Assembly (NCBI GenBank): GCA_017309115.1
Contig: JAFLEF010000034.1
Span: 21,133-85,132, forward strand
Reading direction: 5' to 3'
Source of the DNA: Verrucomicrobiota bacterium
GTDB taxonomy: Bacteria > Verrucomicrobiota > Verrucomicrobiia > Limisphaerales > UBA9464
DNA length: 64,000 nucleotides
A program made the position numbers and the translations under genes. The stretch's first letter is position 1. Each line of letters begins with the position of its first letter. The notes beneath the pieces are model-generated. The model saw only the letters and a list, made by a program, of their open reading frames with translations, ran no database searches and was not told the DNA's origin. Positions 1 through 64,000 of the stretch are shown piece after piece.

Positions 1-2
1 TG

Positions 3-419
3 GAAGTTATCGACGAACTGCTGGCGCGGACGGATTCGGTTCGAGGGGAGGATGCCGACTTGCTTCTGGATTTGCGGTCTTGGATTCGTCGGCGGGAGGA
101 TGCCGAAGCGGTGCTCCGGACCTTCTGTGAATTAAGGCGTCGTTTGGAGCACCGGGAGTATCTGGCGTTTTTCCGGCTGCGCCGCTGGCTGGAGAACCAC
201 TTGATCGCCGAAGTGCGCGTTTGTCCCGCCGCGGAACCCCGGCCGGTTCCGGTGCGTCTCCAGTACTTCTGCTTGGAAGCCATTCGGCGCGCCTCGTTGT
301 GTTCGGCCTTGGGATCCGGGGAGCCCCTGCTGGCTCCCCGGGTCCAGTTTGTGTATCGGACTCAGCCTTCCTCGGATGAACCGTCGATTTCGTCCCGGTC
401 GGTTTCCGCTGTCGGTTAA
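3..419 (+). CDS. Hypothetical protein, 5' end cut by window edge
   Basis: An open frame runs from the first bases of the window to a TAA at 417-419, giving 138 visible residues with no start codon inside the window. The visible part is rich in Leu, Arg and Glu and reads as amphipathic helices (for example RRREDAEAVLRTFCELRRRL), then a basic, Pro/Ser-rich tail. I recognise no family. The minus strand over the same bases is also open, but its translation is Pro/Arg/Ser-rich and looks like a GC-driven shadow. The downstream amidohydrolase is on the same strand after 66 bases. Function is unknown. Confidence 0.45.
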   Translation, partial: EVIDELLARTDSVRGEDADLLLDLRSWIRRREDAEAVLRTFCELRRRLEHREYLAFFRLRRWLENHLIAEVRVCPAAEPRPVPVRLQYFCLEAIRRASLCSALGSGEPLLAPRVQFVYRTQPSSDEPSISSRSVSAVG

Positions 420-485
420 GCCCCGGCCGAGGTTCCAAATCGACTTTGTCCGAAGCGGCGGTTCATCCTCAGCCGGTTCACCGGC

Positions 486-1328
486 ATGAGACTCGATTCG
501 CACCAACACTTCTGGAGATACAGCGCGGCCGAATACCCGTGGATTCCTCCCGCATCGGCTTTGGCTAGGGACTGGCTTCCGGCCGATCTGGAGTCCTTGC
601 AGAAGCCATTGAACTTCGACGGTTCCATCGCGGTGCAGGCGCGCCAGTCGCTCACCGAGTCCCAATGGCTGCTCGCGCTCGCCGAGGCCGATCCCCGAAT
701 TCAGGGCGTGGTTGGGTGGGTGGATCTTCAGAACGACCGAGTCGAAGATGAATTAGTCCCGCTGGCTCGGCATCCCAAGTTTGTCGGGGTTCGACATGTC
801 GTGCAGGACGAACCCGATGATGAGTTTGTCCTTCGACCAGCCTTTCAGCGTGGATTGCAGCGCCTGCGCGATCATGGCCTTCGCTATGACCTTCTGGTGT
901 ATCCTCGCCAGTTGCCTGCCACCATCCGCTTGGTGGAAGCGTTTCCCGAACAACCTTTCGTGTTGGATCACATTGCCAAGCCGCTGATTCGTGAGGCGAA
1001 GATTTCCCCGTGGCGGGAGCAGATTCGCGAACTCGCCCGATTCCCCCACGTGCACTGCAAAATCTCCGGAATGATCACGGAGGCGGATCATGTCCACTGG
1101 CAACCCACCGACCTGGCGCCATATCTGGAAGTTATTCTGGAGGCCTTTGGACCGTCCCGCCTGATGTTTGGTTCCGACTGGCCGGTGTGCCTGTTGGCGG
1201 GAAGCTACGAGCGCGTGTTCCGAGTGGTGGATGAATACCTCACCACCCGGGCGACTTGGACTGAAGAGGAACGGGCGAGATTCTGGGGTGAAAACTGCGC
1301 CCGCTTCTACGGAGTTCGGATGGGCTAG
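486..1328 (+). CDS. Amidohydrolase 2 family TIM-barrel hydrolase (L-fuconolactonase-like)
   Basis: 280 residues, the usual size for the amidohydrolase-2 family that includes L-fucono-1,5-lactonase and 2-pyrone-4,6-dicarboxylate lactonase. The N-terminal metal motif DSHQHFW gives His6 and His8. A DHIAKP segment lies mid-protein, and FGSDWPV near residue 231 carries the catalytic and metal-binding Asp typical of the family. No signal peptide is seen, so it is probably cytoplasmic. The likely reaction is hydrolysis of a sugar lactone in deoxysugar catabolism; the substrate is inferred from family resemblance only. It ends 10 bases from the converging transporter gene. Confidence 0.85.
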   Translation: MRLDSHQHFWRYSAAEYPWIPPASALARDWLPADLESLQKPLNFDGSIAVQARQSLTESQWLLALAEADPRIQGVVGWVDLQNDRVEDELVPLARHPKFVGVRHVVQDEPDDEFVLRPAFQRGLQRLRDHGLRYDLLVYPRQLPATIRLVEAFPEQPFVLDHIAKPLIREAKISPWREQIRELARFPHVHCKISGMITEADHVHWQPTDLAPYLEVILEAFGPSRLMFGSDWPVCLLAGSYERVFRVVDEYLTTRATWTEEERARFWGENCARFYGVRMG

Positions 1329-1338
1329 CCGGTCGCCA

Positions 1339-3015
1339 CTACGAAAAGGCGATGATGAGCACCTGACCAGCAATGATCCGCAGGATCATGGTCAAAGGAT
1401 ACACGGTCGCGTAAGCGATCAGGGGCGCGTCCGATCCGGCGGTATTACTGGCAAACGCCAAGGCAGGGGGATCGGTCATGCTGCCGGCCACCAAGCCGCA
1501 AGTGGTCATGAAATTCTGTTTGAGAAGGCGGCGACCCAGCCAGCCCACCAAAAGAATTGGGACGACTGTGATGATAATTCCAGCAAGCGCCCATTTAACG
1601 CCTTGTTCGCTCAGAAACGTCTCGCCGAATTTCTCGCCTGACTTCACTCCGACACAAGCGAGGAAGAGCGCAATGCCAAGTTCACGCAGGGCCAAATTCG
1701 CGGTGCCAGGCATGTACCATACCAGGCCCCCAATTCGACCGACGCGACTCAGAATCAGGGCCACCAGCAGCGGACCCCCAGCCAGACCCAATCGAATCGG
1801 CACCGGCAATCCAGGTACCTGAAACGGGATCAGACCAGCGACCACGCCCAAGGCCAGTCCGAGAAAGAATGGGACAAAGTTGGTCTGGTCGAGAGCCTTG
1901 ATGGAATTGCCCAACCGCTTGGCGGCCCGGTCCAGATTCTCCGGCCGCCCGATCAACTGAACGATGTCCCCAAACTGAAGCGTCATGCTGGGGACGGCGG
2001 CGAATGAGAGTTCCGCCCGGGTCACTCGGGAAATGGAGACGCGGAACGCATTCTGCAAATCGAGTTCGGCGACCGTCATTCCCAAGACTTCCTTGTTGGT
2101 CACGGCCACCCGCCGAATGGTGAGGGTGCCAGGGGCCTTGGTCAGATCGTCAGCGCTCGCGCGACCCACCACCAACTGAAAGGTCTTGAGCACCGAGGGA
2201 GATCCCACCGCGAGCAGGGTGTCCCCCAAATGGACCAAGGTATCTCCCGAGGGAGACGTCGCCTCGACATTTCCCTGCCGACGCACCCGGGACACGACCA
2301 AGCCGTTGGCGACCAACTCCGTCACTTGATCCAGTCGTAAGCCATCCAGATTGGGGTTGGTGACCTCCACATTTAAGCGGTCGATGACCAGGGCCGACTT
2401 CGATTGCTCAGCCTTGAACTCGGTCGCCTCGCTTTCCGGGTTGATCCGGAACACGAAGCGTAGGAAGAGCAACGTGCCAATAATTCCAACGATGCCTCCG
2501 GGATAGGCAATCGAGTAACCGATTCCCGGCATCGCCAATTGCTCCGGCGAAGCTCCAGTCGACCGCAAGGCATCTGTCGCCGCGCCCAGAGCTGGGGTAT
2601 TGGTCGTGGCTCCCGCAAACAATCCGACCATGGCGGCCAGATCAATTCCCAGCCACCGGGACAAGAACAAGGACAGCAGAACTCCCAGCAACACCACGGC
2701 AAACGCCATCAGGTTCAACGTCAGACCCTGTTTTCGAAGGGAACTGAAGAACCCGGGGCCCAACTGCAGACCGATGGAGTAGACAAACAACGCCAGCCCG
2801 AATTCCTGCAGAAACTGACGGATGGTGGGTTCGATTCGGTAACCCAAATGTCCCATCAGCAGTCCCGCGAACAGCACCCCCGCCGTCCCCAGACCGATTC
2901 CTCGAAACTTTACGCTGCCCAATGCGATTCCCGCAGCCGCAATGAGCGACACCAACAACAACGCCCCGGCAACGGGTTGACTGGCGGAAAGCGTGTCGCC
3001 GAAAAGGTGCGTCAT
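1339..3015 (-). CDS. AspT/YidE-type transporter with paired TrkA-C domains
   Basis: 558 residues. Two hydrophobic blocks of about five to six membrane segments each (roughly residues 12-190 and 380-558) flank two soluble TrkA-C-like domains, the layout of the aspartate:alanine exchanger (AAE) family. The second block contains the glycine-rich stretch CGLVAGSMTDPPALAFAS. The ATG at 3015 overlaps the stop of the upstream lipoprotein gene as ATGA, so it is preferred over an upstream TTG at 3039. The substrate is unknown; TrkA-C domains suggest gating by a small ligand. It is the last gene of a lysR-lipoprotein-transporter unit. Confidence 0.85.
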   Translation of the reverse strand: MTHLFGDTLSASQPVAGALLLVSLIAAAGIALGSVKFRGIGLGTAGVLFAGLLMGHLGYRIEPTIRQFLQEFGLALFVYSIGLQLGPGFFSSLRKQGLTLNLMAFAVVLLGVLLSLFLSRWLGIDLAAMVGLFAGATTNTPALGAATDALRSTGASPEQLAMPGIGYSIAYPGGIVGIIGTLLFLRFVFRINPESEATEFKAEQSKSALVIDRLNVEVTNPNLDGLRLDQVTELVANGLVVSRVRRQGNVEATSPSGDTLVHLGDTLLAVGSPSVLKTFQLVVGRASADDLTKAPGTLTIRRVAVTNKEVLGMTVAELDLQNAFRVSISRVTRAELSFAAVPSMTLQFGDIVQLIGRPENLDRAAKRLGNSIKALDQTNFVPFFLGLALGVVAGLIPFQVPGLPVPIRLGLAGGPLLVALILSRVGRIGGLVWYMPGTANLALRELGIALFLACVGVKSGEKFGETFLSEQGVKWALAGIIITVVPILLVGWLGRRLLKQNFMTTCGLVAGSMTDPPALAFASNTAGSDAPLIAYATVYPLTMILRIIAGQVLIIAFS

Positions 3016-3542
3016 TTCTCGGAATGCGAGAGTTGCCAACCCAAAGCGCCCAGCCAGTTCTCGATCATGTACTCGATCAGCGGCACCGGCGAATCGTCAT
3101 CCATAAAGGGCTGAAGGTCCTCCGGAGTCTGCACGATCCGCTGGGAACCCGACTTCACCACTGCGCCCGAAGGGCCGGTGATCGTGTAGTTGAAGGCAAT
3201 CACCGCCGGTGTGTTGTCTCCGGTGATCCGAATCGGAAACGCCCCACCCGGATCCGGGATGACGCCGGCCTGATCGATTTCCGTGAACACAAAGTGCACG
3301 GTGTATCCGGCCGGGATGGATGACTGAGCCTGTCGATCTACTTCCTCTTGCAGGCGCGGCAGGACCACCGGAGCGGTTTGCTCACGGGTCATGCCCGGTA
3401 TCTGCAGATCGCTAAAACGAGCGGGATCCTGAAATTCCACGGTGGCGTGCCCACCCCTGGGGCTCGTGGCGCAGCCGATCAACAGGACAGCCAAAGCGGC
3501 CCCTGACCAACAGAGTCGAACGACGCGGGAAAAAATTTTCAT
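3012..3542 (-). CDS. Lipoprotein with DUF3016-like domain
   Basis: 176 residues from the ATG at 3542. The N-terminus is a lipoprotein signal (basic MKIFSRVVR, hydrophobic core, lipobox LIGC), so the mature protein should be a membrane-anchored periplasmic lipoprotein. The rest (VEFQDPARFSDLQ near the start, IPAGYTVHFVFTEIDQAG in the middle) resembles the DUF3016 family, whose function is not known. A GTG at 3587 would overlap the lysR stop as GTGA but would put 15 residues before the signal peptide, so the ATG is chosen. It is translationally coupled to the downstream transporter. Confidence 0.75.
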   Translation of the reverse strand: MKIFSRVVRLCWSGAALAVLLIGCATSPRGGHATVEFQDPARFSDLQIPGMTREQTAPVVLPRLQEEVDRQAQSSIPAGYTVHFVFTEIDQAGVIPDPGGAFPIRITGDNTPAVIAFNYTITGPSGAVVKSGSQRIVQTPEDLQPFMDDDSPVPLIEYMIENWLGALGWQLSHSEK

Positions 3543-3583
3543 GGGAACAGGGTTGCTGGAGAAGCCCCGGTCCCCGTTGGGCG

Positions 3584-4465
3584 TCACACGGGTTCCTTAA
3601 GAATCTCGATGAAACGCTTGAGGGCCGGTGAAAGGACCTTGCTGCGCCGGTGAATCACCGCCAACGGACGTCCTGGAAGAGGCTCCGTGAACGGTATGCT
3701 CACCAACGTGTGCTTGGACACTTCCTGAACAACGGTGCCCTGCGGGACAATCGCAATGCCAGCTTCGATTTCAACGGCGCGCTTCACCGTTTCAATGTTG
3801 TCGAACTCCATCACCACCTTCACCTCGACCCCGGCCTCCCGTAAAATCCGGTCGATCGCCTTCCGAGTCGGAATGTCATGTTCGAATCCGATGAACTTCT
3901 GACCGTGCAATTGGCTGAGCGAAAGCGTCTTTTGCTTCGTAAGGGGATGTTGCGGCGGACAGATGAGAACCATGGTCTCCTCCCGCAGCGGAACCACTTC
4001 GAGGCGAGAATCCTTGTTGGGATACGCGACCAAGCCCAAATCAACGACGTTGCCCAGAACATCATCGTAGACCTGATTGGCCCGCTGATACTCGATGTGT
4101 ACTTGGACCGTCGGATACGCCCGCAGGAATTTCTTCACGTAGGGCGGTAGGTTGTGCAGTCCGATGCTGTAGATGGTGGCCACCCGGATGCTTCCAGAAA
4201 CTACGTCCCGCGCCTCCTGCAACCGGCTCAAGAGCGTATCGAACGTCTGAACGATCTGCTTGCCGCTCTCGTAAAGAAGCTGGCCCTCGTGAGTCAGGCG
4301 GAACTTTTTCTTGCTCCGCTCAATCAGCAGGATCTTGAGCTGGCGCTCCAGCGAACTGACCTGCTGGCTGACGGCACTTTGGGTTACACCATTGATCTGG
4401 GCAGCTTTGGTAAAGCTCTCGGTCTCGGCCAGATCACAAAACACTCGGAAGCTCTGAACTTGCAC
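3584..4465 (-). CDS. LysR-family transcriptional regulator
   Basis: 293 residues with the LysR layout: N-terminal winged helix-turn-helix (FTKAAQINGVTQSAVSQQVS, about residues 18-37), a linker helix, and a periplasmic-binding-protein-like effector domain from about residue 90. It starts at GTG 4465, as no ATG lies in frame close upstream. In overall form it is near the CysB/CysL/CbbR side of the family. Position directly upstream of the lipoprotein and AspT-like transporter suggests that it controls them or that all three share a promoter. The effector is unknown. Confidence 0.88.
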   Translation of the reverse strand: MQVQSFRVFCDLAETESFTKAAQINGVTQSAVSQQVSSLERQLKILLIERSKKKFRLTHEGQLLYESGKQIVQTFDTLLSRLQEARDVVSGSIRVATIYSIGLHNLPPYVKKFLRAYPTVQVHIEYQRANQVYDDVLGNVVDLGLVAYPNKDSRLEVVPLREETMVLICPPQHPLTKQKTLSLSQLHGQKFIGFEHDIPTRKAIDRILREAGVEVKVVMEFDNIETVKRAVEIEAGIAIVPQGTVVQEVSKHTLVSIPFTEPLPGRPLAVIHRRSKVLSPALKRFIEILKEPV

Positions 4466-4573
4466 CCGCTTAGCATAGACGCCTCTTTGCGAAAATCACC
4501 GGGTCACCAGCAGATTTAGTGATGAATCCTTCCGCGACCATTGGCGTCGGTATCGGGTTTTCTCCCAGGCGCC

Positions 4574-5512
4574 TCAGTACCAACGCAATCGAAACCAGGG
4601 AAAGACGATCTCGACGGCTACGACCACCAATAAAATGACACTAATGATGGCATTCAGTTTGAAGAACGCCGCGTTGATCGAAATGGGGTCCCTCCTTCGG
4701 GCTAAGATGTGTTCAAACACCAGGAGCGCGAGAATCAAAAACAATCCGATCCAGTAGGCGAAACGGAATGCGGACAGGATTCCAAACAGCACCAGAAAGG
4801 CCCACATGAACAGATGAGCCAAGAAGGCCACCCCTAGCGCATTGCGCGGCCCCCACCGAACCACGAGGGAATGCAGCCCCTGCTTCCGATCAAACTCGTA
4901 GTCCTGAGTGGCATAAATGATGTCGAAGCCAATGAGCCACAGGACCACCGCCAACGCGAGGGTCAGAGGCACGAACGCCCCGTAGCGAATCGCGGCCAGA
5001 CCAATGGTTCCTTCGACATCCGGAAAGAACACAATACGGCCCTCCACCGCCACCCAGGCCCCAAGAGGTGCGAGGGCCAGGGCGATTCCCAGCCAAACGT
5101 GCGTGAAATCCGTAAACCGCTTGGTCAGCGAATAGAATAGAACGAAGAACAGCGCCACTGGCGCGAGTCGGAAGCAAAGTGGATTCAACGCCCAGGCCGA
5201 TGCCAAAAATCCAAAACCGCTCACCAAACAGAGCGTGACCGCACTGCCGACACTGATTTCTCCCTGGGGCAGATGCCGGCCCGCCGTTCGCGGGTTGAGA
5301 GCATCGAAACGCCGATCCACAAGCCGATTGAACGCCATTGCACAGGTCCGGGCCATGACCATGGCCGACACCACCAGCAGCGAGACCCGCCAACCCGGCC
5401 ATCCGCGGTGCTCCCGGGCCGCGACAATCATGGACGCCAGAGCAAACGGGAGCGCGAAGACTGTATGGCTTAGCTTAACAAATCCCGCCCAACGATAGAG
5501 TGATTGCAGCAT
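4574..5512 (-). CDS. ubiA: UbiA-family prenyltransferase (quinone biosynthesis)
   Basis: 312 residues with about eight to nine membrane segments. The first Asp-rich motif sits in AFNRLVDRRFDALNPRTAGR (NxxxDxxxD) and the second in DYEFDRKQG; these bind the Mg-prenyl diphosphate. The enzyme attaches a polyprenyl chain to an aromatic acid in the inner membrane. Adjacent ubiX supports a quinone pathway in which a prenylated aromatic acid is later decarboxylated. In an organism using the futalosine route this would be MqnP rather than UbiA; the window cannot decide. Confidence 0.9.
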   Translation of the reverse strand: MLQSLYRWAGFVKLSHTVFALPFALASMIVAAREHRGWPGWRVSLLVVSAMVMARTCAMAFNRLVDRRFDALNPRTAGRHLPQGEISVGSAVTLCLVSGFGFLASAWALNPLCFRLAPVALFFVLFYSLTKRFTDFTHVWLGIALALAPLGAWVAVEGRIVFFPDVEGTIGLAAIRYGAFVPLTLALAVVLWLIGFDIIYATQDYEFDRKQGLHSLVVRWGPRNALGVAFLAHLFMWAFLVLFGILSAFRFAYWIGLFLILALLVFEHILARRRDPISINAAFFKLNAIISVILLVVVAVEIVFPWFRLRWY

Positions 5513-5595
5513 GCAAGAAAACGCTCCCCCGGGATCGACCGGGAACGCGCACGCTCAAAGGTCGGAGCCCGGGATTCAACACTCAAAGTTCCCCG

Positions 5596-6153
5596 TTATT
5601 CCGGCTCCTCCGTCCAGCGGTGCATCAGGGTGTGGGCGATACCCAAATGATCCAGCACTCGGGCCACAACCGTATCCGCCACCTCCGAAACGGTCTTTGG
5701 ATTCGTGTAGTAGGACGGATTGGCCGGCAGAATTTGGGCCCCCGCCTGCAGGAGCAGTTCAAAGTTCTTTACGTGGATCAATGACAGCGGCGTTTCCCGG
5801 GGCACCAGAATGAGACGACGCCGTTCCTTCAGGACCACATCCGCACAGCGCAACAGAGAGTCGGAACTCACCCCGTGGGCAATCCGTCCCAAGGTTCCCA
5901 TACTGCAGGGAATGACCACCATCACGTCGGGCGGATTGGAGCCGCTCGCAAAGGGCAGATTCATGGAACGATGGCCATGCTGCTGAACCCCTTCCTTAAG
6001 ACGCAACCCACCGGGCAGCTCAGTGGCAAGGACCTGAGGAGCGTACTGGCTGAGCATGACATGGATCTCGTGTTCGGCCGGGTCCAGGCAATCCAGCAGC
6101 CGCTGGGCATAGATGGATCCGCTCGCGCCGGTAACGGCAATCAGCAAACGCAT
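5596..6153 (-). CDS. ubiX: UbiX flavin prenyltransferase
   Basis: 185 residues, the normal length. The N-terminal flavin motif AVTGASGSIYAQRLLD, the central CSMGTLGRIAHG and the RETPLSLIHVKN segment are typical of UbiX/Pad1. The enzyme makes prenylated FMN, the cofactor of UbiD decarboxylases. It starts at ATG 6153 and is followed 83 bases later by ubiA on the same strand. No ubiD gene lies in this window, so the partner decarboxylase must be elsewhere. Confidence 0.93.
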   Translation of the reverse strand: MRLLIAVTGASGSIYAQRLLDCLDPAEHEIHVMLSQYAPQVLATELPGGLRLKEGVQQHGHRSMNLPFASGSNPPDVMVVIPCSMGTLGRIAHGVSSDSLLRCADVVLKERRRLILVPRETPLSLIHVKNFELLLQAGAQILPANPSYYTNPKTVSEVADTVVARVLDHLGIAHTLMHRWTEEPE

Positions 6154-6254
6154 GACCCACTATGGTCTGGAAGCCGGCGAATGCCAGTCACCCGTCAGCG
6201 CCGATCCGGGCCGCAGGTTGCCGGGAGTCGGTTCTCCCGGTACGATTGCCCGTC

Positions 6255-6893
6255 ATGAAACGGGTTGCGCTTTGGTTGGGCGGGGTGCTGGCGTGCACGG
6301 GATTGCATGCCGCGGAACCGGTGTTCTCTCAGGATTTCTCCCAGTCCGACGTCGGATCGATGCCGGATGATTTTCTGGTTCTCGACGGTCTCTTCGCAGT
6401 GAAGGAAGATTCCGGCAACCGCTTCGTGGAACTTCCGGGGGCTCCCCTGGAGTCCTACGGATTTCTCTTCGGCCCCAACGAACCCCACAGTGTCGAAGCT
6501 GCGGGACGGATCTACGGAACCAAGACCGGACGCAAATTTCCCACGTTCAGTCTCGGTTTAAACGGCGCCAGCGGGTACCGCCTGCAAATCGCCCCAGCCA
6601 AAGGCACCGTCGAACTCCAGCGCGGCGATTCCGTAGTCGCCAGCGCTCCGTTTGCCTGGAAGTCCGGCGAATGGACTGAACTCCGATTGATGGTCCGAAA
6701 ACTCTCCGACACTGAGTATCGAATCGAAGGCAAAGCGTGGATCGCCGGGACCGAGGCGCCCAAGGACCCAACACTCACCTTTGCAGAGACCAAACTTCAA
6801 CCCGCCGGCAAAGCGTCAGCCTGGGGAATGCCGTTCTCCGGAACTCCGATCCGCTTCGACGACCTGAAGGTGACGCGCACTTCAGGGTCTTGA
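6255..6893 (+). CDS. Exported hypothetical protein, concanavalin-like fold suspected
   Basis: 212 residues from the ATG at 6255, chosen because it begins a clear signal peptide (MKRVALWLGG, then a hydrophobic stretch, cleavage likely after GLHAA). The mature protein starts VFSQDFSQSD and has alternating beta-rich segments with a closing IRFDDLKVTR. That pattern is common in LamG/DUF1080-like beta-sandwich proteins of Verrucomicrobia and Planctomycetes that bind or cleave glycans. No catalytic motif was identified, so a glycan-related role is only an inference. It converges on oppC with a gap of 9 bases. Confidence 0.7.
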   Translation: MKRVALWLGGVLACTGLHAAEPVFSQDFSQSDVGSMPDDFLVLDGLFAVKEDSGNRFVELPGAPLESYGFLFGPNEPHSVEAAGRIYGTKTGRKFPTFSLGLNGASGYRLQIAPAKGTVELQRGDSVVASAPFAWKSGEWTELRLMVRKLSDTEYRIEGKAWIAGTEAPKDPTLTFAETKLQPAGKASAWGMPFSGTPIRFDDLKVTRTSGS

Positions 6894-6902
6894 AGCCCAC
6901 TC

Positions 6903-7859
6903 TCAACTCGAGCGCGGATCAAACGCATCCCTCAATCCGTCTCCCAGAAAGTTGAGCGCCAGCAGTGTCAGAGCCAGAACACCCCCGGGGCCAATAATCA
7001 ACCACCAGAAGACTCGGAGTGGATTGATCTGCGAAGCCCCTTCGGCAATCAACGTACCCAGGCTGGCCGCCGGCGGCTGAATGCCCAAGCCCAAATAGCT
7101 CAAAAAGCTCTCGTAGAGAATGATCGAGGGCACCGTCAGTGTCAGATACACGATCACGATGCCGATGACATTCGGCAGGATGTGTCGGAACAGAATGCGC
7201 CGGTGGCTCGCTCCCAGACTTTGGCTTGCGAGCACAAAAGGACGGGAGCGCAGAGACAGGACCTGGCCGCGAACAATCCGAGCCATCGTCAGCCACGACA
7301 CTGCTCCCAAGCCCACAAACAAGAACATCATGCGCGCCGCGGGCGCCAGCGCCGGGGATAATGCCGTCACCCATTGCTTCACGAATCCTTCCATCGTGGT
7401 GATCAAGACAATGACGAAGACGATGCTCGGCAACGCGTACAACACGTCTACCACCCTCATCAGAACGCTGTCGGTTCGACCTCCCACATAACCCGCGACC
7501 ATCCCCCAGCAAACCCCGATAACCAAACTCACCGCCGCTCCCACGGCGCCCACCAGCAACGACACACGCGCTCCGGAGAACACGCGGGTGAACACGTCGC
7601 GACCGTGGACATCGGTGCCAAACCAATACTGAAGACTGGGGGCAGCGAACTGGGCGTCGGAACCATGCACAGCGTCGTGGGGACTCAACCAGGGAACGAC
7701 GATCGCCAGTAAAAGAACTAGAGCCAGAAATCCAGCCGACCACACGGCGGGTCGATTGGAGCGCAAGCGGAGCCAAGCCTTGCGATTGGGCGAGAGGTGA
7801 ACGGGAGCCGGAGCCGCCGCCAGCGTAGGGGATTCAGTCGACAGGGCGGCGTCCTTCAT
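6903..7859 (-). CDS. oppC: Oligopeptide ABC transporter permease OppC
   Basis: 318 residues. A cytoplasmic N-terminal tail of about 40 residues is followed by a first membrane helix, the OppC-typical WFGTDVHGRDVFTRV segment, and five further helices. The EAA loop that docks on the ATPase reads QSLGASHRRILFRHILPN. It forms the inner-membrane channel with OppB. It is the last gene of oppA-oppB-oppC, 15 bases after oppB. The ATPase genes oppD and oppF do not follow. Confidence 0.93.
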   Translation of the reverse strand: MKDAALSTESPTLAAAPAPVHLSPNRKAWLRLRSNRPAVWSAGFLALVLLLAIVVPWLSPHDAVHGSDAQFAAPSLQYWFGTDVHGRDVFTRVFSGARVSLLVGAVGAAVSLVIGVCWGMVAGYVGGRTDSVLMRVVDVLYALPSIVFVIVLITTMEGFVKQWVTALSPALAPAARMMFLFVGLGAVSWLTMARIVRGQVLSLRSRPFVLASQSLGASHRRILFRHILPNVIGIVIVYLTLTVPSIILYESFLSYLGLGIQPPAASLGTLIAEGASQINPLRVFWWLIIGPGGVLALTLLALNFLGDGLRDAFDPRSS

Positions 7860-7874
7860 GGGTGGAAAAACGGA

Positions 7875-8840
7875 TCACTCATAGCGAACGCGCGGGTCGA
7901 GGAAGCTATAGGCAAGATCGACCAGGAGATTCAGCACCAATAACAGGATGGCATAAAGCAGTACGAGGCCAACGACCATGGTGTAGTCCCGGCTCAGCGA
8001 CGAATTCACCATGAACACGCCGATGCCAGGGATCTGGAAAATGTTCTCGACGACAAAGGAGCCAGTCAGCAAATCCGCTAGCATTGGACCACTGTAGGAA
8101 ACGACGGGCATAACAGCAGTCGGCAGCGCGTGCTTTAGCAACACACGGAGTTCGCTGGCGCCCTTCGCCCGGGCCGTCCGGATGTATTCACTCTGCAGGG
8201 CTTGGGTCATTCCTTCCCGGGTCAACCGCGCCACCCGTCCTCCGAAGTACAACCCCAGCGCCACCATCGGCAGAACCGCCTGAACCGGTGCCCCCCATAA
8301 CCCGACGGGAAACCAGCCCGCTTTCAACGCGAACCCCAGAATCAAGAGCGGGCCAATCACAAACCCAGGAACACAAATTACCACCAACGCGAACAAGCTT
8401 CCCGCCCAGTCCGCCCATTCGCCCCGCCGCACGGCCGTGTAGAATCCAATCGGAATACCAAAGCCCATCGCGAATCCGAAGGCCAGGAACCCGAGCGTCA
8501 AGGACACAGGCAGCCCTTGAAGAATGATATCCGAGACCGTGTGATTGCGGTACTTGAGCGAAAGCCCCAGATCGCCCGCAATCAATCCCCCCGGCGCCCG
8601 TTGCCACGAACCATTCGCTCCCTCCTCCCACTTGAGCCCCAGAAACCGCAGGTATTGGGAAAAGAGCGATTCGTTCAAATGATACTTCTCGGCCAAAGCG
8701 CGTTCGACGGCGGGAGAGGCCGGCTTGCGTTCCTTGTCGAACGGTCCGCCGGGAGCGACGCGGACCAGGAAAAACGCCAGTGTCACGATCACCAGGATCA
8801 GCGGGACCATGAACAGCAGCCGGCGAAGAAAGTAGCTCAT
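7875..8840 (-). CDS. oppB: Oligopeptide ABC transporter permease OppB
   Basis: 321 residues with the short N-terminal helix typical of OppB (MSYFLRRLLFMVPLILVIVT), a periplasmic domain, and five C-terminal membrane helices. The EAA loop is EYIRTARAKGASELRVLLKH. It pairs with OppC. It starts 8 bases after the oppA stop, so co-transcription is very likely. Confidence 0.93.
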   Translation of the reverse strand: MSYFLRRLLFMVPLILVIVTLAFFLVRVAPGGPFDKERKPASPAVERALAEKYHLNESLFSQYLRFLGLKWEEGANGSWQRAPGGLIAGDLGLSLKYRNHTVSDIILQGLPVSLTLGFLAFGFAMGFGIPIGFYTAVRRGEWADWAGSLFALVVICVPGFVIGPLLILGFALKAGWFPVGLWGAPVQAVLPMVALGLYFGGRVARLTREGMTQALQSEYIRTARAKGASELRVLLKHALPTAVMPVVSYSGPMLADLLTGSFVVENIFQIPGIGVFMVNSSLSRDYTMVVGLVLLYAILLLVLNLLVDLAYSFLDPRVRYE

Positions 8841-8848
8841 GGTGGACG

Positions 8849-10501
8849 TCAGCGTTTCCGAAACATTGCCCAGACCGGATGCTCATCCGTCAGGTTGGCG
8901 CTGATGCCGCCCACCCGGTTGGTGTCGAAGGCGTACAAACCCGTGTAGTTGTAAACCGGAATAACCGGTACCTCGTCCCGCGTCAGCAACGTCTCGGCCT
9001 GCCGCAGCAGATCAAACCGCTTCGTCGAATCCGAGGTGGCTGCCGCCCGGGCCATCAGCGCATCATACTGGGGATTCCGCCAACCCGTCCGGTTGTTTCC
9101 ACTGTCCGCCAGAAAGCAGTCGAGGAAGGTCGTGGGATCCTGATAATCCCCGATCCAGGAGCCGCGGATGACGTCGTAGTTAAGCAGGGACATCTCGGAC
9201 AAGTACGTCTTCCACTCGACTGGCCGCAGCTCCATTTGCAGGCCGAGGTGTTCCCGCAGCATGGCTTGAAACTCCACCCCAATCTGCTCGTGCGTTCGGG
9301 AACCTCCGCCGCCCCCGGCGTTGAACATGTAGGTGAACGTCGGGAAACCCTTTCCGCCTGGAAATCCCGCCTCGGCCAACAGTCGTTGAGCCTCGGCAAT
9401 ATTGATGGCTCGGGCCGCCGCATACTCGACGGCATTGGTGGCGGAACTGGCATTGTCGCCCAATCCCGGCGGGGGCTGATACCCACCGGTCCCGGGAGGG
9501 GTCACGGCGCTGGCGGGACGCTCCCCCAGTCGGGTGATCCGCTCGACGATCCGCCGTTTGTCCAGAACCAAGCTGATGGCTTTACGGACCCGGACATCGT
9601 CAAACGGCTTCCGAGTCACATTGAACCGGATGAAGTAAGTTCCCAAATAACTGAAGGTGTGAAAATCCGGCCTCTTCAGCAAAACGTCATTCAATTCCAG
9701 CGGAATCAGATTGCGTTCAATGAGCACATCCACCTCCCCCGTCAGCAAAAGATTCAGCGCGGTGGTGGGCGAATCGCCCGAGAGAAAATCGACCCGTTCC
9801 GAACGAACCGACGCGGCGTCCCAATACCGCGGATTCTTTTCCACACGGATCCGGTCATTGGGTCGCCAGGAGCGCAACTGAAACGCCCCGCTGCACGGGA
9901 GTGGATCCGCCCTAACCCATTGGTCACCGTACTTCTCGATCGTCCAACGAGGAACCACCGCCATAATCCGCATGGCGCAGAGATCGATAAAGAAGGGAGC
10001 TGGATTCTCCAATTCAACCACCACGGTGCGTGGATCTAGCGCCCGGATGCCGAGGGTGGCGAGATTGGTGGAGGCGCCGGTGACTAGTTCGCGCCCTCCT
10101 TTGACATAAAAGAAGAATCCGCTGTAGTCGGCGGCCGTCGCGGGATCCACTGCGTGCCGCCAAGACCAGACAAAGTCGTCGGCCGTGATGGGCTCTCCCG
10201 TGGAGAACACGGCGTTGGTTCGGAGATGAAACGTGTAGGTCCGACCATCGGGAGAGATATCCCACCGTTCGGCCCATCCCGGGACTCCCCGCCCAGTCAC
10301 CGGATCAAACCGGGTCAAACCTTCGAACAGAGCGCCCGAAACCCGACCGTCTGCCTGCCCTGTCAGCACCTGGGGATCGAGAGTTTCAATCTCCGGCCCA
10401 TTGAGAATCACAAGGTCGGCCCGCCGTTCCGGTCGACACCCCACAGCTATGAGTCCTCCGAGGAGTAGCAGCAGCAGCAGCTTCCCAACTCGGATTCGCA
10501 C
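8849..10501 (-). CDS. oppA: Peptide-binding lipoprotein OppA
   Basis: 550 residues, family SBP_bac_5. The N-terminus is a lipoprotein signal with a run of leucines and the lipobox IAVGC, so the protein should be tethered outside the membrane and feed OppBC. The family signature appears in GPEIETLDPQVLTGQADGRV near residues 35-54 and in the following LFEGLTRFDP. It starts at GTG 10501; no closer ATG is in frame. The leucine run is encoded by a (GCA)n-like tract on the plus strand. It is the first gene of the opp unit. Confidence 0.92.
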   Translation of the reverse strand: MRIRVGKLLLLLLLGGLIAVGCRPERRADLVILNGPEIETLDPQVLTGQADGRVSGALFEGLTRFDPVTGRGVPGWAERWDISPDGRTYTFHLRTNAVFSTGEPITADDFVWSWRHAVDPATAADYSGFFFYVKGGRELVTGASTNLATLGIRALDPRTVVVELENPAPFFIDLCAMRIMAVVPRWTIEKYGDQWVRADPLPCSGAFQLRSWRPNDRIRVEKNPRYWDAASVRSERVDFLSGDSPTTALNLLLTGEVDVLIERNLIPLELNDVLLKRPDFHTFSYLGTYFIRFNVTRKPFDDVRVRKAISLVLDKRRIVERITRLGERPASAVTPPGTGGYQPPPGLGDNASSATNAVEYAAARAINIAEAQRLLAEAGFPGGKGFPTFTYMFNAGGGGGSRTHEQIGVEFQAMLREHLGLQMELRPVEWKTYLSEMSLLNYDVIRGSWIGDYQDPTTFLDCFLADSGNNRTGWRNPQYDALMARAAATSDSTKRFDLLRQAETLLTRDEVPVIPVYNYTGLYAFDTNRVGGISANLTDEHPVWAMFRKR

Positions 10502-10577
10502 GACTGAAGGTGTCTTCGATCAGTGTCACTTTCAAGGAAGTCGCTTATAGCCGCACGTTTCCAGGCCATCAGAAACG

Positions 10578-10606
10578 AAAAAGCCTCCGACCCGGAGGTC
10601 GGAGGC
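10578..10606 (-). terminator. Rho-independent terminator after secG
   Basis: A perfect 10-bp stem (GCCTCCGACC pairing with GGTCGGAGGC, 10583-10606) closes a 4-base loop. Read on the minus strand it is followed at once by five T residues (10582-10578). It lies 28 bases beyond the secG stop and should end the pgk-tpiA-secG transcript before oppA. Confidence 0.93.
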
Positions 10607-10634
10607 GAAAATAGAACGTAGCGCTTGGCGAAGG

Positions 10635-11015
10635 TTACTTCGTCGGCGTGGCCAAGTTGGTCGCCGGCGCTGCGGACGGGGTGTTCGTCCCGATAAGCCC
10701 CAAGGCCGGGGACGGCACCGCCGCGGGAGCCTGAGCACTCAGTTCCTTCAAGACGCCCTGGTTCTGGTTGCGGGCGTAGAAGGAGGACATCCAAGCAAGC
10801 AAGACGCAGAGGCCAATGAACGCTCCCGCGAAGTACTTGGTGAGTTTGGTGAGGGTATTGCCAGATCCGGCACCGAACAGCGCCTCGGTGGCCGCCCCGC
10901 CGAAGGCCTGACCCAGTCCCGCCTCTTTCTTGGGCAATTGAATCAGGATGAGCAGTCCGAGGAACAAGCAGCAGACCACAAGGACCAGCGAAAGGAGAGT
11001 GATAGCGAGTGACAT
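10635..11015 (-). CDS. secG: Preprotein translocase subunit SecG
   Basis: 126 residues from the ATG at 11015. Two membrane helices (about residues 3-24 and 56-77) are joined by the conserved SecG loop with LPKKEAGLGQAFGG. The C-terminal tail is Ala/Pro/Thr-rich, as in many high-GC SecG proteins. It is an accessory subunit of the SecYEG channel. The order pgk-tpiA-secG is common in bacteria and supports the call; tpiA ends 22 bases upstream. Confidence 0.93.
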   Translation of the reverse strand: MSLAITLLSLVLVVCCLFLGLLILIQLPKKEAGLGQAFGGAATEALFGAGSGNTLTKLTKYFAGAFIGLCVLLAWMSSFYARNQNQGVLKELSAQAPAAVPSPALGLIGTNTPSAAPATNLATPTK

Positions 11016-11037
11016 ACGACGAAATGGTTGGCGGACT

Positions 11038-11802
11038 TCAGATCGAATTCTTGATGATGTCGGCGAAACTGCGGACTTCCAGACTGGCCCCACCCACCAG
11101 CGCGCCGTCGACATCGGGCTGGCTCATCAATTCCCGGGCGTTGTTGGGTTTCACACTGCCGCCGTATTGGATCCGGACCCGTTTGGCGACCGATTCGCCA
11201 TAAAGGCCGAGGACTACTTTGCGGAGAAAGGCATGAACTTCCTGGGCTTGGGCCGTGGTGGCCGTCTTCCCGGTGCCGATGGCCCACACGGGTTCATAGG
11301 CGATCACGGTGCGTTCCGCCTGCTCGGAGGTCAGGCCAGCCAACGAGCCCTTGAGCTGTGTTTCGACGACCGTGTTGGTGATCCCCGCTTCCCGTTCCGC
11401 GAGGGTTTCCCCGACGCAGACGATGGGAACCAGGTTGGCGGCGTGAGCGGCGGCGGCTTTCTTGGCGATCAACGCGTCCGATTCCTTTTGGAACTGCCGA
11501 CGTTCGCTGTGGCCGAGGATCACGTAGCCCACCGAGAATTCTTTCAGCATGCCGGCGGAGATTTCGCCGGTGAACGCTCCAAACCCGTGTTCGCCCATAT
11601 TTTGGGCGCCCAGCCGGATGTTGGAATCCAGGATCGCCTTGGAAACGGCGTCCAAGGCGGTGAAGGGCGGACAGCAAACGATGTCCACTTCCTTGACGGC
11701 CGCTAGTTCGCGCCGGAGATCGTTCACCAGGCTCAAGGCCTCGGCGACGGTCTTATTGCACTTCCAGTTGCCGGCGATGATCAGTTTGCGCTCTTTTTCC
11801 AT
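11038..11802 (-). CDS. tpiA: Triosephosphate isomerase
   Basis: 254 residues, full length. The active-site Lys is in GNWKCNKT, the electrophilic His in YVILGHSERR, and the catalytic Glu in AYEPVWAIGTGKTA; the phosphate loop is IQYGGSVKPNN. It interconverts glyceraldehyde-3-phosphate and dihydroxyacetone phosphate in glycolysis. It sits between pgk and secG. The 123-base gap to pgk carries a strong hairpin. Confidence 0.97.
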   Translation of the reverse strand: MEKERKLIIAGNWKCNKTVAEALSLVNDLRRELAAVKEVDIVCCPPFTALDAVSKAILDSNIRLGAQNMGEHGFGAFTGEISAGMLKEFSVGYVILGHSERRQFQKESDALIAKKAAAAHAANLVPIVCVGETLAEREAGITNTVVETQLKGSLAGLTSEQAERTVIAYEPVWAIGTGKTATTAQAQEVHAFLRKVVLGLYGESVAKRVRIQYGGSVKPNNARELMSQPDVDGALVGGASLEVRSFADIIKNSI

Positions 11803-11848
11803 GAAGGATTCCGCGTGAAACGGAGCGCGGACGTTACCGGGGCGGCGG

Positions 11849-11885
11849 AGAGCGTCAAAGGGGTTTTTCAGCCCTTTGACGCTCT
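11849..11885 (-). promoter_or_regulatory. Large intercistronic hairpin between pgk and tpiA
   Basis: A perfect 14-bp inverted repeat (AGAGCGTCAAAGGG and its complement) with a 9-base loop lies in the pgk-tpiA gap. No T run follows on the minus strand, so it is not a classic terminator. It may protect or process the mRNA, or weaken read-through to tune tpiA and secG relative to pgk. The structure is seen; the role is inferred. Confidence 0.7.
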
Positions 11886-11925
11886 GACCAGGTTGCTGAG
11901 GCCCGCTCCGGAGCCGACCGACGAA

Positions 11926-13179
11926 TTAGTTTTCGTCGAGACAGGTCACGCCAGGAAGGGGTGTTCCCTCCAAAAACTCCAGGCTGGCACCGCCGCCCGT
12001 GCTCATAAACGTCACCTTGTCGCCCAGTTTCGCTTTGTTGATCGCCTTCACCGAGTCGCCCCCACCGATAATCGACTTGGCGCCGTTGGCCGTGGCAGCC
12101 GCCACGGCTTTGGCAACCGCCAGCGTGCCTTCGCCAAAGCGGGGATCTTCGAACATTCCCATCGGTCCGTTCCACAGAATGGTCCGAGCCGATTGGATGA
12201 TCTGGGAAAAGCGGGCCGAGGTGGCAGGGCCGATATCAAAGCCTTCGCAATCCGCCGGAATATCCGTTTCGGTGTTCACCCGGGGGTTCACCGGCTCGAA
12301 CACGGGCTTGCCCTTCTTGTTGAGCTTTCCGGTGTCCTTCAACTCGGCAATCACGTTGTCACTAGGAAGTTCGAACTGGACCTTGAGTTCCTTCGCCTTC
12401 GATTCGGCATCCAAGGCGGTATTGATGTGCTCCGGTTCGACCAGGGACTTCCCGGTCTTGTGGCCATGGGCGAGCTTGAAAGTGTAGGCCATTGCACCCC
12501 CGATCAGGATGGTGTCGGCCTTTTCCAGCAACCGATCGATCACCTTGATTTTATCCGAAACCTTGGCGCCCCCAAGGATCACTACAAACGGCCGAGCCGG
12601 AGCTTCGAGTTCGTCGCCCAGAAACTTTAGCTCCCGCTCCATGAGCAGTCCGGCTGCACATCGTCCACCCCAGGCCGAAATGATCCGGGCCACCCCACAG
12701 GTAGAGGCATGAGCCCGATGAGCGGCGCCGAACGCGTCGTTGACGTAAGCGTCGGCCAAGACCGAAAGCCGGGCGGCAAAAACCGGGTCGTTCTCTTCTT
12801 CCTCGGCGTGAAAACGGACATTCTCCAGCAGGAGGATTTCACCGTTCTTTAGGGCTTTCGCGGCTGCTTCCGCTTTTTCACCGACACACTCGTCCACAAA
12901 TTGGACTGGCTTACCAATCAACTCCGCCAGTTTCTCCGAAACGGGCCGCAGACTGAGGGAGGGTTCCCGCTTACCATCCGGCCGACCCAAATGCGCCGCG
13001 AGAATGATTCGCGCCCCCTTTTCCTGAAGCAGCTTCAAGGTGGGGAGCGTCTCCCGGATGCGGGTCGAATCGTTGATGACCATTCGGCCATCCTTTTCTT
13101 CCATGGGGACGTTGTAATCCACGCGAACCAGCACGCGCTGGCCCGAGACCGAAAGGTCGCGAACGGTGAGTTTCGCCAT
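11926..13179 (-). CDS. pgk: Phosphoglycerate kinase
   Basis: 417 residues, full length. The substrate-binding N-domain shows RVLVRVDYNVPM and the hinge shows GGAKVSDKIKVI; the nucleotide-binding end carries SIIGGGDSVKAI and STGGGASLEFLEG. It transfers the acyl phosphate of 1,3-bisphosphoglycerate to ADP. It is the first gene of pgk-tpiA-secG. The sequence GAAGGA lies 8 bases before the ATG. A terminator-ended chain of hairpins begins 104 bases upstream on the same strand and could be a regulated leader. Confidence 0.97.
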   Translation of the reverse strand: MAKLTVRDLSVSGQRVLVRVDYNVPMEEKDGRMVINDSTRIRETLPTLKLLQEKGARIILAAHLGRPDGKREPSLSLRPVSEKLAELIGKPVQFVDECVGEKAEAAAKALKNGEILLLENVRFHAEEEENDPVFAARLSVLADAYVNDAFGAAHRAHASTCGVARIISAWGGRCAAGLLMERELKFLGDELEAPARPFVVILGGAKVSDKIKVIDRLLEKADTILIGGAMAYTFKLAHGHKTGKSLVEPEHINTALDAESKAKELKVQFELPSDNVIAELKDTGKLNKKGKPVFEPVNPRVNTETDIPADCEGFDIGPATSARFSQIIQSARTILWNGPMGMFEDPRFGEGTLAVAKAVAAATANGAKSIIGGGDSVKAINKAKLGDKVTFMSTGGGASLEFLEGTPLPGVTCLDEN

Positions 13180-13283
13180 AAATAGTTCCTTCGTTGAAGG
13201 AGCCTGAGGGTACGCACCGCAGCCGTTCCGGTGAAAGTGATTTTCCAGCGGTCAAGCCCGGTCAAACTGGGCTCCATGAAATC

Positions 13284-13310
13284 AAAAAGCGGGCACCTCA
13301 CGGTGCCCGC
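13284..13310 (-). terminator. Rho-independent terminator upstream of pgk
   Basis: A perfect 9-bp stem (GCGGGCACC with GGTGCCCGC) closes a 4-base loop at 13289-13310. On the minus strand it runs straight into five T residues (13288-13284). It lies 104 bases before the pgk start, on the pgk strand, and 262 bases after the mrpG stop. It could end the mrp transcript, end a separate small RNA, or act as an attenuator for pgk. Confidence 0.9.
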
Positions 13311-13562
13311 CTAACCCAAACAACCAAACTAACCTCCTTTACCAGAGTCGAAGACTCCGGAAGGGAACAGAATGACAACCGTAGGATGCCGCTCCTGTTC
13401 CCGGGAACCAACGCCGCTTTACTTAGCGGTCGAGCCGATAGGTTCAACGCAAAAGTGAACCAAAGTGGCGAACCGCTGACGGTTTGTCCGCCATCACTCC
13501 CGCCAGACGAGGCAGTGTCCCAACCGAAGTCGCTGGATACTGCCCGTTTGCACACCAAACCG
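13284..13562 (-). ncRNA. Candidate structured RNA or pgk leader
   Basis: This gene-free stretch folds, by eye, into a row of local hairpins on the minus strand. Paired parts (plus coordinates) are 13546-13560, 13511-13544 (10-bp scale stem capped by UUCG), 13466-13493 (two 5-bp stems around a bulge), 13441-13461, 13414-13429, 13363-13402 (8-bp stem) and 13342-13360, followed by the terminator. A full AAAGGAGG lies at 13333-13340 (read on the minus strand). I could not match it to tmRNA, RNase P, SRP RNA, 6S or CsrB. Whether it is a stand-alone RNA, a riboregulator of pgk or the mrp 3' UTR is open. Confidence 0.55.
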
Positions 13563-13572
13563 GCAAAATCAG

Positions 13573-13935
13573 TCAGTCATCCCCCAAAACAGGGTCGCGG
13601 GGCGAGCCGCCACCTGCAACTTCCTGACCTTGGTCAATCGGCCGCATTCGCCACCGGGGAATTCCTTTCTCCCACGCCAACCTCGAGACTAGGTGGCTGC
13701 CCACGGGAACCGTCGCGAACTGGAACACCATCGCAAAAAACACCTTGAAACCAGCCGCCTCCACCCCCAGCGACACGCCCAGAGCCAGGAGGATCAAGAG
13801 GATGCCCAAGGTCGCTCCCTTGGCGACGGCATGGCCCTGACAAAACACATCGGGCAGGCGCGCGGCACCAATGGCTCCGAGCAGAATGAAGGTAGTGCCC
13901 GCCAGCACTAGGGCGTTGATCAAAACCTCGTTCAT
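13573..13935 (-). CDS. mrpG: Mrp/Mnh Na+/H+ antiporter subunit G
   Basis: 120 residues from the ATG at 13935, which overlaps the mrpF stop as ATGA. Three membrane helices and the motif FILLGAIGAARLPDVFCQGH followed by AVAKGATLGILL are typical of PhaG/MnhG. The C-terminal 25 residues are hydrophilic. It is the last gene of the seven-gene operon; MrpG is a small membrane subunit required for assembly of the antiporter. Confidence 0.93.
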   Translation of the reverse strand: MNEVLINALVLAGTTFILLGAIGAARLPDVFCQGHAVAKGATLGILLILLALGVSLGVEAAGFKVFFAMVFQFATVPVGSHLVSRLAWEKGIPRWRMRPIDQGQEVAGGGSPRDPVLGDD

Positions 13936-14240
13936 AAACGCTTCTCCGACCCGTCCCGCTCGGCGGTCTCTCCCTGCCCTTCCAACGTGCGACGCAAGTA
14001 CTGGGTGAATGCCACCGTGCCGACAAATCCCAGCAGGGTAAAAACGAGGATCAACTCCAGGTATTCCGTCGTCTTCCAATGCAGCGACAACAGCGCCATC
14101 CATCCCACGACGGAAATCGTAACCACGTCGAAGGCGACGATGCGGTTCAACACACTGGGACCGCGAACGAGTCGCCAGAGTCCGAGGACAACAGCTGCCG
14201 CCAGCCCCACCGAGGCCAACTGAAAGACGGACTCGCTCAT
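13932..14240 (-). CDS. mrpF: Mrp/Mnh antiporter subunit F
   Basis: 102 residues with three membrane helices. The family core is RLVRGPSVLNRIVAFDVVTI, in which the Asp is conserved in MrpF. It overlaps mrpE and mrpG by 4 bases on each side, so translation should be coupled. It is a membrane subunit of the Mrp complex. Confidence 0.93.
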   Translation of the reverse strand: MSESVFQLASVGLAAAVVLGLWRLVRGPSVLNRIVAFDVVTISVVGWMALLSLHWKTTEYLELILVFTLLGFVGTVAFTQYLRRTLEGQGETAERDGSEKRL

Positions 14241-14713
14241 CGGGTGAAGGCCAGCAGGGGAGCCCGCAAACTCCGGTCAATCGAGGCCCGAACTTGGGCC
14301 GGGTCTCGCGCGTCGAAGGCATGCAGGGTCAACCGACTCCAATCCTCCGAGACCCCCACCGTCGTCGTCCCGGGCGTCAGGGTTATACAGTGGGACAAAA
14401 CCAGAATCTCAAACGGCGTGAGTCCCGAGACGTCGTAGGTCAGCAAATTGGGATACAGGTCCTGCTGGCGCCCAAAGAGAACCGCCCGAGCCATGACCCA
14501 GTTGGAGATCAGAAACTCCCGGGCAAACGCTCCCAGAAAACGAACCAGGGCCACGCTCCGACGGAGATAACCCGTGTCCGGCAGTACGGATTGAAACAAC
14601 CAGAGAAAGCTGAATCCCATGAGGTAGCCCACGCCAAAACTCACCACTGAGCCGCTGCCACCGAGAAAGAGCCAGAGCAACGCCATGATCAGATTGAGGA
14701 CAAAGAGCATCAT
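14237..14713 (-). CDS. mrpE: Mrp/Mnh antiporter subunit E
   Basis: 158 residues. Two to three N-terminal membrane helices (MMLFVLNLIMALLWLFLGG and following) precede a soluble part containing YDVSGLTPFEILVLSHCITL and TPGTTTVGVSEDWSRLTLHA, the MrpE/MnhE signature. The ATG at 14713 overlaps the mrpD stop. It is a structural subunit of the Mrp complex. Confidence 0.93.
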   Translation of the reverse strand: MMLFVLNLIMALLWLFLGGSGSVVSFGVGYLMGFSFLWLFQSVLPDTGYLRRSVALVRFLGAFAREFLISNWVMARAVLFGRQQDLYPNLLTYDVSGLTPFEILVLSHCITLTPGTTTVGVSEDWSRLTLHAFDARDPAQVRASIDRSLRAPLLAFTR

Positions 14714-16224
14714 GGGTTCAGGCCCTTCGCTTTAACTTCGGCCAGGGTTTTCTGAACCGCGAGGGCATAACCTGGCTGGTCCATCGCCGTGGCCGTAGCC
14801 TGCTGCGCCAATCGGAACACGCCTTCCACTCCAAACCCAATCATCAGGGAGATCACTGTCAGCCCGGTCACCACCGCAGCCATCGGCCGCCACCGGGAGT
14901 CGTTCACCTGAACGGTCACTGATTCATCCTCCCGCCAAAACGGTCCCAGCCAAATCTTCAACATGCTGAACAGGGTCAGCACGCTCGCCACCAGTGAAAC
15001 CGCCACCAGGACGTATTCCTTCAGTTCCAAGCCGGCCACCAAAATCAGGTACTTGCCCCAGAAGCCGCTGAGCGGTGGAAGCCCGGCCAGCGACATCGCC
15101 TGCGCCAGGAACAACACACCCACCCACGGCGTCACCCGCCACAAATTGGCTCCGCGGTCCAGGTCATCGGTCTTGTTGAGGACCAGGACGATCCCGCTCA
15201 GAAGAAACAGGGACGATTTCACCACGATGTGATGGACGATATACACCACGGCCGCCGCCAGGGACAACGGCGTGAACAAGCCAATCGCCAGGATCATGAA
15301 CCCCACCTGACTCAGAATGTGGAAGGAAAGGATGCCCCGGACGTAATTCCGGGAGATCGCTCCCAGCACGCCCAGCAGCATCGTCAGCCCCGCCATCCAG
15401 GCCAGCAACCCATGCACAAACGCCAGGTCATGCGGCAAAACCGTCGTCAGCATCCGGAAAATCACATAGATCCCCACCTTGGTCAGCATGCCCGCGTACA
15501 ACGCCGCCAACGGCAACGGCAGGGTCGGATAACTGTTCGGCAACCAGTGGTAGAGCGGAAACACCCCCGCCTTGAGGGCGAACACCACCATCAGCAACAA
15601 CACCACCGCCAGCAGCCGCGGATCCGAGGACATGCCTGCAGTCACCTGGGCCAGCTCCGAGTAATTCAACGTTCCCGTCAGCGCATACACCAAACCCGCC
15701 GCGGCGAGAAACAACGCGCTTCCGACCAGGTTCACTGCGATGTAGGGATAGGCTTGTTTGATGTCCCAGTTATCCGCCTCCAACGTGAGCAGCGCGTAGG
15801 ACGAAATAAGCATAACCTCAAACGCAACGAATAGGTTGAACAAGTCGCCCGTGATGAACGCGAGGTTGATTCCCATAACCAGGAACTGCACGAGGGGCAG
15901 CCGTAGCGGATGTTCCCAACGCACCGGCAGTTCGAAGAATCCGTAAATCAAACACGCCAGCGACGTCAGTCCCGACAGCGTGAGCATCAGGGCCGCGAGC
16001 AGATCAATCGACAGCACAATCCCGTACGGCACCGCCCATCGTCCGACGGGAAGAATGAACCATCCTCCTTCCGCGAGCCGGACCACCAAGCCCATCGCCA
16101 AGCCCAGTTGAGCCGCCGCCGAACCCGCCGCCAGCATTCGCCGGGCTGGACTGGGTCGTCCCCACAACAGCAATCCCACCGCCGTCAGCAAGGGCAGCAA
16201 CACCGGAAGCACCACCGCGTTCAT
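14710..16224 (-). CDS. mrpD: Mrp/Mnh antiporter subunit D (NuoM/N-like)
   Basis: 504 residues from the ATG at 16224, which overlaps the mrpC stop as ATGA; the frame stays open far upstream but that part overlaps mrpC and mrpB. It belongs to the complex-I antiporter-like family with about 14 helices. The key Glu lies in FVAFEVMLISSYALLTLE and the key Lys in FALKAGVFPLYHWLPNSYP, both on the proposed proton path. It is one of the two large ion-translocating subunits. Confidence 0.95.
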   Translation of the reverse strand: MNAVVLPVLLPLLTAVGLLLWGRPSPARRMLAAGSAAAQLGLAMGLVVRLAEGGWFILPVGRWAVPYGIVLSIDLLAALMLTLSGLTSLACLIYGFFELPVRWEHPLRLPLVQFLVMGINLAFITGDLFNLFVAFEVMLISSYALLTLEADNWDIKQAYPYIAVNLVGSALFLAAAGLVYALTGTLNYSELAQVTAGMSSDPRLLAVVLLLMVVFALKAGVFPLYHWLPNSYPTLPLPLAALYAGMLTKVGIYVIFRMLTTVLPHDLAFVHGLLAWMAGLTMLLGVLGAISRNYVRGILSFHILSQVGFMILAIGLFTPLSLAAAVVYIVHHIVVKSSLFLLSGIVLVLNKTDDLDRGANLWRVTPWVGVLFLAQAMSLAGLPPLSGFWGKYLILVAGLELKEYVLVAVSLVASVLTLFSMLKIWLGPFWREDESVTVQVNDSRWRPMAAVVTGLTVISLMIGFGVEGVFRLAQQATATAMDQPGYALAVQKTLAEVKAKGLNP

Positions 16225-16577
16225 GACGGATCCTCCGGAGGTTTGGAGGGACCGTAGAGATCCGCCGCATTCGTGGTCTGATGGTCGAGAAACAACCGAT
16301 ACAGAAGCACCACGAGATACGCCGTGACGCCGAAGCCAATCACAATCGCCGTCAGGATCAGGGCCTGCGGCAACGGATCCACCCGGGCGCCAGATTCCCC
16401 CGTCATCAGCGGCGCCAGCTTCCGGGACGGTTCGCCGGACATCGCGAGGATCAGCAGGTTGACTGCGTTGGACAGGATGATGAATCCGAAGAGGATTTTG
16501 ACGAAGCTCCGTTGCAAAATCAGGAACGTGCCACAGGCAAACAGCACTCCGACCAGGATGGACGTGTCGAGTTGCAT
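16221..16577 (-). CDS. mrpC: Mrp/Mnh antiporter subunit C (NuoK-like)
   Basis: 118 residues, three membrane helices, homologous to NuoK. The motif FIILSNAVNLLILAMSG and the later ALILTAIVIGFGVTAYLVVL are typical. It starts 2 bases after the mrpB stop and overlaps mrpD by 4 bases. Confidence 0.94.
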   Translation of the reverse strand: MQLDTSILVGVLFACGTFLILQRSFVKILFGFIILSNAVNLLILAMSGEPSRKLAPLMTGESGARVDPLPQALILTAIVIGFGVTAYLVVLLYRLFLDHQTTNAADLYGPSKPPEDPS

Positions 16578-16579
16578 GG

Positions 16580-17122
16580 TCAGTTTCGGGGCTCCTGATC
16601 GCGGGTATCAAGTCCCACCGGCGCGGTGTCCTCAATCGGCGTTTCCACCGCGGACGCAAACCGGGCTTGGTCCTCGGGCGAAAGGGCCCGACCCAGCAAG
16701 GTGGAATTGGCGAGGGTGAATCCCAGTTTGCTGCCGATCCCAACGACCAATAGGTAAACTCCGGTGTCGAACAGCAGCGGAGTTCCCAGCGCTGTCTTTC
16801 CCAGAATGGGCAGAGTGACGTACTCCGTGAACTGTTCCAGGAATGGCCGCCCAAATAACGCCGGCGCCCAGCCCGAGAGCGCCGCCAGCAGCAATCCGCC
16901 CGCCGCCAGTCTGATCGGTTCGATCGGCAGAAATCGTCCCGCGCGTTCCGGACCGAAAGCCAGCATCAGCAACACCAGTGAAATGGCCGTAGCGAGGCCG
17001 CCAATGAAGCCTCCGCCGGGTGCGTTGTGACCGCGCAGCAGCAGATAGACCGCAAAGACGTTGACCAAGAAAAAGGCCCCGACAGCCACGGTCCTAAGAA
17101 TGGGGTCACGACCCGATGTCAT
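16580..17122 (-). CDS. mrpB: Mrp/Mnh antiporter subunit B
   Basis: 180 residues from the ATG at 17122, chosen for its ATGA overlap with the mrpA stop. Four membrane helices with the MnhB signature LLLRGHNAPGGGFIGGLATA. It carries a longer hydrophilic C-terminal tail than many MrpB proteins. It completes the A-G operon as a separate subunit. Confidence 0.94.
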   Translation of the reverse strand: MTSGRDPILRTVAVGAFFLVNVFAVYLLLRGHNAPGGGFIGGLATAISLVLLMLAFGPERAGRFLPIEPIRLAAGGLLLAALSGWAPALFGRPFLEQFTEYVTLPILGKTALGTPLLFDTGVYLLVVGIGSKLGFTLANSTLLGRALSPEDQARFASAVETPIEDTAPVGLDTRDQEPRN

Positions 17123-19554
17123 GATTTTTCCTCCCCGTGGTGCACCCCGAATCCGGGCGGCCCCTTCTCGGCCTGTTTCCACTCGGTCGCGGTCCGCCGG
17201 TACCGTAGGAACAGACCCAGACAGCCCAAGGTCGCAACCAACAAAACGGTAATCTCTCCCAAGGTATCAAAGCCGCGGAAATCGATCAGAATGGTATTTA
17301 CGGCATTGTCGCCTTTGGCCAGCGGCCGAGTCATTTGCAGAAAATCCGGGCCCATCGGTTTGGAGCTGGGCCAAGCCGTCACCAGCAACATGAGCGTGGT
17401 CATCAGGGTGCCGGTTAGTACGGCCAGAACGGCGGCGTAAATCTTGCGGGGACTGAAGCCCCGGTCTTCTTCCTCACATTCTTCGGCGGTCCGGGGAAAC
17501 CGCCCCAGCAGGAGCAACACGAGAACCAGCGAGATCGTCTCCACGAGCACCTGGGTCAGTGCCAAATCCGGAGCCCGGTACAACACGTAGAAGAAGGTCG
17601 TCAAAAACCCGGCCAGCGAGAGCGAGATCAAGCGCGTGGTCCAACGCCGCAAAAACACCGCTCCCAAGGTGGTCAACGCAATCAATAGGGCCGAAAGCGC
17701 CCGCAAGGGCTCGAAAGCGTGCTCCGAAACCCGAACCGGAAACTCCTCAATCAGTTTTCCCACGCTCGAATTAAAATTCCACAGCAGCGAACCACCCACG
17801 AGGACCACCGTGAAGGTCAGAACAATCTTCAGGTAGTGCAGCGGCGAGTCCGAACCCACCGCGCGCGTGATCACCTTTGCAGCACTCGATATCCCATCGA
17901 CGAGCACGTCGAAGGCGAGATCAAAGCGACTCCACCGGGGCAATCGCACCCAGTTCCAACCCACCCGATTGACCGCGAAATACACCGCCGCTCCCAAGGC
18001 GACGATGCCGGTGCTAACCAATAACTCTCGGTTCAATCCATGCCACAAGGCCAGCGGAACGGCCGCCGGCAAATGCAACCCGGCTACGTCCAGATAGCGA
18101 ATCGGACTCACCGCGAGTCCCGGCATCACGCCCAGCACCAACGCCGCAACCGCCAGGAGTGCCGGGGGCAGCAAAAGCATCCGGGACGGCCGGTGAAAAT
18201 GGTCGATCACCGCCGCGGACTCCCGGCCCAGAAACACCTGAACAAAGAGATGCGCCGAAAACATGACCTTCGCCACGGAAGTGATCAGCACACAGACCAA
18301 CGCAAACATTCCCAAACCGCCAAATGCCGCGGGCGCGTGGAAGATTTCCTTCAGCATGACCTCTTTGCTGATGAATCCCGTGGTCAGCGGCAATCCGGCC
18401 ATCGTGGCACACAAGACCGCGGTCAGCACTGCCAACCCAGGATCCCGCCGCGCCAACCCACCCAATAACCGGATGTCCCGGGTTCCCGTCGCATGGTCGA
18501 TAATGCCTACCACCATGAACAAACCACCCTTGTAGAACACGTGGTTGAGAATATGGAGGTAGTCGTACTCAATCTCGCCTCGGGTCGCCAACCCGTAGTA
18601 CCCGATCAGAAACCCCAGCTGACTGATCGTCGAATACGCCAGCAGCGCCTTCAGATCGGTGGAGAGCAACGCCAGAATCGCGGCGAAGGTCATCGTGAAG
18701 AACGCGATCCCGGAGAGCATCGGCGCCCACCATTCATTATTCGAAAACAGCGGGAACAGTCGGGCGCACAGGAAGACACCCAACTTCACCATCGTCGCGG
18801 AATGCAGGTAGGCGCTGACCGGAGTGGGCGCCGCCATCGCGTTCGGAAGCCAGAAGTGAAAAGGAAACTGCGCCGATTTGCCCAGCGCACCCACCAACAT
18901 CAGGACCATCGCCGCCGTGGTCAGACTCCGGTCGGTTCCCACCAGGGGCGCGCGCAGGAGCGTTTGGAGATCGAACGTCCCGGTGAGTTGCCGCACCAAA
19001 ATCACTCCCGCCAACAGGCACAACCCGGTTCCTCCCGTCACCAGCAGGGCCATTCGTGCTCCGCGCCGGGATGATTCCGTAGCGTGGGAGAATCCGATGA
19101 GAAGAAACGAAGCCAGCCCGGTCAGCTCCCAGAAGACGAACAGGAGCAGCAGATTGTCCGCGAACACCGTGCCCAGCATCGCGGTCATGAACAGAAGCAG
19201 ATAGGCGTAGAACCGGCCGTGATGCCGGTAATGGTCATCCAGGTATGCCCGGGCGTAGAAGACGATCAGGAATCCCATCCCGGTCACGATCAGCCCAAAG
19301 AACAGCGAAAGACCATCAACGAGGAAGGCCAATTCCAGGCCCAGACTGGGGGCCCACGGCCAGCGCACCACCAAATTGGGCTGGGGACCGACCTGGATCG
19401 CCACCGCCAGCAACGCCAGACCGCACGCGGCGGGAACACCCAAAGCCAGCCAACCGGTGGAGGGTCCCAGCCGCCGACCCGCCAGCGCCATTAACGGCGC
19501 CGCCAGCAACGGAAGGAACACCGCCAACAACAGCAAGGCAGGCAGCGCGTTCAT
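17119..19554 (-). CDS. mrpA: Mrp/Mnh antiporter subunit A (NuoL-like)
   Basis: 811 residues from the ATG at 19554. The N-terminal two thirds is NuoL-like, with the conserved Glu in LFVFWELTGLASFLLIGF and the Lys in VGALGKSAQFPFHFWLPNAM. The C-terminal third carries the extra MrpA helices, including APDLALTQVLVETISLVLVL and the FRGFDTLGEITVLLVATLG segment. It is the largest subunit and, with MrpD, exchanges Na+ for H+ across the inner membrane. First gene of mrpABCDEFG; regulation is not visible. Confidence 0.95.
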   Translation of the reverse strand: MNALPALLLLAVFLPLLAAPLMALAGRRLGPSTGWLALGVPAACGLALLAVAIQVGPQPNLVVRWPWAPSLGLELAFLVDGLSLFFGLIVTGMGFLIVFYARAYLDDHYRHHGRFYAYLLLFMTAMLGTVFADNLLLLFVFWELTGLASFLLIGFSHATESSRRGARMALLVTGGTGLCLLAGVILVRQLTGTFDLQTLLRAPLVGTDRSLTTAAMVLMLVGALGKSAQFPFHFWLPNAMAAPTPVSAYLHSATMVKLGVFLCARLFPLFSNNEWWAPMLSGIAFFTMTFAAILALLSTDLKALLAYSTISQLGFLIGYYGLATRGEIEYDYLHILNHVFYKGGLFMVVGIIDHATGTRDIRLLGGLARRDPGLAVLTAVLCATMAGLPLTTGFISKEVMLKEIFHAPAAFGGLGMFALVCVLITSVAKVMFSAHLFVQVFLGRESAAVIDHFHRPSRMLLLPPALLAVAALVLGVMPGLAVSPIRYLDVAGLHLPAAVPLALWHGLNRELLVSTGIVALGAAVYFAVNRVGWNWVRLPRWSRFDLAFDVLVDGISSAAKVITRAVGSDSPLHYLKIVLTFTVVLVGGSLLWNFNSSVGKLIEEFPVRVSEHAFEPLRALSALLIALTTLGAVFLRRWTTRLISLSLAGFLTTFFYVLYRAPDLALTQVLVETISLVLVLLLLGRFPRTAEECEEEDRGFSPRKIYAAVLAVLTGTLMTTLMLLVTAWPSSKPMGPDFLQMTRPLAKGDNAVNTILIDFRGFDTLGEITVLLVATLGCLGLFLRYRRTATEWKQAEKGPPGFGVHHGEEKS

Positions 19555-19647
19555 GAGGCGCCACTCTGCGAGGAGATTGTGGAGTCGGCCAGCCCAACCG
19601 CATCGATCCGCCGCTTGTACCAAAACTTCGAACGAATTCCGGCCGAT

Positions 19648-20595
19648 TCAGCGAGGCCAGAGCACAACGAGATAACCCAGATATACTGCGACCAACACTC
19701 CGCCCTCCCACCGGGAGACTTTCAATCCACTCCACAGCAGCGGCAGCAGAGCCACAGACAGGGCCATCGCCAGATACAAATCCCGGGGCAGAATTCCGGT
19801 GCCTTCCAAGGGACGAACCAATCCCGCCACGCCCAGAATCCCCAGGATGTTGAAGATATTGGAACCGATGACATTTCCGAGGGCGATGTCCGGCTGCCGC
19901 TTCAGGGCAGCTACAATCGAGGTTGCCAGTTCGGGCATGCTGGTTCCGGCGGCGACAATGGTCAGGCCGATCACCGCTTCGCTGACTCCCAGTCCCCGCG
20001 CGAGACTGACGGAGTTGTCCACCAGCAAACGCGACCCGACGATCAAAACGGCCAAGCCTCCAGCGATCAGACCCAAATCCGCGCCCAAGCCTCGGGTTTC
20101 GTGCGGCACTCCCTCCGAGTACTCCGCGGACACAGCCGCGCTGGTCTGACGTCGGGCCTGCCACACGTTGCCGACGGTATAAATCACCAACAACAGCAGG
20201 AAAACCCCGGCTTCCCATCGTTCGATTCGCCGATCCCAGAACAGCAGCGGCAACAAGAGACTGACAGCCACCAAGACGGGTCCATCAACCTTGAGTAACT
20301 GGAACTGAACCCGCAGCGGACAAACCAGCGCAGCGGTCCCGAGAATGATGGCGACATTGAAAATGTTGGAACCTACCACATTGCCAATCGCCAAGTCGCC
20401 TTGGCCCGACCAGGCCGCCTTGATGCTCACGACCATCTCAGGAGCGCTGGTCCCGAAGGCCACCACGGTCAATCCCACGACCACCGGAGTCAGTCCCAGT
20501 CGCAATGCCAAGGACGCTCCCCCCTTCACCAACCATTCCGCGCCGAAGTAAAGGAGCACCAAACTGACCAGAATGAGTGAGATTTCGACAAGCAT
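19648..20595 (-). CDS. Calcium/sodium antiporter, CaCA family (YrbG-like)
   Basis: 315 residues from the ATG at 20595. Two inverted alpha repeats are clear: VVAFGTSAPEMVVSIKAAW with GNVVGSNIFN in the first half, and AAGTSMPELATSIVAALKR with GNVIGSNIFN in the second. The acidic residues in the GTSxPE motifs bind the cation. About ten membrane helices. It lies 93 bases upstream of mrpA on the same strand, which suggests a shared role in cation balance; Ca2+ or K+ specificity cannot be told from the sequence. Confidence 0.92.
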   Translation of the reverse strand: MLVEISLILVSLVLLYFGAEWLVKGGASLALRLGLTPVVVGLTVVAFGTSAPEMVVSIKAAWSGQGDLAIGNVVGSNIFNVAIILGTAALVCPLRVQFQLLKVDGPVLVAVSLLLPLLFWDRRIERWEAGVFLLLLVIYTVGNVWQARRQTSAAVSAEYSEGVPHETRGLGADLGLIAGGLAVLIVGSRLLVDNSVSLARGLGVSEAVIGLTIVAAGTSMPELATSIVAALKRQPDIALGNVIGSNIFNILGILGVAGLVRPLEGTGILPRDLYLAMALSVALLPLLWSGLKVSRWEGGVLVAVYLGYLVVLWPR

Positions 20596-20772
20596 GAGGA
20601 CCAGAGTAAGGAATCGGACTGAACAAAATTTTGGGACGCGATTGTGCCATCCGTCGTCAGCCCAGCAATCAGGAGTCGGGTGGAAGTCCATCGGAAGATT
20701 TCCAAATCAGGCGTCGAGCTGGACTGAGGGCTGGCCTCCGGGGAACGATGGCGGCTCATTCGTCGTTGGCAC

Positions 20773-21237
20773 ATGCAACCGCTCCCGCACACCCGCCATT
20801 GTTTCGTCTGCGGACTTCACAACACCGCCGGGCTGAAACTCGACTTCGCTACCGACCTCCAAGTCGTCGAAACGCGCTTTCGCTTCCGGGTGGAACACTG
20901 CGGGTTCCTGGAAACAGTGCATGGGGGCCTGATTGGCACCGTCCTCGACGAGGTGATGGTTTGGGCTGTGGGAGTTCGTTCCGGACAATTGACCTACTGC
21001 GCAGAAATGAACGTTCGCTACCAGCGGCCAACTCCTCCGGAGGTCGAACTGACGGCCCGAGGGGAACTGGTCGAAGACAAACGCGGCCGCTTGTTCCTTG
21101 CCAAGGGTTCCCTTTGGAACAGCACCGGCGATCTGCTCGCGGAGTCCACCGGAAAGTACCTTCCAGTTCCGGCCACTCTCCAGCCCCAGCTGAAGTCCGA
21201 CTTCCTGGAATCCCCCGACTGGATCTTTCGTCGTTAA
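20773..21237 (+). CDS. Hotdog-fold thioesterase, PaaI-like
   Basis: 154 residues with a single hotdog domain. The active-site segment ETVHGGLIGTVLDEVMVWA (His50-Gly-Gly and the acidic pair at 59-60) is the PaaI/YigI pattern. An N-terminal CxxC-like start (HCFVCGLHNTAGL) is often seen in this subgroup. It probably hydrolyses an acyl-CoA; substrate unknown. Its TAA overlaps the stop codon of the converging synthase gene. Confidence 0.87.
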   Translation: MQPLPHTRHCFVCGLHNTAGLKLDFATDLQVVETRFRFRVEHCGFLETVHGGLIGTVLDEVMVWAVGVRSGQLTYCAEMNVRYQRPTPPEVELTARGELVEDKRGRLFLAKGSLWNSTGDLLAESTGKYLPVPATLQPQLKSDFLESPDWIFRR

Positions 21238-22247
21238 TCCAGCCGGCTCGCCCGCTGGAATTGAGCTTCCCACGCCGACGGAACGACCAGTCTCAAGAGC
21301 GAACCCAGCAGGATCGCCCGCACTTCGGCCCGGGAAACCTTAATGCGGTGGCTCGCATCCAGCACCCGACCCCGTCGCAAATGGGCCAGGGTTCGAACCC
21401 CCAACAGGATGGGCCACGCGCACGCCAACCGGAGACGCCACTGGCTTCGCGGTAGCGTGAGCGTGTAACGCCAGCCCGCCGTCAAGTGCTCCTCCGCTCG
21501 CTGGAGCCAGTATTGGTACACCGGCTGAAGCCTTGGTTCCGACGCCGGAATCAGCAAATCACCCGGTTTAAGCCCCACCGCCGCCAACGCCGGTGCCGGC
21601 AGGTAACACCGCCCGGAACGCAAATCCCGGGGTATGTCCCGCAGAATATTGACCAATTGCAGGCCCTTACCGAACCGGATGCCGTCGGCCACGAACTGCG
21701 CTTCATCCATCGGGACCGCCGGAAAGCAGTGTCTCCGGGTGACCCGGGTCCAAAATTCACCCACACAGCCCGCCACCCGATAAGTGTAGTCGTCGAGCTC
21801 GGCATCCTGGGCCAGCGCCTCCGGAGCGGACACCGAGGCGCCCCCGAAACGCTGGAGATCCAGCACCTGCCCACCGGTGATGGTGGCCAACACTGAGCGA
21901 ATGTCGCGCTGATCCTCGGCCGACTGCTGGGGCAATAACGCTAACGCCGGCTCAATTCGCTCCAACAACTGCCGTTCCGCCGGCGAGGAGTTGGCCACGG
22001 ACGACGCCACCAGATTCCGCAGGTCCAGCGGAACGGAGCGGGTTCCTTCAATCCGTTGTCGCAAGGCTTCCAGGGCCGCCAACCGATCCGACACCGGAAC
22101 CAATTCCGTGTCGGCAATAGTGTCGGTTGCCCGGGCCAATAGATACGCCAGCCCGATCTGCGGTCGGACCGAGGCCGGCAAGATCCGCAGGGTCAGGTAA
22201 AACGAGCGCGAAGTGGCGCGCAGGAGGGCCTCAAGTTCAGGCGTCAC
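21234..22247 (-). CDS. Squalene/phytoene synthase family protein
   Basis: 337 residues. The family hallmarks are ATSRSFYLTLRILP at residues 11-24, the first Asp-rich motif DTIAD at 42-46, and the second in NILRDIPRDLRSGRCYLP. These bind Mg2+ and farnesyl or geranylgeranyl diphosphate for head-to-head condensation. The length is a little above the usual 280-300 because of a C-terminal extension. Either hopanoid (HpnC/HpnD, squalene) or carotenoid (CrtB) synthesis is possible, as no other isoprenoid gene is nearby. Confidence 0.88.
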   Translation of the reverse strand: MTPELEALLRATSRSFYLTLRILPASVRPQIGLAYLLARATDTIADTELVPVSDRLAALEALRQRIEGTRSVPLDLRNLVASSVANSSPAERQLLERIEPALALLPQQSAEDQRDIRSVLATITGGQVLDLQRFGGASVSAPEALAQDAELDDYTYRVAGCVGEFWTRVTRRHCFPAVPMDEAQFVADGIRFGKGLQLVNILRDIPRDLRSGRCYLPAPALAAVGLKPGDLLIPASEPRLQPVYQYWLQRAEEHLTAGWRYTLTLPRSQWRLRLACAWPILLGVRTLAHLRRGRVLDASHRIKVSRAEVRAILLGSLLRLVVPSAWEAQFQRASRLD

Positions 22248-22446
22248 AACAAGTGATGTCTCTCGGAAATCCGCAGCAGCCGGGGTTCCTGACCTCCGGC
22301 CAGGTGCCGTGGCTTCAACCCAACCCCGGCGACGATCCGGAAAACCATCGGAGGGGAGAAGGGGAATCTGCTGAAATACCTGAAACTTGGCTGACCGATG
22401 ACGGGTGGTCCTGACATCATGCTGTCCGTCCGCGGATGGGCTTACG

Positions 22447-22989
22447 ATGACGGATCCAGCCCAGTTTGAAACGTTCCTGGTCGCGTATCAGGACATGGTG
22501 TTCAGCACCGCTGTCCGCCTCTTGGCCAACGAAGCCGAGGCGGAGGATGTGGCGCAAGAAGTCTTCTTGCGCGCTTGGAACCATTTCCCGGACCTCGTCG
22601 GGAGTCCAACCGCCGGAGGGTGGCTCAAGACGGTCACTCGCAATCTCTGTCTCAACCACTTACAACGGTATCGGAGCCGTTGGAAGATGTTCAGCGACCT
22701 GGCAGGCGACGACGAGGATGACGAACGGCCCTTGGAGTTCGCCGCACCGGACACTCTGGAATCGACGTTGCTGACCAACGATCAACGAGAACTCGTGGAA
22801 CAAGCTCTGGCGAAACTGCCCGCCGACCAACGGATCGCGTTGGCACTCTATCACTTCGAGGACATGGATTATGCAGAGATCGCGACTCAACTCAGCGTGT
22901 CGCTCGGGAAAGTTAAGACCGATATCTTTCGCGCTCGGGAGACCTTGCGTAAAAAATTGCAACCAGCCCGCGACTCCGTGGGTGTTTAG
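22447..22989 (+). CDS. ECF-type RNA polymerase sigma factor
   Basis: 180 residues from the ATG at 22447. Region 2 spans about residues 5-70 (AVRLLANEAEAEDVAQEVFL is the -10 recognition helix area) and region 4 about 115-170, with the helix-turn-helix in DYAEIATQLSVSLGKVKTDI. An acidic linker (DDEDDERP) joins them. It is followed after 13 bases by a two-helix membrane protein and then by an exported bactofilin/RDD fusion, so the unit probably senses an envelope signal. Confidence 0.92.
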   Translation: MTDPAQFETFLVAYQDMVFSTAVRLLANEAEAEDVAQEVFLRAWNHFPDLVGSPTAGGWLKTVTRNLCLNHLQRYRSRWKMFSDLAGDDEDDERPLEFAAPDTLESTLLTNDQRELVEQALAKLPADQRIALALYHFEDMDYAEIATQLSVSLGKVKTDIFRARETLRKKLQPARDSVGV

Positions 22990-23002
22990 AGCAGAGTCTA
23001 CC

Positions 23003-23479
23003 ATGAACAAAGGCCCATCATCGACCGATCCGTTGGCCGCTTGGACGGATCAGACGCTGAAGCAACTGCCTCCCCGGCAGGCTCCGAAGTCGTTGGCACC
23101 GCGGGTGATGGCTGTTCTGGCCCGACGTCAGGCATTGCCTTGGTACCGACAACCCTGGTTCGCTTGGCCCCGCTCCTATCAACTGCTGGCGGCCGGTCTC
23201 GCCGCCGCCCTGATTGGATTTGGCCTCTGGTGGCTCTGGCCGCATTCCGAAGCCGTCAGCTTGGCCTCGGCCAAGCAAGCGGTTTCCCAGTTCGAAGCCG
23301 TCCAAGATGTGAGCGTCACCGCGGGAATTCTAAAGAGCCTGCTCAACGCCTTGGTGCTGGTCCTTAAGAGCCTGAACGGTTGGATATTGGCCGCCGGCTT
23401 GGGCCTGTTTGCCCTGATCTGGTCCACCACCCTCGGCCTGGGCACCGCCTGTTGGCGCCTCGCCAACGGCCCTCGGTGA
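23003..23479 (+). CDS. Two-helix membrane protein, possible anti-sigma factor
   Basis: 158 residues. About 55 cytoplasmic N-terminal residues, a first membrane helix (YQLLAAGLAAALIGFGLWWL), a short periplasmic stretch, and a second helix near the C-terminus (ILAAGLGLFALIWSTTLGLG). Its place directly after the ECF sigma gene is where anti-sigma factors usually lie. No HxxxCxxC zinc anti-sigma motif is present, so the role rests on position only. A few bases separate it from genes on both sides, so the three genes are very likely one operon. Confidence 0.75.
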   Translation: MNKGPSSTDPLAAWTDQTLKQLPPRQAPKSLAPRVMAVLARRQALPWYRQPWFAWPRSYQLLAAGLAAALIGFGLWWLWPHSEAVSLASAKQAVSQFEAVQDVSVTAGILKSLLNALVLVLKSLNGWILAAGLGLFALIWSTTLGLGTACWRLANGPR

Positions 23480-23493
23480 AACTCCCACTTCGT

Positions 23494-25257
23494 ATGAATC
23501 CCTTTCTTTCCTTTTGCGCCACCGTGGCGCTAGCCTGGACCCTCGGATTCGGTGCCGCCCTCGCTCAGGACCCACCACCGACCCCCGAGCCCCCGAGCGA
23601 ACCCGTCACTCCTAAGCCCGACGTCGAAGTAAGTCCGCCCGACGGCAAATCTCTCAAGTTTGAGGTCAAATTCGACGACTCCGACTCCGACGGCATTGTC
23701 CAAAACGGGGTTCCGGTCACGGTCAAAACCAACGAGGTCGTCCCCAACGTCATTGTCATCAGTTCGTCCGCAACCATCGATGGCGTGGTCGAGGACGAGG
23801 TGGTGGTGATCGGAGGCGAAGTGATCATCAACGGGCGGGTGGAGGGGGACGTGGTCAATGTCGGAGGAGGCATTGTCCTCGGTCCCAAGGCGCATATTGG
23901 AGGCAAAGCCGTGGGCGTGCTGGGCGGGATCGAGATGGGGGCCAACTCTGTGATTGAAGGCGACGCGGTGGGCGTCCTCGGAGGAGTCCGGAAAGCGGAT
24001 GGAGCGAGGGTGGGTGGAAAAACCGTCAATATGGCCATGGGCGATCTCGTCGGTCCCGATGGCCTGGGTTTGCCGGAATGGCTGAAGCTGACGTTCACCG
24101 AGATCGTTATGAAACTCCGGATCCTGTCATTTCAGGTGGGCTGGGTCTGGGTGGTGGCCGGACTGTTCCTGCTGCTTCATGCGCTGTTCCTGCTCGCCGC
24201 ACCGGGAATCGTCCGGTCCGTCGTCACCACGTTTTCCGAGCGCGGAGCCACCTCCTTTCTGATGGGTCTGGTGTCCCTGCCGCTGGCGGCCTTCCTGTCG
24301 CTGATCCTGCTCCCGACCGTAGTCGGCGTTCTCGTGATTCCCTTTATCTGGGCGGCCCTGTTGTTCGCCGGACTCGTGGGCAAGGGTGGTTTGCTTCAGT
24401 TCTTTGGTTCCGCCTTGGGCCGGGGTGTCCGGCTGGATCTGCCGCCCCTGGTGTCGCTGCTGGTGGGAGCCGTCCTGGTTTCCCTGCTGTACCTCATTCC
24501 GTTCCTCGGACTGCTGTTCTGGATGACCTTTGCCGTTTGGGCGCTCGGAGCGGCGATTCTGGCCCTGTTCGGCCGCTTCAAAAAGGAATCACCGACTCCC
24601 GCTCCCGTGACGCCCCGGTGGAATCCGCCCTCGGCCAGTGGACCCGGAAGTGGAGCCACTGCCGCCACTCCGTCCCCAATCATTCCAACTCCCGCCAACC
24701 CCAGCCCCAACCCGAACGCCAGCGCTCTGGGATTTGCCGCCGCGACGCCGGGAGCGGCCAGCGTGTCCCTGCAGTCGGTCCTACCTGAACCCAACCTCTC
24801 CGAACCACTGCCGCCCACCGCTCCGCTCCTGCTCCCTCCTACCCCGGCCTCCTCGGCCGCACCGGTGGTTCCCGACGCCCTGAGCCTTCCCCGCGTGGGA
24901 CTCAAGGAGCGCCTACTGGCGTCCGGCCTGGACTGGCTGCTCCTGATCATCGTGATCAACTGGTTTCGCCTGGATCGCCTCGTTCCGTTGGTCCTCCTGG
25001 GCTACTTCGTCGGCATGTGGGTCTGGCGCCAAACCACCGTCGGCGGAATCATTCTTCGCCTCCGCGTGGCCCGCTTGGATGGCCGACCGATCGACGTCGT
25101 GACGGCCCTGGTGCGAGCTCTGGGAGCGCTCTTTGGGGGGATTGCTCTGGGCCTGGGCTACTTCTGGTCGGCGTGGGATCCCGACAAGCAAGGTTGGCAT
25201 GACAAGGTGGCGGGAACCGTGGTCGTGCGCCTGCCCAAGACCCAACCGCTGGTCTGA
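23494..25257 (+). CDS. Exported bactofilin-like / RDD-domain fusion protein
   Basis: 587 residues from the ATG at 23494, which begins a signal peptide (MNPFLSFCATVALAWTLGFG). A Pro-rich stretch is followed by a repetitive beta-helix region (about residues 75-185) with repeats such as DGVVEDEVVVIGGEVIINGR and GDVVNVGGGIVLGPKAHIGG, as in polymer-forming bactofilins. Next come about four membrane helices, a long Pro/Ala/Ser linker (about 365-465), and a C-terminal RDD domain with DWLLLIIVINWFRLDRL and WDPDKQGWHDKVAGTVVV. The signal peptide puts the beta-helix outside the cytoplasm, unlike ordinary bactofilins. It shares an operon with the ECF sigma factor. Confidence 0.82.
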   Translation: MNPFLSFCATVALAWTLGFGAALAQDPPPTPEPPSEPVTPKPDVEVSPPDGKSLKFEVKFDDSDSDGIVQNGVPVTVKTNEVVPNVIVISSSATIDGVVEDEVVVIGGEVIINGRVEGDVVNVGGGIVLGPKAHIGGKAVGVLGGIEMGANSVIEGDAVGVLGGVRKADGARVGGKTVNMAMGDLVGPDGLGLPEWLKLTFTEIVMKLRILSFQVGWVWVVAGLFLLLHALFLLAAPGIVRSVVTTFSERGATSFLMGLVSLPLAAFLSLILLPTVVGVLVIPFIWAALLFAGLVGKGGLLQFFGSALGRGVRLDLPPLVSLLVGAVLVSLLYLIPFLGLLFWMTFAVWALGAAILALFGRFKKESPTPAPVTPRWNPPSASGPGSGATAATPSPIIPTPANPSPNPNASALGFAAATPGAASVSLQSVLPEPNLSEPLPPTAPLLLPPTPASSAAPVVPDALSLPRVGLKERLLASGLDWLLLIIVINWFRLDRLVPLVLLGYFVGMWVWRQTTVGGIILRLRVARLDGRPIDVVTALVRALGALFGGIALGLGYFWSAWDPDKQGWHDKVAGTVVVRLPKTQPLV

Positions 25258-25290
25258 AACCGTCAGCGCCGCCAAGCCCTTTCGCCGCTA

Positions 25291-25344
25291 ACTAGTCAAG
25301 TGTACTTGACTAGTCGGCAACCCTAGTCAAGATGTCTTACCTAG
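25291..25344 (+). promoter_or_regulatory. Twin palindromic operators in the fic promoter
   Basis: A perfect 10-bp inverted repeat, ACTAGTCAAG and its complement around TGTA, spans 25291-25314. A second, imperfect copy, CTAGTCAAG-ATGT-CTTACCTAG, spans 25323-25344 with the same 4-base centre. The two centres are 31 bp apart, about three helical turns. A TTGACT hexamer at 25306-25311 lies inside the first copy and may be the -35 box. This fits a repressor-dimer site controlling the fic gene, whose ATG is 35 bases downstream of the second copy. Confidence 0.78.
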
Positions 25345-25378
25345 CGGATTCCGCTGGGGAAAGAAACGCTGCCTAGTT

Positions 25379-26533
25379 ATGCCACGCACGACAGGAACCT
25401 ACCGGGTTTCCAGGGCTGGGGGGGAAGAAGAAGTCCGGGCGTTCGTGCCTGCGCCGCTGCCCCCAGCCGATCCGCCGTTGGCGCTCGATGGCCGGTTGAC
25501 CGCGCTGCACGCCGAAGCCTTGACGGCCGTCGGCAAGCTCGGCGTCGCCGGCGCGATGGTGCCCAGCGCCCAGTGGTTCCTGTACGGCTTTGTCCGCAAG
25601 GAGGCGGTCGTCTCGTCGGAAATCGAAGGCACGCAGGCAACTCTTCAGGACGTCGTGACGTTCGAGGCTACCCGACAAGCCGAACGTCCCGACGACGTGC
25701 GGGATGTCTGCAACTACGTCGACGCATTGACCTTCGCTCGAAAGGAGATCTCCAGCGCCAAGGGCCTGCCCTTGAGCACCCGCCTCCTGTGCGAAGCCCA
25801 CAAACGCCTGATGCGCGGGGTGCGTGGGGCCGACAAGGGGCCCGGCGAGGTCCGCCGTTCACAAAACTGGATCGGCGGCACACGGCCGGGAAATGCCCGG
25901 TTCGTTCCGCCGCCGCCCGAAGTCGTGCCCGAGCTCATGGCTCAGCTCGAGAAGTGGCTTCACTCGGAAGATGCGCTCCCGCCGCTGGTCAAGGCGGGGC
26001 TGGCGCACGTGCAGTTCGAGACGATTCATCCGTTTCTGGATGGCAATGGCCGGATCGGACGACTGCTGATTACCCTCCTTCTCGAACACTGGGGCTTGCT
26101 CCAGAGTCCGATGCTGTACCTCAGCCTGGCACTTAAGCGGCGTCAACCGGAGTACTACGCCCACCTTGGGGCCGTCCGCGAGGGCGGCGATTGGGAGGGC
26201 TGGACCGCTTTTTTCCTCGAGTGCGTCTGCGAAGCCGCCGACGACGGCGTTCGGGCGGCCCAAAAGCTCTTCGCGCTGCTCGGCGAAGACCGAGCCCGCT
26301 TGATCCGCCATGAAGACGTGACCGTGCCGGGGATTCGGCTTCTGGATCTCCTTCCTTCGAACCCGGTCGTGTCGCTGCCCCTGGCCGTCGAGTTGCTGGG
26401 CGTCACCAAACCCACGGCGATCAAGGCCATCGAAGCCCTTGAGGAGACCGGAATACTTCAGGAGACCTCCGGCAAACGCCGCGACCGCGTCTACGCCTAT
26501 CAGAAATACCTCAATGTGCTTACCGGCGAGTGA
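25379..26533 (+). CDS. Fic-family protein with C-terminal winged helix
   Basis: 384 residues. An N-terminal Fic_N-like region contains the inhibitory motif VSSEIEGT (about residues 79-86), which fits the (S/T)xxxE(G/N) pattern of autoinhibited class II Fic enzymes. The catalytic loop HPFLDGNGRIGR (about 217-228) is intact, so AMP or another nucleotide group could be transferred to target hydroxyls. The last 80 residues look like a winged helix (LGVTKPTAIKAIEALEETGI). Palindromes in its promoter suggest autoregulation through that domain. No separate antitoxin gene is seen; the target is unknown. Confidence 0.92.
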   Translation: MPRTTGTYRVSRAGGEEEVRAFVPAPLPPADPPLALDGRLTALHAEALTAVGKLGVAGAMVPSAQWFLYGFVRKEAVVSSEIEGTQATLQDVVTFEATRQAERPDDVRDVCNYVDALTFARKEISSAKGLPLSTRLLCEAHKRLMRGVRGADKGPGEVRRSQNWIGGTRPGNARFVPPPPEVVPELMAQLEKWLHSEDALPPLVKAGLAHVQFETIHPFLDGNGRIGRLLITLLLEHWGLLQSPMLYLSLALKRRQPEYYAHLGAVREGGDWEGWTAFFLECVCEAADDGVRAAQKLFALLGEDRARLIRHEDVTVPGIRLLDLLPSNPVVSLPLAVELLGVTKPTAIKAIEALEETGILQETSGKRRDRVYAYQKYLNVLTGE

Positions 26534-27953
26534 CCCTCGCCAGGACGAAGGCTTCTCTCCGGGGGCCGCCGGGGGCAGACTGGTTTCCTTGAGCGTTCCC
26601 AGCGACCAACCGAACCCAGCGCCGACGACAATTCCTCCCGAGTTGTCGCCGCTGTACTGGTTCTCGGCCTTCAATGCGCTCTCGTTTCAGCCGGTCCTCG
26701 CCGGACCCATGATCCTGTTCGCGAAGTCGCTGGGAGCCAGCGCGACGGTCCTGGGAATCCTCTCCGGCATGATGCCGCTGTTGGTCATCACCCAATTGCC
26801 CGCCGCGCGCTTTGTGAATCGCTTTGGGTTTCGTCCCTTCGTGCTCAGTGGCTGGTCGATCCGGGTTGGCATCATCTTCCTGATCGCGCTGGTGCCGCTA
26901 ACCGGCGCCTTTCTCGATCCCGCCACGCGTTTGGTTCTGCTCCTGAGTCTGCTGCTCGCCTTCAATGTCTCCCGGGGAATCTCCAGCGCCGCTTGGCTCC
27001 CTTGGATCACCGAACTGGTTCCCGCTTCGCTCCGCGGACGTCACTTTGCACGGGATCAATTCTGGATGAATGGCGCCAGCATGATGGCCTTTGCGTTCTC
27101 CGGACTGATGCTGGGTCCGGGGGGTGGGCCGTGGCAGTTCGCCGGGGTGTTCCTGTTCTCCGCCGTAACGGGAGCCATCAGTCTTCGATACCTGAAACAA
27201 ATCCCCGATGTTCCCCCACCCAAAGATCCTCCCGGAACCCAAGGTCAGGTGCCCTGGTTGGCACTCACGGCCCATCCCCCGTTTCGAAAGCTGCTCGCCG
27301 TCAATGTCGCCTGGTCGATCGCCTACGGAGGTCTGACCACCTTCGTCGTCACGTTCCTGCGAACCGGTGCCGGAATGCCGGAGAACATCGTGCTCTACCT
27401 GATGTCCGTCTCCTTCATCGGTGGCGTGGCGTCACCTTGGCTGGCCGGACCCCGGCTGGATCGGTTGGGCAGCAAACCCATGCTCGGATTCACCATGGTT
27501 CTGGGATGGATCATCGGCCTGGGCTGGTGGCTGGCGGCCGGACGGGTCCTGGCGCCGACGGCCGCCCTGACCGTTCCGCTGTTGATCTTGCTGGGCCTCG
27601 TCAACGCGCTCTTTTCCGCCGCCAACAATCGCCTGGCCATGGAGATTGTCCCCACCCTGGGTCGCAACCACTTCTTTGCGATCTTCATGGTGGTGTGGCA
27701 GCTCACGCTGGGCCTGTCCCCGGTGCTGTGGGGACTCCTGCTGGACGCGATTGGCCCGTGGAACGCGACCTTCCTGGGCATCGAGTGGAACCGCTACAGT
27801 CTCTACTTCGCCCTGGTGTCGGTCTCGTTTGCGGTCGCCTTTGCGCTGTGCCGTCAACTGCTGGAACCGCGCGCCGCCGAGGTCAGTCAGTTGGTCCGGG
27901 AACTGATGTTCGAAGAACCACGCCGTTGGTGGACCTTCTTCGCGGGACGTTGA
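26514..27953 (+). CDS. MFS-type transporter
   Basis: About 479 residues from the ATG at 26514, which overlaps the fic gene by 20 bases. A TTG at 26589 is an alternative and would remove a 25-residue hydrophilic tail; the start is uncertain. Twelve membrane helices can be traced, with the MFS loop AARFVNRFGFRPFVLSGWSI after the second helix and a second-half counterpart GPRLDRLGSKPMLGFTMVLG. The substrate is unknown. No relation to Fic beyond position is evident. Confidence 0.85.
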   Translation: MCLPASDPRQDEGFSPGAAGGRLVSLSVPSDQPNPAPTTIPPELSPLYWFSAFNALSFQPVLAGPMILFAKSLGASATVLGILSGMMPLLVITQLPAARFVNRFGFRPFVLSGWSIRVGIIFLIALVPLTGAFLDPATRLVLLLSLLLAFNVSRGISSAAWLPWITELVPASLRGRHFARDQFWMNGASMMAFAFSGLMLGPGGGPWQFAGVFLFSAVTGAISLRYLKQIPDVPPPKDPPGTQGQVPWLALTAHPPFRKLLAVNVAWSIAYGGLTTFVVTFLRTGAGMPENIVLYLMSVSFIGGVASPWLAGPRLDRLGSKPMLGFTMVLGWIIGLGWWLAAGRVLAPTAALTVPLLILLGLVNALFSAANNRLAMEIVPTLGRNHFFAIFMVVWQLTLGLSPVLWGLLLDAIGPWNATFLGIEWNRYSLYFALVSVSFAVAFALCRQLLEPRAAEVSQLVRELMFEEPRRWWTFFAGR

Positions 27954-27969
27954 GTCACGGGAACCCGAC

Positions 27970-30900
27970 TCACGGCGCCGCAGCCTGCGGACGTTCCCGC
28001 CGCACCTGCAACAGCACCGGGCCCGAGGTCTGCCGGCCGGCCTGATTCTCCACCGCGAAGAACGGACGGTCCTGTTCCGTCACCCACGGGACCGCCGAGA
28101 AGGAAATCTCCCGTTCGTTCTCCCCCGCCAGGAAGGTGATTCCGTTGAGCCCGAGATTCTCCACGATGACTCCGTGCGGAAGGTTATCGACGGAGAAAGT
28201 GACGACGCCGTCGAATCCATTCCGTACAATCTGCAAGCGAGCCCGAGCCGTGCCGCCCGGAGAAATGGTCACGACCGGCAGTCCCGGTGACAGCGCCGAC
28301 GGAGCCAAGGGCAACAGCGTGACCTTCAACTTGGGCGGCTCCGTCACCAGTTTGGGACGCCCCAGGGAATTCACCGCCAGCGCCACCGGTCGGCCCTCGA
28401 TTTCCGCGGTGGCCACCACGCTGACCGCGTCCCAGGCCGCCTCCGCAGCCGGCTTGGCCTCGGGAGCCGCTCGGAGCGGAACCGAAGCGCTGGAGTGTCC
28501 CGCTTCAATTACGATCGGACCCGGCACAGACCAACCTTCGGGCAGATTCTGAATCGTCACCTGGATCGGTCCCTCAAATCCGTCGAGGCGGCGGGCCGTC
28601 AGGCTGAGACTCTGTCCGCTTCCCGCCGCGACCGTAGGGTTGGCGCCATTCAAGGTGACCGCAAAATCCGGCTTCGCTTCGCGCACCACCAGGCCGTATC
28701 CGAAGGAGCGACCTCCGAATTCCCGGGAATCCGTCACGCGCACCACAAACTCCCCCGCGGCAGGAGCCACGAAGAACAGTCGGGAATCAGTCCCGAGATC
28801 GCGGAGCGCTGCATCGTCGTTCACTTGATTCAGCGTGAACACGGGCAAGCCATTCGGCACGGGCTTCTCGCCGGGGGCCAGCGGTCGAACGAAATAAACC
28901 GGTTCCTCGACGTAATGCGCCACCGGGGTCGTGTCGAAGAATCCCTGGCGCAGTCCGTTGACCGAATACAAAACGGAGTCGGAATCCGGGCCTTGGGGTG
29001 CCCGAAACAGCTTCATCACTTCGCCGCCGCACCACAGCAGATCGTTCAGCTGCATTTCCTCCCAATTCTCGAACCGAATCCCGGAGTCGTCCGAGGTCTC
29101 CGGACGGAAGGTGATCGCCGAGTTGCGCAGCGCTTGCAGACGAACCCGCTCCACCGGACGACCGTCCGGCCAAAACACCTCCAACCGCGTGTCCGCCGGG
29201 GAGCCGCGTTGGGCCGCGACGGTCTCGAGCACATAGGTCACTCCGGCGCGAGCGGCGAAGCGAATGAAGTCCGCGTCGGGCGAATCTCCCGCTTCCAACC
29301 GACCATTCATCACGCCCGGAACCGCCAGGATTTGCGCCTCCCCCGGAGACGAATTGGGTTCGCGTTCCACCACGGTCGGCAATGGGGTCACCGACAGCCG
29401 CTGTTCCCGGCGGGAGCGCCAGGAGCCCACCGGTTCCGGCAACGCCAGATCGCCCGGCGCTCCCGCAACCACCTGAACAGTCGCGTGCGAACCGAGGTTG
29501 GCGCCGAGAACCTCCACTTGGGAGGTCGCTCCGGCCGGAACCACCAACGGGAAGAATCCCGTGACGAACGGAAGTTCCCCGACGCTGAGTCGAAACGCGT
29601 GATCAGGGGAACCGGCAAAGGTCACCTCGTTCACCCGCACCCGATACCTCCCCGACTCGGTCAAGCGAGCTTCCAACCACGGATCTGCCTGTCCGCGCCA
29701 GTTGTCGTTTTGCGCCAGGACACGGCCCGCCGGGTCCAGCAGAGTTAGCTGATAGTCTCCCTTGGTTCCCAAACGTTGCGCCGACACGTCGAACACCAAG
29801 TGCTGCCCAGCCTGGCCCTTCACCGAAAACTCCAGGCTTTGCCCAGGCTCCTTCAAGGTCGACCACACGGACCGCGGCAAACTCACCAACGCAGCAGATG
29901 CCGACCCTTCCACCGAGAGGTCCACTTGCGGAAGATCATCCACCCACACCTTCACCCGCGCTGATTCCGAGGCACCATCACCCACGCTCAATTCCCAGGC
30001 TCCCAGCGGCTCGTCCGCTGCCGGCATCAACGTGACCCACCATTCTCCTTTCTCCGCCTGTAACGCTTCCGCCGAATGGAGCCGGCCTTGTCGATACAAC
30101 CGGACCACGGAAGCCGTTTCTAGGTTTTTGCCCTCGAGTCGGACCCGGCCCGTTGTCCCCCGCTCCAGTCCCCGTGGCGACGTGCGGAACAACTCAGGCT
30201 TGGGCGGAGCCGCCACCGCGCCATTGGAGGCCTGATAGAACGCCAAGGAACCATCCGCCCTTCCGACGGCCAACGTGGTATCGCCGACGAACGCGAGCGC
30301 GGTCGGCCAATCGGGTTGGGATTCCAAGGTCAGCCGCGGCTTCAAAGTCTCCCCCTCGAAAAGCTTCACCGTCCGATCGTCAGCGGCCGATGCGAGCGTT
30401 CGACCATCCGGACTAAAGGCCAATTTGAGAATCGCACCCTCGTGTGCGAACACGGTGTCCACCAGTTCGGCGGAACCTTCCGTCACCGGCGTCGCCAGCC
30501 GATACACCCGTATCCGGTTGTCATTGCCACCCGTCACCAATCGGCGGCCATCCGGCGAAAAGGCCAGAGCGTTCAGTTCCTTCAACGCGTGACTCAGAGT
30601 CTCCAGACGTTCCCCGGTGGAAGGCCGATACAGTTTGGCGGTCCGATCAAAGCCCACACTCCCCAGAACATCGCCCGCGGGACGATACGCCAAGCCCACA
30701 ATAGCCCCCTGATTGCCCAAGATACTGGCTCGGAGCTTTCCCTCGGCCGCCGACCACAAATGAATTCCGTAGTCATAGCCGCCTGACGCCACGGTCGTCC
30801 CGTCTGGCGAAACGGCGAGGGCATGAAGCACGTCCCGATGCGCCTTCCAACGCGGTCCGGCGGCACCATCGGCCATTCTCCACGACCACACCTCACCACC

Positions 30901-31533
30901 CGTGGCGTCACCCACCCCCGCATACAGCCATTGACCATCCGGAGAGAACGCGACCGCCGTGGCGGAACCGCGGAAGCCCGTCCAACGCTGCACTCGTTGA
31001 CGTGTTGACCCAGAGAGCACCTCAATCTCGTCGGGACGAACCACCGCCAGCCAGCCCCGTCCTGCGTGATACGCCAAGTCCTGCACTGGACGCCGAGGCG
31101 TCCCCCGGGGCTCAACACGCGGGACGGTCAACTCTCTCGCCGTCGCCACGTTGGTGGGCAGCGGGGCACCGGCGTCAATCCACGCCTTGAACAACGCAAT
31201 CTGTTCCGGCTTGAGCTTGGCGCGCTTGCCCGGAGGCATGAACTGATTCTTCCCGGTCTTGCCCCAGTTCCCCTCGAGCGCCTTGATGAGGAGCGACTCC
31301 GCGCCCTTGCCGGCCACAATCGCGGGACCTGATTCTCCGCCCTTCATCAGCTCCGCCGCCGTCTCCAGACTAAGCCCGCCCTCCGGTTCCTGCGCGCTGT
31401 GACACTCCACACAGTGCTCCTGGAGCAGCGGCTCCAACGCGGTGAACTCCGCCGCGTTGGTCGGCAGAATCAGCCCACCCAACGCGACTACCAGCCCGCA
31501 AAGACGAGGGCCGGAAAAGACGCGTCGAACCAT
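27970..31533 (-). CDS. Exported cytochrome c / WD40 repeat protein (planctomycete type)
   Basis: 1187 residues from the ATG at 31533, chosen because it starts a signal peptide ending near LPTNAA (a GTG at 31551 is the alternative). The PSCyt1-type haem motif CVECH (41-45) is followed by the family's KPEQIALFKAWIDAGAPLPT. A beta-propeller of WD40 repeats follows (about residues 150-440, for example ATAVAFSPDGQWLYAGVGDA and ILKLAFSPDGRTLASAADDR). The rest is beta-sandwich-like modules. It lies 22 bases after the DUF1549/DUF1553 gene and likely acts with it in the periplasm; the reaction is not known. Confidence 0.87.
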   Translation of the reverse strand: MVRRVFSGPRLCGLVVALGGLILPTNAAEFTALEPLLQEHCVECHSAQEPEGGLSLETAAELMKGGESGPAIVAGKGAESLLIKALEGNWGKTGKNQFMPPGKRAKLKPEQIALFKAWIDAGAPLPTNVATARELTVPRVEPRGTPRRPVQDLAYHAGRGWLAVVRPDEIEVLSGSTRQRVQRWTGFRGSATAVAFSPDGQWLYAGVGDATGGEVWSWRMADGAAGPRWKAHRDVLHALAVSPDGTTVASGGYDYGIHLWSAAEGKLRASILGNQGAIVGLAYRPAGDVLGSVGFDRTAKLYRPSTGERLETLSHALKELNALAFSPDGRRLVTGGNDNRIRVYRLATPVTEGSAELVDTVFAHEGAILKLAFSPDGRTLASAADDRTVKLFEGETLKPRLTLESQPDWPTALAFVGDTTLAVGRADGSLAFYQASNGAVAAPPKPELFRTSPRGLERGTTGRVRLEGKNLETASVVRLYRQGRLHSAEALQAEKGEWWVTLMPAADEPLGAWELSVGDGASESARVKVWVDDLPQVDLSVEGSASAALVSLPRSVWSTLKEPGQSLEFSVKGQAGQHLVFDVSAQRLGTKGDYQLTLLDPAGRVLAQNDNWRGQADPWLEARLTESGRYRVRVNEVTFAGSPDHAFRLSVGELPFVTGFFPLVVPAGATSQVEVLGANLGSHATVQVVAGAPGDLALPEPVGSWRSRREQRLSVTPLPTVVEREPNSSPGEAQILAVPGVMNGRLEAGDSPDADFIRFAARAGVTYVLETVAAQRGSPADTRLEVFWPDGRPVERVRLQALRNSAITFRPETSDDSGIRFENWEEMQLNDLLWCGGEVMKLFRAPQGPDSDSVLYSVNGLRQGFFDTTPVAHYVEEPVYFVRPLAPGEKPVPNGLPVFTLNQVNDDAALRDLGTDSRLFFVAPAAGEFVVRVTDSREFGGRSFGYGLVVREAKPDFAVTLNGANPTVAAGSGQSLSLTARRLDGFEGPIQVTIQNLPEGWSVPGPIVIEAGHSSASVPLRAAPEAKPAAEAAWDAVSVVATAEIEGRPVALAVNSLGRPKLVTEPPKLKVTLLPLAPSALSPGLPVVTISPGGTARARLQIVRNGFDGVVTFSVDNLPHGVIVENLGLNGITFLAGENEREISFSAVPWVTEQDRPFFAVENQAGRQTSGPVLLQVRRERPQAAAP

Positions 31534-31555
31534 GGAAAGCGGGGAGAACACAGCC

Positions 31556-33817
31556 TCAATGGTTGAAGAGGAATTCCTTGCTGCTCAACAACGCCCAGTA
31601 GAGGTCCTCCAAGGCGGCGCGTCGTTGCTCTTTCGCCACGGACCCCAGCACTCGCTGAAGTCCCTTCAACTCCTCCGGAGTAGGATACCGCGACAAGGCT
31701 CGCAGATACGCCTCTTCGATCGCGGCCCGAGGCTCCCCGCGGTCGGACAGACTTTCGGCCAGCCAACCTTCCTGAGCCGACAACTTCGCATTCAGAGTCT
31801 GGCCGTTGGCGAGGTGCAGCACCTGGGCCACGCTGGGTTCAGCGGTCCGCTCGCATTCGCAGGTCTGAATCCGGTCGGGTTTGCCAAAGCTCTTCAAAAA
31901 GTAACTCGCCACCTGGGAGTCGGGGAGTTGCAGGGCGCGCGTTCCCCGGGGATAGGCAAACTGAAACGTGTCGCCATTGCCCGTGGATCGCTTGAACTCA
32001 GTCGGCACTCCGGTGACCTGCGAATACGCATCGAGAATCACTTCCGCCATCAACCGTCGCGGATAATACCGGGCATAGAATCGAGTGTCGGCGGCATTGG
32101 CCGGCAGTGGTTCGCTGCTCCGCTGATAGGTCTCACTACGCAGGATCTCCCGCATAAAGGCCTTCAAATCAAACCGCTGCTGCACCAGAAAGTTCGCCGC
32201 CGCGGTCAACAAAGCCTCGTTGCTGGCTGGATTGCTCACGCGCAGGTCATCCACCCGCTCCACCAAGCCAACGCCGAAAAAGTTCGCCCACACCCGATTC
32301 ACGACCGACTTGGCGAAGTAGGGATTCTCGGCCGCCGTGAGCCATTGCGCGAGAGATTCGCGGCGATCGGACGGATCATCCAGCCGCATCGGGGCACCCG
32401 TGAGCGGTCGCGGGGGCTGGGGCTTGCCAATGCGGGGTTGCACGAGATCACCGGAACTCGCGGCCAACACAATGCGCTCCCCGTCTCCCGGACCGTTCTT
32501 GGTCTTCACCCGGGCGAACAGATTGGCCAGGGCGAAGTAGTCGTCATTCGTCCACTTCTCGCTCGGATGATTGTGACACTTCGCACAGCCAATGCTCATG
32601 CCGAGAAACGCCTGAGTGGTAGTCTCGGCCATCGACCGGGGATCGTCGTGGAGAAGAAAGAAATTGCCGGCGCCCTGTTCCAGCGTGCTGCCTCGCACCG
32701 TGACGAGTTCGCGCACCCACTCATCCCACGGACGATTCTGTTCCACCTGCCGCCGGATCCACGCGTAGTAGGCCCGGGCCGCAGCGGGCCGCAGGCGGGA
32801 CGAATTCACCAGCAGAAGATCACTCCACTTGTACGCCCAGTAATCCACGAACTCCGGACGTCCGAGCAGTCGTTCGATCACGGCGTCTCGTCGTGTTTGT
32901 TCTGATCCAGTGGTCGCCAGGAATTCTCGAACCTCCTCCGCCGTCGGTAGCACTCCCACCGTGTCGAGATAAGCTCGGCGAAGGAACTCCGCGTCCCCCG
33001 CGCGCGGCGATGGCGGCAGATTGAGTTCCTGCAACTTCTTCAGAACTTCCCGATCGATGAAGTTCCGCGGACGTTCCGCCGCCCAGGTTTCCGCAGGAAC
33101 GTCGTTGGTGTAGGGCGCCGTCACGAACGCCACGGCAATCTGGCTGAGATACCACGCTGTCACTCCCGCTTCGCCAAATCCCACGACCGTCACCTCGCCG
33201 CCGTCGCCCAGATTCGCCACTGATTCATTGGCGCTCGTGTACTTGGCCCACCGCGTCACGTCTTCCACCCGGCCGTCCGAAAAATGCGCCCGAACCTGAA
33301 GCGCAAACTTGTCCCCAGGCTTCCGACGGGATTTTTCGGGCAAAACCTCCAACCGATTCAAACGCGTGTCGGAATCCATTGGTCCCGGAGCTCCGCCAGC
33401 AATCCATTCAGCCAACGTTCGATACTCCGGCGACTGAACCTCGAACCGCTTGCCACCCTTGTGCGGCACGGTGCCAGTAGCCTTCAACAACAGCAGGCTG
33501 CGACCCGGATCCGTGGGCGAGATTCGCCGACCGCCCGCGTGACGCGTGATCGCCGCCCAGTCGGCCTCATCGTCGTATCCGCGCAGACTGAGGTAGAAAC
33601 CATTCTTGCCCGCACCCGCCCCATGGCACGCTCCCATGTTGCAACCGGCCTTGGTCAGCACGGATTGCACATGATTCCGGAAGCTGGGATTCGGCACTTC
33701 AGCCACCGGCGTTACCACGGGCTCCGCGGCTCGAACCGCCAAAACCAAAATCCAGCCCAGCGCCCGCAGGAGAACCTGACTCGGCCGGCCGACCCAGTTG
33801 AACGCAGAGCGATTCAC
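31556..33817 (-). CDS. DUF1549/DUF1553 cytochrome c-like exported protein
   Basis: 753 residues from a GTG at 33817 that overlaps the DUF1501 stop as GTGA; an N-terminal hydrophobic signal follows (LLRALGWILVLAVRAA). An unusual haem-type motif CNMGACH (59-65, CX4CH) precedes GKNGFYLSLRGYD. A Big_2-like segment comes next, then DUF1549 (RRAYLDTVGVLPTAEEVREF) with a standard CAKCH in GMSIGCAKCHNHPSEKW, and DUF1553 at the C-terminus (YYPRRLMAEVILDAYSQVTG). This domain set is typical of Planctomycetes and Verrucomicrobia. It is partnered with DUF1501; the substrate is unknown. Confidence 0.9.
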   Translation of the reverse strand: MNRSAFNWVGRPSQVLLRALGWILVLAVRAAEPVVTPVAEVPNPSFRNHVQSVLTKAGCNMGACHGAGAGKNGFYLSLRGYDDEADWAAITRHAGGRRISPTDPGRSLLLLKATGTVPHKGGKRFEVQSPEYRTLAEWIAGGAPGPMDSDTRLNRLEVLPEKSRRKPGDKFALQVRAHFSDGRVEDVTRWAKYTSANESVANLGDGGEVTVVGFGEAGVTAWYLSQIAVAFVTAPYTNDVPAETWAAERPRNFIDREVLKKLQELNLPPSPRAGDAEFLRRAYLDTVGVLPTAEEVREFLATTGSEQTRRDAVIERLLGRPEFVDYWAYKWSDLLLVNSSRLRPAAARAYYAWIRRQVEQNRPWDEWVRELVTVRGSTLEQGAGNFFLLHDDPRSMAETTTQAFLGMSIGCAKCHNHPSEKWTNDDYFALANLFARVKTKNGPGDGERIVLAASSGDLVQPRIGKPQPPRPLTGAPMRLDDPSDRRESLAQWLTAAENPYFAKSVVNRVWANFFGVGLVERVDDLRVSNPASNEALLTAAANFLVQQRFDLKAFMREILRSETYQRSSEPLPANAADTRFYARYYPRRLMAEVILDAYSQVTGVPTEFKRSTGNGDTFQFAYPRGTRALQLPDSQVASYFLKSFGKPDRIQTCECERTAEPSVAQVLHLANGQTLNAKLSAQEGWLAESLSDRGEPRAAIEEAYLRALSRYPTPEELKGLQRVLGSVAKEQRRAALEDLYWALLSSKEFLFNH

Positions 33818-35199
33818 GCGAACAACTCCCGGATGGGCTGGGTGCCGAAATCCACCAGAGGAAAGGGCCGGCCCTGCGGTCCCGGCAAATGCGTCTCCAG
33901 ATCCAAGCCCAAGCTGCGATAAATGGTACCCACAATTTCGCTCGCCGTGACCGGACGCTCCGCCGGATAGGCCGCAATCTCGTCTGACTTGCCGACCACC
34001 CTGCCTCCTTTGACGCCACCACCCGCGAAGTAACAGGTCCAGCACGCGGGCCAATGATCCCGGCCTCCCGTCGGATTGATCTTCGGTGTCCGCCCGAACT
34101 CCGCGAGATTCGCCACCAGGGTGGAGTCCAGCAGACCCCGTTGATGCAGATCCTCAATCAGAGCGCTGTAGCCCTGGTCGTACATCGGGCAGACAATGTC
34201 CTTCATCCCGGCGATGCTGGTGAAGGGCTTCGAGCCGTGAATGTCCCAAGTGATCTCGTCGAACACCGTGATGAAGGTGTTGATGGTCACGAACCGCACG
34301 CCGCGTTCCACCAGCCGGCGGGCGAGCAAACAGGACTGGCCGAAGCGGGTCAGGCCGTACCGTTCGCGGACCCGGACCGGCTCCTTGGTCAGATCAAACG
34401 CCTCGCGGGCCTTTTCACTGGTCATAAGCCGATACGCCGCCGCGAAATTCGCGTCCATCATCCGGGCGTTCTCGCTCGCCTCAAACTTCTTCATCGTCCC
34501 TTCCACCACGGCCCGCAGATCCTGACGTCGCTGGAGCCGAGCCTCGCCAATTTCCGGTGGCGGCAACAGATCCGGAACCTGAAAATCGGGCCGGGAAGGA
34601 TCCGCGTGGATCGAGAACGGATCGTACGCCTTGCCCAGGAACCCGGCATCCTGTCCGTGCGGCAGCCCTCCTCCAGTGTTGCCCATGGGCTCGGGAAGAA
34701 TGACGTGCGCAGGCAACTCATTGCGACGGCCCTTCAGATACTCCAAGGCGCAGCCTGCGTGGGGCGTGTTGATGCCTCCCGAAAAGAGTCGGCCGGTTTG
34801 GAGGAGTTGGTGCCCGGTGTCGTGCACCGCGGCGGCCGTATGGTAAACCGTGCGAACCAGACTGAACTTGTCCCCCAGCTTGGCATGCAACGGCAGTAGC
34901 TCGGAAATCTGGAAATCGCCGCGCGTTGAAATGGGTTGGAAGGGTCCGCGGATTTCGCGGGGGGCCTCGGGCTTCAGGTCAAACAAGTCCAACTGGGAAG
35001 GTGCTCCCAGATTGAAAATCAGAATGGCCGAGTTCCCGTTGTCCGCCGTCGGTTTTCCCAGTTCCGCCGCAGTGGCTCGCAGCGCATTGAAGTGAGACAG
35101 GGACAGGCCCAGCGCACCCAAGGCTCCGACCTGCAGGAAATCCCTTCGAGTTACCCCGTCACACGTGGTGACGGATCCGCGGCCGGAGAGAGTGATCAT
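33814..35199 (-). CDS. DUF1501 protein, Tat-exported
   Basis: 461 residues. A Tat-type signal is visible near the N-terminus (TRRDFLQVGALGALGLSLSH). The DUF1501 fold, related to alkaline phosphatase and sulfatase enzymes, is shown by ILIFNLGAPSQLDLFDLKPE, ERGVRFVTINTFITVFDEIT, LVANLAEFGRTPKIN and GGRDHWPACWTCYFAGGGVK. DUF1501 genes are nearly always next to DUF1549/DUF1553 genes, as here. It is first in a three-gene minus-strand unit. A hydrolytic periplasmic role is inferred from the fold only. Confidence 0.92.
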   Translation of the reverse strand: MITLSGRGSVTTCDGVTRRDFLQVGALGALGLSLSHFNALRATAAELGKPTADNGNSAILIFNLGAPSQLDLFDLKPEAPREIRGPFQPISTRGDFQISELLPLHAKLGDKFSLVRTVYHTAAAVHDTGHQLLQTGRLFSGGINTPHAGCALEYLKGRRNELPAHVILPEPMGNTGGGLPHGQDAGFLGKAYDPFSIHADPSRPDFQVPDLLPPPEIGEARLQRRQDLRAVVEGTMKKFEASENARMMDANFAAAYRLMTSEKAREAFDLTKEPVRVRERYGLTRFGQSCLLARRLVERGVRFVTINTFITVFDEITWDIHGSKPFTSIAGMKDIVCPMYDQGYSALIEDLHQRGLLDSTLVANLAEFGRTPKINPTGGRDHWPACWTCYFAGGGVKGGRVVGKSDEIAAYPAERPVTASEIVGTIYRSLGLDLETHLPGPQGRPFPLVDFGTQPIRELFA

Positions 35200-35277
35200 G
35201 GCGCTTCAGGGGAATTGTCACAGCCATTGAGCCGATCCCCCGCACCGGAGTCGATGCCGAATCTTCATTGGGACACT

Positions 35278-35979
35278 TCAGACGTCCTCGCGCACGGGTC
35301 GAGGACGCGGCCCAAACAACGCCGTGCCCACTCGCACCAGAGTCGCACCTTCCTCAATCGCGATCTCGAGATCGCCGCTCATGCCCATGCTCAACACCGG
35401 CAATGGCGCGCCCAGAATGTCTGCACAACGATCGCGCAGTTCCCGCAAACGTCGGAACACCGGCCGTACCCGCTCGGGATCGGTGGAGTAAGGCGCCACG
35501 GTCATCAGCCCGCACAACTCGATTCGGCCCAAGGCATTCAATGGGGCAAGTTCGGTCAACAAACGTTCGGGGTTCCAGCCGAACTTCGAGGATTCCCCGG
35601 CCACATTCACCTCGGCCAGGACTCTGATTCTCTTGGAGGCTTTGTCGGCCTGCTTCTGGAGTTCTTGTGCCAAGGCGAGGCTGTCCAAACCTTCAATCAT
35701 TTCAAACCAAGCCACCGCCTCCCGGGCCTTGTTGGATTGCAAATGGCCGATGAAGTGCCAGCGAGCAGAGCTGGGGCTCGCGGGAATCTTGGCTTTGGCT
35801 TCCTGAATTCGGTTCTCCCCAAAGAGCTCCACCCCCAACTGAACCGCTTCCGTCACGGTTTCGGCCGGATGATTCTTGGAGACCGCCAGGAGTGTGACGT
35901 CCTCCGGAGATCGACCCGAGGCTTCGCAGGCCCGGGTCATGCGCTGACGGACGGCGGCCAAATTGTCGGCAAGTGACAC
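35278..35979 (-). CDS. yggS: YggS-type PLP homeostasis protein
   Basis: 233 residues from a GTG at 35979 that gives the usual YggS beginning (SLADNLAAVRQRM); a GTG at 36018 would add 13 residues. The PLP-binding lysine is in VTLLAVSKNHPAE, followed by LFGENRIQEAKAKI and WHFIGHLQSNKA, and the C-terminal MGMSGDLEIAIEEGATLVRV with GTALFG. It binds pyridoxal phosphate and helps keep its pool balanced; no enzyme activity is established for the family. It is divergent from the isomerase-like gene. Confidence 0.93.
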   Translation of the reverse strand: MSLADNLAAVRQRMTRACEASGRSPEDVTLLAVSKNHPAETVTEAVQLGVELFGENRIQEAKAKIPASPSSARWHFIGHLQSNKAREAVAWFEMIEGLDSLALAQELQKQADKASKRIRVLAEVNVAGESSKFGWNPERLLTELAPLNALGRIELCGLMTVAPYSTDPERVRPVFRRLRELRDRCADILGAPLPVLSMGMSGDLEIAIEEGATLVRVGTALFGPRPRPVREDV

Positions 35980-36085
35980 GGGCGAAGTATGCGGCCGGAC
36001 CCCGCCGGGACAAGCCACGGTGATTCCTCAGGATTTTACCTTGCGACGTACGAGAACCCTCAGGAGGTTCTTCGAAAGCCATTCC

Positions 36086-36943
36086 ATGAAACTCTCCCGC
36101 CGCGCTGCCCTCGCTTCGTCTGCTGCCGCTTCGGTTGCCGCCCTGGTGCAACGTCTTGAAGCCGCCGATACCGCCTCCGGAATGAAAGGCCACATCAACC
36201 ATTCCGTTTGTAAGTGGTGCTATCCCAAGGTCGAACTGGAAGCCCTCGCCCAGTGGGGACAAGCCAATGGCCTGAAATCCATCGAACTCCTCGAAGTGAA
36301 GGAAATCCCCACGGTGCAAAAGTACGGCCTCACGTGCGCCATGGTCTCCGGCATTCCTGGTGGCATTACCCAGGGACTCAACCGGGTGGAGAATCACGAC
36401 CAGATTGTCGAGTGGGTCGCCGCAACCGCCCCGGAAGTGGCGAAGCTGGGATGCCAGAACATCATTTGCTTCTCCGGAAATCGCAAAGGTCAGGACAACG
36501 AGGAAGGGATCAAGAACTGCGCCATCGGTCTGAAGCGTCTGATGCCTATCGCCGAGAAGCACAACGTGACCCTGGTCATGGAGCTGCTGAACTCCAAGGT
36601 GGACCACGCCGACTACCAGTGTGATCACACGGCCTGGGGAGTGGCCCTCTGTCAGGCCGTCGGATCCGACCGCTTCAAGCTGCTCTACGACATCTACCAC
36701 ATGCAGATCATGGAGGGAGACGTCATCGCTACCCTGAAGAAGTCAGCCCCGTACATCGCGCACTACCACACGGGTGGGGTTCCGGGACGAAACGAAATCG
36801 ACGAAACCCAGGAGCTCTTCTACCCAGCCATCATGAAGGCCATCGTGGGGACGGGCTTCAAAGGCTTCGTCGCCCAGGAGTTCATTCCCAAGCGCGATCC
36901 GCTGACCTCATTGAAACAGGGCGTCACGGTCTGTGACGTATGA
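36086..36943 (+). CDS. Tat-exported xylose isomerase-like TIM-barrel protein
   Basis: 285 residues from the ATG at 36086. A short twin-arginine leader (MKLSRRAALASSAAASVAAL) points to export. The rest is an AP-endonuclease-2/xylose-isomerase-like barrel resembling hydroxypyruvate isomerase. Likely metal ligands are the Glu in LVMELLNSKVDH, the Asp and His in LLYDIYHMQIMEGD, and the Glu in GFVAQEFIPKRDP. Exported members of this family are frequent in Planctomycetes and Verrucomicrobia next to sugar oxidoreductases, as here with the PQQ-type dehydrogenase. The sugar is unknown. Confidence 0.85.
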   Translation: MKLSRRAALASSAAASVAALVQRLEAADTASGMKGHINHSVCKWCYPKVELEALAQWGQANGLKSIELLEVKEIPTVQKYGLTCAMVSGIPGGITQGLNRVENHDQIVEWVAATAPEVAKLGCQNIICFSGNRKGQDNEEGIKNCAIGLKRLMPIAEKHNVTLVMELLNSKVDHADYQCDHTAWGVALCQAVGSDRFKLLYDIYHMQIMEGDVIATLKKSAPYIAHYHTGGVPGRNEIDETQELFYPAIMKAIVGTGFKGFVAQEFIPKRDPLTSLKQGVTVCDV

Positions 36944-36952
36944 GCGCCCGGT

Positions 36953-38248
36953 TCATTCTCCCGTCCACACAATCCGGGACAACTTGTCCTGGGGCGTGCC
37001 GTTGAACCATCCGGCGTACTCGACGAAGTAGATGGAGCCATCGGGTCCCTGCTCGATGGCCAACGGACCACCCGCGAAGCCCCGGGCAAACGGTTCTGTC
37101 TTGGAAGCGGTTCCCGTGGCCGGATCAATCGGCGCAAACCGAATCCACTTCCGGGTGAAATCGCCGTAGAAGAGTCCGCCGTGGAATCGGGCGGGATAGT
37201 CAGTGGACTTTCCCGTCGGTCGATAGCGGGGACCGCTGGTAGCATTGGCGCCCGCATTGCCGCCGGCACCATTGTCGTGATTGTAAGTGATGAAGGGCGG
37301 AACGGCATTCGGAAGGGGACAAGGCCCGCCGCCGAAAGTGGCGAAGTTCGTTCCCATGCAGCGCGGCCACCCATAGTTGCCACCCGGCTGGAGCCGGTTG
37401 ATTTCCTCCCAGTCCACCGCCCGGTCATAACCCACTTCGCCCACGTACACTTCACCCGTCACCGCATCCACATTCAGAGAGTACGGATTGCGATGTCCGT
37501 AGGTGAAGACTGCCGGATGGGCGTCGGACCGACCGACAAACGGATTGTCCGAGGGGATGGATCCGTCGAGGTTGATCCGGAGAACCTTGCCCTGAAGCGC
37601 GGAGAGAACCTGCGGCGGATTGTTGGGGTCGTTCCAAAACTTCTCGGTGTCAGAGGACACGTTGTTGTCGCCGGTCGTGATGTAGAGCTTTCCGTCCCGG
37701 GGATTGATCGAAAGCGCCCCGCCCTGATGAAACCCTCGCAGCGAAGGAATGGTCAGGAGGATCTTCTCGGAGTCGGGCTTCAATCCTGTGGCTCGGACCG
37801 GATTGTCGACCGTGAACCGCGAAACTCGATTGCTCCAAGCGGTCGCGTTGGTCGGTGCCCAGGGAGCGTAGTGCAGATAGATCCAGCCGTTCGTCCGGTA
37901 ACCCGGGTCGAACTCCAAACCGTGCAGTCCACGTTCATTCGCTTCCCGACCCGGAGTAGGTTCCCAACACACCGTCAACTTGGCCACTTGCTCGTGGGTC
38001 TTGGAGGCGAGGTCGTAAGCCCAGATGTTTCCGCGCCGTCCGGTAAACCACAGGCGTCCATCCGGACCGAACTTCAGAGCCACCGGTTCCGGGATTCCCC
38101 CCATCACCAGCGGTTCGTATGTGAAGCCGTTGGGCACCTTGACGGCGGTCACCGCCTTGTCCCGCAGGTCCACATCAGCGGCCCTTGCGGAAGAAAAAAA
38201 GAGCAACCCCAACCCCACGCACATCAGAACTCGAACGCACAGAAACAT
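36953..38248 (-). CDS. PQQ-type glucose/sorbosone dehydrogenase-like exported protein
   Basis: 431 residues from the ATG at 38248, which opens a signal peptide (MFLCVRVLMCVGLGLLFFSS). The soluble part is a six-bladed propeller of the GSDH family: PEPVALKFGPDGRLWFTGRR, RGLHGLEFDPGYRTNGWIYL, TYGHRNPYSLNVDAVTGEVY and GGNYGWPRCMG. It probably oxidises a sugar in the periplasm, with electrons passing to c-type cytochromes; whether it binds PQQ is not certain. It lies 84 bases downstream of the respiratory operon on the same strand and may be partly co-transcribed. Confidence 0.87.
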   Translation of the reverse strand: MFLCVRVLMCVGLGLLFFSSARAADVDLRDKAVTAVKVPNGFTYEPLVMGGIPEPVALKFGPDGRLWFTGRRGNIWAYDLASKTHEQVAKLTVCWEPTPGREANERGLHGLEFDPGYRTNGWIYLHYAPWAPTNATAWSNRVSRFTVDNPVRATGLKPDSEKILLTIPSLRGFHQGGALSINPRDGKLYITTGDNNVSSDTEKFWNDPNNPPQVLSALQGKVLRINLDGSIPSDNPFVGRSDAHPAVFTYGHRNPYSLNVDAVTGEVYVGEVGYDRAVDWEEINRLQPGGNYGWPRCMGTNFATFGGGPCPLPNAVPPFITYNHDNGAGGNAGANATSGPRYRPTGKSTDYPARFHGGLFYGDFTRKWIRFAPIDPATGTASKTEPFARGFAGGPLAIEQGPDGSIYFVEYAGWFNGTPQDKLSRIVWTGE

Positions 38249-38332
38249 AAGCAACAAAGGATCAGCGAAACCACTCCGGCACAATCGGCAACGCTCCCCC
38301 CGAATTCACGCCTCTCGCGTCCCGACCGACCT

Positions 38333-39151
38333 TCACTTCGCTTGGATGGCTTCCAACAGTTTCTTCAACTCTTCGGGAGGCAACTTTTGCAACTCACCCT
38401 TCAAGCCCGCCAAATCCAACGGAGCTCCACCAGCCGGCGCCGCGCCGCCACTGACCGGAACCGCCAATAGCTCGGCCTCGGTCCAAGGCTCGGTCCGATC
38501 CTTGGTGGCTTCATTGACGGCTCTAACCTGGTCGACCGTGACGAAGCTGGCTTTGTTTCCCCACGCGTTGCGGATGTAACTCAGAACCGCAGCGATTTCC
38601 TCATCCGCCAACCCCGAAGGATTCTCGGCCGTCTTCTTCCAGGGATTCATCGCATTTCCCTGCCACACCTGGCCGTTGACCTTGATCGGGCCATTGAGTC
38701 CGTGGAGCACGATTCGAGTCAGCCGATCAGGACCATCCGCCAAAACCCAATCTGATCCGGCCAAGGGCGGGATGTTCAGCGCGGGATTGCCTGTACCATC
38801 GGCCAAGTGACAGGCCGCGCAGTTGTTGTAGAGCTGTGCGCCCAGTCGAAGCGTCTTCTGTTCGGGAGTCTCTGCCGGTGCGGCCGCCACAGCTTGGCCT
38901 CGAGGAATCTCGGAATACTCGTTTGCCTCGAAGCGACCGCTGAAATTGGCGAGGTAATAGCCGCCCCAAAACAGGAGGCCCCCGGTCAGGGCAACCAACC
39001 ACAGATTGATGGGCTCGAAGCCTTCCTCGGGATCCGGCTTCTCCCGTTGCAGAGCGGCATGGATGTCGCCCACGTCATGTTGTTCTCCCAGGTCGGGATT
39101 CAACGTCGGCGCCGGCGGCGGGGTGATTTTCTTGTCGTCAGGCATGGGCAC
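38333..39151 (-). CDS. ccoP: CcoP-like mono-haem membrane cytochrome c
   Basis: 272 residues. A hydrophilic N-terminus, one membrane helix (about residues 50-70, NLWLVALTGGLLFWGGYYLA) and one cytochrome c domain with CAACH at 111-115. Canonical CcoP has two haems, so this is a short variant. A Leu/Lys-rich helix ends the protein (LKGELQKLPPEELKKLLEAI). It closes the operon after ccoO and should bring electrons to the oxidase. Confidence 0.85.
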   Translation of the reverse strand: MPMPDDKKITPPPAPTLNPDLGEQHDVGDIHAALQREKPDPEEGFEPINLWLVALTGGLLFWGGYYLANFSGRFEANEYSEIPRGQAVAAAPAETPEQKTLRLGAQLYNNCAACHLADGTGNPALNIPPLAGSDWVLADGPDRLTRIVLHGLNGPIKVNGQVWQGNAMNPWKKTAENPSGLADEEIAAVLSYIRNAWGNKASFVTVDQVRAVNEATKDRTEPWTEAELLAVPVSGGAAPAGGAPLDLAGLKGELQKLPPEELKKLLEAIQAK

Positions 39152-39163
39152 CAGACCAAAGGC

Positions 39164-39793
39164 TTATTCGAGTTTCGGAAGCGGGGCTTCAGGCAGAGCG
39201 ACCGAGCTCCGCAGGCTCCGGAGATACTCCACCAACTGTTTCGCCTCCGGCTTGGGGTGAACTTCCCAGCCCGGCTCAGGAGCAAATTCTCCCCCCAACT
39301 TGACGGCATTCGTGGAAGGTCCGTCCGGGCCAACGCGACGGAGCTCAAACAGAAACGCATAGGGCGGCATGATACTGCCCTTGGAAGTGGTCTGCGGATT
39401 GTACAAATGGCTGTAGTGCCACTCGTAGCTCGGCTGCCGCTCGCCAATGTTGGTCAGGTCAGGACCAGTACGGGAGGACCCCAGAAACACCGGGCGATCG
39501 TAAATGTAATCCCGAGCGACTGATCCTCGTTTGCCCCATCCCCGGGCAATGTCGGAACCAAACCCTTCCCGTCGGACCTGTTGGGTATGGCAATAATTGC
39601 AACCCAGCGACCGGTACAGTTCGCGCCCTTGAGCGGCTTCGCCCGGCAGTGGCTGCGGAAACACCACACCAGTGTTGGTGTCCATATTGGGCTGCAGCGA
39701 ACCCAATTGTTGGTTGGGCATCACCACGAGCCCAAACCAGGAACTGGCCAGGGTGAACAGAATACCGAGGAAAAGGAGTGGACCGTAATTCAT
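39164..39793 (-). CDS. ccoO: cbb3-type oxidase subunit II (CcoO)
   Basis: 209 residues. One N-terminal membrane helix and a haem c domain with CNYCH at 65-69 inside the classic GRELYRSLGCNYCHTQQVRR. The segments GFGSDIARGWGKRGSVARDY and LGSSRTGPDLTNIGER are close to canonical CcoO. It starts 4 bases after ccoN. It carries electrons to the binuclear centre of subunit I. Confidence 0.94.
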   Translation of the reverse strand: MNYGPLLFLGILFTLASSWFGLVVMPNQQLGSLQPNMDTNTGVVFPQPLPGEAAQGRELYRSLGCNYCHTQQVRREGFGSDIARGWGKRGSVARDYIYDRPVFLGSSRTGPDLTNIGERQPSYEWHYSHLYNPQTTSKGSIMPPYAFLFELRRVGPDGPSTNAVKLGGEFAPEPGWEVHPKPEAKQLVEYLRSLRSSVALPEAPLPKLE

Positions 39794-39797
39794 GGCA

Positions 39798-41294
39798 TCA
39801 CTTGCCCACGGGGGCGGTCTGGGGCTGAACTCCCGCCAGAATCATGGGTTCAGGTTGACGATACGGACCAAACGTCCGGACCAGGAGCCAGCAAATGTTG
39901 GCGAAGAAGGCCACATGGCCCACCGCCAGGATCACTCCGGTAACGGTGCGAAGCTTCAAATAAGGAAGCGTCACTTTGACAACCTCCAGGAACGGGATCT
40001 GGGCGTCCAACATGGCCTTGCCCTGCAACCACCCCCCCCAGCTCAGCGGAGCCACGTACAGAATAATCCCCACCGCCGTGCACCAAAAGTGTAGGGAGAT
40101 CAGCCGCTCGCTCGGCCACTCTCGCTGCGTGATGCGAGGGAGGATGTAGTACATCGATCCGAACATCGTCATCGTGAAGAAGGCGTACATGCCCCAATGC
40201 GCATGGGCCACAGTGTGGTGCGTGAAGTGGGCCGTCTCACTGAACCAACGAACCGCGCTGAGCACACCCTGGAGACTCGAAACGGTGTAACTCATCGCGC
40301 CAAAAACGATAAACCGGAGAGTCGGACTGTACTTCAGCTTCCCGAAGTGACCGATCATCGTGAAGTGATGGTTAATGGCAGTGGCCACCACCGGAATGAT
40401 CATCATGACCGACGCCACAATGGAGATTGTGATCATCCAAGCCGGGAACGGCCCGCCGACGAGATGATGGAAGCCGTTCCAGTTGTAGAACAGGGCCAGC
40501 GTCCAAAAACCGAGAACACTCAGATAGTAGCTGTGAATCGGCCGACCGATGACCTTGGGAAGGAAGTAATAGATGGACGCCAATCCGACCGGCGTGAACC
40601 ACAGCCCCAAAACATTGTGGCCGTACCACCAGTTGACGGCGGCCTGCACCGCTCCCCGCGCGGGATCCATCACCAGCAGCAGCTGCGCGGTGGAATACAA
40701 CCAGGGGAACCACAACACCGCCGCCAGGATGTACCACTGCGACACGTACAAATGCTTTTCCCGGCGGAACCGGAAGATAACGATGGTCCAGACGGCGATC
40801 AGTGCGAAGGACAGAAACAAAATCGGGGTGCAGTACTTGGGCAGCTCGAGATATTCCACCCCGGTGGTGTCACCTGCCAGAATGCCCACAATCCCAATGA
40901 CCAGTCCGATGTTCCAAAGAACTGCGGCGGAATTGATCAGACTCTGGGCCATCAAAGGAACTCGGCAGAGCCGACACATCAGCCAAAGAATCACTCCAAC
41001 GGCCACCTCAGCCGAGAAACCATAGATGACGGCGTTCAAGTGAGCAGTGCGGATCCGCCCGAATGTCAGCCAAGCGGCATCTCCGAGAAACCCAGGGGCA
41101 TGAAGTTTGTAACTCGCCAAGAGGGCTAGGACGGTTCCGGCCAAAAGCCACAGCATGCCGCTCAGAAAAAACAACAGAACCGAACCCCGACAGGAGGCAT
41201 CAATCTCCGCCAACTGGGCTCGGTTGGATTGACCGAGATTGGAATCCCAGGGCGACAATGCGGCCATGACGCCGGGTGAAGCAGGAGCGCTCAT
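39798..41294 (-). CDS. ccoN: cbb3-type oxidase subunit I (CcoN)
   Basis: 498 residues, about twelve to fourteen membrane helices. Probable haem b ligand in RIRTAHLNAVIYGF; Cu ligands in WYGHNVLGLWF and FHHLVGGPFPAWM; two haem ligands in HTVAHAHWGMYAFF. The Tyr in RPIHSYYLSVLGFW is at the place of the cross-linked Tyr of cbb3 enzymes. It reduces O2 to water and pumps protons. The ATG at 41294 overlaps the ccoS stop. Confidence 0.95.
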   Translation of the reverse strand: MSAPASPGVMAALSPWDSNLGQSNRAQLAEIDASCRGSVLLFFLSGMLWLLAGTVLALLASYKLHAPGFLGDAAWLTFGRIRTAHLNAVIYGFSAEVAVGVILWLMCRLCRVPLMAQSLINSAAVLWNIGLVIGIVGILAGDTTGVEYLELPKYCTPILFLSFALIAVWTIVIFRFRREKHLYVSQWYILAAVLWFPWLYSTAQLLLVMDPARGAVQAAVNWWYGHNVLGLWFTPVGLASIYYFLPKVIGRPIHSYYLSVLGFWTLALFYNWNGFHHLVGGPFPAWMITISIVASVMMIIPVVATAINHHFTMIGHFGKLKYSPTLRFIVFGAMSYTVSSLQGVLSAVRWFSETAHFTHHTVAHAHWGMYAFFTMTMFGSMYYILPRITQREWPSERLISLHFWCTAVGIILYVAPLSWGGWLQGKAMLDAQIPFLEVVKVTLPYLKLRTVTGVILAVGHVAFFANICWLLVRTFGPYRQPEPMILAGVQPQTAPVGK

Positions 41295-41506
41295 GCCTTG
41301 TTCGTCAGGGTTTGTTTGGGGAAAGAGGAACGGTTCAAAACGACATCGGTCATCTGGCCCAGCGGTTCTTCCTGATCGAAGGGTAAGAGGGCGGCCTTGT
41401 CATGATGGCGAAGCTGACCCTCCCGGCCCGCCCACCAGAGCGCGTACAGCGCCACGGCCGGAAAAGCCAGGGAGCTACCAATCAAGATGAAGGAGATGAT
41501 GCCCAT
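41291..41506 (-). CDS. ccoS: CcoS-like small oxidase assembly protein
   Basis: 71 residues. One membrane helix followed by ALWWAGREGQLRHHDKAALL and FDQEEPLG, which resembles CcoS, the small protein needed for metal insertion into cbb3 oxidases. It overlaps ccoN by 4 bases. It is longer than most CcoS proteins by about 15 residues at the C-terminus. Confidence 0.75.
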   Translation of the reverse strand: MGIISFILIGSSLAFPAVALYALWWAGREGQLRHHDKAALLPFDQEEPLGQMTDVVLNRSSFPKQTLTNKA

Positions 41507-41519
41507 CGGGGACGAAGCG

Positions 41520-41876
41520 CTATTCGTAAGAGACCTGCTTCAGAGACGCTTCCAGGCGCTCGATCAGTTTGGCTTGCCCAGCCGCGTTACCATCCCGGTT
41601 CAGGTTAGCCCAAAGATCAACGGCTTGGTTCACCGGCAGACGGTAAATCCCCAATTCCGCCTTGATGGGAGCATAGTTGTTCAGCACGTCGGCGTTCTGG
41701 GCCTTCATTTCGCCCCAGATTCGCGCCCGCTCTTCAGCTCGAGCGGTACCGACCGGCGCGGGGCGGAAAATTCGCTGCATGTACACGACCATTGCGCCAA
41801 TGAGGCACATGGCTCCGATGCCGCCCACGAAGTAGGCGAGCACGGTCCGGGTGGGATTAGGTGTTTCTTGGCTCAT
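41520..41876 (-). CDS. Small membrane protein between act and cco genes, unknown
   Basis: 118 residues. One membrane helix (about residues 12-33, VLAYFVGGIGAMCLIGAMVV), then a soluble helical domain of about 80 residues (RAEERARIWGEMKAQNADVL, INRAVDLWANL-like segments, ending in QVSYE). I recognise no family. It lies 15 bases after actF and 13 before ccoS, so it is inside the respiratory operon. A structural link between the quinol-oxidising complex and the oxidase is possible but not shown. Confidence 0.8.
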   Translation of the reverse strand: MSQETPNPTRTVLAYFVGGIGAMCLIGAMVVYMQRIFRPAPVGTARAEERARIWGEMKAQNADVLNNYAPIKAELGIYRLPVNQAVDLWANLNRDGNAAGQAKLIERLEASLKQVSYE

Positions 41877-41891
41877 GTTCGTACCTCCGGA

Positions 41892-43169
41892 TTAGTCCGC
41901 CCCAATCGGATCGGCGGGAATATCGTGATGAGTGATGGCCTCCTGGAGCCGGGGGTGCTTCTGTGCCCACTTGGGATACTTCAGATAGTCACTCCAGAAC
42001 ACCTTGGCGAGGATCGCCGATAGACCCAGCCAGCAAATCAGGTCGAACAACGTCACGTGCAAGCCCGTTCTCCACAGTACCGGCATCACGTTGAAAGTCA
42101 TGTCCGTGTAGTGCATCAACCACGCCCACGCGATCAGCGGTCCCATCACAAACAAACTCATCTTCGCGTCGATGCGGAGCAAGGCGAGGAACGGAATGAA
42201 GAAGTGACCAAACAGGAGCAGCATCCCCACTTCCCACCAGGAACCCCTCTCGCGATCCACGTACCAGAAAGTCTCTTCGGGCAGGGCCGCATTCCAAATC
42301 AGGAAGTACTGAGAGAAGCCGATGTAGGCGTAGAACACAGTGAACGCGAAAAACCACGTTCCCAAATCGTGAATCTGCCGCGGAAAGATCACCGGAGCCA
42401 GCTCGCGGGTCATCAGATAACGGGTGATTCCATACAGCGTCGCCAGCGTCAGCCACAAACTCCCGGCGAAGTAATAGACACCGTAGATTGTGCTGAAGAA
42501 CTGCCACTGAAGCGACATCATCAACAGGATGATCACCAGCGTGATCGAAAACCCATAAACGTAGATTCCCCAAGCGGCCATCTTGCGGGCCTTAAAGGTC
42601 CAGATCGCTGCTCCATCCTTGTCCTGAGCCAGGGAGTAACTACGGAAGCTGAAGGCCATGTAGTTCCACAGCAGAAAAATCCCGACTAGGAGGATGTTGA
42701 AGGAGTACTGGTTCAGCAGGACTCGCTTCACGTTCAAGGCGTGGTCCGCCGCAGGGTCCACCGTCAACCAAGGCCAGATGTACCGTTGCAAGACCAGCAA
42801 CGGAATCAGCATGATTGATACGGGACGAATCAAGCAGGCCATATGTTCCGCCAACCGAAGGACCGGCACGCTCCAACCCGCATCGAACAGGTGGTGGATG
42901 ATAACGAAAATCAATCCTCCCAGAGATAGGCTCAGGCAGAAGAGGAAGGCCGTGAGGTAGCTGTAGCCGAAGGACTGAATCAAAGTCGGCGTCGGGGCAT
43001 CATGGTCATGGCCATGGGCGTCGGCCGGTGCCGCCGAGCCATGGGCGGCTGCGGCCGGGGCCGCACCGTGCGCGGCGTCCGCAGCCAGGAGCGGGGCGCC
43101 AGACATCAACAAGATGCCAACCAGCGCGAGAACCGCGGCAAACGAACTGAAAAGTGGGCGTAGGTTCAT
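41892..43169 (-). CDS. actF: Alternative Complex III subunit ActF
   Basis: 425 residues from the ATG at 43169. A signal-like first helix and an Ala/His-rich stretch are followed by about ten membrane helices of the NrfD-like type. Recognisable stretches are SLSLGGLIFVIIHHLFDAGW and QYFLIWNAALPEETFWYVDR. ActF is a quinone-site-type integral subunit of the quinol:cytochrome c oxidoreductase. It follows actE after 7 bases. Confidence 0.92.
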   Translation of the reverse strand: MNLRPLFSSFAAVLALVGILLMSGAPLLAADAAHGAAPAAAAHGSAAPADAHGHDHDAPTPTLIQSFGYSYLTAFLFCLSLSLGGLIFVIIHHLFDAGWSVPVLRLAEHMACLIRPVSIMLIPLLVLQRYIWPWLTVDPAADHALNVKRVLLNQYSFNILLVGIFLLWNYMAFSFRSYSLAQDKDGAAIWTFKARKMAAWGIYVYGFSITLVIILLMMSLQWQFFSTIYGVYYFAGSLWLTLATLYGITRYLMTRELAPVIFPRQIHDLGTWFFAFTVFYAYIGFSQYFLIWNAALPEETFWYVDRERGSWWEVGMLLLFGHFFIPFLALLRIDAKMSLFVMGPLIAWAWLMHYTDMTFNVMPVLWRTGLHVTLFDLICWLGLSAILAKVFWSDYLKYPKWAQKHPRLQEAITHHDIPADPIGAD

Positions 43170-43176
43170 GGGCGTC

Positions 43177-43866
43177 TCACTTCTTAAGTTTTTCGAGCAC
43201 AGGAGCCGGGACGTCGGCTTCCAGGCCGAGACGACTGAGTTGAAGCGCACGGAGATACGCCACGATGGCCCACCGATCCTCGACCGGAATTTGGGCGGCA
43301 TAACCCATCATGGTGTTCTTCCCGACGCTGATGGTGTTGAAGATTTCGCCATCCGCCATTCGGATGATGCGTTGATCCAGCAGATTGGCGACGGTGGTCA
43401 TGCCCAGCTTCTTGGTCATTCCGTTGCCATCCCCCTGGGCGCCATGACAGGGCTGACAGTAGACGCTGTAGCGATCCTGACCGCGACGGACTAAATCCAG
43501 GGTAATCGGAACCGGATTGAGAGCGGCGAATGCTCCGCCTTCCTTACCGGTGTTCAATGCGTTGAGCTGCCAGGAAGTGTCATCGACAAATCCATTCCGT
43601 TGCGGAATGGCCCCCATCACCTTCGGACGGGAACTCATATCATTCTGCCAGGCGTAGAATCCGGCAGTGGTCTGCGGACGCAGTTTGAACTGCCATTTCA
43701 TGTCCGGAAACACGTAGATGGGACGGTTTCGGGTCAGTTGTCCGCGAAAGCCAGCAATGGTCACCACCGAGATCGCGGCCAGTGCCACCAAGCCCAAGAG
43801 AAGCTTGAACCTCGATCCGAAGAACGAGAGGGCGAACAGGAATACTTTTTCGAACAGGTCACCCAT
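43177..43866 (-). CDS. actE: Alternative Complex III mono-haem cytochrome ActE
   Basis: 229 residues from the ATG at 43866, preceded by GAGG and 2 bases after the actD stop. One N-terminal membrane helix and a cytochrome c domain with CQPCH at 137-141 followed by GAQGDGNGMT; MMGYAAQIPVEDRWAIVAYL contains the likely distal Met. ActE passes electrons from the pentahaem subunit toward the terminal oxidase. Confidence 0.93.
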   Translation of the reverse strand: MGDLFEKVFLFALSFFGSRFKLLLGLVALAAISVVTIAGFRGQLTRNRPIYVFPDMKWQFKLRPQTTAGFYAWQNDMSSRPKVMGAIPQRNGFVDDTSWQLNALNTGKEGGAFAALNPVPITLDLVRRGQDRYSVYCQPCHGAQGDGNGMTKKLGMTTVANLLDQRIIRMADGEIFNTISVGKNTMMGYAAQIPVEDRWAIVAYLRALQLSRLGLEADVPAPVLEKLKK

Positions 43867-43868
43867 GA

Positions 43869-44411
43869 TCAATCCTCCACGACTTCAATGGCCGATGCGC
43901 CAGTTTTTTCGAGCAACGCCCGCGTCGACTCCGCCGAGTACTTCGGATCGATCGCCTCGATGTAGACAAAGAATTTGTCATCCGTAGCCCGTTTGAATCG
44001 CTCCACGTTAAAGAGCGGATTGTACAACTTGGGCAGCCGATTCAGGAAGGCCATCCCGAACAAGGTTCCAAAGGCGCCGAGCAGAATGGTCATTTCGTAG
44101 CTGACCGGAAACGCGAACAAGGGCGTGAACAGCGGCTTGCCGCCGATCACGATCGGGTAGTCAAACTTGTTCATGTACCAGATCATGATCATCCCGGCGA
44201 AGAATCCAATGAAGGCACCCGTGAAGGTGAAGTAACCCACCTTGGAGTTCTTAATCGACATGGCGGCATCCATGCCGTGGATCGGAAAGGGCGAATAAAC
44301 GTCCCACTTCTTGTAACCGGCATTGCGGACCTCAAGGGCGGCATGCAGTAAGTCGGCGGGCGTTTCGTACTGGGCAAGGAGCCCGACAGGTTTGGTGAGA
44401 GTGGCGCTCAT
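43869..44411 (-). CDS. actD: Alternative Complex III subunit ActD
   Basis: 180 residues from the ATG at 44411. A short cytoplasmic start with VRNAGYKKWDVYSPFPIHGM, then two membrane helices (about residues 55-80 and 105-125), matching DUF3341/ActD. It anchors the peripheral subunits. The C-terminal part (DDKFFVYIEAIDPKYSAEST) is soluble. Confidence 0.93.
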   Translation of the reverse strand: MSATLTKPVGLLAQYETPADLLHAALEVRNAGYKKWDVYSPFPIHGMDAAMSIKNSKVGYFTFTGAFIGFFAGMIMIWYMNKFDYPIVIGGKPLFTPLFAFPVSYEMTILLGAFGTLFGMAFLNRLPKLYNPLFNVERFKRATDDKFFVYIEAIDPKYSAESTRALLEKTGASAIEVVED

Positions 44412-44427
44412 GGTCGGTACTCCCGTT

Positions 44428-45915
44428 TCAGTGATGATGCTCCTTCGCGCCACCCAGCGGATGATGCGGATCAGCCTGCGGCGTCACGGCCTTAACCTCC
44501 GAGATGGCAATCGCCGGGAGGAACCGGATGAACAGCAGGAACAGAGTCATGAAGAGTCCAAAGCTGCCCGCGAAGGTGAAGACATCCACCCAAGTCGGTG
44601 TGAAGTAGCCCCAGCTGGAAGGCAGGTAGTCGCGGTGAATGGACGTCACGATGATGACGAATCGCTCGAACCACATGCCGACGTTCACGAAGCCCGCGAT
44701 GATCCAGACGATCACCATGTTGGTGCGGATTTTCTTAAACCAGAAGAGGTGCGGGCTGATGACGTTGCACGTAATCATGCTCCAATACGCCCACCAATAC
44801 GGTCCGAAGGCCCGGTTCTTGAAGGCATACAGCTCGTAGGGACTGCCGCCGTACCAGGCGATGAAGAACTCCATTCCGTAGGCGTATCCAACCATGGAAC
44901 CGGTCGCGAGGATCACCTTACACATCAACTCGACGTGCTTGACGGTAATGATGTCTTCCAAGTGGAACAGGGCCCGCATCGGGAGCATCAGCGTCAGCAC
45001 CATACCGAATCCGGAGAAGATGGCGCCCGCAACGAAGTAGGGTGGGAAGATGGTGGTGTGCCATCCGGGAACCTGCGACACGGCGAAGTCGAAGGATACA
45101 ATTGAGTGCACCGAGAGCACCAGCGGCGTGCTAAGACCGGCGAGGATGAGGTAGGCCTTTTCGTAGTTGGACCAGTGGCGGTTCGACCCCGTCCAACCCA
45201 AGGCGAAGAACCCATAGAGCAACTGTTTGATCTTGGAATTCGCCCGGTCCCGAAGCGTCGCCAAATCGGGCACTAGACCGGTGTACCAAAACAGAAGGGA
45301 AACGGTTCCGTAGGTGGAGACCGCAAAGACGTCCCAGAGCAGCGGTGATCGAAACTGCGGCCAGATGGCCATGTTGTTGGGAATCGGCGGCAGCCACCAA
45401 AGGGCCATCCACACACGACCGGTATGAACCACCGGGAAGATACCCGCGCAAGCCACTGCGAACAGTGTCATGGCCTCAGCGGCGCGATTGATGGCGGTAC
45501 GCCAGCGTTGCCGCAACAAGCATAGGACCGCTGAAATCAGGGTACCGGCGTGACCGATACCGATCCAAAACACGAAGTTCGTGATGTCCCACGCCCAGGC
45601 CACCGGTTGGTTCAGGCCCCAGACACCGACCCCAGTGGCAATCAGATAAGCCACCAAAGTGGCCATCAGCATCATGCCCCCAAAGCTCGCGATGAAGGCC
45701 GGCCACCACCAGTTTGGCATCGGCTTTTCGCAGACACCGGCGATCGTATCGGTAATCCAACCCAGCGGGCGGTTGTTGAGAACTAGAGGATCGCGTTCGA
45801 GTCCACGCGGAGGTGCCGCCGCCACAATTTTGGGCGGCGCGGCATGAGCCGAGTGGGAAGATCCCTTCTTGGCGGACGGGGCAGACCCGGCCGGAATTGC
45901 AGCGGCGTTGCCCAT
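44428..45915 (-). CDS. actC: Alternative Complex III subunit ActC (NrfD/PsrC-like)
   Basis: 495 residues, about ten membrane helices, NrfD/PsrC family. Characteristic stretches are [20 protein letters not shown] at the start and [40 protein letters not shown] in the core. It is thought to hold the quinol-binding site of the complex. Its ATG overlaps the actB stop by one base (TAATG). Confidence 0.94.
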
Positions 45916-48900
45916 TAGACTTGTCCTCCTTGGTCAACCATCAAGGCCGCGTGACCGGCCCCTTCTTTGGCGCCGTGGTCACTTCCATGACCATGACCAT
46001 GTCCTTCGAAGGGATTCTCATGCCGGATTCGCATGTAATCCTGGAGCGAATTCGGCGAGGTGGAATAATCAGGCATCGCGGGGTTCGGGTTGCGAATGCG
46101 CGCGAGGTAAGTGACCCGCGGCTTGTTATCGAGGAAACCAAGCACCGTGTAGTTGCGCGGTTCGGCCTTCAGCTTGTTCACCCGCGCCTCCGGATCCAGC
46201 AGGTTGCCGAACACAATGGCATCGGCCGGACAGACTTCCTGGCAAGCAGTCTTCACCATGTCGCCAGGCACGCGGACGTTTCCGCTGTCCCGGGCCGTGA
46301 CTTTCATGGCGATCTTGGCCTGCTCGATCCGCTGGACGCAGAACGTGCATTTCTCCATTACGCCCCGCATACGAACCGAGACGTCAGGATTCTTCACCAA
46401 TTTGACGACTTCCCATTCTTTCTCCTCGTACCGGTTCTTGCCGAGCGGTCCCTGATACAGCGGAGAGGCGAGCTCGAAGAACATGTTGTCATCGCCCGCC
46501 GCGAAGGAGTTATCGCGCTTGTTGTAGTCGAAAAAGTTGAACCGACGGACCTTGTAAGGGCAGTTGTTGGAACAATACCGGGTGCCGATGCACCGGTTGT
46601 AAGCCATGACATTCAGGCCTTCGGAATCGTGCGCGGTGGCGTTGACCGGGCAGACGCTCTCGCACGGCGCGTTCTCGCAGTGCTGGCAGAACATCGGCTG
46701 AACCACCATCTGCGGATCGTCCGCGGGCACTTCGGAAGATGTCGGAATCTTCGGATCGTAGCTGTAGTACCGATCAATGCGCATCCAGTGCATCTCGCGG
46801 CCCCGAGCCACCTGCCCTTTGCCAACGATCGGGATATTGTTTTCCGCCTGACAGGCCACCACACAAGCGGAGCAGCCGGTGCAGGATCCCAAATCAACCA
46901 CCATGCCCCACTGGTTGATGTCGGACTTGGTCCACGGGTCCGTGACATACGGACTCTGGTAGATGTTTTTGATGGAACCATCGGGATTGCGCGGCACGTG
47001 ACCGAGGTGCGCGTCGAGGTCCATGTTCTGGGCAAAATCCGGCTTCTTTTGATATTCCGCGAAATTGGCTTCGCGAACCACCGGACGGCCCTCCATCAAG
47101 CCGTGTTCCTGAGTCGCCGCCACCGAGGCGCGTCGGGTGACCTGCTCCACCTTGGCCCCAGAAATCAAAGCCTTGTGCGCCGTGGTCAGCAACGGATACC
47201 CGTTAAATCCGCTGTTCTTGCCCACCCGACCAACCTTGGTTCGGCCATAGCCCAGAGCGATGCCCACCACGTTGTCAGCTTGCCCCGGTTGGATCCACAC
47301 CGGCCCTTCCACACTCACGCCGTTGACCGTCACCTTCAGGATAATCTGTCGGAAAAGCCCGTCGTGAGCCTTTTGATCAACGGGAATGTCCCCGGGCTTG
47401 GTGGACTTGAAGACGAATCCTTCCTTCTCTAGGGGCAGTCCAAGATCTCGCGCCGTTTTGGGCGAAATCATCATGACGTTCTCCCAAACGATCTTTGTGA
47501 CCGGATCGGGCAACTCCTGAAGCCAACCGTTGTTGGCATCTCGACCGTCGTCGACCTTATCCCGATACAGAACAACTTCGAACCCTTCAGCCTTCGCGGA
47601 TGGACCACCCATCGCAGCGGCTGCTTTGCCAGCATTGAAGGCGACCGAAGAAGTCTTGTAAGCGCTTTCGGAAAGAAACCCGTCGTGCAGGAACTTATTC
47701 CAAGCTTCTTCCCCGTCTGCGCCCAAGCTCCTGACAGTCTCCCGAACCAGTTCGTACGGAGATACCTGTTCCAATCCCGCCAACCGGGCCAGAACTTCCA
47801 GGTCGGTCAGCCCACCAAACAGCGGCTGAAGCAACGGCTGAACCGGCAGCACCGTCCCGTCGACCGTGCGGGAATCGCCCCAAGATTCGAGGAAGTGAGC
47901 AGCGGCTAGGTGCCAATTGGAAATCGCAAAAGTCTCGTCCTCGTAGTAGCCGAGCCGGATCACGGTCTTCGCCTTCCGGGCGGCTTCCGCAAACTTCAGG
48001 TCGGCCGGGGCGTTGTAGGCGGGATTTCCACCCAAAATCAGCAACGTGTCCACGGAGCCGGCGTTCAGGGCCTTCACCAATTCCGTAAGGCTGGTCGTGT
48101 CCGCCGGGGCCGAATTCGCCACCAAATGCAGCGTCTTGCCCGAAGCTCCCAAGGCCTCGTTCAACGCCGCAGCGATCAAATGGACCGCCAAAGGCTGTCG
48201 ATAGCCCGCCACCACGACGGCGCTGCCCTTGTGGGCTGCCAAATCTTTGGCGCACTCTTCGGCCCACTTGGCCGAGGCAGTGGAACCGGAGGCCAGCTGA
48301 CGCAGCGGGCCAGCAAGCGGTCCGCTGGTCACCAGGACAGAAGCCACTTGGGCGGCCACCGCCACCACTTCGCTCGGTTTCACGCGAAGGCGGTGATCCG
48401 CCTGCCCACCCGTGATCGACATCAGCGACTCCACGACGTAGAGGCGGTTCATGTCGTCGCCAGGCTGCCGGTGTTTGGAATATCCCCGGGTGTGACCCGA
48501 TGCGCCCTGCTCCGTCCCGAACAAATCCGCATCCAGCGACAGGATTCTCTTGGCGTTTTCGAGCCGAACCACCGGTTGAACGCCCGGACCGTAGGCAATC
48601 GCCGAGGCCTCTCGACTCACCGCCAGATCGACGGGCTCATAGCTCACCCAATGGGCCGCGCTGAACTTCTCGGTCAGCGCCCGTTGCAATCGATCCCGGG
48701 TTGGCGAACTGCTGTGTTCCGCGAGGACGTACAATCCCGCGCCCGAGTTGCCGGAAAACTTCTTCGAAAGCGCCGCCAACGCATCCAGCGCCTTGGCCGC
48801 ATCAACATCACTCCCGTTGGACGTATGACGGGTCGCCCGGTCCGGATCATACAGATTCAGAATGGCGGCTTGAACTTGGGCGTTGGTACCCAAATTCCCA

Positions 48901-49292
48901 GGGACCAGCGGATTGGCCTCCAGCTTGGTTGGGCGGCCATCCTGCCACTTGGCGAGAATCGGCGTGGCCGCATCCCGATTGGGACAGGACGTAGCGTAGA
49001 ATTTCCATCCGCCGTGGAGATAACCCTCGGGCTGTTTGCCGAACGGAAGAAGGGTCTCTTCGGGGCGGCGGCAGCCTGTGGCCATTCCACCCAATCCCGC
49101 CAACAGGAAGCTGGCGGACATGATCTTCATCCATTCGCGGCGGGACTCACCGTCAGGAGCCAAACTGGCTCCCGCAGCAAATTCCTTTTCGATCCACTCA
49201 CGAACCTCGGGGCGGTCCTGCAAGTGTTCGAGGGAACGCCAGTATTTGCGGCCCGTTTCAGGCTCGGGGCAAGGCGGGGGAATCGTCTTCAT
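45915..49292 (-). CDS. actB: Alternative Complex III subunit ActB, MoCo-like/Fe-S fusion
   Basis: 1125 residues from the ATG at 49292, which overlaps the actA stop as ATGA. An N-terminal extension of about 50 residues precedes a Tat-like signal ([22 protein letters not shown] at 51-52), the TAT-variant arrangement known for these proteins; Cys74 follows. The middle is a molybdopterin-oxidoreductase-like domain that in this family lacks the cofactor. The C-terminal ferredoxin part (about 800-1020) holds four cysteine clusters, including [26 protein letters not shown] and [12 protein letters not shown], enough for four Fe-S centres. Confidence 0.94.
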
Positions 49293-49927
49293 CAGCGGTG
49301 ACAGACCGAGCAGCTTTCGCCGGGTTGAACCTTCCAATCATGGACCAGCTGTTTGCCGTCCACTTGACCTTTCCAATCCAGTTGGGTGACGAACTGGAGC
49401 GGTCGGATGTTGTCCTCCGGCTTGCGATGGCAATCGAGGCAGAAGGACATCGAAAGTGACTTGGCGTGATAAACTTCCTCCATCTCGTTGATTTGACCAT
49501 GGCAGCTGACACAGCTGATGCCGCGGTTTACATGCACCGAGTGGTTGAAATAAACGTAGTCGGGCACCTTGTGGATCTGAACCCAGGGAATCGGGGTGCC
49601 GGACTGATAGGAATCACGAACGAGCTGCAACCGCGGATCATCCTTCAGGATGAGGCTATGGCAGTTCATGCAGGTGCTGGCCGCCGGGATGTTGGAGAAC
49701 CAAGATTTCTCCACCCCGTTGTGGCAGTACCGGCAGTCAATTCCCAGTTGGCTGGAATGAACCTTGTGGGAGAAAGGCACCGGCTGGATGGGCTGGTAGC
49801 CGACCCGAGTGTACTTCGGTGTGAAGTAGTACCACACTCCGGCAGTCACCAACGTACCAATCAGGCCGCCGCCAATCAGCAGCTTGGGACCAAGCTGATT
49901 GGCCCATTTAGGGAAGATGGATGGCAT
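49292..49927 (-). CDS. actA: Alternative Complex III pentahaem cytochrome ActA
   Basis: 211 residues with one N-terminal membrane helix (about 17-35) and five CxxCH motifs: CRYCH 65-69, CMNCH 86-90, CVSCH 139-143, CLDCH 163-167 and CSVCH 206-210. This matches the five-haem ActA that takes electrons from ActB. It is the first gene of an eleven-gene operon reaching to ccoP. The 259 bases upstream, up to miaA, should hold the operon promoter. Confidence 0.95.
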   Translation of the reverse strand: MPSIFPKWANQLGPKLLIGGGLIGTLVTAGVWYYFTPKYTRVGYQPIQPVPFSHKVHSSQLGIDCRYCHNGVEKSWFSNIPAASTCMNCHSLILKDDPRLQLVRDSYQSGTPIPWVQIHKVPDYVYFNHSVHVNRGISCVSCHGQINEMEEVYHAKSLSMSFCLDCHRKPEDNIRPLQFVTQLDWKGQVDGKQLVHDWKVQPGESCSVCHR

Positions 49928-50041
49928 CGGTCAGCGTCAAGGCCGGATCACGCCCGGCGGTTAAACTTATCCAGCAAAAATTGAATGATTAGTACCACTG
50001 TTTCGTGGTAAGGGAAGTAACGTTTCCCCTTCAGCGAACAA

Positions 50042-50054
50042 CCGGAATTTCCGG
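50042..50054. promoter_or_regulatory. Short palindrome upstream of the act operon
   Basis: CCGGAA-T-TTCCGG forms a perfect 6-bp inverted repeat around one base, 115 bases before the actA start. It could be a dimer-binding site controlling the respiratory operon. The 49928-50186 gap otherwise shows only short hairpins and no clear promoter hexamers. Confidence 0.4.
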
Positions 50055-50186
50055 AAGGCGCACGATTTTCGTCAGCTTAATCCGTCCAATAAGCGACCGA
50101 ACCGCCCGAACGAACTCGGCTGGTGAGCACGTGCATCACAGCTTCGTGAAAAAAATCACAAGCGGCCTATCGAGGGCAAGCGTTCA

Positions 50187-51161
50187 TTATTCAGGACAAG
50201 CCTTTGACCTCCTTTTTTCGACCGCATTTTCGATCCAATCCCGCAGGCGCATCGCCGTCTCCAAAGGAGTCTCGCGCTCAGTCACCTCCACCCACCGGAG
50301 ATCCATCTGTCCCCGAAACCAAGTCAATTGACGCTTCGCCAATTGACGCGTTCGAACCTTCACCAGTTCAATCGTTTCCAACCTCCCACGCATGCCGTCC
50401 AGCTGCTCCAACACTTGCCGGTACCCGATCGCTTGCAGCGCCGTCCGATTCTCCCGAAGTCCGCCTTCCAACAACCGTTCTGTCTCGGCCACCAAGCCCT
50501 CAGCAAACATGCGATCAACGCGCCGATGAATTCTTCGCACGGTGTCTTCACGACTCCGGCCAATTCCAAAAGAACGGCCCGCCAGTTCGGGCGCTCGTTC
50601 CGGCCATTGGGCGCGTTGCTGTGAAAATGGCTTCCCCGTGAGCCGGATGACTTCCACCGCCCGCACCACCCTCCGTCGGTTCTGCACATCGATCTCGTCA
50701 AACGTGGCCCAATCCTTCCGGGCTAACTCATCCAAAAGCGCCGGTAGCGGCATAGCCTCCAGCTCTGTTCTCAAGGCCAAGTCCGGCGCCGGCGCCTCAC
50801 CCAGACCGTTTATCCAAGCATTGAAATATAACCCCGTCCCACCGCAGAGAATGGGCACTCGCCCACGCGCCTGCACCGCTCGAACTTCAGCCTCAGCCAA
50901 AGCGACGAACCGCGCCGCATCGAAGGATTCCCGTAGGTCCACGACGTCGATCAGATGATGTCGGACCCGCGCCTGTTCCTCTGCCGAGGGCTTGGCTGTT
51001 CCTACGTTTAGTCCCCGGTACACCTGCATGGAGTCAACCGAGATGATCTCACCCGACACCAATTCAGCCAATTCGAGGGCAACGGCTGATTTCCCAGTCG
51101 CCGTGGCACCCGCCAAAACTACCGGCGCCAATGAGCGGGACACCTCAACCATGGGTCTCAT
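50187..51161 (-). CDS. miaA: tRNA dimethylallyltransferase MiaA
   Basis: 324 residues. P-loop AGATATGKSAVALELA at the start, ISVDSMQVYRGLNVGTAKPS with the tRNA-recognition residues, and LCGGTGLYFNAWINGL; the C-terminal part has QAIGYRQVLEQL and RTRQLAKRQLTWFR. It adds the isopentenyl group to A37 of tRNAs reading UNN codons. A second in-frame ATG at 51152 is an alternative start. Confidence 0.95.
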   Translation of the reverse strand: MRPMVEVSRSLAPVVLAGATATGKSAVALELAELVSGEIISVDSMQVYRGLNVGTAKPSAEEQARVRHHLIDVVDLRESFDAARFVALAEAEVRAVQARGRVPILCGGTGLYFNAWINGLGEAPAPDLALRTELEAMPLPALLDELARKDWATFDEIDVQNRRRVVRAVEVIRLTGKPFSQQRAQWPERAPELAGRSFGIGRSREDTVRRIHRRVDRMFAEGLVAETERLLEGGLRENRTALQAIGYRQVLEQLDGMRGRLETIELVKVRTRQLAKRQLTWFRGQMDLRWVEVTERETPLETAMRLRDWIENAVEKRRSKACPE

Positions 51162-51192
51162 GTTCTCACCGGAAATCTGCGGGGAACCCCCT

Positions 51193-51735
51193 TCATTTCA
51201 CCGAACCCGCCGGTTCCGTCTTCGTCGGCGGCCGAGAGGAATCCGCCTGCCACGACAACAGAATCAACAAACCCACGCCAACACAGATGGCCATGTCAGC
51301 GACATTGAACGCCGGAAATCCGATCTCTCCACCCTGACGCGGGGTCAGGTAGAACCTCAGAAAATCGATCACGTGTTGTCGGCTGGGCATCAGGCGATCG
51401 GTCAGGTTTCCGGCAATTCCTCCAAACAGAAGCCCAAGTGCGAATTGGCCCGTGAGCCGATGCGCTTCGAAATGCCGGCGAAAGATCCATAAAGCCACCA
51501 TGGCGACCCCGGACACCAGCGCGAGAACATGGTTGTTGTGACGAAACAGACTCCAAGCCGCCCCGGTGTTGCCCCAATGCACGAACTTGAAGAATCCGGG
51601 GACAATGTCGTGCTCCTGCTCGAGACCCAGGAACCGGAGGACCACCAGTTTCGTAATTTGATCCAACGCATAGACCCCCACTCCCAGGGCGATGATTCGC
51701 TGGGAACCGGTCAAAGCGCGAAAAGCCGAAATCAT
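51193..51735 (-). CDS. lspA: Lipoprotein signal peptidase
   Basis: 180 residues with four membrane helices. The family boxes are ALDQITKLVV, HWGNTGAAWSLF, GGIAGNLTDRL and FNVADMAICVG; the Asp in the last two are the catalytic pair. It removes signal peptides from prolipoproteins such as the several lipoproteins in this window. It lies 31 bases upstream of miaA on the same strand. Confidence 0.95.
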   Translation of the reverse strand: MISAFRALTGSQRIIALGVGVYALDQITKLVVLRFLGLEQEHDIVPGFFKFVHWGNTGAAWSLFRHNNHVLALVSGVAMVALWIFRRHFEAHRLTGQFALGLLFGGIAGNLTDRLMPSRQHVIDFLRFYLTPRQGGEIGFPAFNVADMAICVGVGLLILLSWQADSSRPPTKTEPAGSVK

Positions 51736-51784
51736 GGACGGGTAACGCTAACGTCAGGCCCAAACATGGGCCAAGTGGCCAATT

Positions 51785-52483
51785 TCACGGCCGCACCGCT
51801 TGGTAAACCGTCTTCGCCATGAGCTCCGAACCCTTGGCATTCGGATGAATCCCGTCCGGGAAGGCGGACGGGTTCCCACTCAAGGCGTCAAAGAGGTCAA
51901 TGACGGGAACCTTTTCGCGGTCGCACACCACTTCAATGCCATCCATGACCTCGTCCAGGGTCTGAGCATTGATACCCCATTCATCCTTGTAAACCGGTGG
52001 GGGTAGGCAGGCCCAAATTTTTGGCTTGGGGCGCAGATCCTTCAACGCGGTCAACATCGCCCGGTATTCGGTCTCGAAGGTCTCCTTGCCCTTCCAGTTC
52101 TGTGGCTTGGTATCATTGGTACCCAGGATCAAGATGATCACCCCGGGCTGAAACTCTTTCAGGGCCGCAAACTCCGCTGTGCCTGAATAGGGCAGGTCCC
52201 CCGTACCACTTACTGTTGCTCCGCTATGGCCCAGATTGCGGACATCAAAGCGGGGGCCGAGAAAACGAGCCAACTGGGCCGGATAGGCTGATTTCTCCCG
52301 ATCCGGAATCCCAGCGCCAAACGTGATGCTATCGCCGACACAGGCCACGCGAATGACGGGGTCACCCGACCGGTCGGTGGCGAAATCCTCGACCCGGATA
52401 TGAGGAGTGCGTTTGGCCTTGCCCCCGCATCCCACGGCGAAAGCGGACCCCAAGGCGACAGTAAAGAACAGACGGCGGTTCAT
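51785..52483 (-). CDS. GDSL/SGNH esterase-like lipoprotein
   Basis: 232 residues. Lipoprotein signal with lipobox AVGC (Cys19). SGNH blocks: GDSIT at 50-54 (nucleophile Ser52), a Gly in LGHSGAT, Asn in LILGTNDTK, and the Asp-His pair in FPDGIHPN near the C-terminus. It should hydrolyse an ester on a periplasmic or surface glycan or lipid. It is 49 bases upstream of lspA; the operon link is uncertain. Confidence 0.9.
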   Translation of the reverse strand: MNRRLFFTVALGSAFAVGCGGKAKRTPHIRVEDFATDRSGDPVIRVACVGDSITFGAGIPDREKSAYPAQLARFLGPRFDVRNLGHSGATVSGTGDLPYSGTAEFAALKEFQPGVIILILGTNDTKPQNWKGKETFETEYRAMLTALKDLRPKPKIWACLPPPVYKDEWGINAQTLDEVMDGIEVVCDREKVPVIDLFDALSGNPSAFPDGIHPNAKGSELMAKTVYQAVRP

Positions 52484-52564
52484 GAGAAGACAGCGCCCAA
52501 TGTGGCGGGCGTAGCCAACCGTTCAAGCTGCTTCACCGCTTCGTCAGCGATTAGCCTAGCCAAG

Positions 52565-53950
52565 TCACTGCCCGGAATAGTGGGCATCAACCCGCGCCAT
52601 CACATCCCGATAGGAAATGTCCTGCTCGTAAATGACCTTGAATTGCTCAATCGCCTCCTCCTTCTTGCCCATTTTATCGAGCACGATTCCCAGCTGATAC
52701 CGCAATTCCTTGGCCTCGTCATCGAAGGTCAGTTTTTCCTTCAACGCCTCCTGCAACTTCCGCGCGGCCAAATCGTTCATTCCCCTCTTTGCGAACGCCT
52801 GCGCGAGCAGGTTCATCGCCGCAATTCGTTTGTTGGGATTGTTCTGCGCCTTCTGGAGTTCGGCAATCGCCTCGCCCACGCGACCCGCCTCAAGATGGAG
52901 TGCCCCCAGCTCGTAACGGATCTGCAGGTCGGTGGGATTGAGATCGGCGCGCCGCTTAACGTCGTCCAGCAACCACTGCTGACGCTTTGTCTTCATTTCC
53001 GCCAGCCGGAGTTCGTATTCCGGATCATTCTGGTCGAGCGCCCGGGTCAAATGTTCGAATTCTGCAAGTTTGGCATCCCGCAACGCCTCGAGAATCATCG
53101 GGTCATTCACTCCCGCCTTGGCGAGATAGAGCTCAAGGTATCGGGTGGTGTTGGCAAAATCCTTCTTCTTCAGGTGCAGATCGGCAATCTCTCGGATCAG
53201 CTTGAGGTTGTCGGGTTCTTTGGCCAGGCGGCCTTCCAGCTCCGTGAGCAGGGAAGTCGCAACATCGACATCCTTCACCAAACGATGCTGCTGCTCGAGC
53301 AAACGCGATTCTTCCTTATCTTTGAGCACATCTCGAAAGCTGCCTTCGCCACCCTCGAGCTGACCGTAGCCCCCTTCATGCAGTGTTCGGTTGGCGAGCG
53401 TGTTCTTGAGTCGTTCGTTGGCTTCGGTATCTCGAGGATCCACTCGCAAAAGGTCCCGTAGAATTCGTTCGGCTCGGGCTCGGTTGCCCAATTGGCTGAG
53501 GGCTTCCGCCAATTCCAAAGCCAGTTTTCGATCGCTGGGCTTGTGTTTGAAAGCCACTTCGAGCGAAAGCACCGCCGTCTTCGGAAAACCGCTGGCCATG
53601 GCCGCATCGGCCAGCAACTCATGCGCGGAGGCATTTCCGGGATCTTCATTTAGCACTTCCTCTGCAATCTGGATCGCATCCAGCGGATTGGAACGGAGCG
53701 CCACCTGACCGCGCGTCAGACTGCTCGCAGAACCGACGAATTTTTTGAAAAAGCTGCGTTTACCCGCCGAGCGCTTGTGTTGCGTGGCCCGGAGCGCTTC
53801 ACGGGCTTCGTAATATCCCGGCTCCAAGCGCAAGGCCTGCATGAAAAGCGTGATGGCGTAGTCCAAGTTGTTCTTTTCCACCGCCGCTATGCCTTTTTCG
53901 AACAGCTCTCGAGTGGTGAACGGAATTTGGGTTGATGACTTCTCAGGCAT
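52565..53950 (-). CDS. TPR-repeat protein
   Basis: 461 residues from the ATG at 53950. Serial helical repeats of the TPR type are visible, such as LFEKGIAAVEKNNLDYAITL, LFMQALRLEPGYYEAREALR, AAMASGFPKTAVLSLEVAFK and a later set around IADLHLKKKDFANTTRYLEL. No signal peptide, so it is probably a cytoplasmic scaffold. No enzyme motif is seen. It diverges from the DUF3616 gene with 128 bases between the starts, which contain a palindrome. Confidence 0.85.
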   Translation of the reverse strand: MPEKSSTQIPFTTRELFEKGIAAVEKNNLDYAITLFMQALRLEPGYYEAREALRATQHKRSAGKRSFFKKFVGSASSLTRGQVALRSNPLDAIQIAEEVLNEDPGNASAHELLADAAMASGFPKTAVLSLEVAFKHKPSDRKLALELAEALSQLGNRARAERILRDLLRVDPRDTEANERLKNTLANRTLHEGGYGQLEGGEGSFRDVLKDKEESRLLEQQHRLVKDVDVATSLLTELEGRLAKEPDNLKLIREIADLHLKKKDFANTTRYLELYLAKAGVNDPMILEALRDAKLAEFEHLTRALDQNDPEYELRLAEMKTKRQQWLLDDVKRRADLNPTDLQIRYELGALHLEAGRVGEAIAELQKAQNNPNKRIAAMNLLAQAFAKRGMNDLAARKLQEALKEKLTFDDEAKELRYQLGIVLDKMGKKEEAIEQFKVIYEQDISYRDVMARVDAHYSGQ

Positions 53951-53994
53951 GCCTGGAGTGTAAAAATTTGGCGTCGAGTTGCCAACCCTCTTTT

Positions 53995-54010
53995 GTTTAC
54001 CCGCGTAAAC
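53995..54010. promoter_or_regulatory. Palindrome in a divergent promoter region
   Basis: GTTTAC-CCGC-GTAAAC is a perfect 6-bp inverted repeat lying 45 bases from the TPR gene start and 69 from the DUF3616 gene start. A site for a shared dimeric regulator is plausible. No regulator gene is adjacent. Confidence 0.45.
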
Positions 54011-54078
54011 TTTATCGCGATTGAAATCTACGGTACTGCGACTTTGACGGTCTCCGACGTTTGTTTCACGTTGGTAAC

Positions 54079-55044
54079 ATGACCGGCCGGAATCTCTCCT
54101 CGTGGCTTGCCACCGTCTTGGCGCTCTGGCCCACAGGTTCGCTGGTAGCAAATCCGGCCATGACCTTTCAAGGCATGGCCAACGCTTCCGCCGCGGTCCG
54201 CGTGGGGTCCGATCGCGTCCTCGTCGGGAGCGACGAGAACAATGTTCTGCAGCTGTACTCTGTAACCGGAGGCCCGCCTTTGGCCGGGTTTGAGACATCC
54301 CAGTGGCTGGGATTGCAGACGCGCAACAGGGAAGTTGATTTTGAAGGTGCCGCCCGACTGGGGGACATCACTTTCTGGCTCGGCTCCCACGGTCGCAATA
54401 ACTCGGGCGAGGCCCGACCCGATCGGCAACGACTGCTCGCCTTGCGAGTTGAAGCGGAGGACTCCCGGCTCATTCTAAAGCCTCTTGGGCCAGCTCTGAC
54501 CACCTTGCTCGATCAGTTGATCGCTTCGCCCAAGTATGCCCGTTTTCAGCTAGCCGAGGCAGCCCAACGAGCACCCGAGGCACCGGGAGGACTCAACTTC
54601 GAAGGTCTCGCTGCTGGCCCGCGAAACTCCCTGCTCTTGGGACTTCGCAATCCCGTCCCAGAGGGGAAGGCCTTGGTGATTCCTCTCCTAAATCCGTTCG
54701 AGGCCATTGTGGGCAAACCCGCCGAGTTTGGGGATCCGGTCCAGCTCGATCTTGGCGGAAAGGGCATTCGAGACCTCGCTTGGACCGGCCGCGACTACTT
54801 CATCGCGGCTGGTTCTGCCGAAGGTGGCGGCAAAACCACGATCTATCGCTGGGCTGGAGTTTCTGAACCGCCCGTCTTAATCGATACTCCCAAATTCAAA
54901 TCCCTGAACCCCGAGGCAATCGTGTACTTCGAATCACCTGCCCCAGGGCGGTGCCTGCTGTTGAGCGATGACGGGGGGCGTTCGTCCAATGAGACCCGCA
55001 ACTTTTCCCAGCGCACGTTCCGGGGCCTTTGGATCACTCCATAA
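54079..55044 (+). CDS. DUF3616 exported protein
   Basis: 321 residues from the ATG at 54079, with a signal peptide (MTGRNLSSWLATVLALWPTG). The body resembles DUF3616: VDFEGAARLGDITFWLGSHG, LNFEGLAAGPRNSLLLGLRN, GKGIRDLAWTGRDYFIAAGS, and NPEAIVYFE. These repeats suggest a beta-propeller. The family function is not established. It ends 4 bases from the convergent PhoH-family gene. Confidence 0.83.
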   Translation: MTGRNLSSWLATVLALWPTGSLVANPAMTFQGMANASAAVRVGSDRVLVGSDENNVLQLYSVTGGPPLAGFETSQWLGLQTRNREVDFEGAARLGDITFWLGSHGRNNSGEARPDRQRLLALRVEAEDSRLILKPLGPALTTLLDQLIASPKYARFQLAEAAQRAPEAPGGLNFEGLAAGPRNSLLLGLRNPVPEGKALVIPLLNPFEAIVGKPAEFGDPVQLDLGGKGIRDLAWTGRDYFIAAGSAEGGGKTTIYRWAGVSEPPVLIDTPKFKSLNPEAIVYFESPAPGRCLLLSDDGGRSSNETRNFSQRTFRGLWITP

Positions 55045-55047
55045 AGG

Positions 55048-56487
55048 CTACAAAATATTGGCCGCCAATTCCGCCAACTCACTGCGCTCCCCGCGCGAAA
55101 GCTCGATGTGAGCCGAGATGGCCTGGTCACGAAACCGATTCACCACATACGTGAACCCATTGCTCGAAGCATCCACATATGGGTTGTCGATCTGGTACGG
55201 ATCACCGGTCAAAACAATCTTGGTCCCATGTCCGACCCGCGTGAGGATCGTCTTGGCCTCCAAAGGGGTCAGGTTCTGAGCTTCGTCCACGATCATGAAC
55301 TGACTGGCAATGCTCCGACCGCGAATGTAGCTCAGCGCTTCCACCACGATCACCCCCGTTCGCAGGAGGTCGGCCGCTCGCCGATTTTCGTGGCCCATAT
55401 TGAGGTCCCCCAGAAGCTCCAGCGCGTCATGGATGGGCTGCATCCACGGAGAGAGTTTCTCTTCCAAGGTTCCGGGAAGGAAACCCAGCTCCTTGCCCAT
55501 CGAAATCGTCGGCCGCGCCACCACCAATCGTCGGAATTCCCGATCAACCACGGTTCGTTTCAACCCCGCCGCCAATGCCAACAACGTTTTTCCTGTACCC
55601 GCCTTGCCCATCAGCGAGACCAATCGAACCCGTTCATCCAACAGGGCATCCAGGGCGAAATGTTGCTCCCGGTTCCGCGGCTTAATGCCCCAAACATTCT
55701 GAACTTCATGCAGCGGGACCAAACGCCGCCCCGTCGCATCCACGCGGCCCAAAACCGTGCGTTTCGGATCTCCCTCAGCCGTCAATGTGCAATACTCGTT
55801 GGGCGCTCGAACCGGTCCAGCCGGCAAGGCAAACTCACCCTGGGAACGAAATTCCGCGAGCTTGGCCGGCGGGACCACCAACTCGAACATACCGGTGTAC
55901 AGATCCCGCAGATTTACCCGGTCGGTTTCGTAATCCTCGGCCAACAGCCCAAAGGCATCCGCCTTCAAGCGCAGATTGATATCCTTCGTGACAAGGATGG
56001 TCGGGGTCTGTGGTTCCTCGCGGTGAATAGCCAAGGCGAGGTGCAGAATACGATTGTCAACCGAAGTATGGGAAATGCCACCGGGCCCAATCACTGCGCC
56101 GGCCGTCGTCGGAAACTGACTCGCAAAGATAATGCGCAACTGACCGCCGCGCTCCAAGGGAACCCCGTCACTCAAGGAACCGCGACTGCGGAGCTGATCC
56201 AACATCCGGCTGACCGTTCGGGCATTCTGCCCGCGCTCCGTGGTTTCCCGCTTGAACTTGTCGATCTCCTCGATGACTTCGATGGGCAGCAGGACATGGT
56301 TGTCCTGAAAATTCATCAAGGCATCCGGATCGTGAAGCAGGACATTGGTGTCCAAAATGTAGTTCTTCACCCGGGCTGGAGCAGCCGACGGGGTCGATCG
56401 GTTGGAACGACGGACCGGCTTCCGAGAGGAAACTTCCGCAGAGGGCGAAAGAGCGACGCCCGGGGCGTCCGGCGCGATTTCGAGCAC
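55048..56487 (-). CDS. PIN-PhoH (PhoH2-like) RNA helicase/nuclease family protein
   Basis: About 479 residues from a GTG at 56487; the frame stays open to a TTG at 56556, so the start is uncertain. N-terminal PIN nuclease domain (YILDTNVLLHDPDALMNFQD; acidic residues also in VTKDINLRLKADAFGLLAED), a linker, and a C-terminal PhoH ATPase with Walker A GKAGTGKT and Walker B FMIVDEAQN. Related PhoH2 proteins unwind and cut RNA. No antitoxin-like gene precedes it here. Confidence 0.9.
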   Translation of the reverse strand: MLEIAPDAPGVALSPSAEVSSRKPVRRSNRSTPSAAPARVKNYILDTNVLLHDPDALMNFQDNHVLLPIEVIEEIDKFKRETTERGQNARTVSRMLDQLRSRGSLSDGVPLERGGQLRIIFASQFPTTAGAVIGPGGISHTSVDNRILHLALAIHREEPQTPTILVTKDINLRLKADAFGLLAEDYETDRVNLRDLYTGMFELVVPPAKLAEFRSQGEFALPAGPVRAPNEYCTLTAEGDPKRTVLGRVDATGRRLVPLHEVQNVWGIKPRNREQHFALDALLDERVRLVSLMGKAGTGKTLLALAAGLKRTVVDREFRRLVVARPTISMGKELGFLPGTLEEKLSPWMQPIHDALELLGDLNMGHENRRAADLLRTGVIVVEALSYIRGRSIASQFMIVDEAQNLTPLEAKTILTRVGHGTKIVLTGDPYQIDNPYVDASSNGFTYVVNRFRDQAISAHIELSRGERSELAELAANIL

Positions 56488-56612
56488 ACCTAAGGGAACC
56501 CTTTGAGCATCCCGCTGACAAGTTGAAATCAGGTGACGGCGCCACAAAAACCACAATCGGTTGGGCCAGCCACTCCACTACCACCCATCCCGTAGGAGAC
56601 CGCCCGTTCAGT

Positions 56613-57623
56613 CTAGGGTCGCTCCACGAGTGCCAAATCCGCTAACTCCTGCCGCGCCCAAATTCGCTTGTTTTTAAGCAAATCGGCGAGTTCTTGAGTT
56701 CGAATCGTCGCTCCGACCTGGTTGAGATGGTACCCGCTGTCCGCGAAATGTTCCCCCACTGGGTACACGCCCAATCTCGGATCCTTAATGACCGGCAAAA
56801 ACTCCATCACCTCCATCAAAAGTGCTACATTCAGGTGTCGAAGTCCGTCTGCCTCGTCGGGCGATGAATAGGACCAAGGCAGTACGTAATACGCGGTGAT
56901 CTTCCGAGCATCACACCACTCCCGGAGTGCCCGAAGGAAGTTGCGGGTAGCCAGCGGCAAGCGACCGCTGTGAAGCCCCGCCTGGTAAGCGTCGACCCTG
57001 ACGTCGGTTTGTGCGAATCCATCAGCTCGAACATCTCTCGCCGAGTATCGATAAAGCGCCCCTCCCCGAACCAACTTCCCCAACATCGTCAGGGTATGGT
57101 AGCCCCCCGGCCGTAAGGCCAAAAGAGCCGAGGGCCAAGGCACGCGGTTAGTGCCTATGGTAGGATTGGAGAACCATTCCGGATGGCCTGCCACAAAGCT
57201 GAACTGTACCCCTAGTCCGGGTGGCTCCATGGAATCGGTGAGAAGCACAGGTTCGAGCGCTACCAAAAGCGTATCACCGGACTGCGTAAACTGGACCGCC
57301 GCCTGCGACAGCACGCTCGGACCAATTCCCGCGGCCAGTCCAAAGTTGACCGCGGGTCTCCCCGTAAGGTTCCCCAGCAGTTCCGTATCAATTGAAAAGA
57401 ACGAACTCGATCCGCCCAGAATGACCCACTTTGACCGACCTTCGGCCGAAATCCTCTCAGCGCGTGCAGACTTAATCCGATACGCATGCCCAAGGAACTG
57501 CAACTCCGGGTTCCAACGGAGAGTATAGATGACTTCCAATCCCCACACTAACACGCCCGTCGCCAACAGCGCGAACGCCATCCAGGGAATCTTGCGGTCA
57601 GAATGCGAAATAGATGAACGCAT
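56613..57623 (-). CDS. Membrane-anchored SGNH-like protein, acyltransferase partner
   Basis: 336 residues. One N-terminal membrane helix (IPWMAFALLATGVLVWGLEV), then a soluble domain. Its first block KWVILGGSSSFFSIDTELLG has the GSS of an SGNH nucleophile, and DSGYHLNQVGATIRT near the C-terminus fits the Asp/His block. Such proteins act with MBOAT acyltransferases, receiving an acyl group on the outside of the membrane. It overlaps the MBOAT gene by 26 bases, which supports that role. Confidence 0.75.
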   Translation of the reverse strand: MRSSISHSDRKIPWMAFALLATGVLVWGLEVIYTLRWNPELQFLGHAYRIKSARAERISAEGRSKWVILGGSSSFFSIDTELLGNLTGRPAVNFGLAAGIGPSVLSQAAVQFTQSGDTLLVALEPVLLTDSMEPPGLGVQFSFVAGHPEWFSNPTIGTNRVPWPSALLALRPGGYHTLTMLGKLVRGGALYRYSARDVRADGFAQTDVRVDAYQAGLHSGRLPLATRNFLRALREWCDARKITAYYVLPWSYSSPDEADGLRHLNVALLMEVMEFLPVIKDPRLGVYPVGEHFADSGYHLNQVGATIRTQELADLLKNKRIWARQELADLALVERP

Positions 57624-59001
57624 TGTTCTTGGTTGCGGCCAACAGAACGGTGAGGACCACCAGAATGATCAAGACCCAAGGCCGCAGCAAATACCCATAG
57701 GGCTCATCGAGGTCCCTGAGGCTCCGCCACTCAACCGCCAGGCTAAGTCCAGCCAGCCCCAGAAAACACAACAGAACAAATCTGTCACCCGCCGGCCAAC
57801 GACCCCAAAGTTCCTGAAGGGCCGCCCAGGTGTAAGCCGACGGCGCCGCCAGAGTTCGTGCCTTCGCCAGCAACTGTTCTGGATTGGTTTCATAAAATGC
57901 CAACCACGCCCCGAACGCCAGAAGCATGGTTAAGCCCCATCCAATCGGTCTTGGAACGGACCACCGACTCCCCAGCAGCCGATTGGCAATCAGCGCCGTT
58001 CCATGCATCGCTCCCCAAATGATGAACCCCCAACCCGCACCATGCCAAATTCCGGATACCACAAAAACCAACAGGAGATTGAACATCCAATACCTGCTTC
58101 GGCCCCCACCCAACGGAATGTACAGATAGTCCCGGAACCACTGACTCAAACTGACATGCCAACGACGCCAAAACTCAATCAGGCTGGTTGAACAATACGG
58201 GCTCAAGAAGTTGAGCGTTAGAGTGATTCCGAAACACCGACCCAGACCAAGGGCAACCAAACTGTACCCTGCAAAATCATAGTACAACCGCAGCCCAAAC
58301 GTGAGGTTGTCGAGCCAGATCGAGAACGGATTAGTAGTCGAGGTTCCAATGAAATAGCCCGCCAGATTGTCACCGAGACAGCATTTAAAGAAAAGCCCCA
58401 GCACAATCCAACCCATCCCCGCGTTGATTGCATCCGGCCGCCACCGAAAGGCAAAGTTTTCCATTTGGGGCAGCAGCATCTCCCGCCGCTCAATCGGCCC
58501 GGCGACAACTTGAGGGAAAAACCCGGCGAAGCAGAGATAATCGAGAAACTTAGGTAGCGGCTTCCGGAAACCCAGCGTGTCGACAGCGAACGCCACTTTT
58601 TGAAACGTATAGAACGAAATACCGACGGGAATGCCGACGTCTCGAAGCATCACAATCCCAAGATCGGCCACATCATTAAAAATGAAGTTGGCATATTTGT
58701 AATAAAACAACGGCAACAGCTGCAGCGGAATCAAGAGCACCAGGCATCTTCTCTGATGCCCAAGATCCAACCGTAGAATCCATTGAAGACCCCAATACGT
58801 GATCACGGCAACCGCCAAGAAAATCAGGAGCGTGAGCCAACTAACCGCCAGCAGAAGCACCAAACCCAGTACGGTCAACGCAATCTTATCGTACACCCCG
58901 ATTCGAGAGTGCAGCCATGGTCCAAGCAGCAGGCGCAGTCCCAGCACGAATCCCAGACCAGAACCCAACACTATCCAGAATCGGCTCTCCGCAAAGTTCA
59001 T
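57598..59001 (-). CDS. MBOAT-family O-acyltransferase (AlgI/DltB-like)
   Basis: 467 residues with about eleven membrane helices. Family landmarks are LFYYKYANFIFNDVADLGI, PVGISFYTFQKVAFAVDTL, FAGFFPQVVAGPIERREMLL, EFWRRWHVSLSQWFRDYLYI and the catalytic His in VSGIWHGAGWGF. It moves an acyl (usually acetyl) group across the membrane onto a surface polymer. It is translationally coupled to the SGNH-like gene downstream. Confidence 0.93.
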   Translation of the reverse strand: MNFAESRFWIVLGSGLGFVLGLRLLLGPWLHSRIGVYDKIALTVLGLVLLLAVSWLTLLIFLAVAVITYWGLQWILRLDLGHQRRCLVLLIPLQLLPLFYYKYANFIFNDVADLGIVMLRDVGIPVGISFYTFQKVAFAVDTLGFRKPLPKFLDYLCFAGFFPQVVAGPIERREMLLPQMENFAFRWRPDAINAGMGWIVLGLFFKCCLGDNLAGYFIGTSTTNPFSIWLDNLTFGLRLYYDFAGYSLVALGLGRCFGITLTLNFLSPYCSTSLIEFWRRWHVSLSQWFRDYLYIPLGGGRSRYWMFNLLLVFVVSGIWHGAGWGFIIWGAMHGTALIANRLLGSRWSVPRPIGWGLTMLLAFGAWLAFYETNPEQLLAKARTLAAPSAYTWAALQELWGRWPAGDRFVLLCFLGLAGLSLAVEWRSLRDLDEPYGYLLRPWVLIILVVLTVLLAATKNNAFIYFAF

Positions 59002-59142
59002 GAGGAATCCGGGAGAAGACAGAACCTAGGATGGACGGTACGCACTGTTCCCCGAAGCGATCCTGATTGCGTTCCCTTATGATGGGGCTTTCGCACCAGG
59101 CTCCGTATGCGCGGCAGATTCCACCTTCCGTTCATTTCGAAG

Positions 59143-61521
59143 CTACTTACCCGGGTTGAACACCACTGCCCGACCAATGTACGGCAAACCCCTTCCATAT
59201 CCCTCGCCTTCGGAAATAGTCAACGTTACCAGCCGGCCACTGCGCGCCGTTCGGGGCAGCGGCTTGGCCTGGATTTCCACTTCCCGTTCACCAGTCGGAA
59301 ACGTGAGAGATCTGCCGACTCGGTCTCGCCCTGGTCCCGTCCACTCAAAGTCAATCCCAGGTTCTGCGGCTAAGGGTCCAGTCAACGAACCAAACGCGAT
59401 GGTTAATGGCCGATCCAATCGCCCTGTCCGGACAATCCTGAAGGTAGCCGGGGTGCCATTGCGGGCGTCACAAACATCCGGGTTCGATACGACGCTGACC
59501 GTCGTCCCATGCGCATAGTCCAACGTGGCCCAGGCGTCTTGATGTTCGTCAAACTCTTCCCGCGTTCCCTGGCCGAAATCGGTCCAAGCGCGAAAAAAGT
59601 CCATCCCGTTCCGTTCACTCGAAACCGAATACGTAAACTTTGCTATACCCTCAGAATCCGTTAGAGCCGTCAGTTTTTGCGGGTTCAAGCTGCCCGCCAA
59701 AACCTCGAGCACTACCAAGCGACGTGACAATGGTCGAGTCACACCACCGGATAACGGAGTCGGCTGGATGGCTACTCTGACAGGCACAACGAACTTACCG
59801 TCATTGCCCGACCGAGATGGATTTCCGAAAGAGACCTCGCACGCTCCCGACAGCACCCGATCAACGTAGTTCGATTCCATGATGCGGACCGTCTTTGAAT
59901 CAACGGCCAAACCTTGCAGCCGCAATTGGCGGGGCTGATTGGTGTAGAACGCGACCACCCGTTGAATGACTCCAGCCGGAACGAACGGATGCTTGCTCGG
60001 GGCCGGTTGGCGAACAGCCTGCATCGGGGAAGCATTCTCCGTAAGTCGGGAAACCTTGCCCCCTTCAAGTCCCTTCAATGAGACGAAGTCGAAGGGTACT
60101 GCGGAGAAGAAGTTTCCTCTCAAGTCTACATTCAACGCATCAAAACGCGGAATCGATGGTGCCTTCGGATCGTTGGGATCTTTGGACGGCATGCGGTAAA
60201 CCAAACGAAAGGTCGAGTCCCTACCCTCGGGAAGAAAACGACCGCGAAACTGTTCGCTGGGACGCGTGGTGAACCAGTTTCCTGCAAGCTCGATGTCGTC
60301 GGCAATGCCTCCGATAAAGAGTCCGGAGGATTGATACGTCCGCCTTCGCCCCAAGACCAAACTCTGGTCCTCTTTAGGCGTGACTGTTCCCGGCAGATAT
60401 CCGAAATCCATGTAGTCCGCCGAAAACAGAAAGCCGCCAAGTCGAATACTGTTTCCGATCAGATCGTAGCGTCGGTGAGAGGGTTGGCCGGCAAATGGGC
60501 TGCCAAGGTACCCTAGGGAGACTACGTCGAGGAAAAGGCAATTGGTGATTCCCAAGTCCCACAGAGCCCCGGTATCCGTATTAAAGCCGGACCCATTCAA
60601 AATAACGTTGTCGCTCCAAGTGATGCGCCCCGAATAGTTGGTTCCGATCCCTGCGGCGCCCAGGGCTATAACACCAGCCTGTTGGGGGACTCCTCGAACC
60701 TGATTGCGACGAAACCAGATCAATCGCCGGTCATTGTCCTTGAAGGCCCAATCGGGCGTCTCGGGCACGTTCAGTTTAGTAACCCCCATCAGGCAACTGC
60801 TGTAACCATTGTAAAGGCCGTTGAATCCTGTGACCTCGCACTCTTCAACCAGCCAAGGGCATGGATCTCCATCCTCCGGCTCCTGCCCCTCCTCCCGAGT
60901 GGTCACAAACAGCGGAAAAACCTCAACCCCTTCCCCCAAGTCATTCAACCGCTGGGGCATTAGTCCATGTGCTCCAAAGTTCCGAACAATAACCTTCCGG
61001 ATGCGTCCGGTCCGAGCGCTCACGTTGACGGGACTGTTCTTGTAACTTCGAAGGTAGCTCGGGTGGTTGTAGTTCGTTTGACCCTCCCAGTTACCGTCAA
61101 TGGTGATGTTCTCCATCACGAACCGCCGAAGATACTCGTTATTCCTCGCTAGGTCGATGACGCTGACCCAGTTGCCGCCTCCGTCACTCGCCCCGGAAGG
61201 GTAGTTCGGCACCAGTTTCAAAACCGTATCCTCAGGCCTCGCACCCTCTCCCAATATCGTGATTCGAAAATCACTCGCGTAGACCGTCTCGGTGTCAATT
61301 GGATGGATCAGGTACTCCCCTGGCAGGAAGTGCATGATCACCGTCCGATCGATGCTCTTGTCGCCTCCTAGCAATTTCCAATAAAGGAGGTCCGGATAGT
61401 ATGACCGGGGGTTGCCGCGGGATGACCCGTCACCCTTTCCGCCGGGCGAAAACCAGACATTGGTGACTGCTGAAGCGGAATAGATTCCCAATAGAAACAG
61501 TGAAAGGATTCGAATCAACAT
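59143..61521 (-). CDS. Exported parallel beta-helix protein
   Basis: 792 residues with a signal peptide (MLIRILSLFLLGIYSASA). The segment TNVWFSPGGKGDGSSRGNPR and the following repeats (MENITIDGNWEG, SGRITWSDNVILNGSGFNTD) read as a right-handed beta-helix of the pectate-lyase-like type. The C-terminal 200 residues look like beta-sandwich modules, ending in a Calx-beta-like stretch (RSGRLVTLTISEGEGYGRGL). A role on extracellular polysaccharide is inferred from the fold and its neighbours. No lyase catalytic set was identified. Confidence 0.8.
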   Translation of the reverse strand: MLIRILSLFLLGIYSASAVTNVWFSPGGKGDGSSRGNPRSYYPDLLYWKLLGGDKSIDRTVIMHFLPGEYLIHPIDTETVYASDFRITILGEGARPEDTVLKLVPNYPSGASDGGGNWVSVIDLARNNEYLRRFVMENITIDGNWEGQTNYNHPSYLRSYKNSPVNVSARTGRIRKVIVRNFGAHGLMPQRLNDLGEGVEVFPLFVTTREEGQEPEDGDPCPWLVEECEVTGFNGLYNGYSSCLMGVTKLNVPETPDWAFKDNDRRLIWFRRNQVRGVPQQAGVIALGAAGIGTNYSGRITWSDNVILNGSGFNTDTGALWDLGITNCLFLDVVSLGYLGSPFAGQPSHRRYDLIGNSIRLGGFLFSADYMDFGYLPGTVTPKEDQSLVLGRRRTYQSSGLFIGGIADDIELAGNWFTTRPSEQFRGRFLPEGRDSTFRLVYRMPSKDPNDPKAPSIPRFDALNVDLRGNFFSAVPFDFVSLKGLEGGKVSRLTENASPMQAVRQPAPSKHPFVPAGVIQRVVAFYTNQPRQLRLQGLAVDSKTVRIMESNYVDRVLSGACEVSFGNPSRSGNDGKFVVPVRVAIQPTPLSGGVTRPLSRRLVVLEVLAGSLNPQKLTALTDSEGIAKFTYSVSSERNGMDFFRAWTDFGQGTREEFDEHQDAWATLDYAHGTTVSVVSNPDVCDARNGTPATFRIVRTGRLDRPLTIAFGSLTGPLAAEPGIDFEWTGPGRDRVGRSLTFPTGEREVEIQAKPLPRTARSGRLVTLTISEGEGYGRGLPYIGRAVVFNPGK

Positions 61522-61637
61522 AAGGGCACTCCCCGAGAACTCCGTGTCTTCCGACGGTCACTTTCTGGCGTCCATTCCTATCCTTTCAGGCGTGGCATGA
61601 TGACGAGTCAACCCCAATTAGACCTGAACACAATCCG

Positions 61638-63218
61638 TCAGTACGCCTGCCGCGGTTCTCGAAAGACAAAGGCAGGACGACGATCGGCCACAACCGGCTC
61701 GGCCGTCACCGAAGCATCCTTCCGCCGAGAAAAGTGCCAATTGCAGGCGATCATGATTCCAGTGGGCATCGCGAACCACCGCAACGCGTATTCGGCATCA
61801 CCATGGAGGAAAACAAACGTAATCACATTCGCGGCCCACCAAGCCGCCTGCAGTGAGGCAAATCGGGAGAATTCATCCTCGGCACCATGGCCTCGAACGT
61901 GCCTCATGATCCTCCAAGCCTGAACCGACCCCCCCCACAGGACCATGAACATGAAAACTGTTCCCGGAAGCCCAGTGTTCACTAGAAGCCCGACCGTGCC
62001 ATTATAGAAAATGCCGTTGTCCGCACTCAGATAGGTCATGTCGAAGCGGTACCGATCCTTGTCGAGTTCCGTCATTTTTCCGTATCCCCGGCCAATCCAC
62101 CGATACTCACCCGCCATTTCAAAACCAGCGCGCCTCAGGGATCGACGCCCCTCCATAGTTGCCAGTCCGTCTTCGTAGGCGATCCGATCCACTTCAATTC
62201 CGGGTACAACGGAAATCGCCCGCTGCACCGACTGTGGCAGGTCACGAGCGTAGGCGAAAAGCATCAGGTAAGTGATGGCCCCAACAACCCCAATCGCGAT
62301 TAACCGCTGAATGGTGAAGAACCGTTGCGACCAAGCATTGAAAAGAAACATCACCGAACTGAGGTAGAGCAAGTGACGGTGGCCGCTCAGCATGCCCACG
62401 GCAAATAGACCCAGGGTCAGCGGCCACATCCAAAAGCCGGCCCGTCCAGTGTAGTCGCTAAGCGGACGCTTTACCCATAGAATGCTGAACATACCCATCG
62501 TGAACGCAAAAAGGGACTGAAAGCGTCGAATCCCGAAGTTCTGATTCTGGCTCTCAAAGTTTACTCCATCCACCGGCAGCTCCAGAAACAGAAGCAGATC
62601 AAACATGGGCCCGCGTCCGTAGGCGAAAACGAAGTCCGAGAGCAGGTAGGTGCTAGTCAGTGCGCATTGAATCAAAAACAGCTTCACCAAAGTTCGTTCC
62701 GACAGAGGATTGAGGATCAGCAGTAACGGGAAAATGGCACACGCGATCTGCTGGACATAAAGCCGCCCCCCCATCTGCCCAGAGGTGGCATCAGAACCCA
62801 ATGCGCGAATCCCGACGCCCCGATAATACATGAGAAAAACCAGTACGGCGCAGTAGCCCGCGATCCCAAGAAACGCGATCCAATTGTCCCGAAACCGACT
62901 GTACGAACCCGCTGCCTGTCTCCGGAGCGCCAGCATGATGATTGCGCCACTCCAACCCAAACCCGCAGCCAATTCCCACACGAATGGTCGGCCAGGAATT
63001 CCGGGGATGATGAGCGCTGAATTGACCGTCGCAATAGCGAGATAAACGGCCAAGGTCGCGTGGTAAGGCAACGTCAGCATCCAAAGAACGCCGAACAACG
63101 CCAACACCAGCAGGAAGGGGGCTCCCACAAGCAAGAGCCCGACCAACAATGCGGCCCCGAGGCAGGCCCCAAAGGCAACAGACTTCTGCAACTGAAACTG
63201 GAACTCGAGGGCGTTCAA
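61638..63218 (-). CDS. Polysaccharide polymerase/ligase-like membrane protein
   Basis: 526 residues, about twelve membrane helices with a large periplasmic loop late in the protein (around SVVPGIEVDRIAYEDGLATM and RRSLRRAGFEMAGEYRWIGR), the shape of Wzy/WaaL-type O-antigen polymerases or ligases. The segment WIGRGYGKMT resembles the conserved loop of that family. It starts 5 bases after the methyltransferase stop. The call rests on topology and context. Confidence 0.7.
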   Translation of the reverse strand: MNALEFQFQLQKSVAFGACLGAALLVGLLLVGAPFLLVLALFGVLWMLTLPYHATLAVYLAIATVNSALIIPGIPGRPFVWELAAGLGWSGAIIMLALRRQAAGSYSRFRDNWIAFLGIAGYCAVLVFLMYYRGVGIRALGSDATSGQMGGRLYVQQIACAIFPLLLILNPLSERTLVKLFLIQCALTSTYLLSDFVFAYGRGPMFDLLLFLELPVDGVNFESQNQNFGIRRFQSLFAFTMGMFSILWVKRPLSDYTGRAGFWMWPLTLGLFAVGMLSGHRHLLYLSSVMFLFNAWSQRFFTIQRLIAIGVVGAITYLMLFAYARDLPQSVQRAISVVPGIEVDRIAYEDGLATMEGRRSLRRAGFEMAGEYRWIGRGYGKMTELDKDRYRFDMTYLSADNGIFYNGTVGLLVNTGLPGTVFMFMVLWGGSVQAWRIMRHVRGHGAEDEFSRFASLQAAWWAANVITFVFLHGDAEYALRWFAMPTGIMIACNWHFSRRKDASVTAEPVVADRRPAFVFREPRQAY

Positions 63219-63223
63219 ATTTG

Positions 63224-64000
63224 TTAAGGCTTAATGTTTTTGCCGGCGTCAAAGTATAGTTTGGACCAGTTTCCGATGTACCGAACCTCCCGATAGAATT
63301 GGCGGTTCTCTATAATCTGAGTCGGACGAAGTCGTTTCGACCCGGGCAAAGTCACTACCGAGAGGCAGTCGATCGGCCAACTGTGGGTCCAACTGATCAA
63401 CTCCTGACTATTGCAGTGCAGTCCATACGTCTTGCAGAATTGGCGAAACAATTCGGCTGTCACCGTTAAGCCCCGCCAACTGTCGTCGCGAGTTACCCCA
63501 ACTCGTTGTAGGAAATTTTTGCCGCGGGGCAATTTGCGCATCAGACTGAAATAGCTTTTGTACTCGCCCGCGTTGGAATGGTGAATGAAAGCGACTCCGT
63601 CAGCGGCCAAAACCCGGCTAAGTTCCTTTACATATCCCTCGATTGCGTCGGCATCAGCATGAACGAGGGAGTCAAAGCTAAAGGCGAAATCAATCGATCG
63701 ATTGGCCACCATGGGTAACGATTTACCATCGTTTACGGCATACTTAATGTTCTTCTCCGCTGCAAATCGACGCTGGCAATGCTCGATGCACCTCGGTGTT
63801 AGATCGACCAGCGTCAATTCCTCACAGGAGTCCTTCAGATACTCCGTCCAACGGCCAAACCCAGGCGCTATCTCCAGACCCCGTTTTACAGGCAGGTACG
63901 AATGAATCCTCGGGAACAGTGAGGCCTGCCAAGCTGCGCGTGAACCACCCCAAAGCCGAGACCACTCCTCTCCTTCTTCAGTCCAATCGAAGCCATCCCA
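63224..64000 (-). CDS. SAM-dependent methyltransferase, 5' end cut by window edge
   Basis: The frame runs from the right edge to a stop at 63224, giving about 258 visible residues with no start. Translating the edge region shows the SAM motif GLEIAPGFGRWTEYL, followed by ELTLVDLTPRCIEHCQRRF (acidic end of strand 2) and FAFSFDSLVHADADAIEGYV (motif around strand 4), a class I methyltransferase. It probably methylates a sugar or an intermediate of the surface polysaccharide. It is upstream of the polymerase-like gene in the same unit. Confidence 0.85.
   Translation of the reverse strand, partial: WDGFDWTEEGEEWSRLWGGSRAAWQASLFPRIHSYLPVKRGLEIAPGFGRWTEYLKDSCEELTLVDLTPRCIEHCQRRFAAEKNIKYAVNDGKSLPMVANRSIDFAFSFDSLVHADADAIEGYVKELSRVLAADGVAFIHHSNAGEYKSYFSLMRKLPRGKNFLQRVGVTRDDSWRGLTVTAELFRQFCKTYGLHCNSQELISWTHSWPIDCLSVVTLPGSKRLRPTQIIENRQFYREVRYIGNWSKLYFDAGKNIKP

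Follow-up and report, generated by a model that had tools for sequence, protein, structure and literature searches.

A conserved small RNA gene of Verrucomicrobiota with a near-invariant G/U-rich linker and candidate TonB-dependent receptor targets

Among the described small RNAs (sRNAs) that act on outer-membrane protein mRNAs, OmrA/OmrB, MicA and RybB are Hfq-dependent and repress their targets near the start codon, and RybB and MicA are transcribed from sigma-E promoters. GcvB of enteric bacteria, likewise Hfq-dependent, has many targets, in which its G/U-rich region recognizes sequences near ribosome-binding sites. The Verrucomicrobiota RNA described here differs in sequence from OmrA/OmrB, MicA and RybB, and the sigma-E promoters of the latter two resemble the TGAAC-N16-17-CGTC element found before it. 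The targeting region of GcvB is G/U-rich like the linker of the present RNA, but GcvB needs Hfq. ChvR of Caulobacter crescentus is reported to be an Hfq-independent sRNA with three predicted hairpins, the third of which may be a terminator. By base-pairing it represses the mRNA of a TonB-dependent receptor, and one of the sites spans -20 to -10 relative to the start codon (PMC6237742). ChvR would be the closest functional parallel to the Verrucomicrobiota RNA. Its pairing involves stem-loops at two mapped sites (PMC6237742), whereas the proposed seed here is the linker; the two come from different phyla, and the likeness would be one of function, the RNA described here being known from sequence alone. 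Table 1 of a 2022 review gives 8 distinct annotated sRNAs for the PVC group versus 345 for Proteobacteria (PMC9029176). Among the open papers found by searching, none is about this RNA by its title or the opening of its abstract.

The window, a stretch of 64,000 nucleotides from a Verrucomicrobiota bacterium (contig JAFLEF010000034.1), contains a gap between mrpG and pgk that an earlier note had described as a row of hairpins ending in a terminator. The gap does measure the 393 bases then claimed (13180-13572), as confirmed from the stop of mrpG at 13573 and the start of pgk at 13179, and its pgk strand carries several hairpins and an intrinsic terminator (13312-13287) with a T run behind it. 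A terminator scan gave 3 terminator-like sites in 2001 bases versus 3.4 in shuffles, so that the scan by itself is no proof; conservation supplies it. On the pgk strand 13280-13572 folds with a z of -3.94 against shuffles (0 of 200 as good), which divides unequally: 13284-13414 reaches -4.65 (0/200), and 13415-13572 only -1.76 (6/200), little above chance. The UUCG-capped hairpin at 13511-13544 falls within this unconserved 5' half, and the region 5' of the unit, that hairpin included, has no blastn match beyond its own genome among 59 genomes. Hairpins and terminator are thus present as the earlier note had it, but they do not form a single 280-base row of related hairpins, and the 5' boundary had been set about 150 bases too far upstream. 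The opposite (plus) strand of the stretch folds even better (z -6.11 against shuffles) than the pgk strand. Stability therefore does not set the strand, which is set by the promoter, the T run and conservation.

What remains is a unit of about 131 nt on the minus strand (13284..13414), delimited by a covariance model match and by the fold z of that interval. Read 5' to 3', it consists of a hairpin H1, a hairpin H2, an SD-like element AAAGGAGG, a linker GUUUGGUUGUUUGGGU and an intrinsic terminator, all on the minus strand. H1 (13363..13402), an outer stem enclosing an inner hairpin, and H2 (13342..13360), of the form CCGGAGUC-UUC-GACUCUGG, are defined by folds and covariation, H2 lying immediately 5' of the SD-like element (13333..13340). 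The G/U-rich linker GUUUGGUUGUUUGGGUUAG, our proposed seed, spans 13311..13329; the terminator (13284..13312), found by the scan, has an 11-bp stem, a GUGA loop and a U run. Upstream on the same strand lies a promoter-like element (13420..13447), made of TTGAAC (13447-13442), a 16-nt spacer and TAAGTA (13425-13420). The 5' end of the RNA would accordingly lie near 13414, judging by the promoter spacing and a conserved GUUGGUU. An alignment of 30 loci gives the same order: often an A-rich tract, then TTGAAC, 16-17 bases and a CGTC-like element, followed by GUUGGUU, H1, H2, AAAGGAGG, GUUUGGUUGUUUGGGUUAG and the terminator, corresponding in the window to 13447 down to 13284. A T run of at least 4 is present in 68 of 71 distinct loci.

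These 71 loci are what is left of 75 after 4 repeats were removed, 29 of them within the window's family and 42 outside it. They were drawn from linker-based searches and, beyond the family, from 40 of the 101 genomes that the model matched there, mostly at the top of its list. In other words, the loci were found largely through the linker or as top model matches, and the linker identity given below is overstated for the order as a whole.

The RNA is widespread in the order. A blastn search with the gap gave matches in 33 of 59 genomes, its own included, and those beyond its own genome lay almost all at query 220-296 (window ~13353-13277), a block comprising the end of H2, the SD-like element, the linker and the terminator. 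A covariance model (R1; 135 positions and 33 pairs, built from 12 sequences, with the structure written from locus L005) matched 132 of 294 genomes and 59 of 118 genera of the order at E 0.01, although nine of the 132 rest only on model position 91 onward, that is, on the linker or terminator. The window's own match (G000:C40:34417-34546, window 13285-13414) has an E of 7.4e-27, its sequence being among the 12 from which the model was built. There was one match in 127 of the 132 genomes and two in the other five, the weakest rows being near the threshold. Second copies were noticed in two genomes: one (G216) has a copy (L216, G216:C102) that is a diverged paralogue with a TTTGAAC element, and another (G264, L217/L218) has two near-identical copies.

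Beyond the order, a linker 18-mer, with at most one mismatch, occurs in 10 of 387 genomes of a phylum sample; one is the window's own genome, and the other nine show by eye no terminator-like hairpin behind the linker. A linker 19-mer was found in 72 stretches of named genomes, most titled Verrucomicrobia and some Pedosphaera or Pedosphaerales. By eye, 64 of these are members and eight (L133, L134, L136, L157, L168, L169, L180 and L184) were rejected as chance. Six loci (L151, L174, L183, L190, L197 and L176) carry the RNA on contigs labelled Akkermansia muciniphila or Bryobacteraceae, which are probably mistitled or wrongly binned.

Covariation in homologous regions, the test by which the earlier note's candidate was to stand or fall, is present in all helices. 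The alignments concerned were fitted to the model and so lean towards it, and 12 of the 29 rows from the window's family are the model builders themselves. Within these 29 sequences 93.0% of cells are paired, against 31-48% when the structure is slid along the alignment, and there are 167 both-side changes versus a shuffled mean of 57.1 (0 of 500 shuffles); 23 pairs changed on both sides, a number reached by 3 of 500 shuffles and the one measure of these that any shuffle attained. Such changes fall in seven of the seven outer and six of the seven inner model pairs of H1 and in seven of the eight pairs of H2. Outside the family (42 rows from 41 loci, including one reverse-strand terminator match, L117, which is present twice, and no row for the hairpin-less L037), 94.4% of cells are paired, all eight H2 pairs change on both sides, and the 227 both-side changes compare with 68.3 in shuffles (0/500). 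The terminator stem is paired in 100% of cells in the 29 sequences and in 98.9% outside the family.

Evidence that does not pass through the model points the same way. In 37 of 62 loci a stem of at least 6 pairs immediately precedes the SD-like element, compared with 10% of shuffles. Folded singly with the linker and terminator removed, most of the 29 sequences, which were folded together with five from other families, show by eye the two-hairpin pattern. With the linker included, the folds of relatives vary more, and the linker is often paired with another part of the molecule; in the centroid fold of the window's RNA, 13 of the 16 linker bases are unpaired and the GGG is paired with the 5' end. 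RNAalifold on a plain MAFFT alignment did not recover H2 and placed linker bases in pairs with the SD-like part, and was replaced by the per-sequence folds and the model-fitted alignment.

No Rfam family was found to match this structure. In Rfam release 15 at the gathering cut-off, the comparison that the earlier note had proposed for the gap, the window has no match (best permissive E 1.1), and 13 related loci gave at the gathering score only one tRNA and no sRNA family. The 6S RNA model (RF00013) does not match at the gap, and its sole match in the window's genome lies elsewhere (L034, G000:C3:8422-8610), a possible 6S RNA scoring 37.8 bits, below the cut-off of 46.4. Covariation in every helix, together with the absence of an Rfam match, bears out the idea of a new structured RNA. 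That a real, independent and conserved structured RNA gene precedes pgk we regard as practically certain.

The promoter-like element belongs to the evidence for an independent unit. A TGAAC-N16-18-GTC pattern lies upstream of the linker in 42 of the 71 loci, compared with 20 among 3550 shuffled stretches. In the genus of the window and in the genus g9 (L001, L002, L008, L009 and L010), a TA-rich stretch replaces, by eye, the CGTC of the promoter, and the second promoter part in the window's genus is TAAGTA or TATTGA. This looks like a change in how the RNA is controlled in these genera. The TGAAC-N16-17-CGTC element presumably resembles the promoters of ECF/sigma-E factors, a reading that we offer as a lead only. 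The full pattern, TTTGAAC-N16-17-CGTCTGA, was found at most twice per genome among 116 genomes, repeated elements aside; several of its matches are the sRNA itself, and others stand before genes that by eye are sigma-70-, CtpA- and peroxiredoxin-like. It was also seen 29 times in G115 and seven times in G118 in nearly identical copies, apparently within repeated elements and, in G115, often near contig ends.

The most conserved part of the unit is the linker. Its first 16 bases are exact in 58 of the 71 loci, differ by one or two mismatches in 12 and by four in one, and each of the 16 positions is 92-100% identical. An SD-like form [AG]AGG[AG]GG lies within 14 bases of the linker in 61 loci and is absent from that distance in 10, one of which (L117) has such a form a few bases further upstream. 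The search pattern admitted A/G variants only, so that the lack of other changes in this element is no evidence. One genome, G037 (L219, G037:C104, ~4430-4540), has a minimal form of the RNA made of promoter, linker and terminator, with no hairpins and no SD-like element, which still adjoins a beta-CASP gene. The retention of the linker in this minimal RNA suggests that the linker is the functional element. In the window's own genome, a gene that by eye is of PEP-CTERM type (L032/L222, G000:C57, ~6265-6360) has an expanded G/U repeat at its 3' end, with the exact linker 16-mer just before the terminator; this repeat is possibly a sponge, a 3'-derived sRNA or the origin of the motif.

The SD-like element followed by such a linker might also be read as the start of a small ORF or leader peptide, in which the SD AAAGGAGG precedes UUG GUU GUU UGG GUU. 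A UUG does stand 4-12 bases past the SD-like form in all 61 loci that have one, but that UUG itself belongs to the invariant linker, and the frames that open from it run from 9 to 514 codons, with no shared length. The third codon positions of the linker are moreover 93-100% constant, and the constraint therefore looks nucleotide-level. With neither a common frame length nor synonymous changes, the peptide reading was rejected, and we consider it highly improbable.

The genes around the RNA change from lineage to lineage. In the window the next gene downstream is pgk (11926..13179, minus strand), which the neighbour survey shows to be no conserved neighbour: within the flanks examined it is downstream in 8 of the 71 loci. 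A beta-CASP RNase gene, encoding Lactamase_B, Beta-Casp and RMMBL domains, is the divergent upstream neighbour at 27 of the 42 loci beyond the window's family, an arrangement found in none of the 29 loci within the family. Other neighbours, named by eye, are an NhaD-like antiporter upstream (10/71), ileS (4/71) and, on the opposite strand at the downstream place, a Sua5/TsaC-like gene (4/71). Because its neighbours change, the RNA is best read as its own gene. The pgk and beta-CASP counts argue against both a general pgk leader and an mrp 3' end, and the latter, which the earlier note had allowed, is not upheld for a unit that starts at its own promoter-like element and outside the family so often has a divergent gene before it. 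The alternative of a stand-alone small RNA appears strongly supported by that element, by the terminator and by the single model match in 127 of 132 genomes.

The third alternative of the earlier note, a cis-acting leader or attenuator of pgk-tpiA-secG sensing a metabolite, draws on the constant position of pgk, which lies on the same strand 125-156 nt 3' of the linker in all eight loci that have it. Such a leader fails in the rest of the 71, which within the flanks examined show no pgk downstream and four of which have the opposite-strand Sua5/TsaC-like gene in that place, and pairing between the linker and the pgk leader exceeds shuffles in only one of the eight. We have dropped it as very improbable, whether as a metabolite leader or as one that pairs. 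Control of the divergent beta-CASP mRNA by the linker was likewise rejected: of 24 loci tried among the 27, the start was not found in 10, and none of the 14 leaders compared fell below p 0.05.

The unit might, lastly, be a mere terminator with a conserved upstream stretch, marking the 3' ends of upstream operons, much as the PEP-CTERM-type gene ends in a similar G/U stretch and hairpin. This is very unlikely, for H1 and H2 covary, the unit has a promoter-like element 5' of it in 42 of the 71 loci and, outside the family, a divergent upstream gene in 27 of 42, and 127 of the 132 matching genomes have a single model match.

We therefore hypothesize that the unit is a gene in its own right, encoding a trans-acting small RNA that base-pairs through its linker, a reading we hold to be the probable one. 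It is suggested by a promoter-like element, two covarying hairpins, a near-invariant linker that lies outside their helices and a terminator, all kept while the neighbours change. The RNA would be transcribed from its own promoter; H1 and H2 may serve as a 5' stabilizer; and, as the seed, the G/U-rich linker lying between H2 and the terminator would pair with mRNA leaders beside the start codon and so block the entry of ribosomes. A search for Hfq (PF17209, E 0.001) found it in 0 of 59 genomes, the window's own included, and in 5 of 14 control genomes. No Hfq having been found, pairing must run without it or through another chaperone.

Within the window's family, three genera have what would be the best candidate target, the mRNA of a TonB-dependent receptor. 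Two genomes, G022 and G025, have before the gene of such a receptor, whose product contains a plug domain, a 25-base site (24 matches; -39 to -15 from the AUG) that is complementary to the linker and to the first bases of the terminator stem. Part of this site thus pairs with the 5' arm of the terminator, which would need to open. These two sites surfaced in blastn by the match itself and are consequently no test of pairing. We compared each genome's own linker with the receptor leader from -60 to +15, starts being assigned by hand, and counted how many of 500 dinucleotide shuffles gave a duplex at least as good. Six of 12 orthologues have sites near the AUG. Besides G022 and G025 (no shuffle as good in either), these are G013 (6 shuffles), G005 (13), G019 (1) and G014 (0), four of the 10 further orthologues, from two other genera, with sites at most 50 nt from the AUG. 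There was no signal in G016 (224), G011 (422), G020 (111), G017 (435) and G010 (441), nor in G006 (90), a genome without a detected sRNA for which the linker of G020 was used. Three species of the genus g2 and two of g7 probably share their sites by descent. The window's own genome has no orthologue of this receptor at 1e-30, and its three plug-domain receptors have no clear linker site. Several TonB-dependent receptor genes (in L253-L271) were also seen to have upstream TGGCACG-N4-TTGC-like elements, which we take to resemble sigma-54 promoters.

Exact complements of a linker 12-mer occur at 50 places in 45 genomes. Thirty-six are the sRNA gene and 14 lie elsewhere: three in receptor leaders, one in G017, two in early codons and eight in other places, so that six are in sense in translation-initiation regions. 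The G017 site, which precedes by 35 nt the AUG of a gene whose product has a signal-like start, was matched by none of 300 shuffles; the two early-coding sites, one of them in a genome without an sRNA match, do not beat shuffles (183/300 and 69/300). There is no genome-wide enrichment, the 14 complements outside the sRNA gene comparing with 66 for the reversed 12-mer; likewise, counting those in sRNA genes, 116 genomes contain 196 17-mer complements with at most two mismatches, versus 270 for the reversed pattern. As judged from these complementarities, pairing of the linker with one receptor in three genera seems well supported, and not so for the whole order.

The few targets found do not fully account for so conserved a linker, and a ribosomal or protein partner is conceivable as well. 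The linker and the SD-like AAAGGAGG might dock a protein or the ribosome, the RNA being a decoy or sponge: either the 16S rRNA would pair through its anti-SD tail with AAAGGAGG, or an RNA-binding protein would attach to the linker. An invariant linker suits a single constant partner, its complements are not enriched genome-wide, and the SD-like element is present in 61 of 71 loci, four of its forms pairing with a generic 16S tail, maybe not the host's, at -11.5 to -12.4 kcal/mol. Yet the receptor leaders of three genera pair mainly with the linker, 10 of the 71 loci have no SD-like form within 14 bases, and the minimal RNA of G037 keeps the linker but neither the hairpins nor the SD-like element. 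We consider docking a possible but distinctly less likely explanation than pairing with mRNA. A bolder proposal joins the two: an order-wide, Hfq-free global regulator, in which the linker and the SD mimic would address the starts of envelope mRNAs and the anti-SD, together with the beta-CASP RNase whose gene lies head-to-head in 27 of 42 loci outside the family. This is speculative, and we think it doubtful.

On our preferred reading, that of a trans-acting sRNA pairing through its linker, a large part of this order has in common an RNA with a covarying structure, a sharp seed and candidate targets, and no detectable Hfq. The covariance model could found a new Rfam family. The RNA also provides a handle on how Verrucomicrobiota may regulate their outer-membrane receptors post-transcriptionally.
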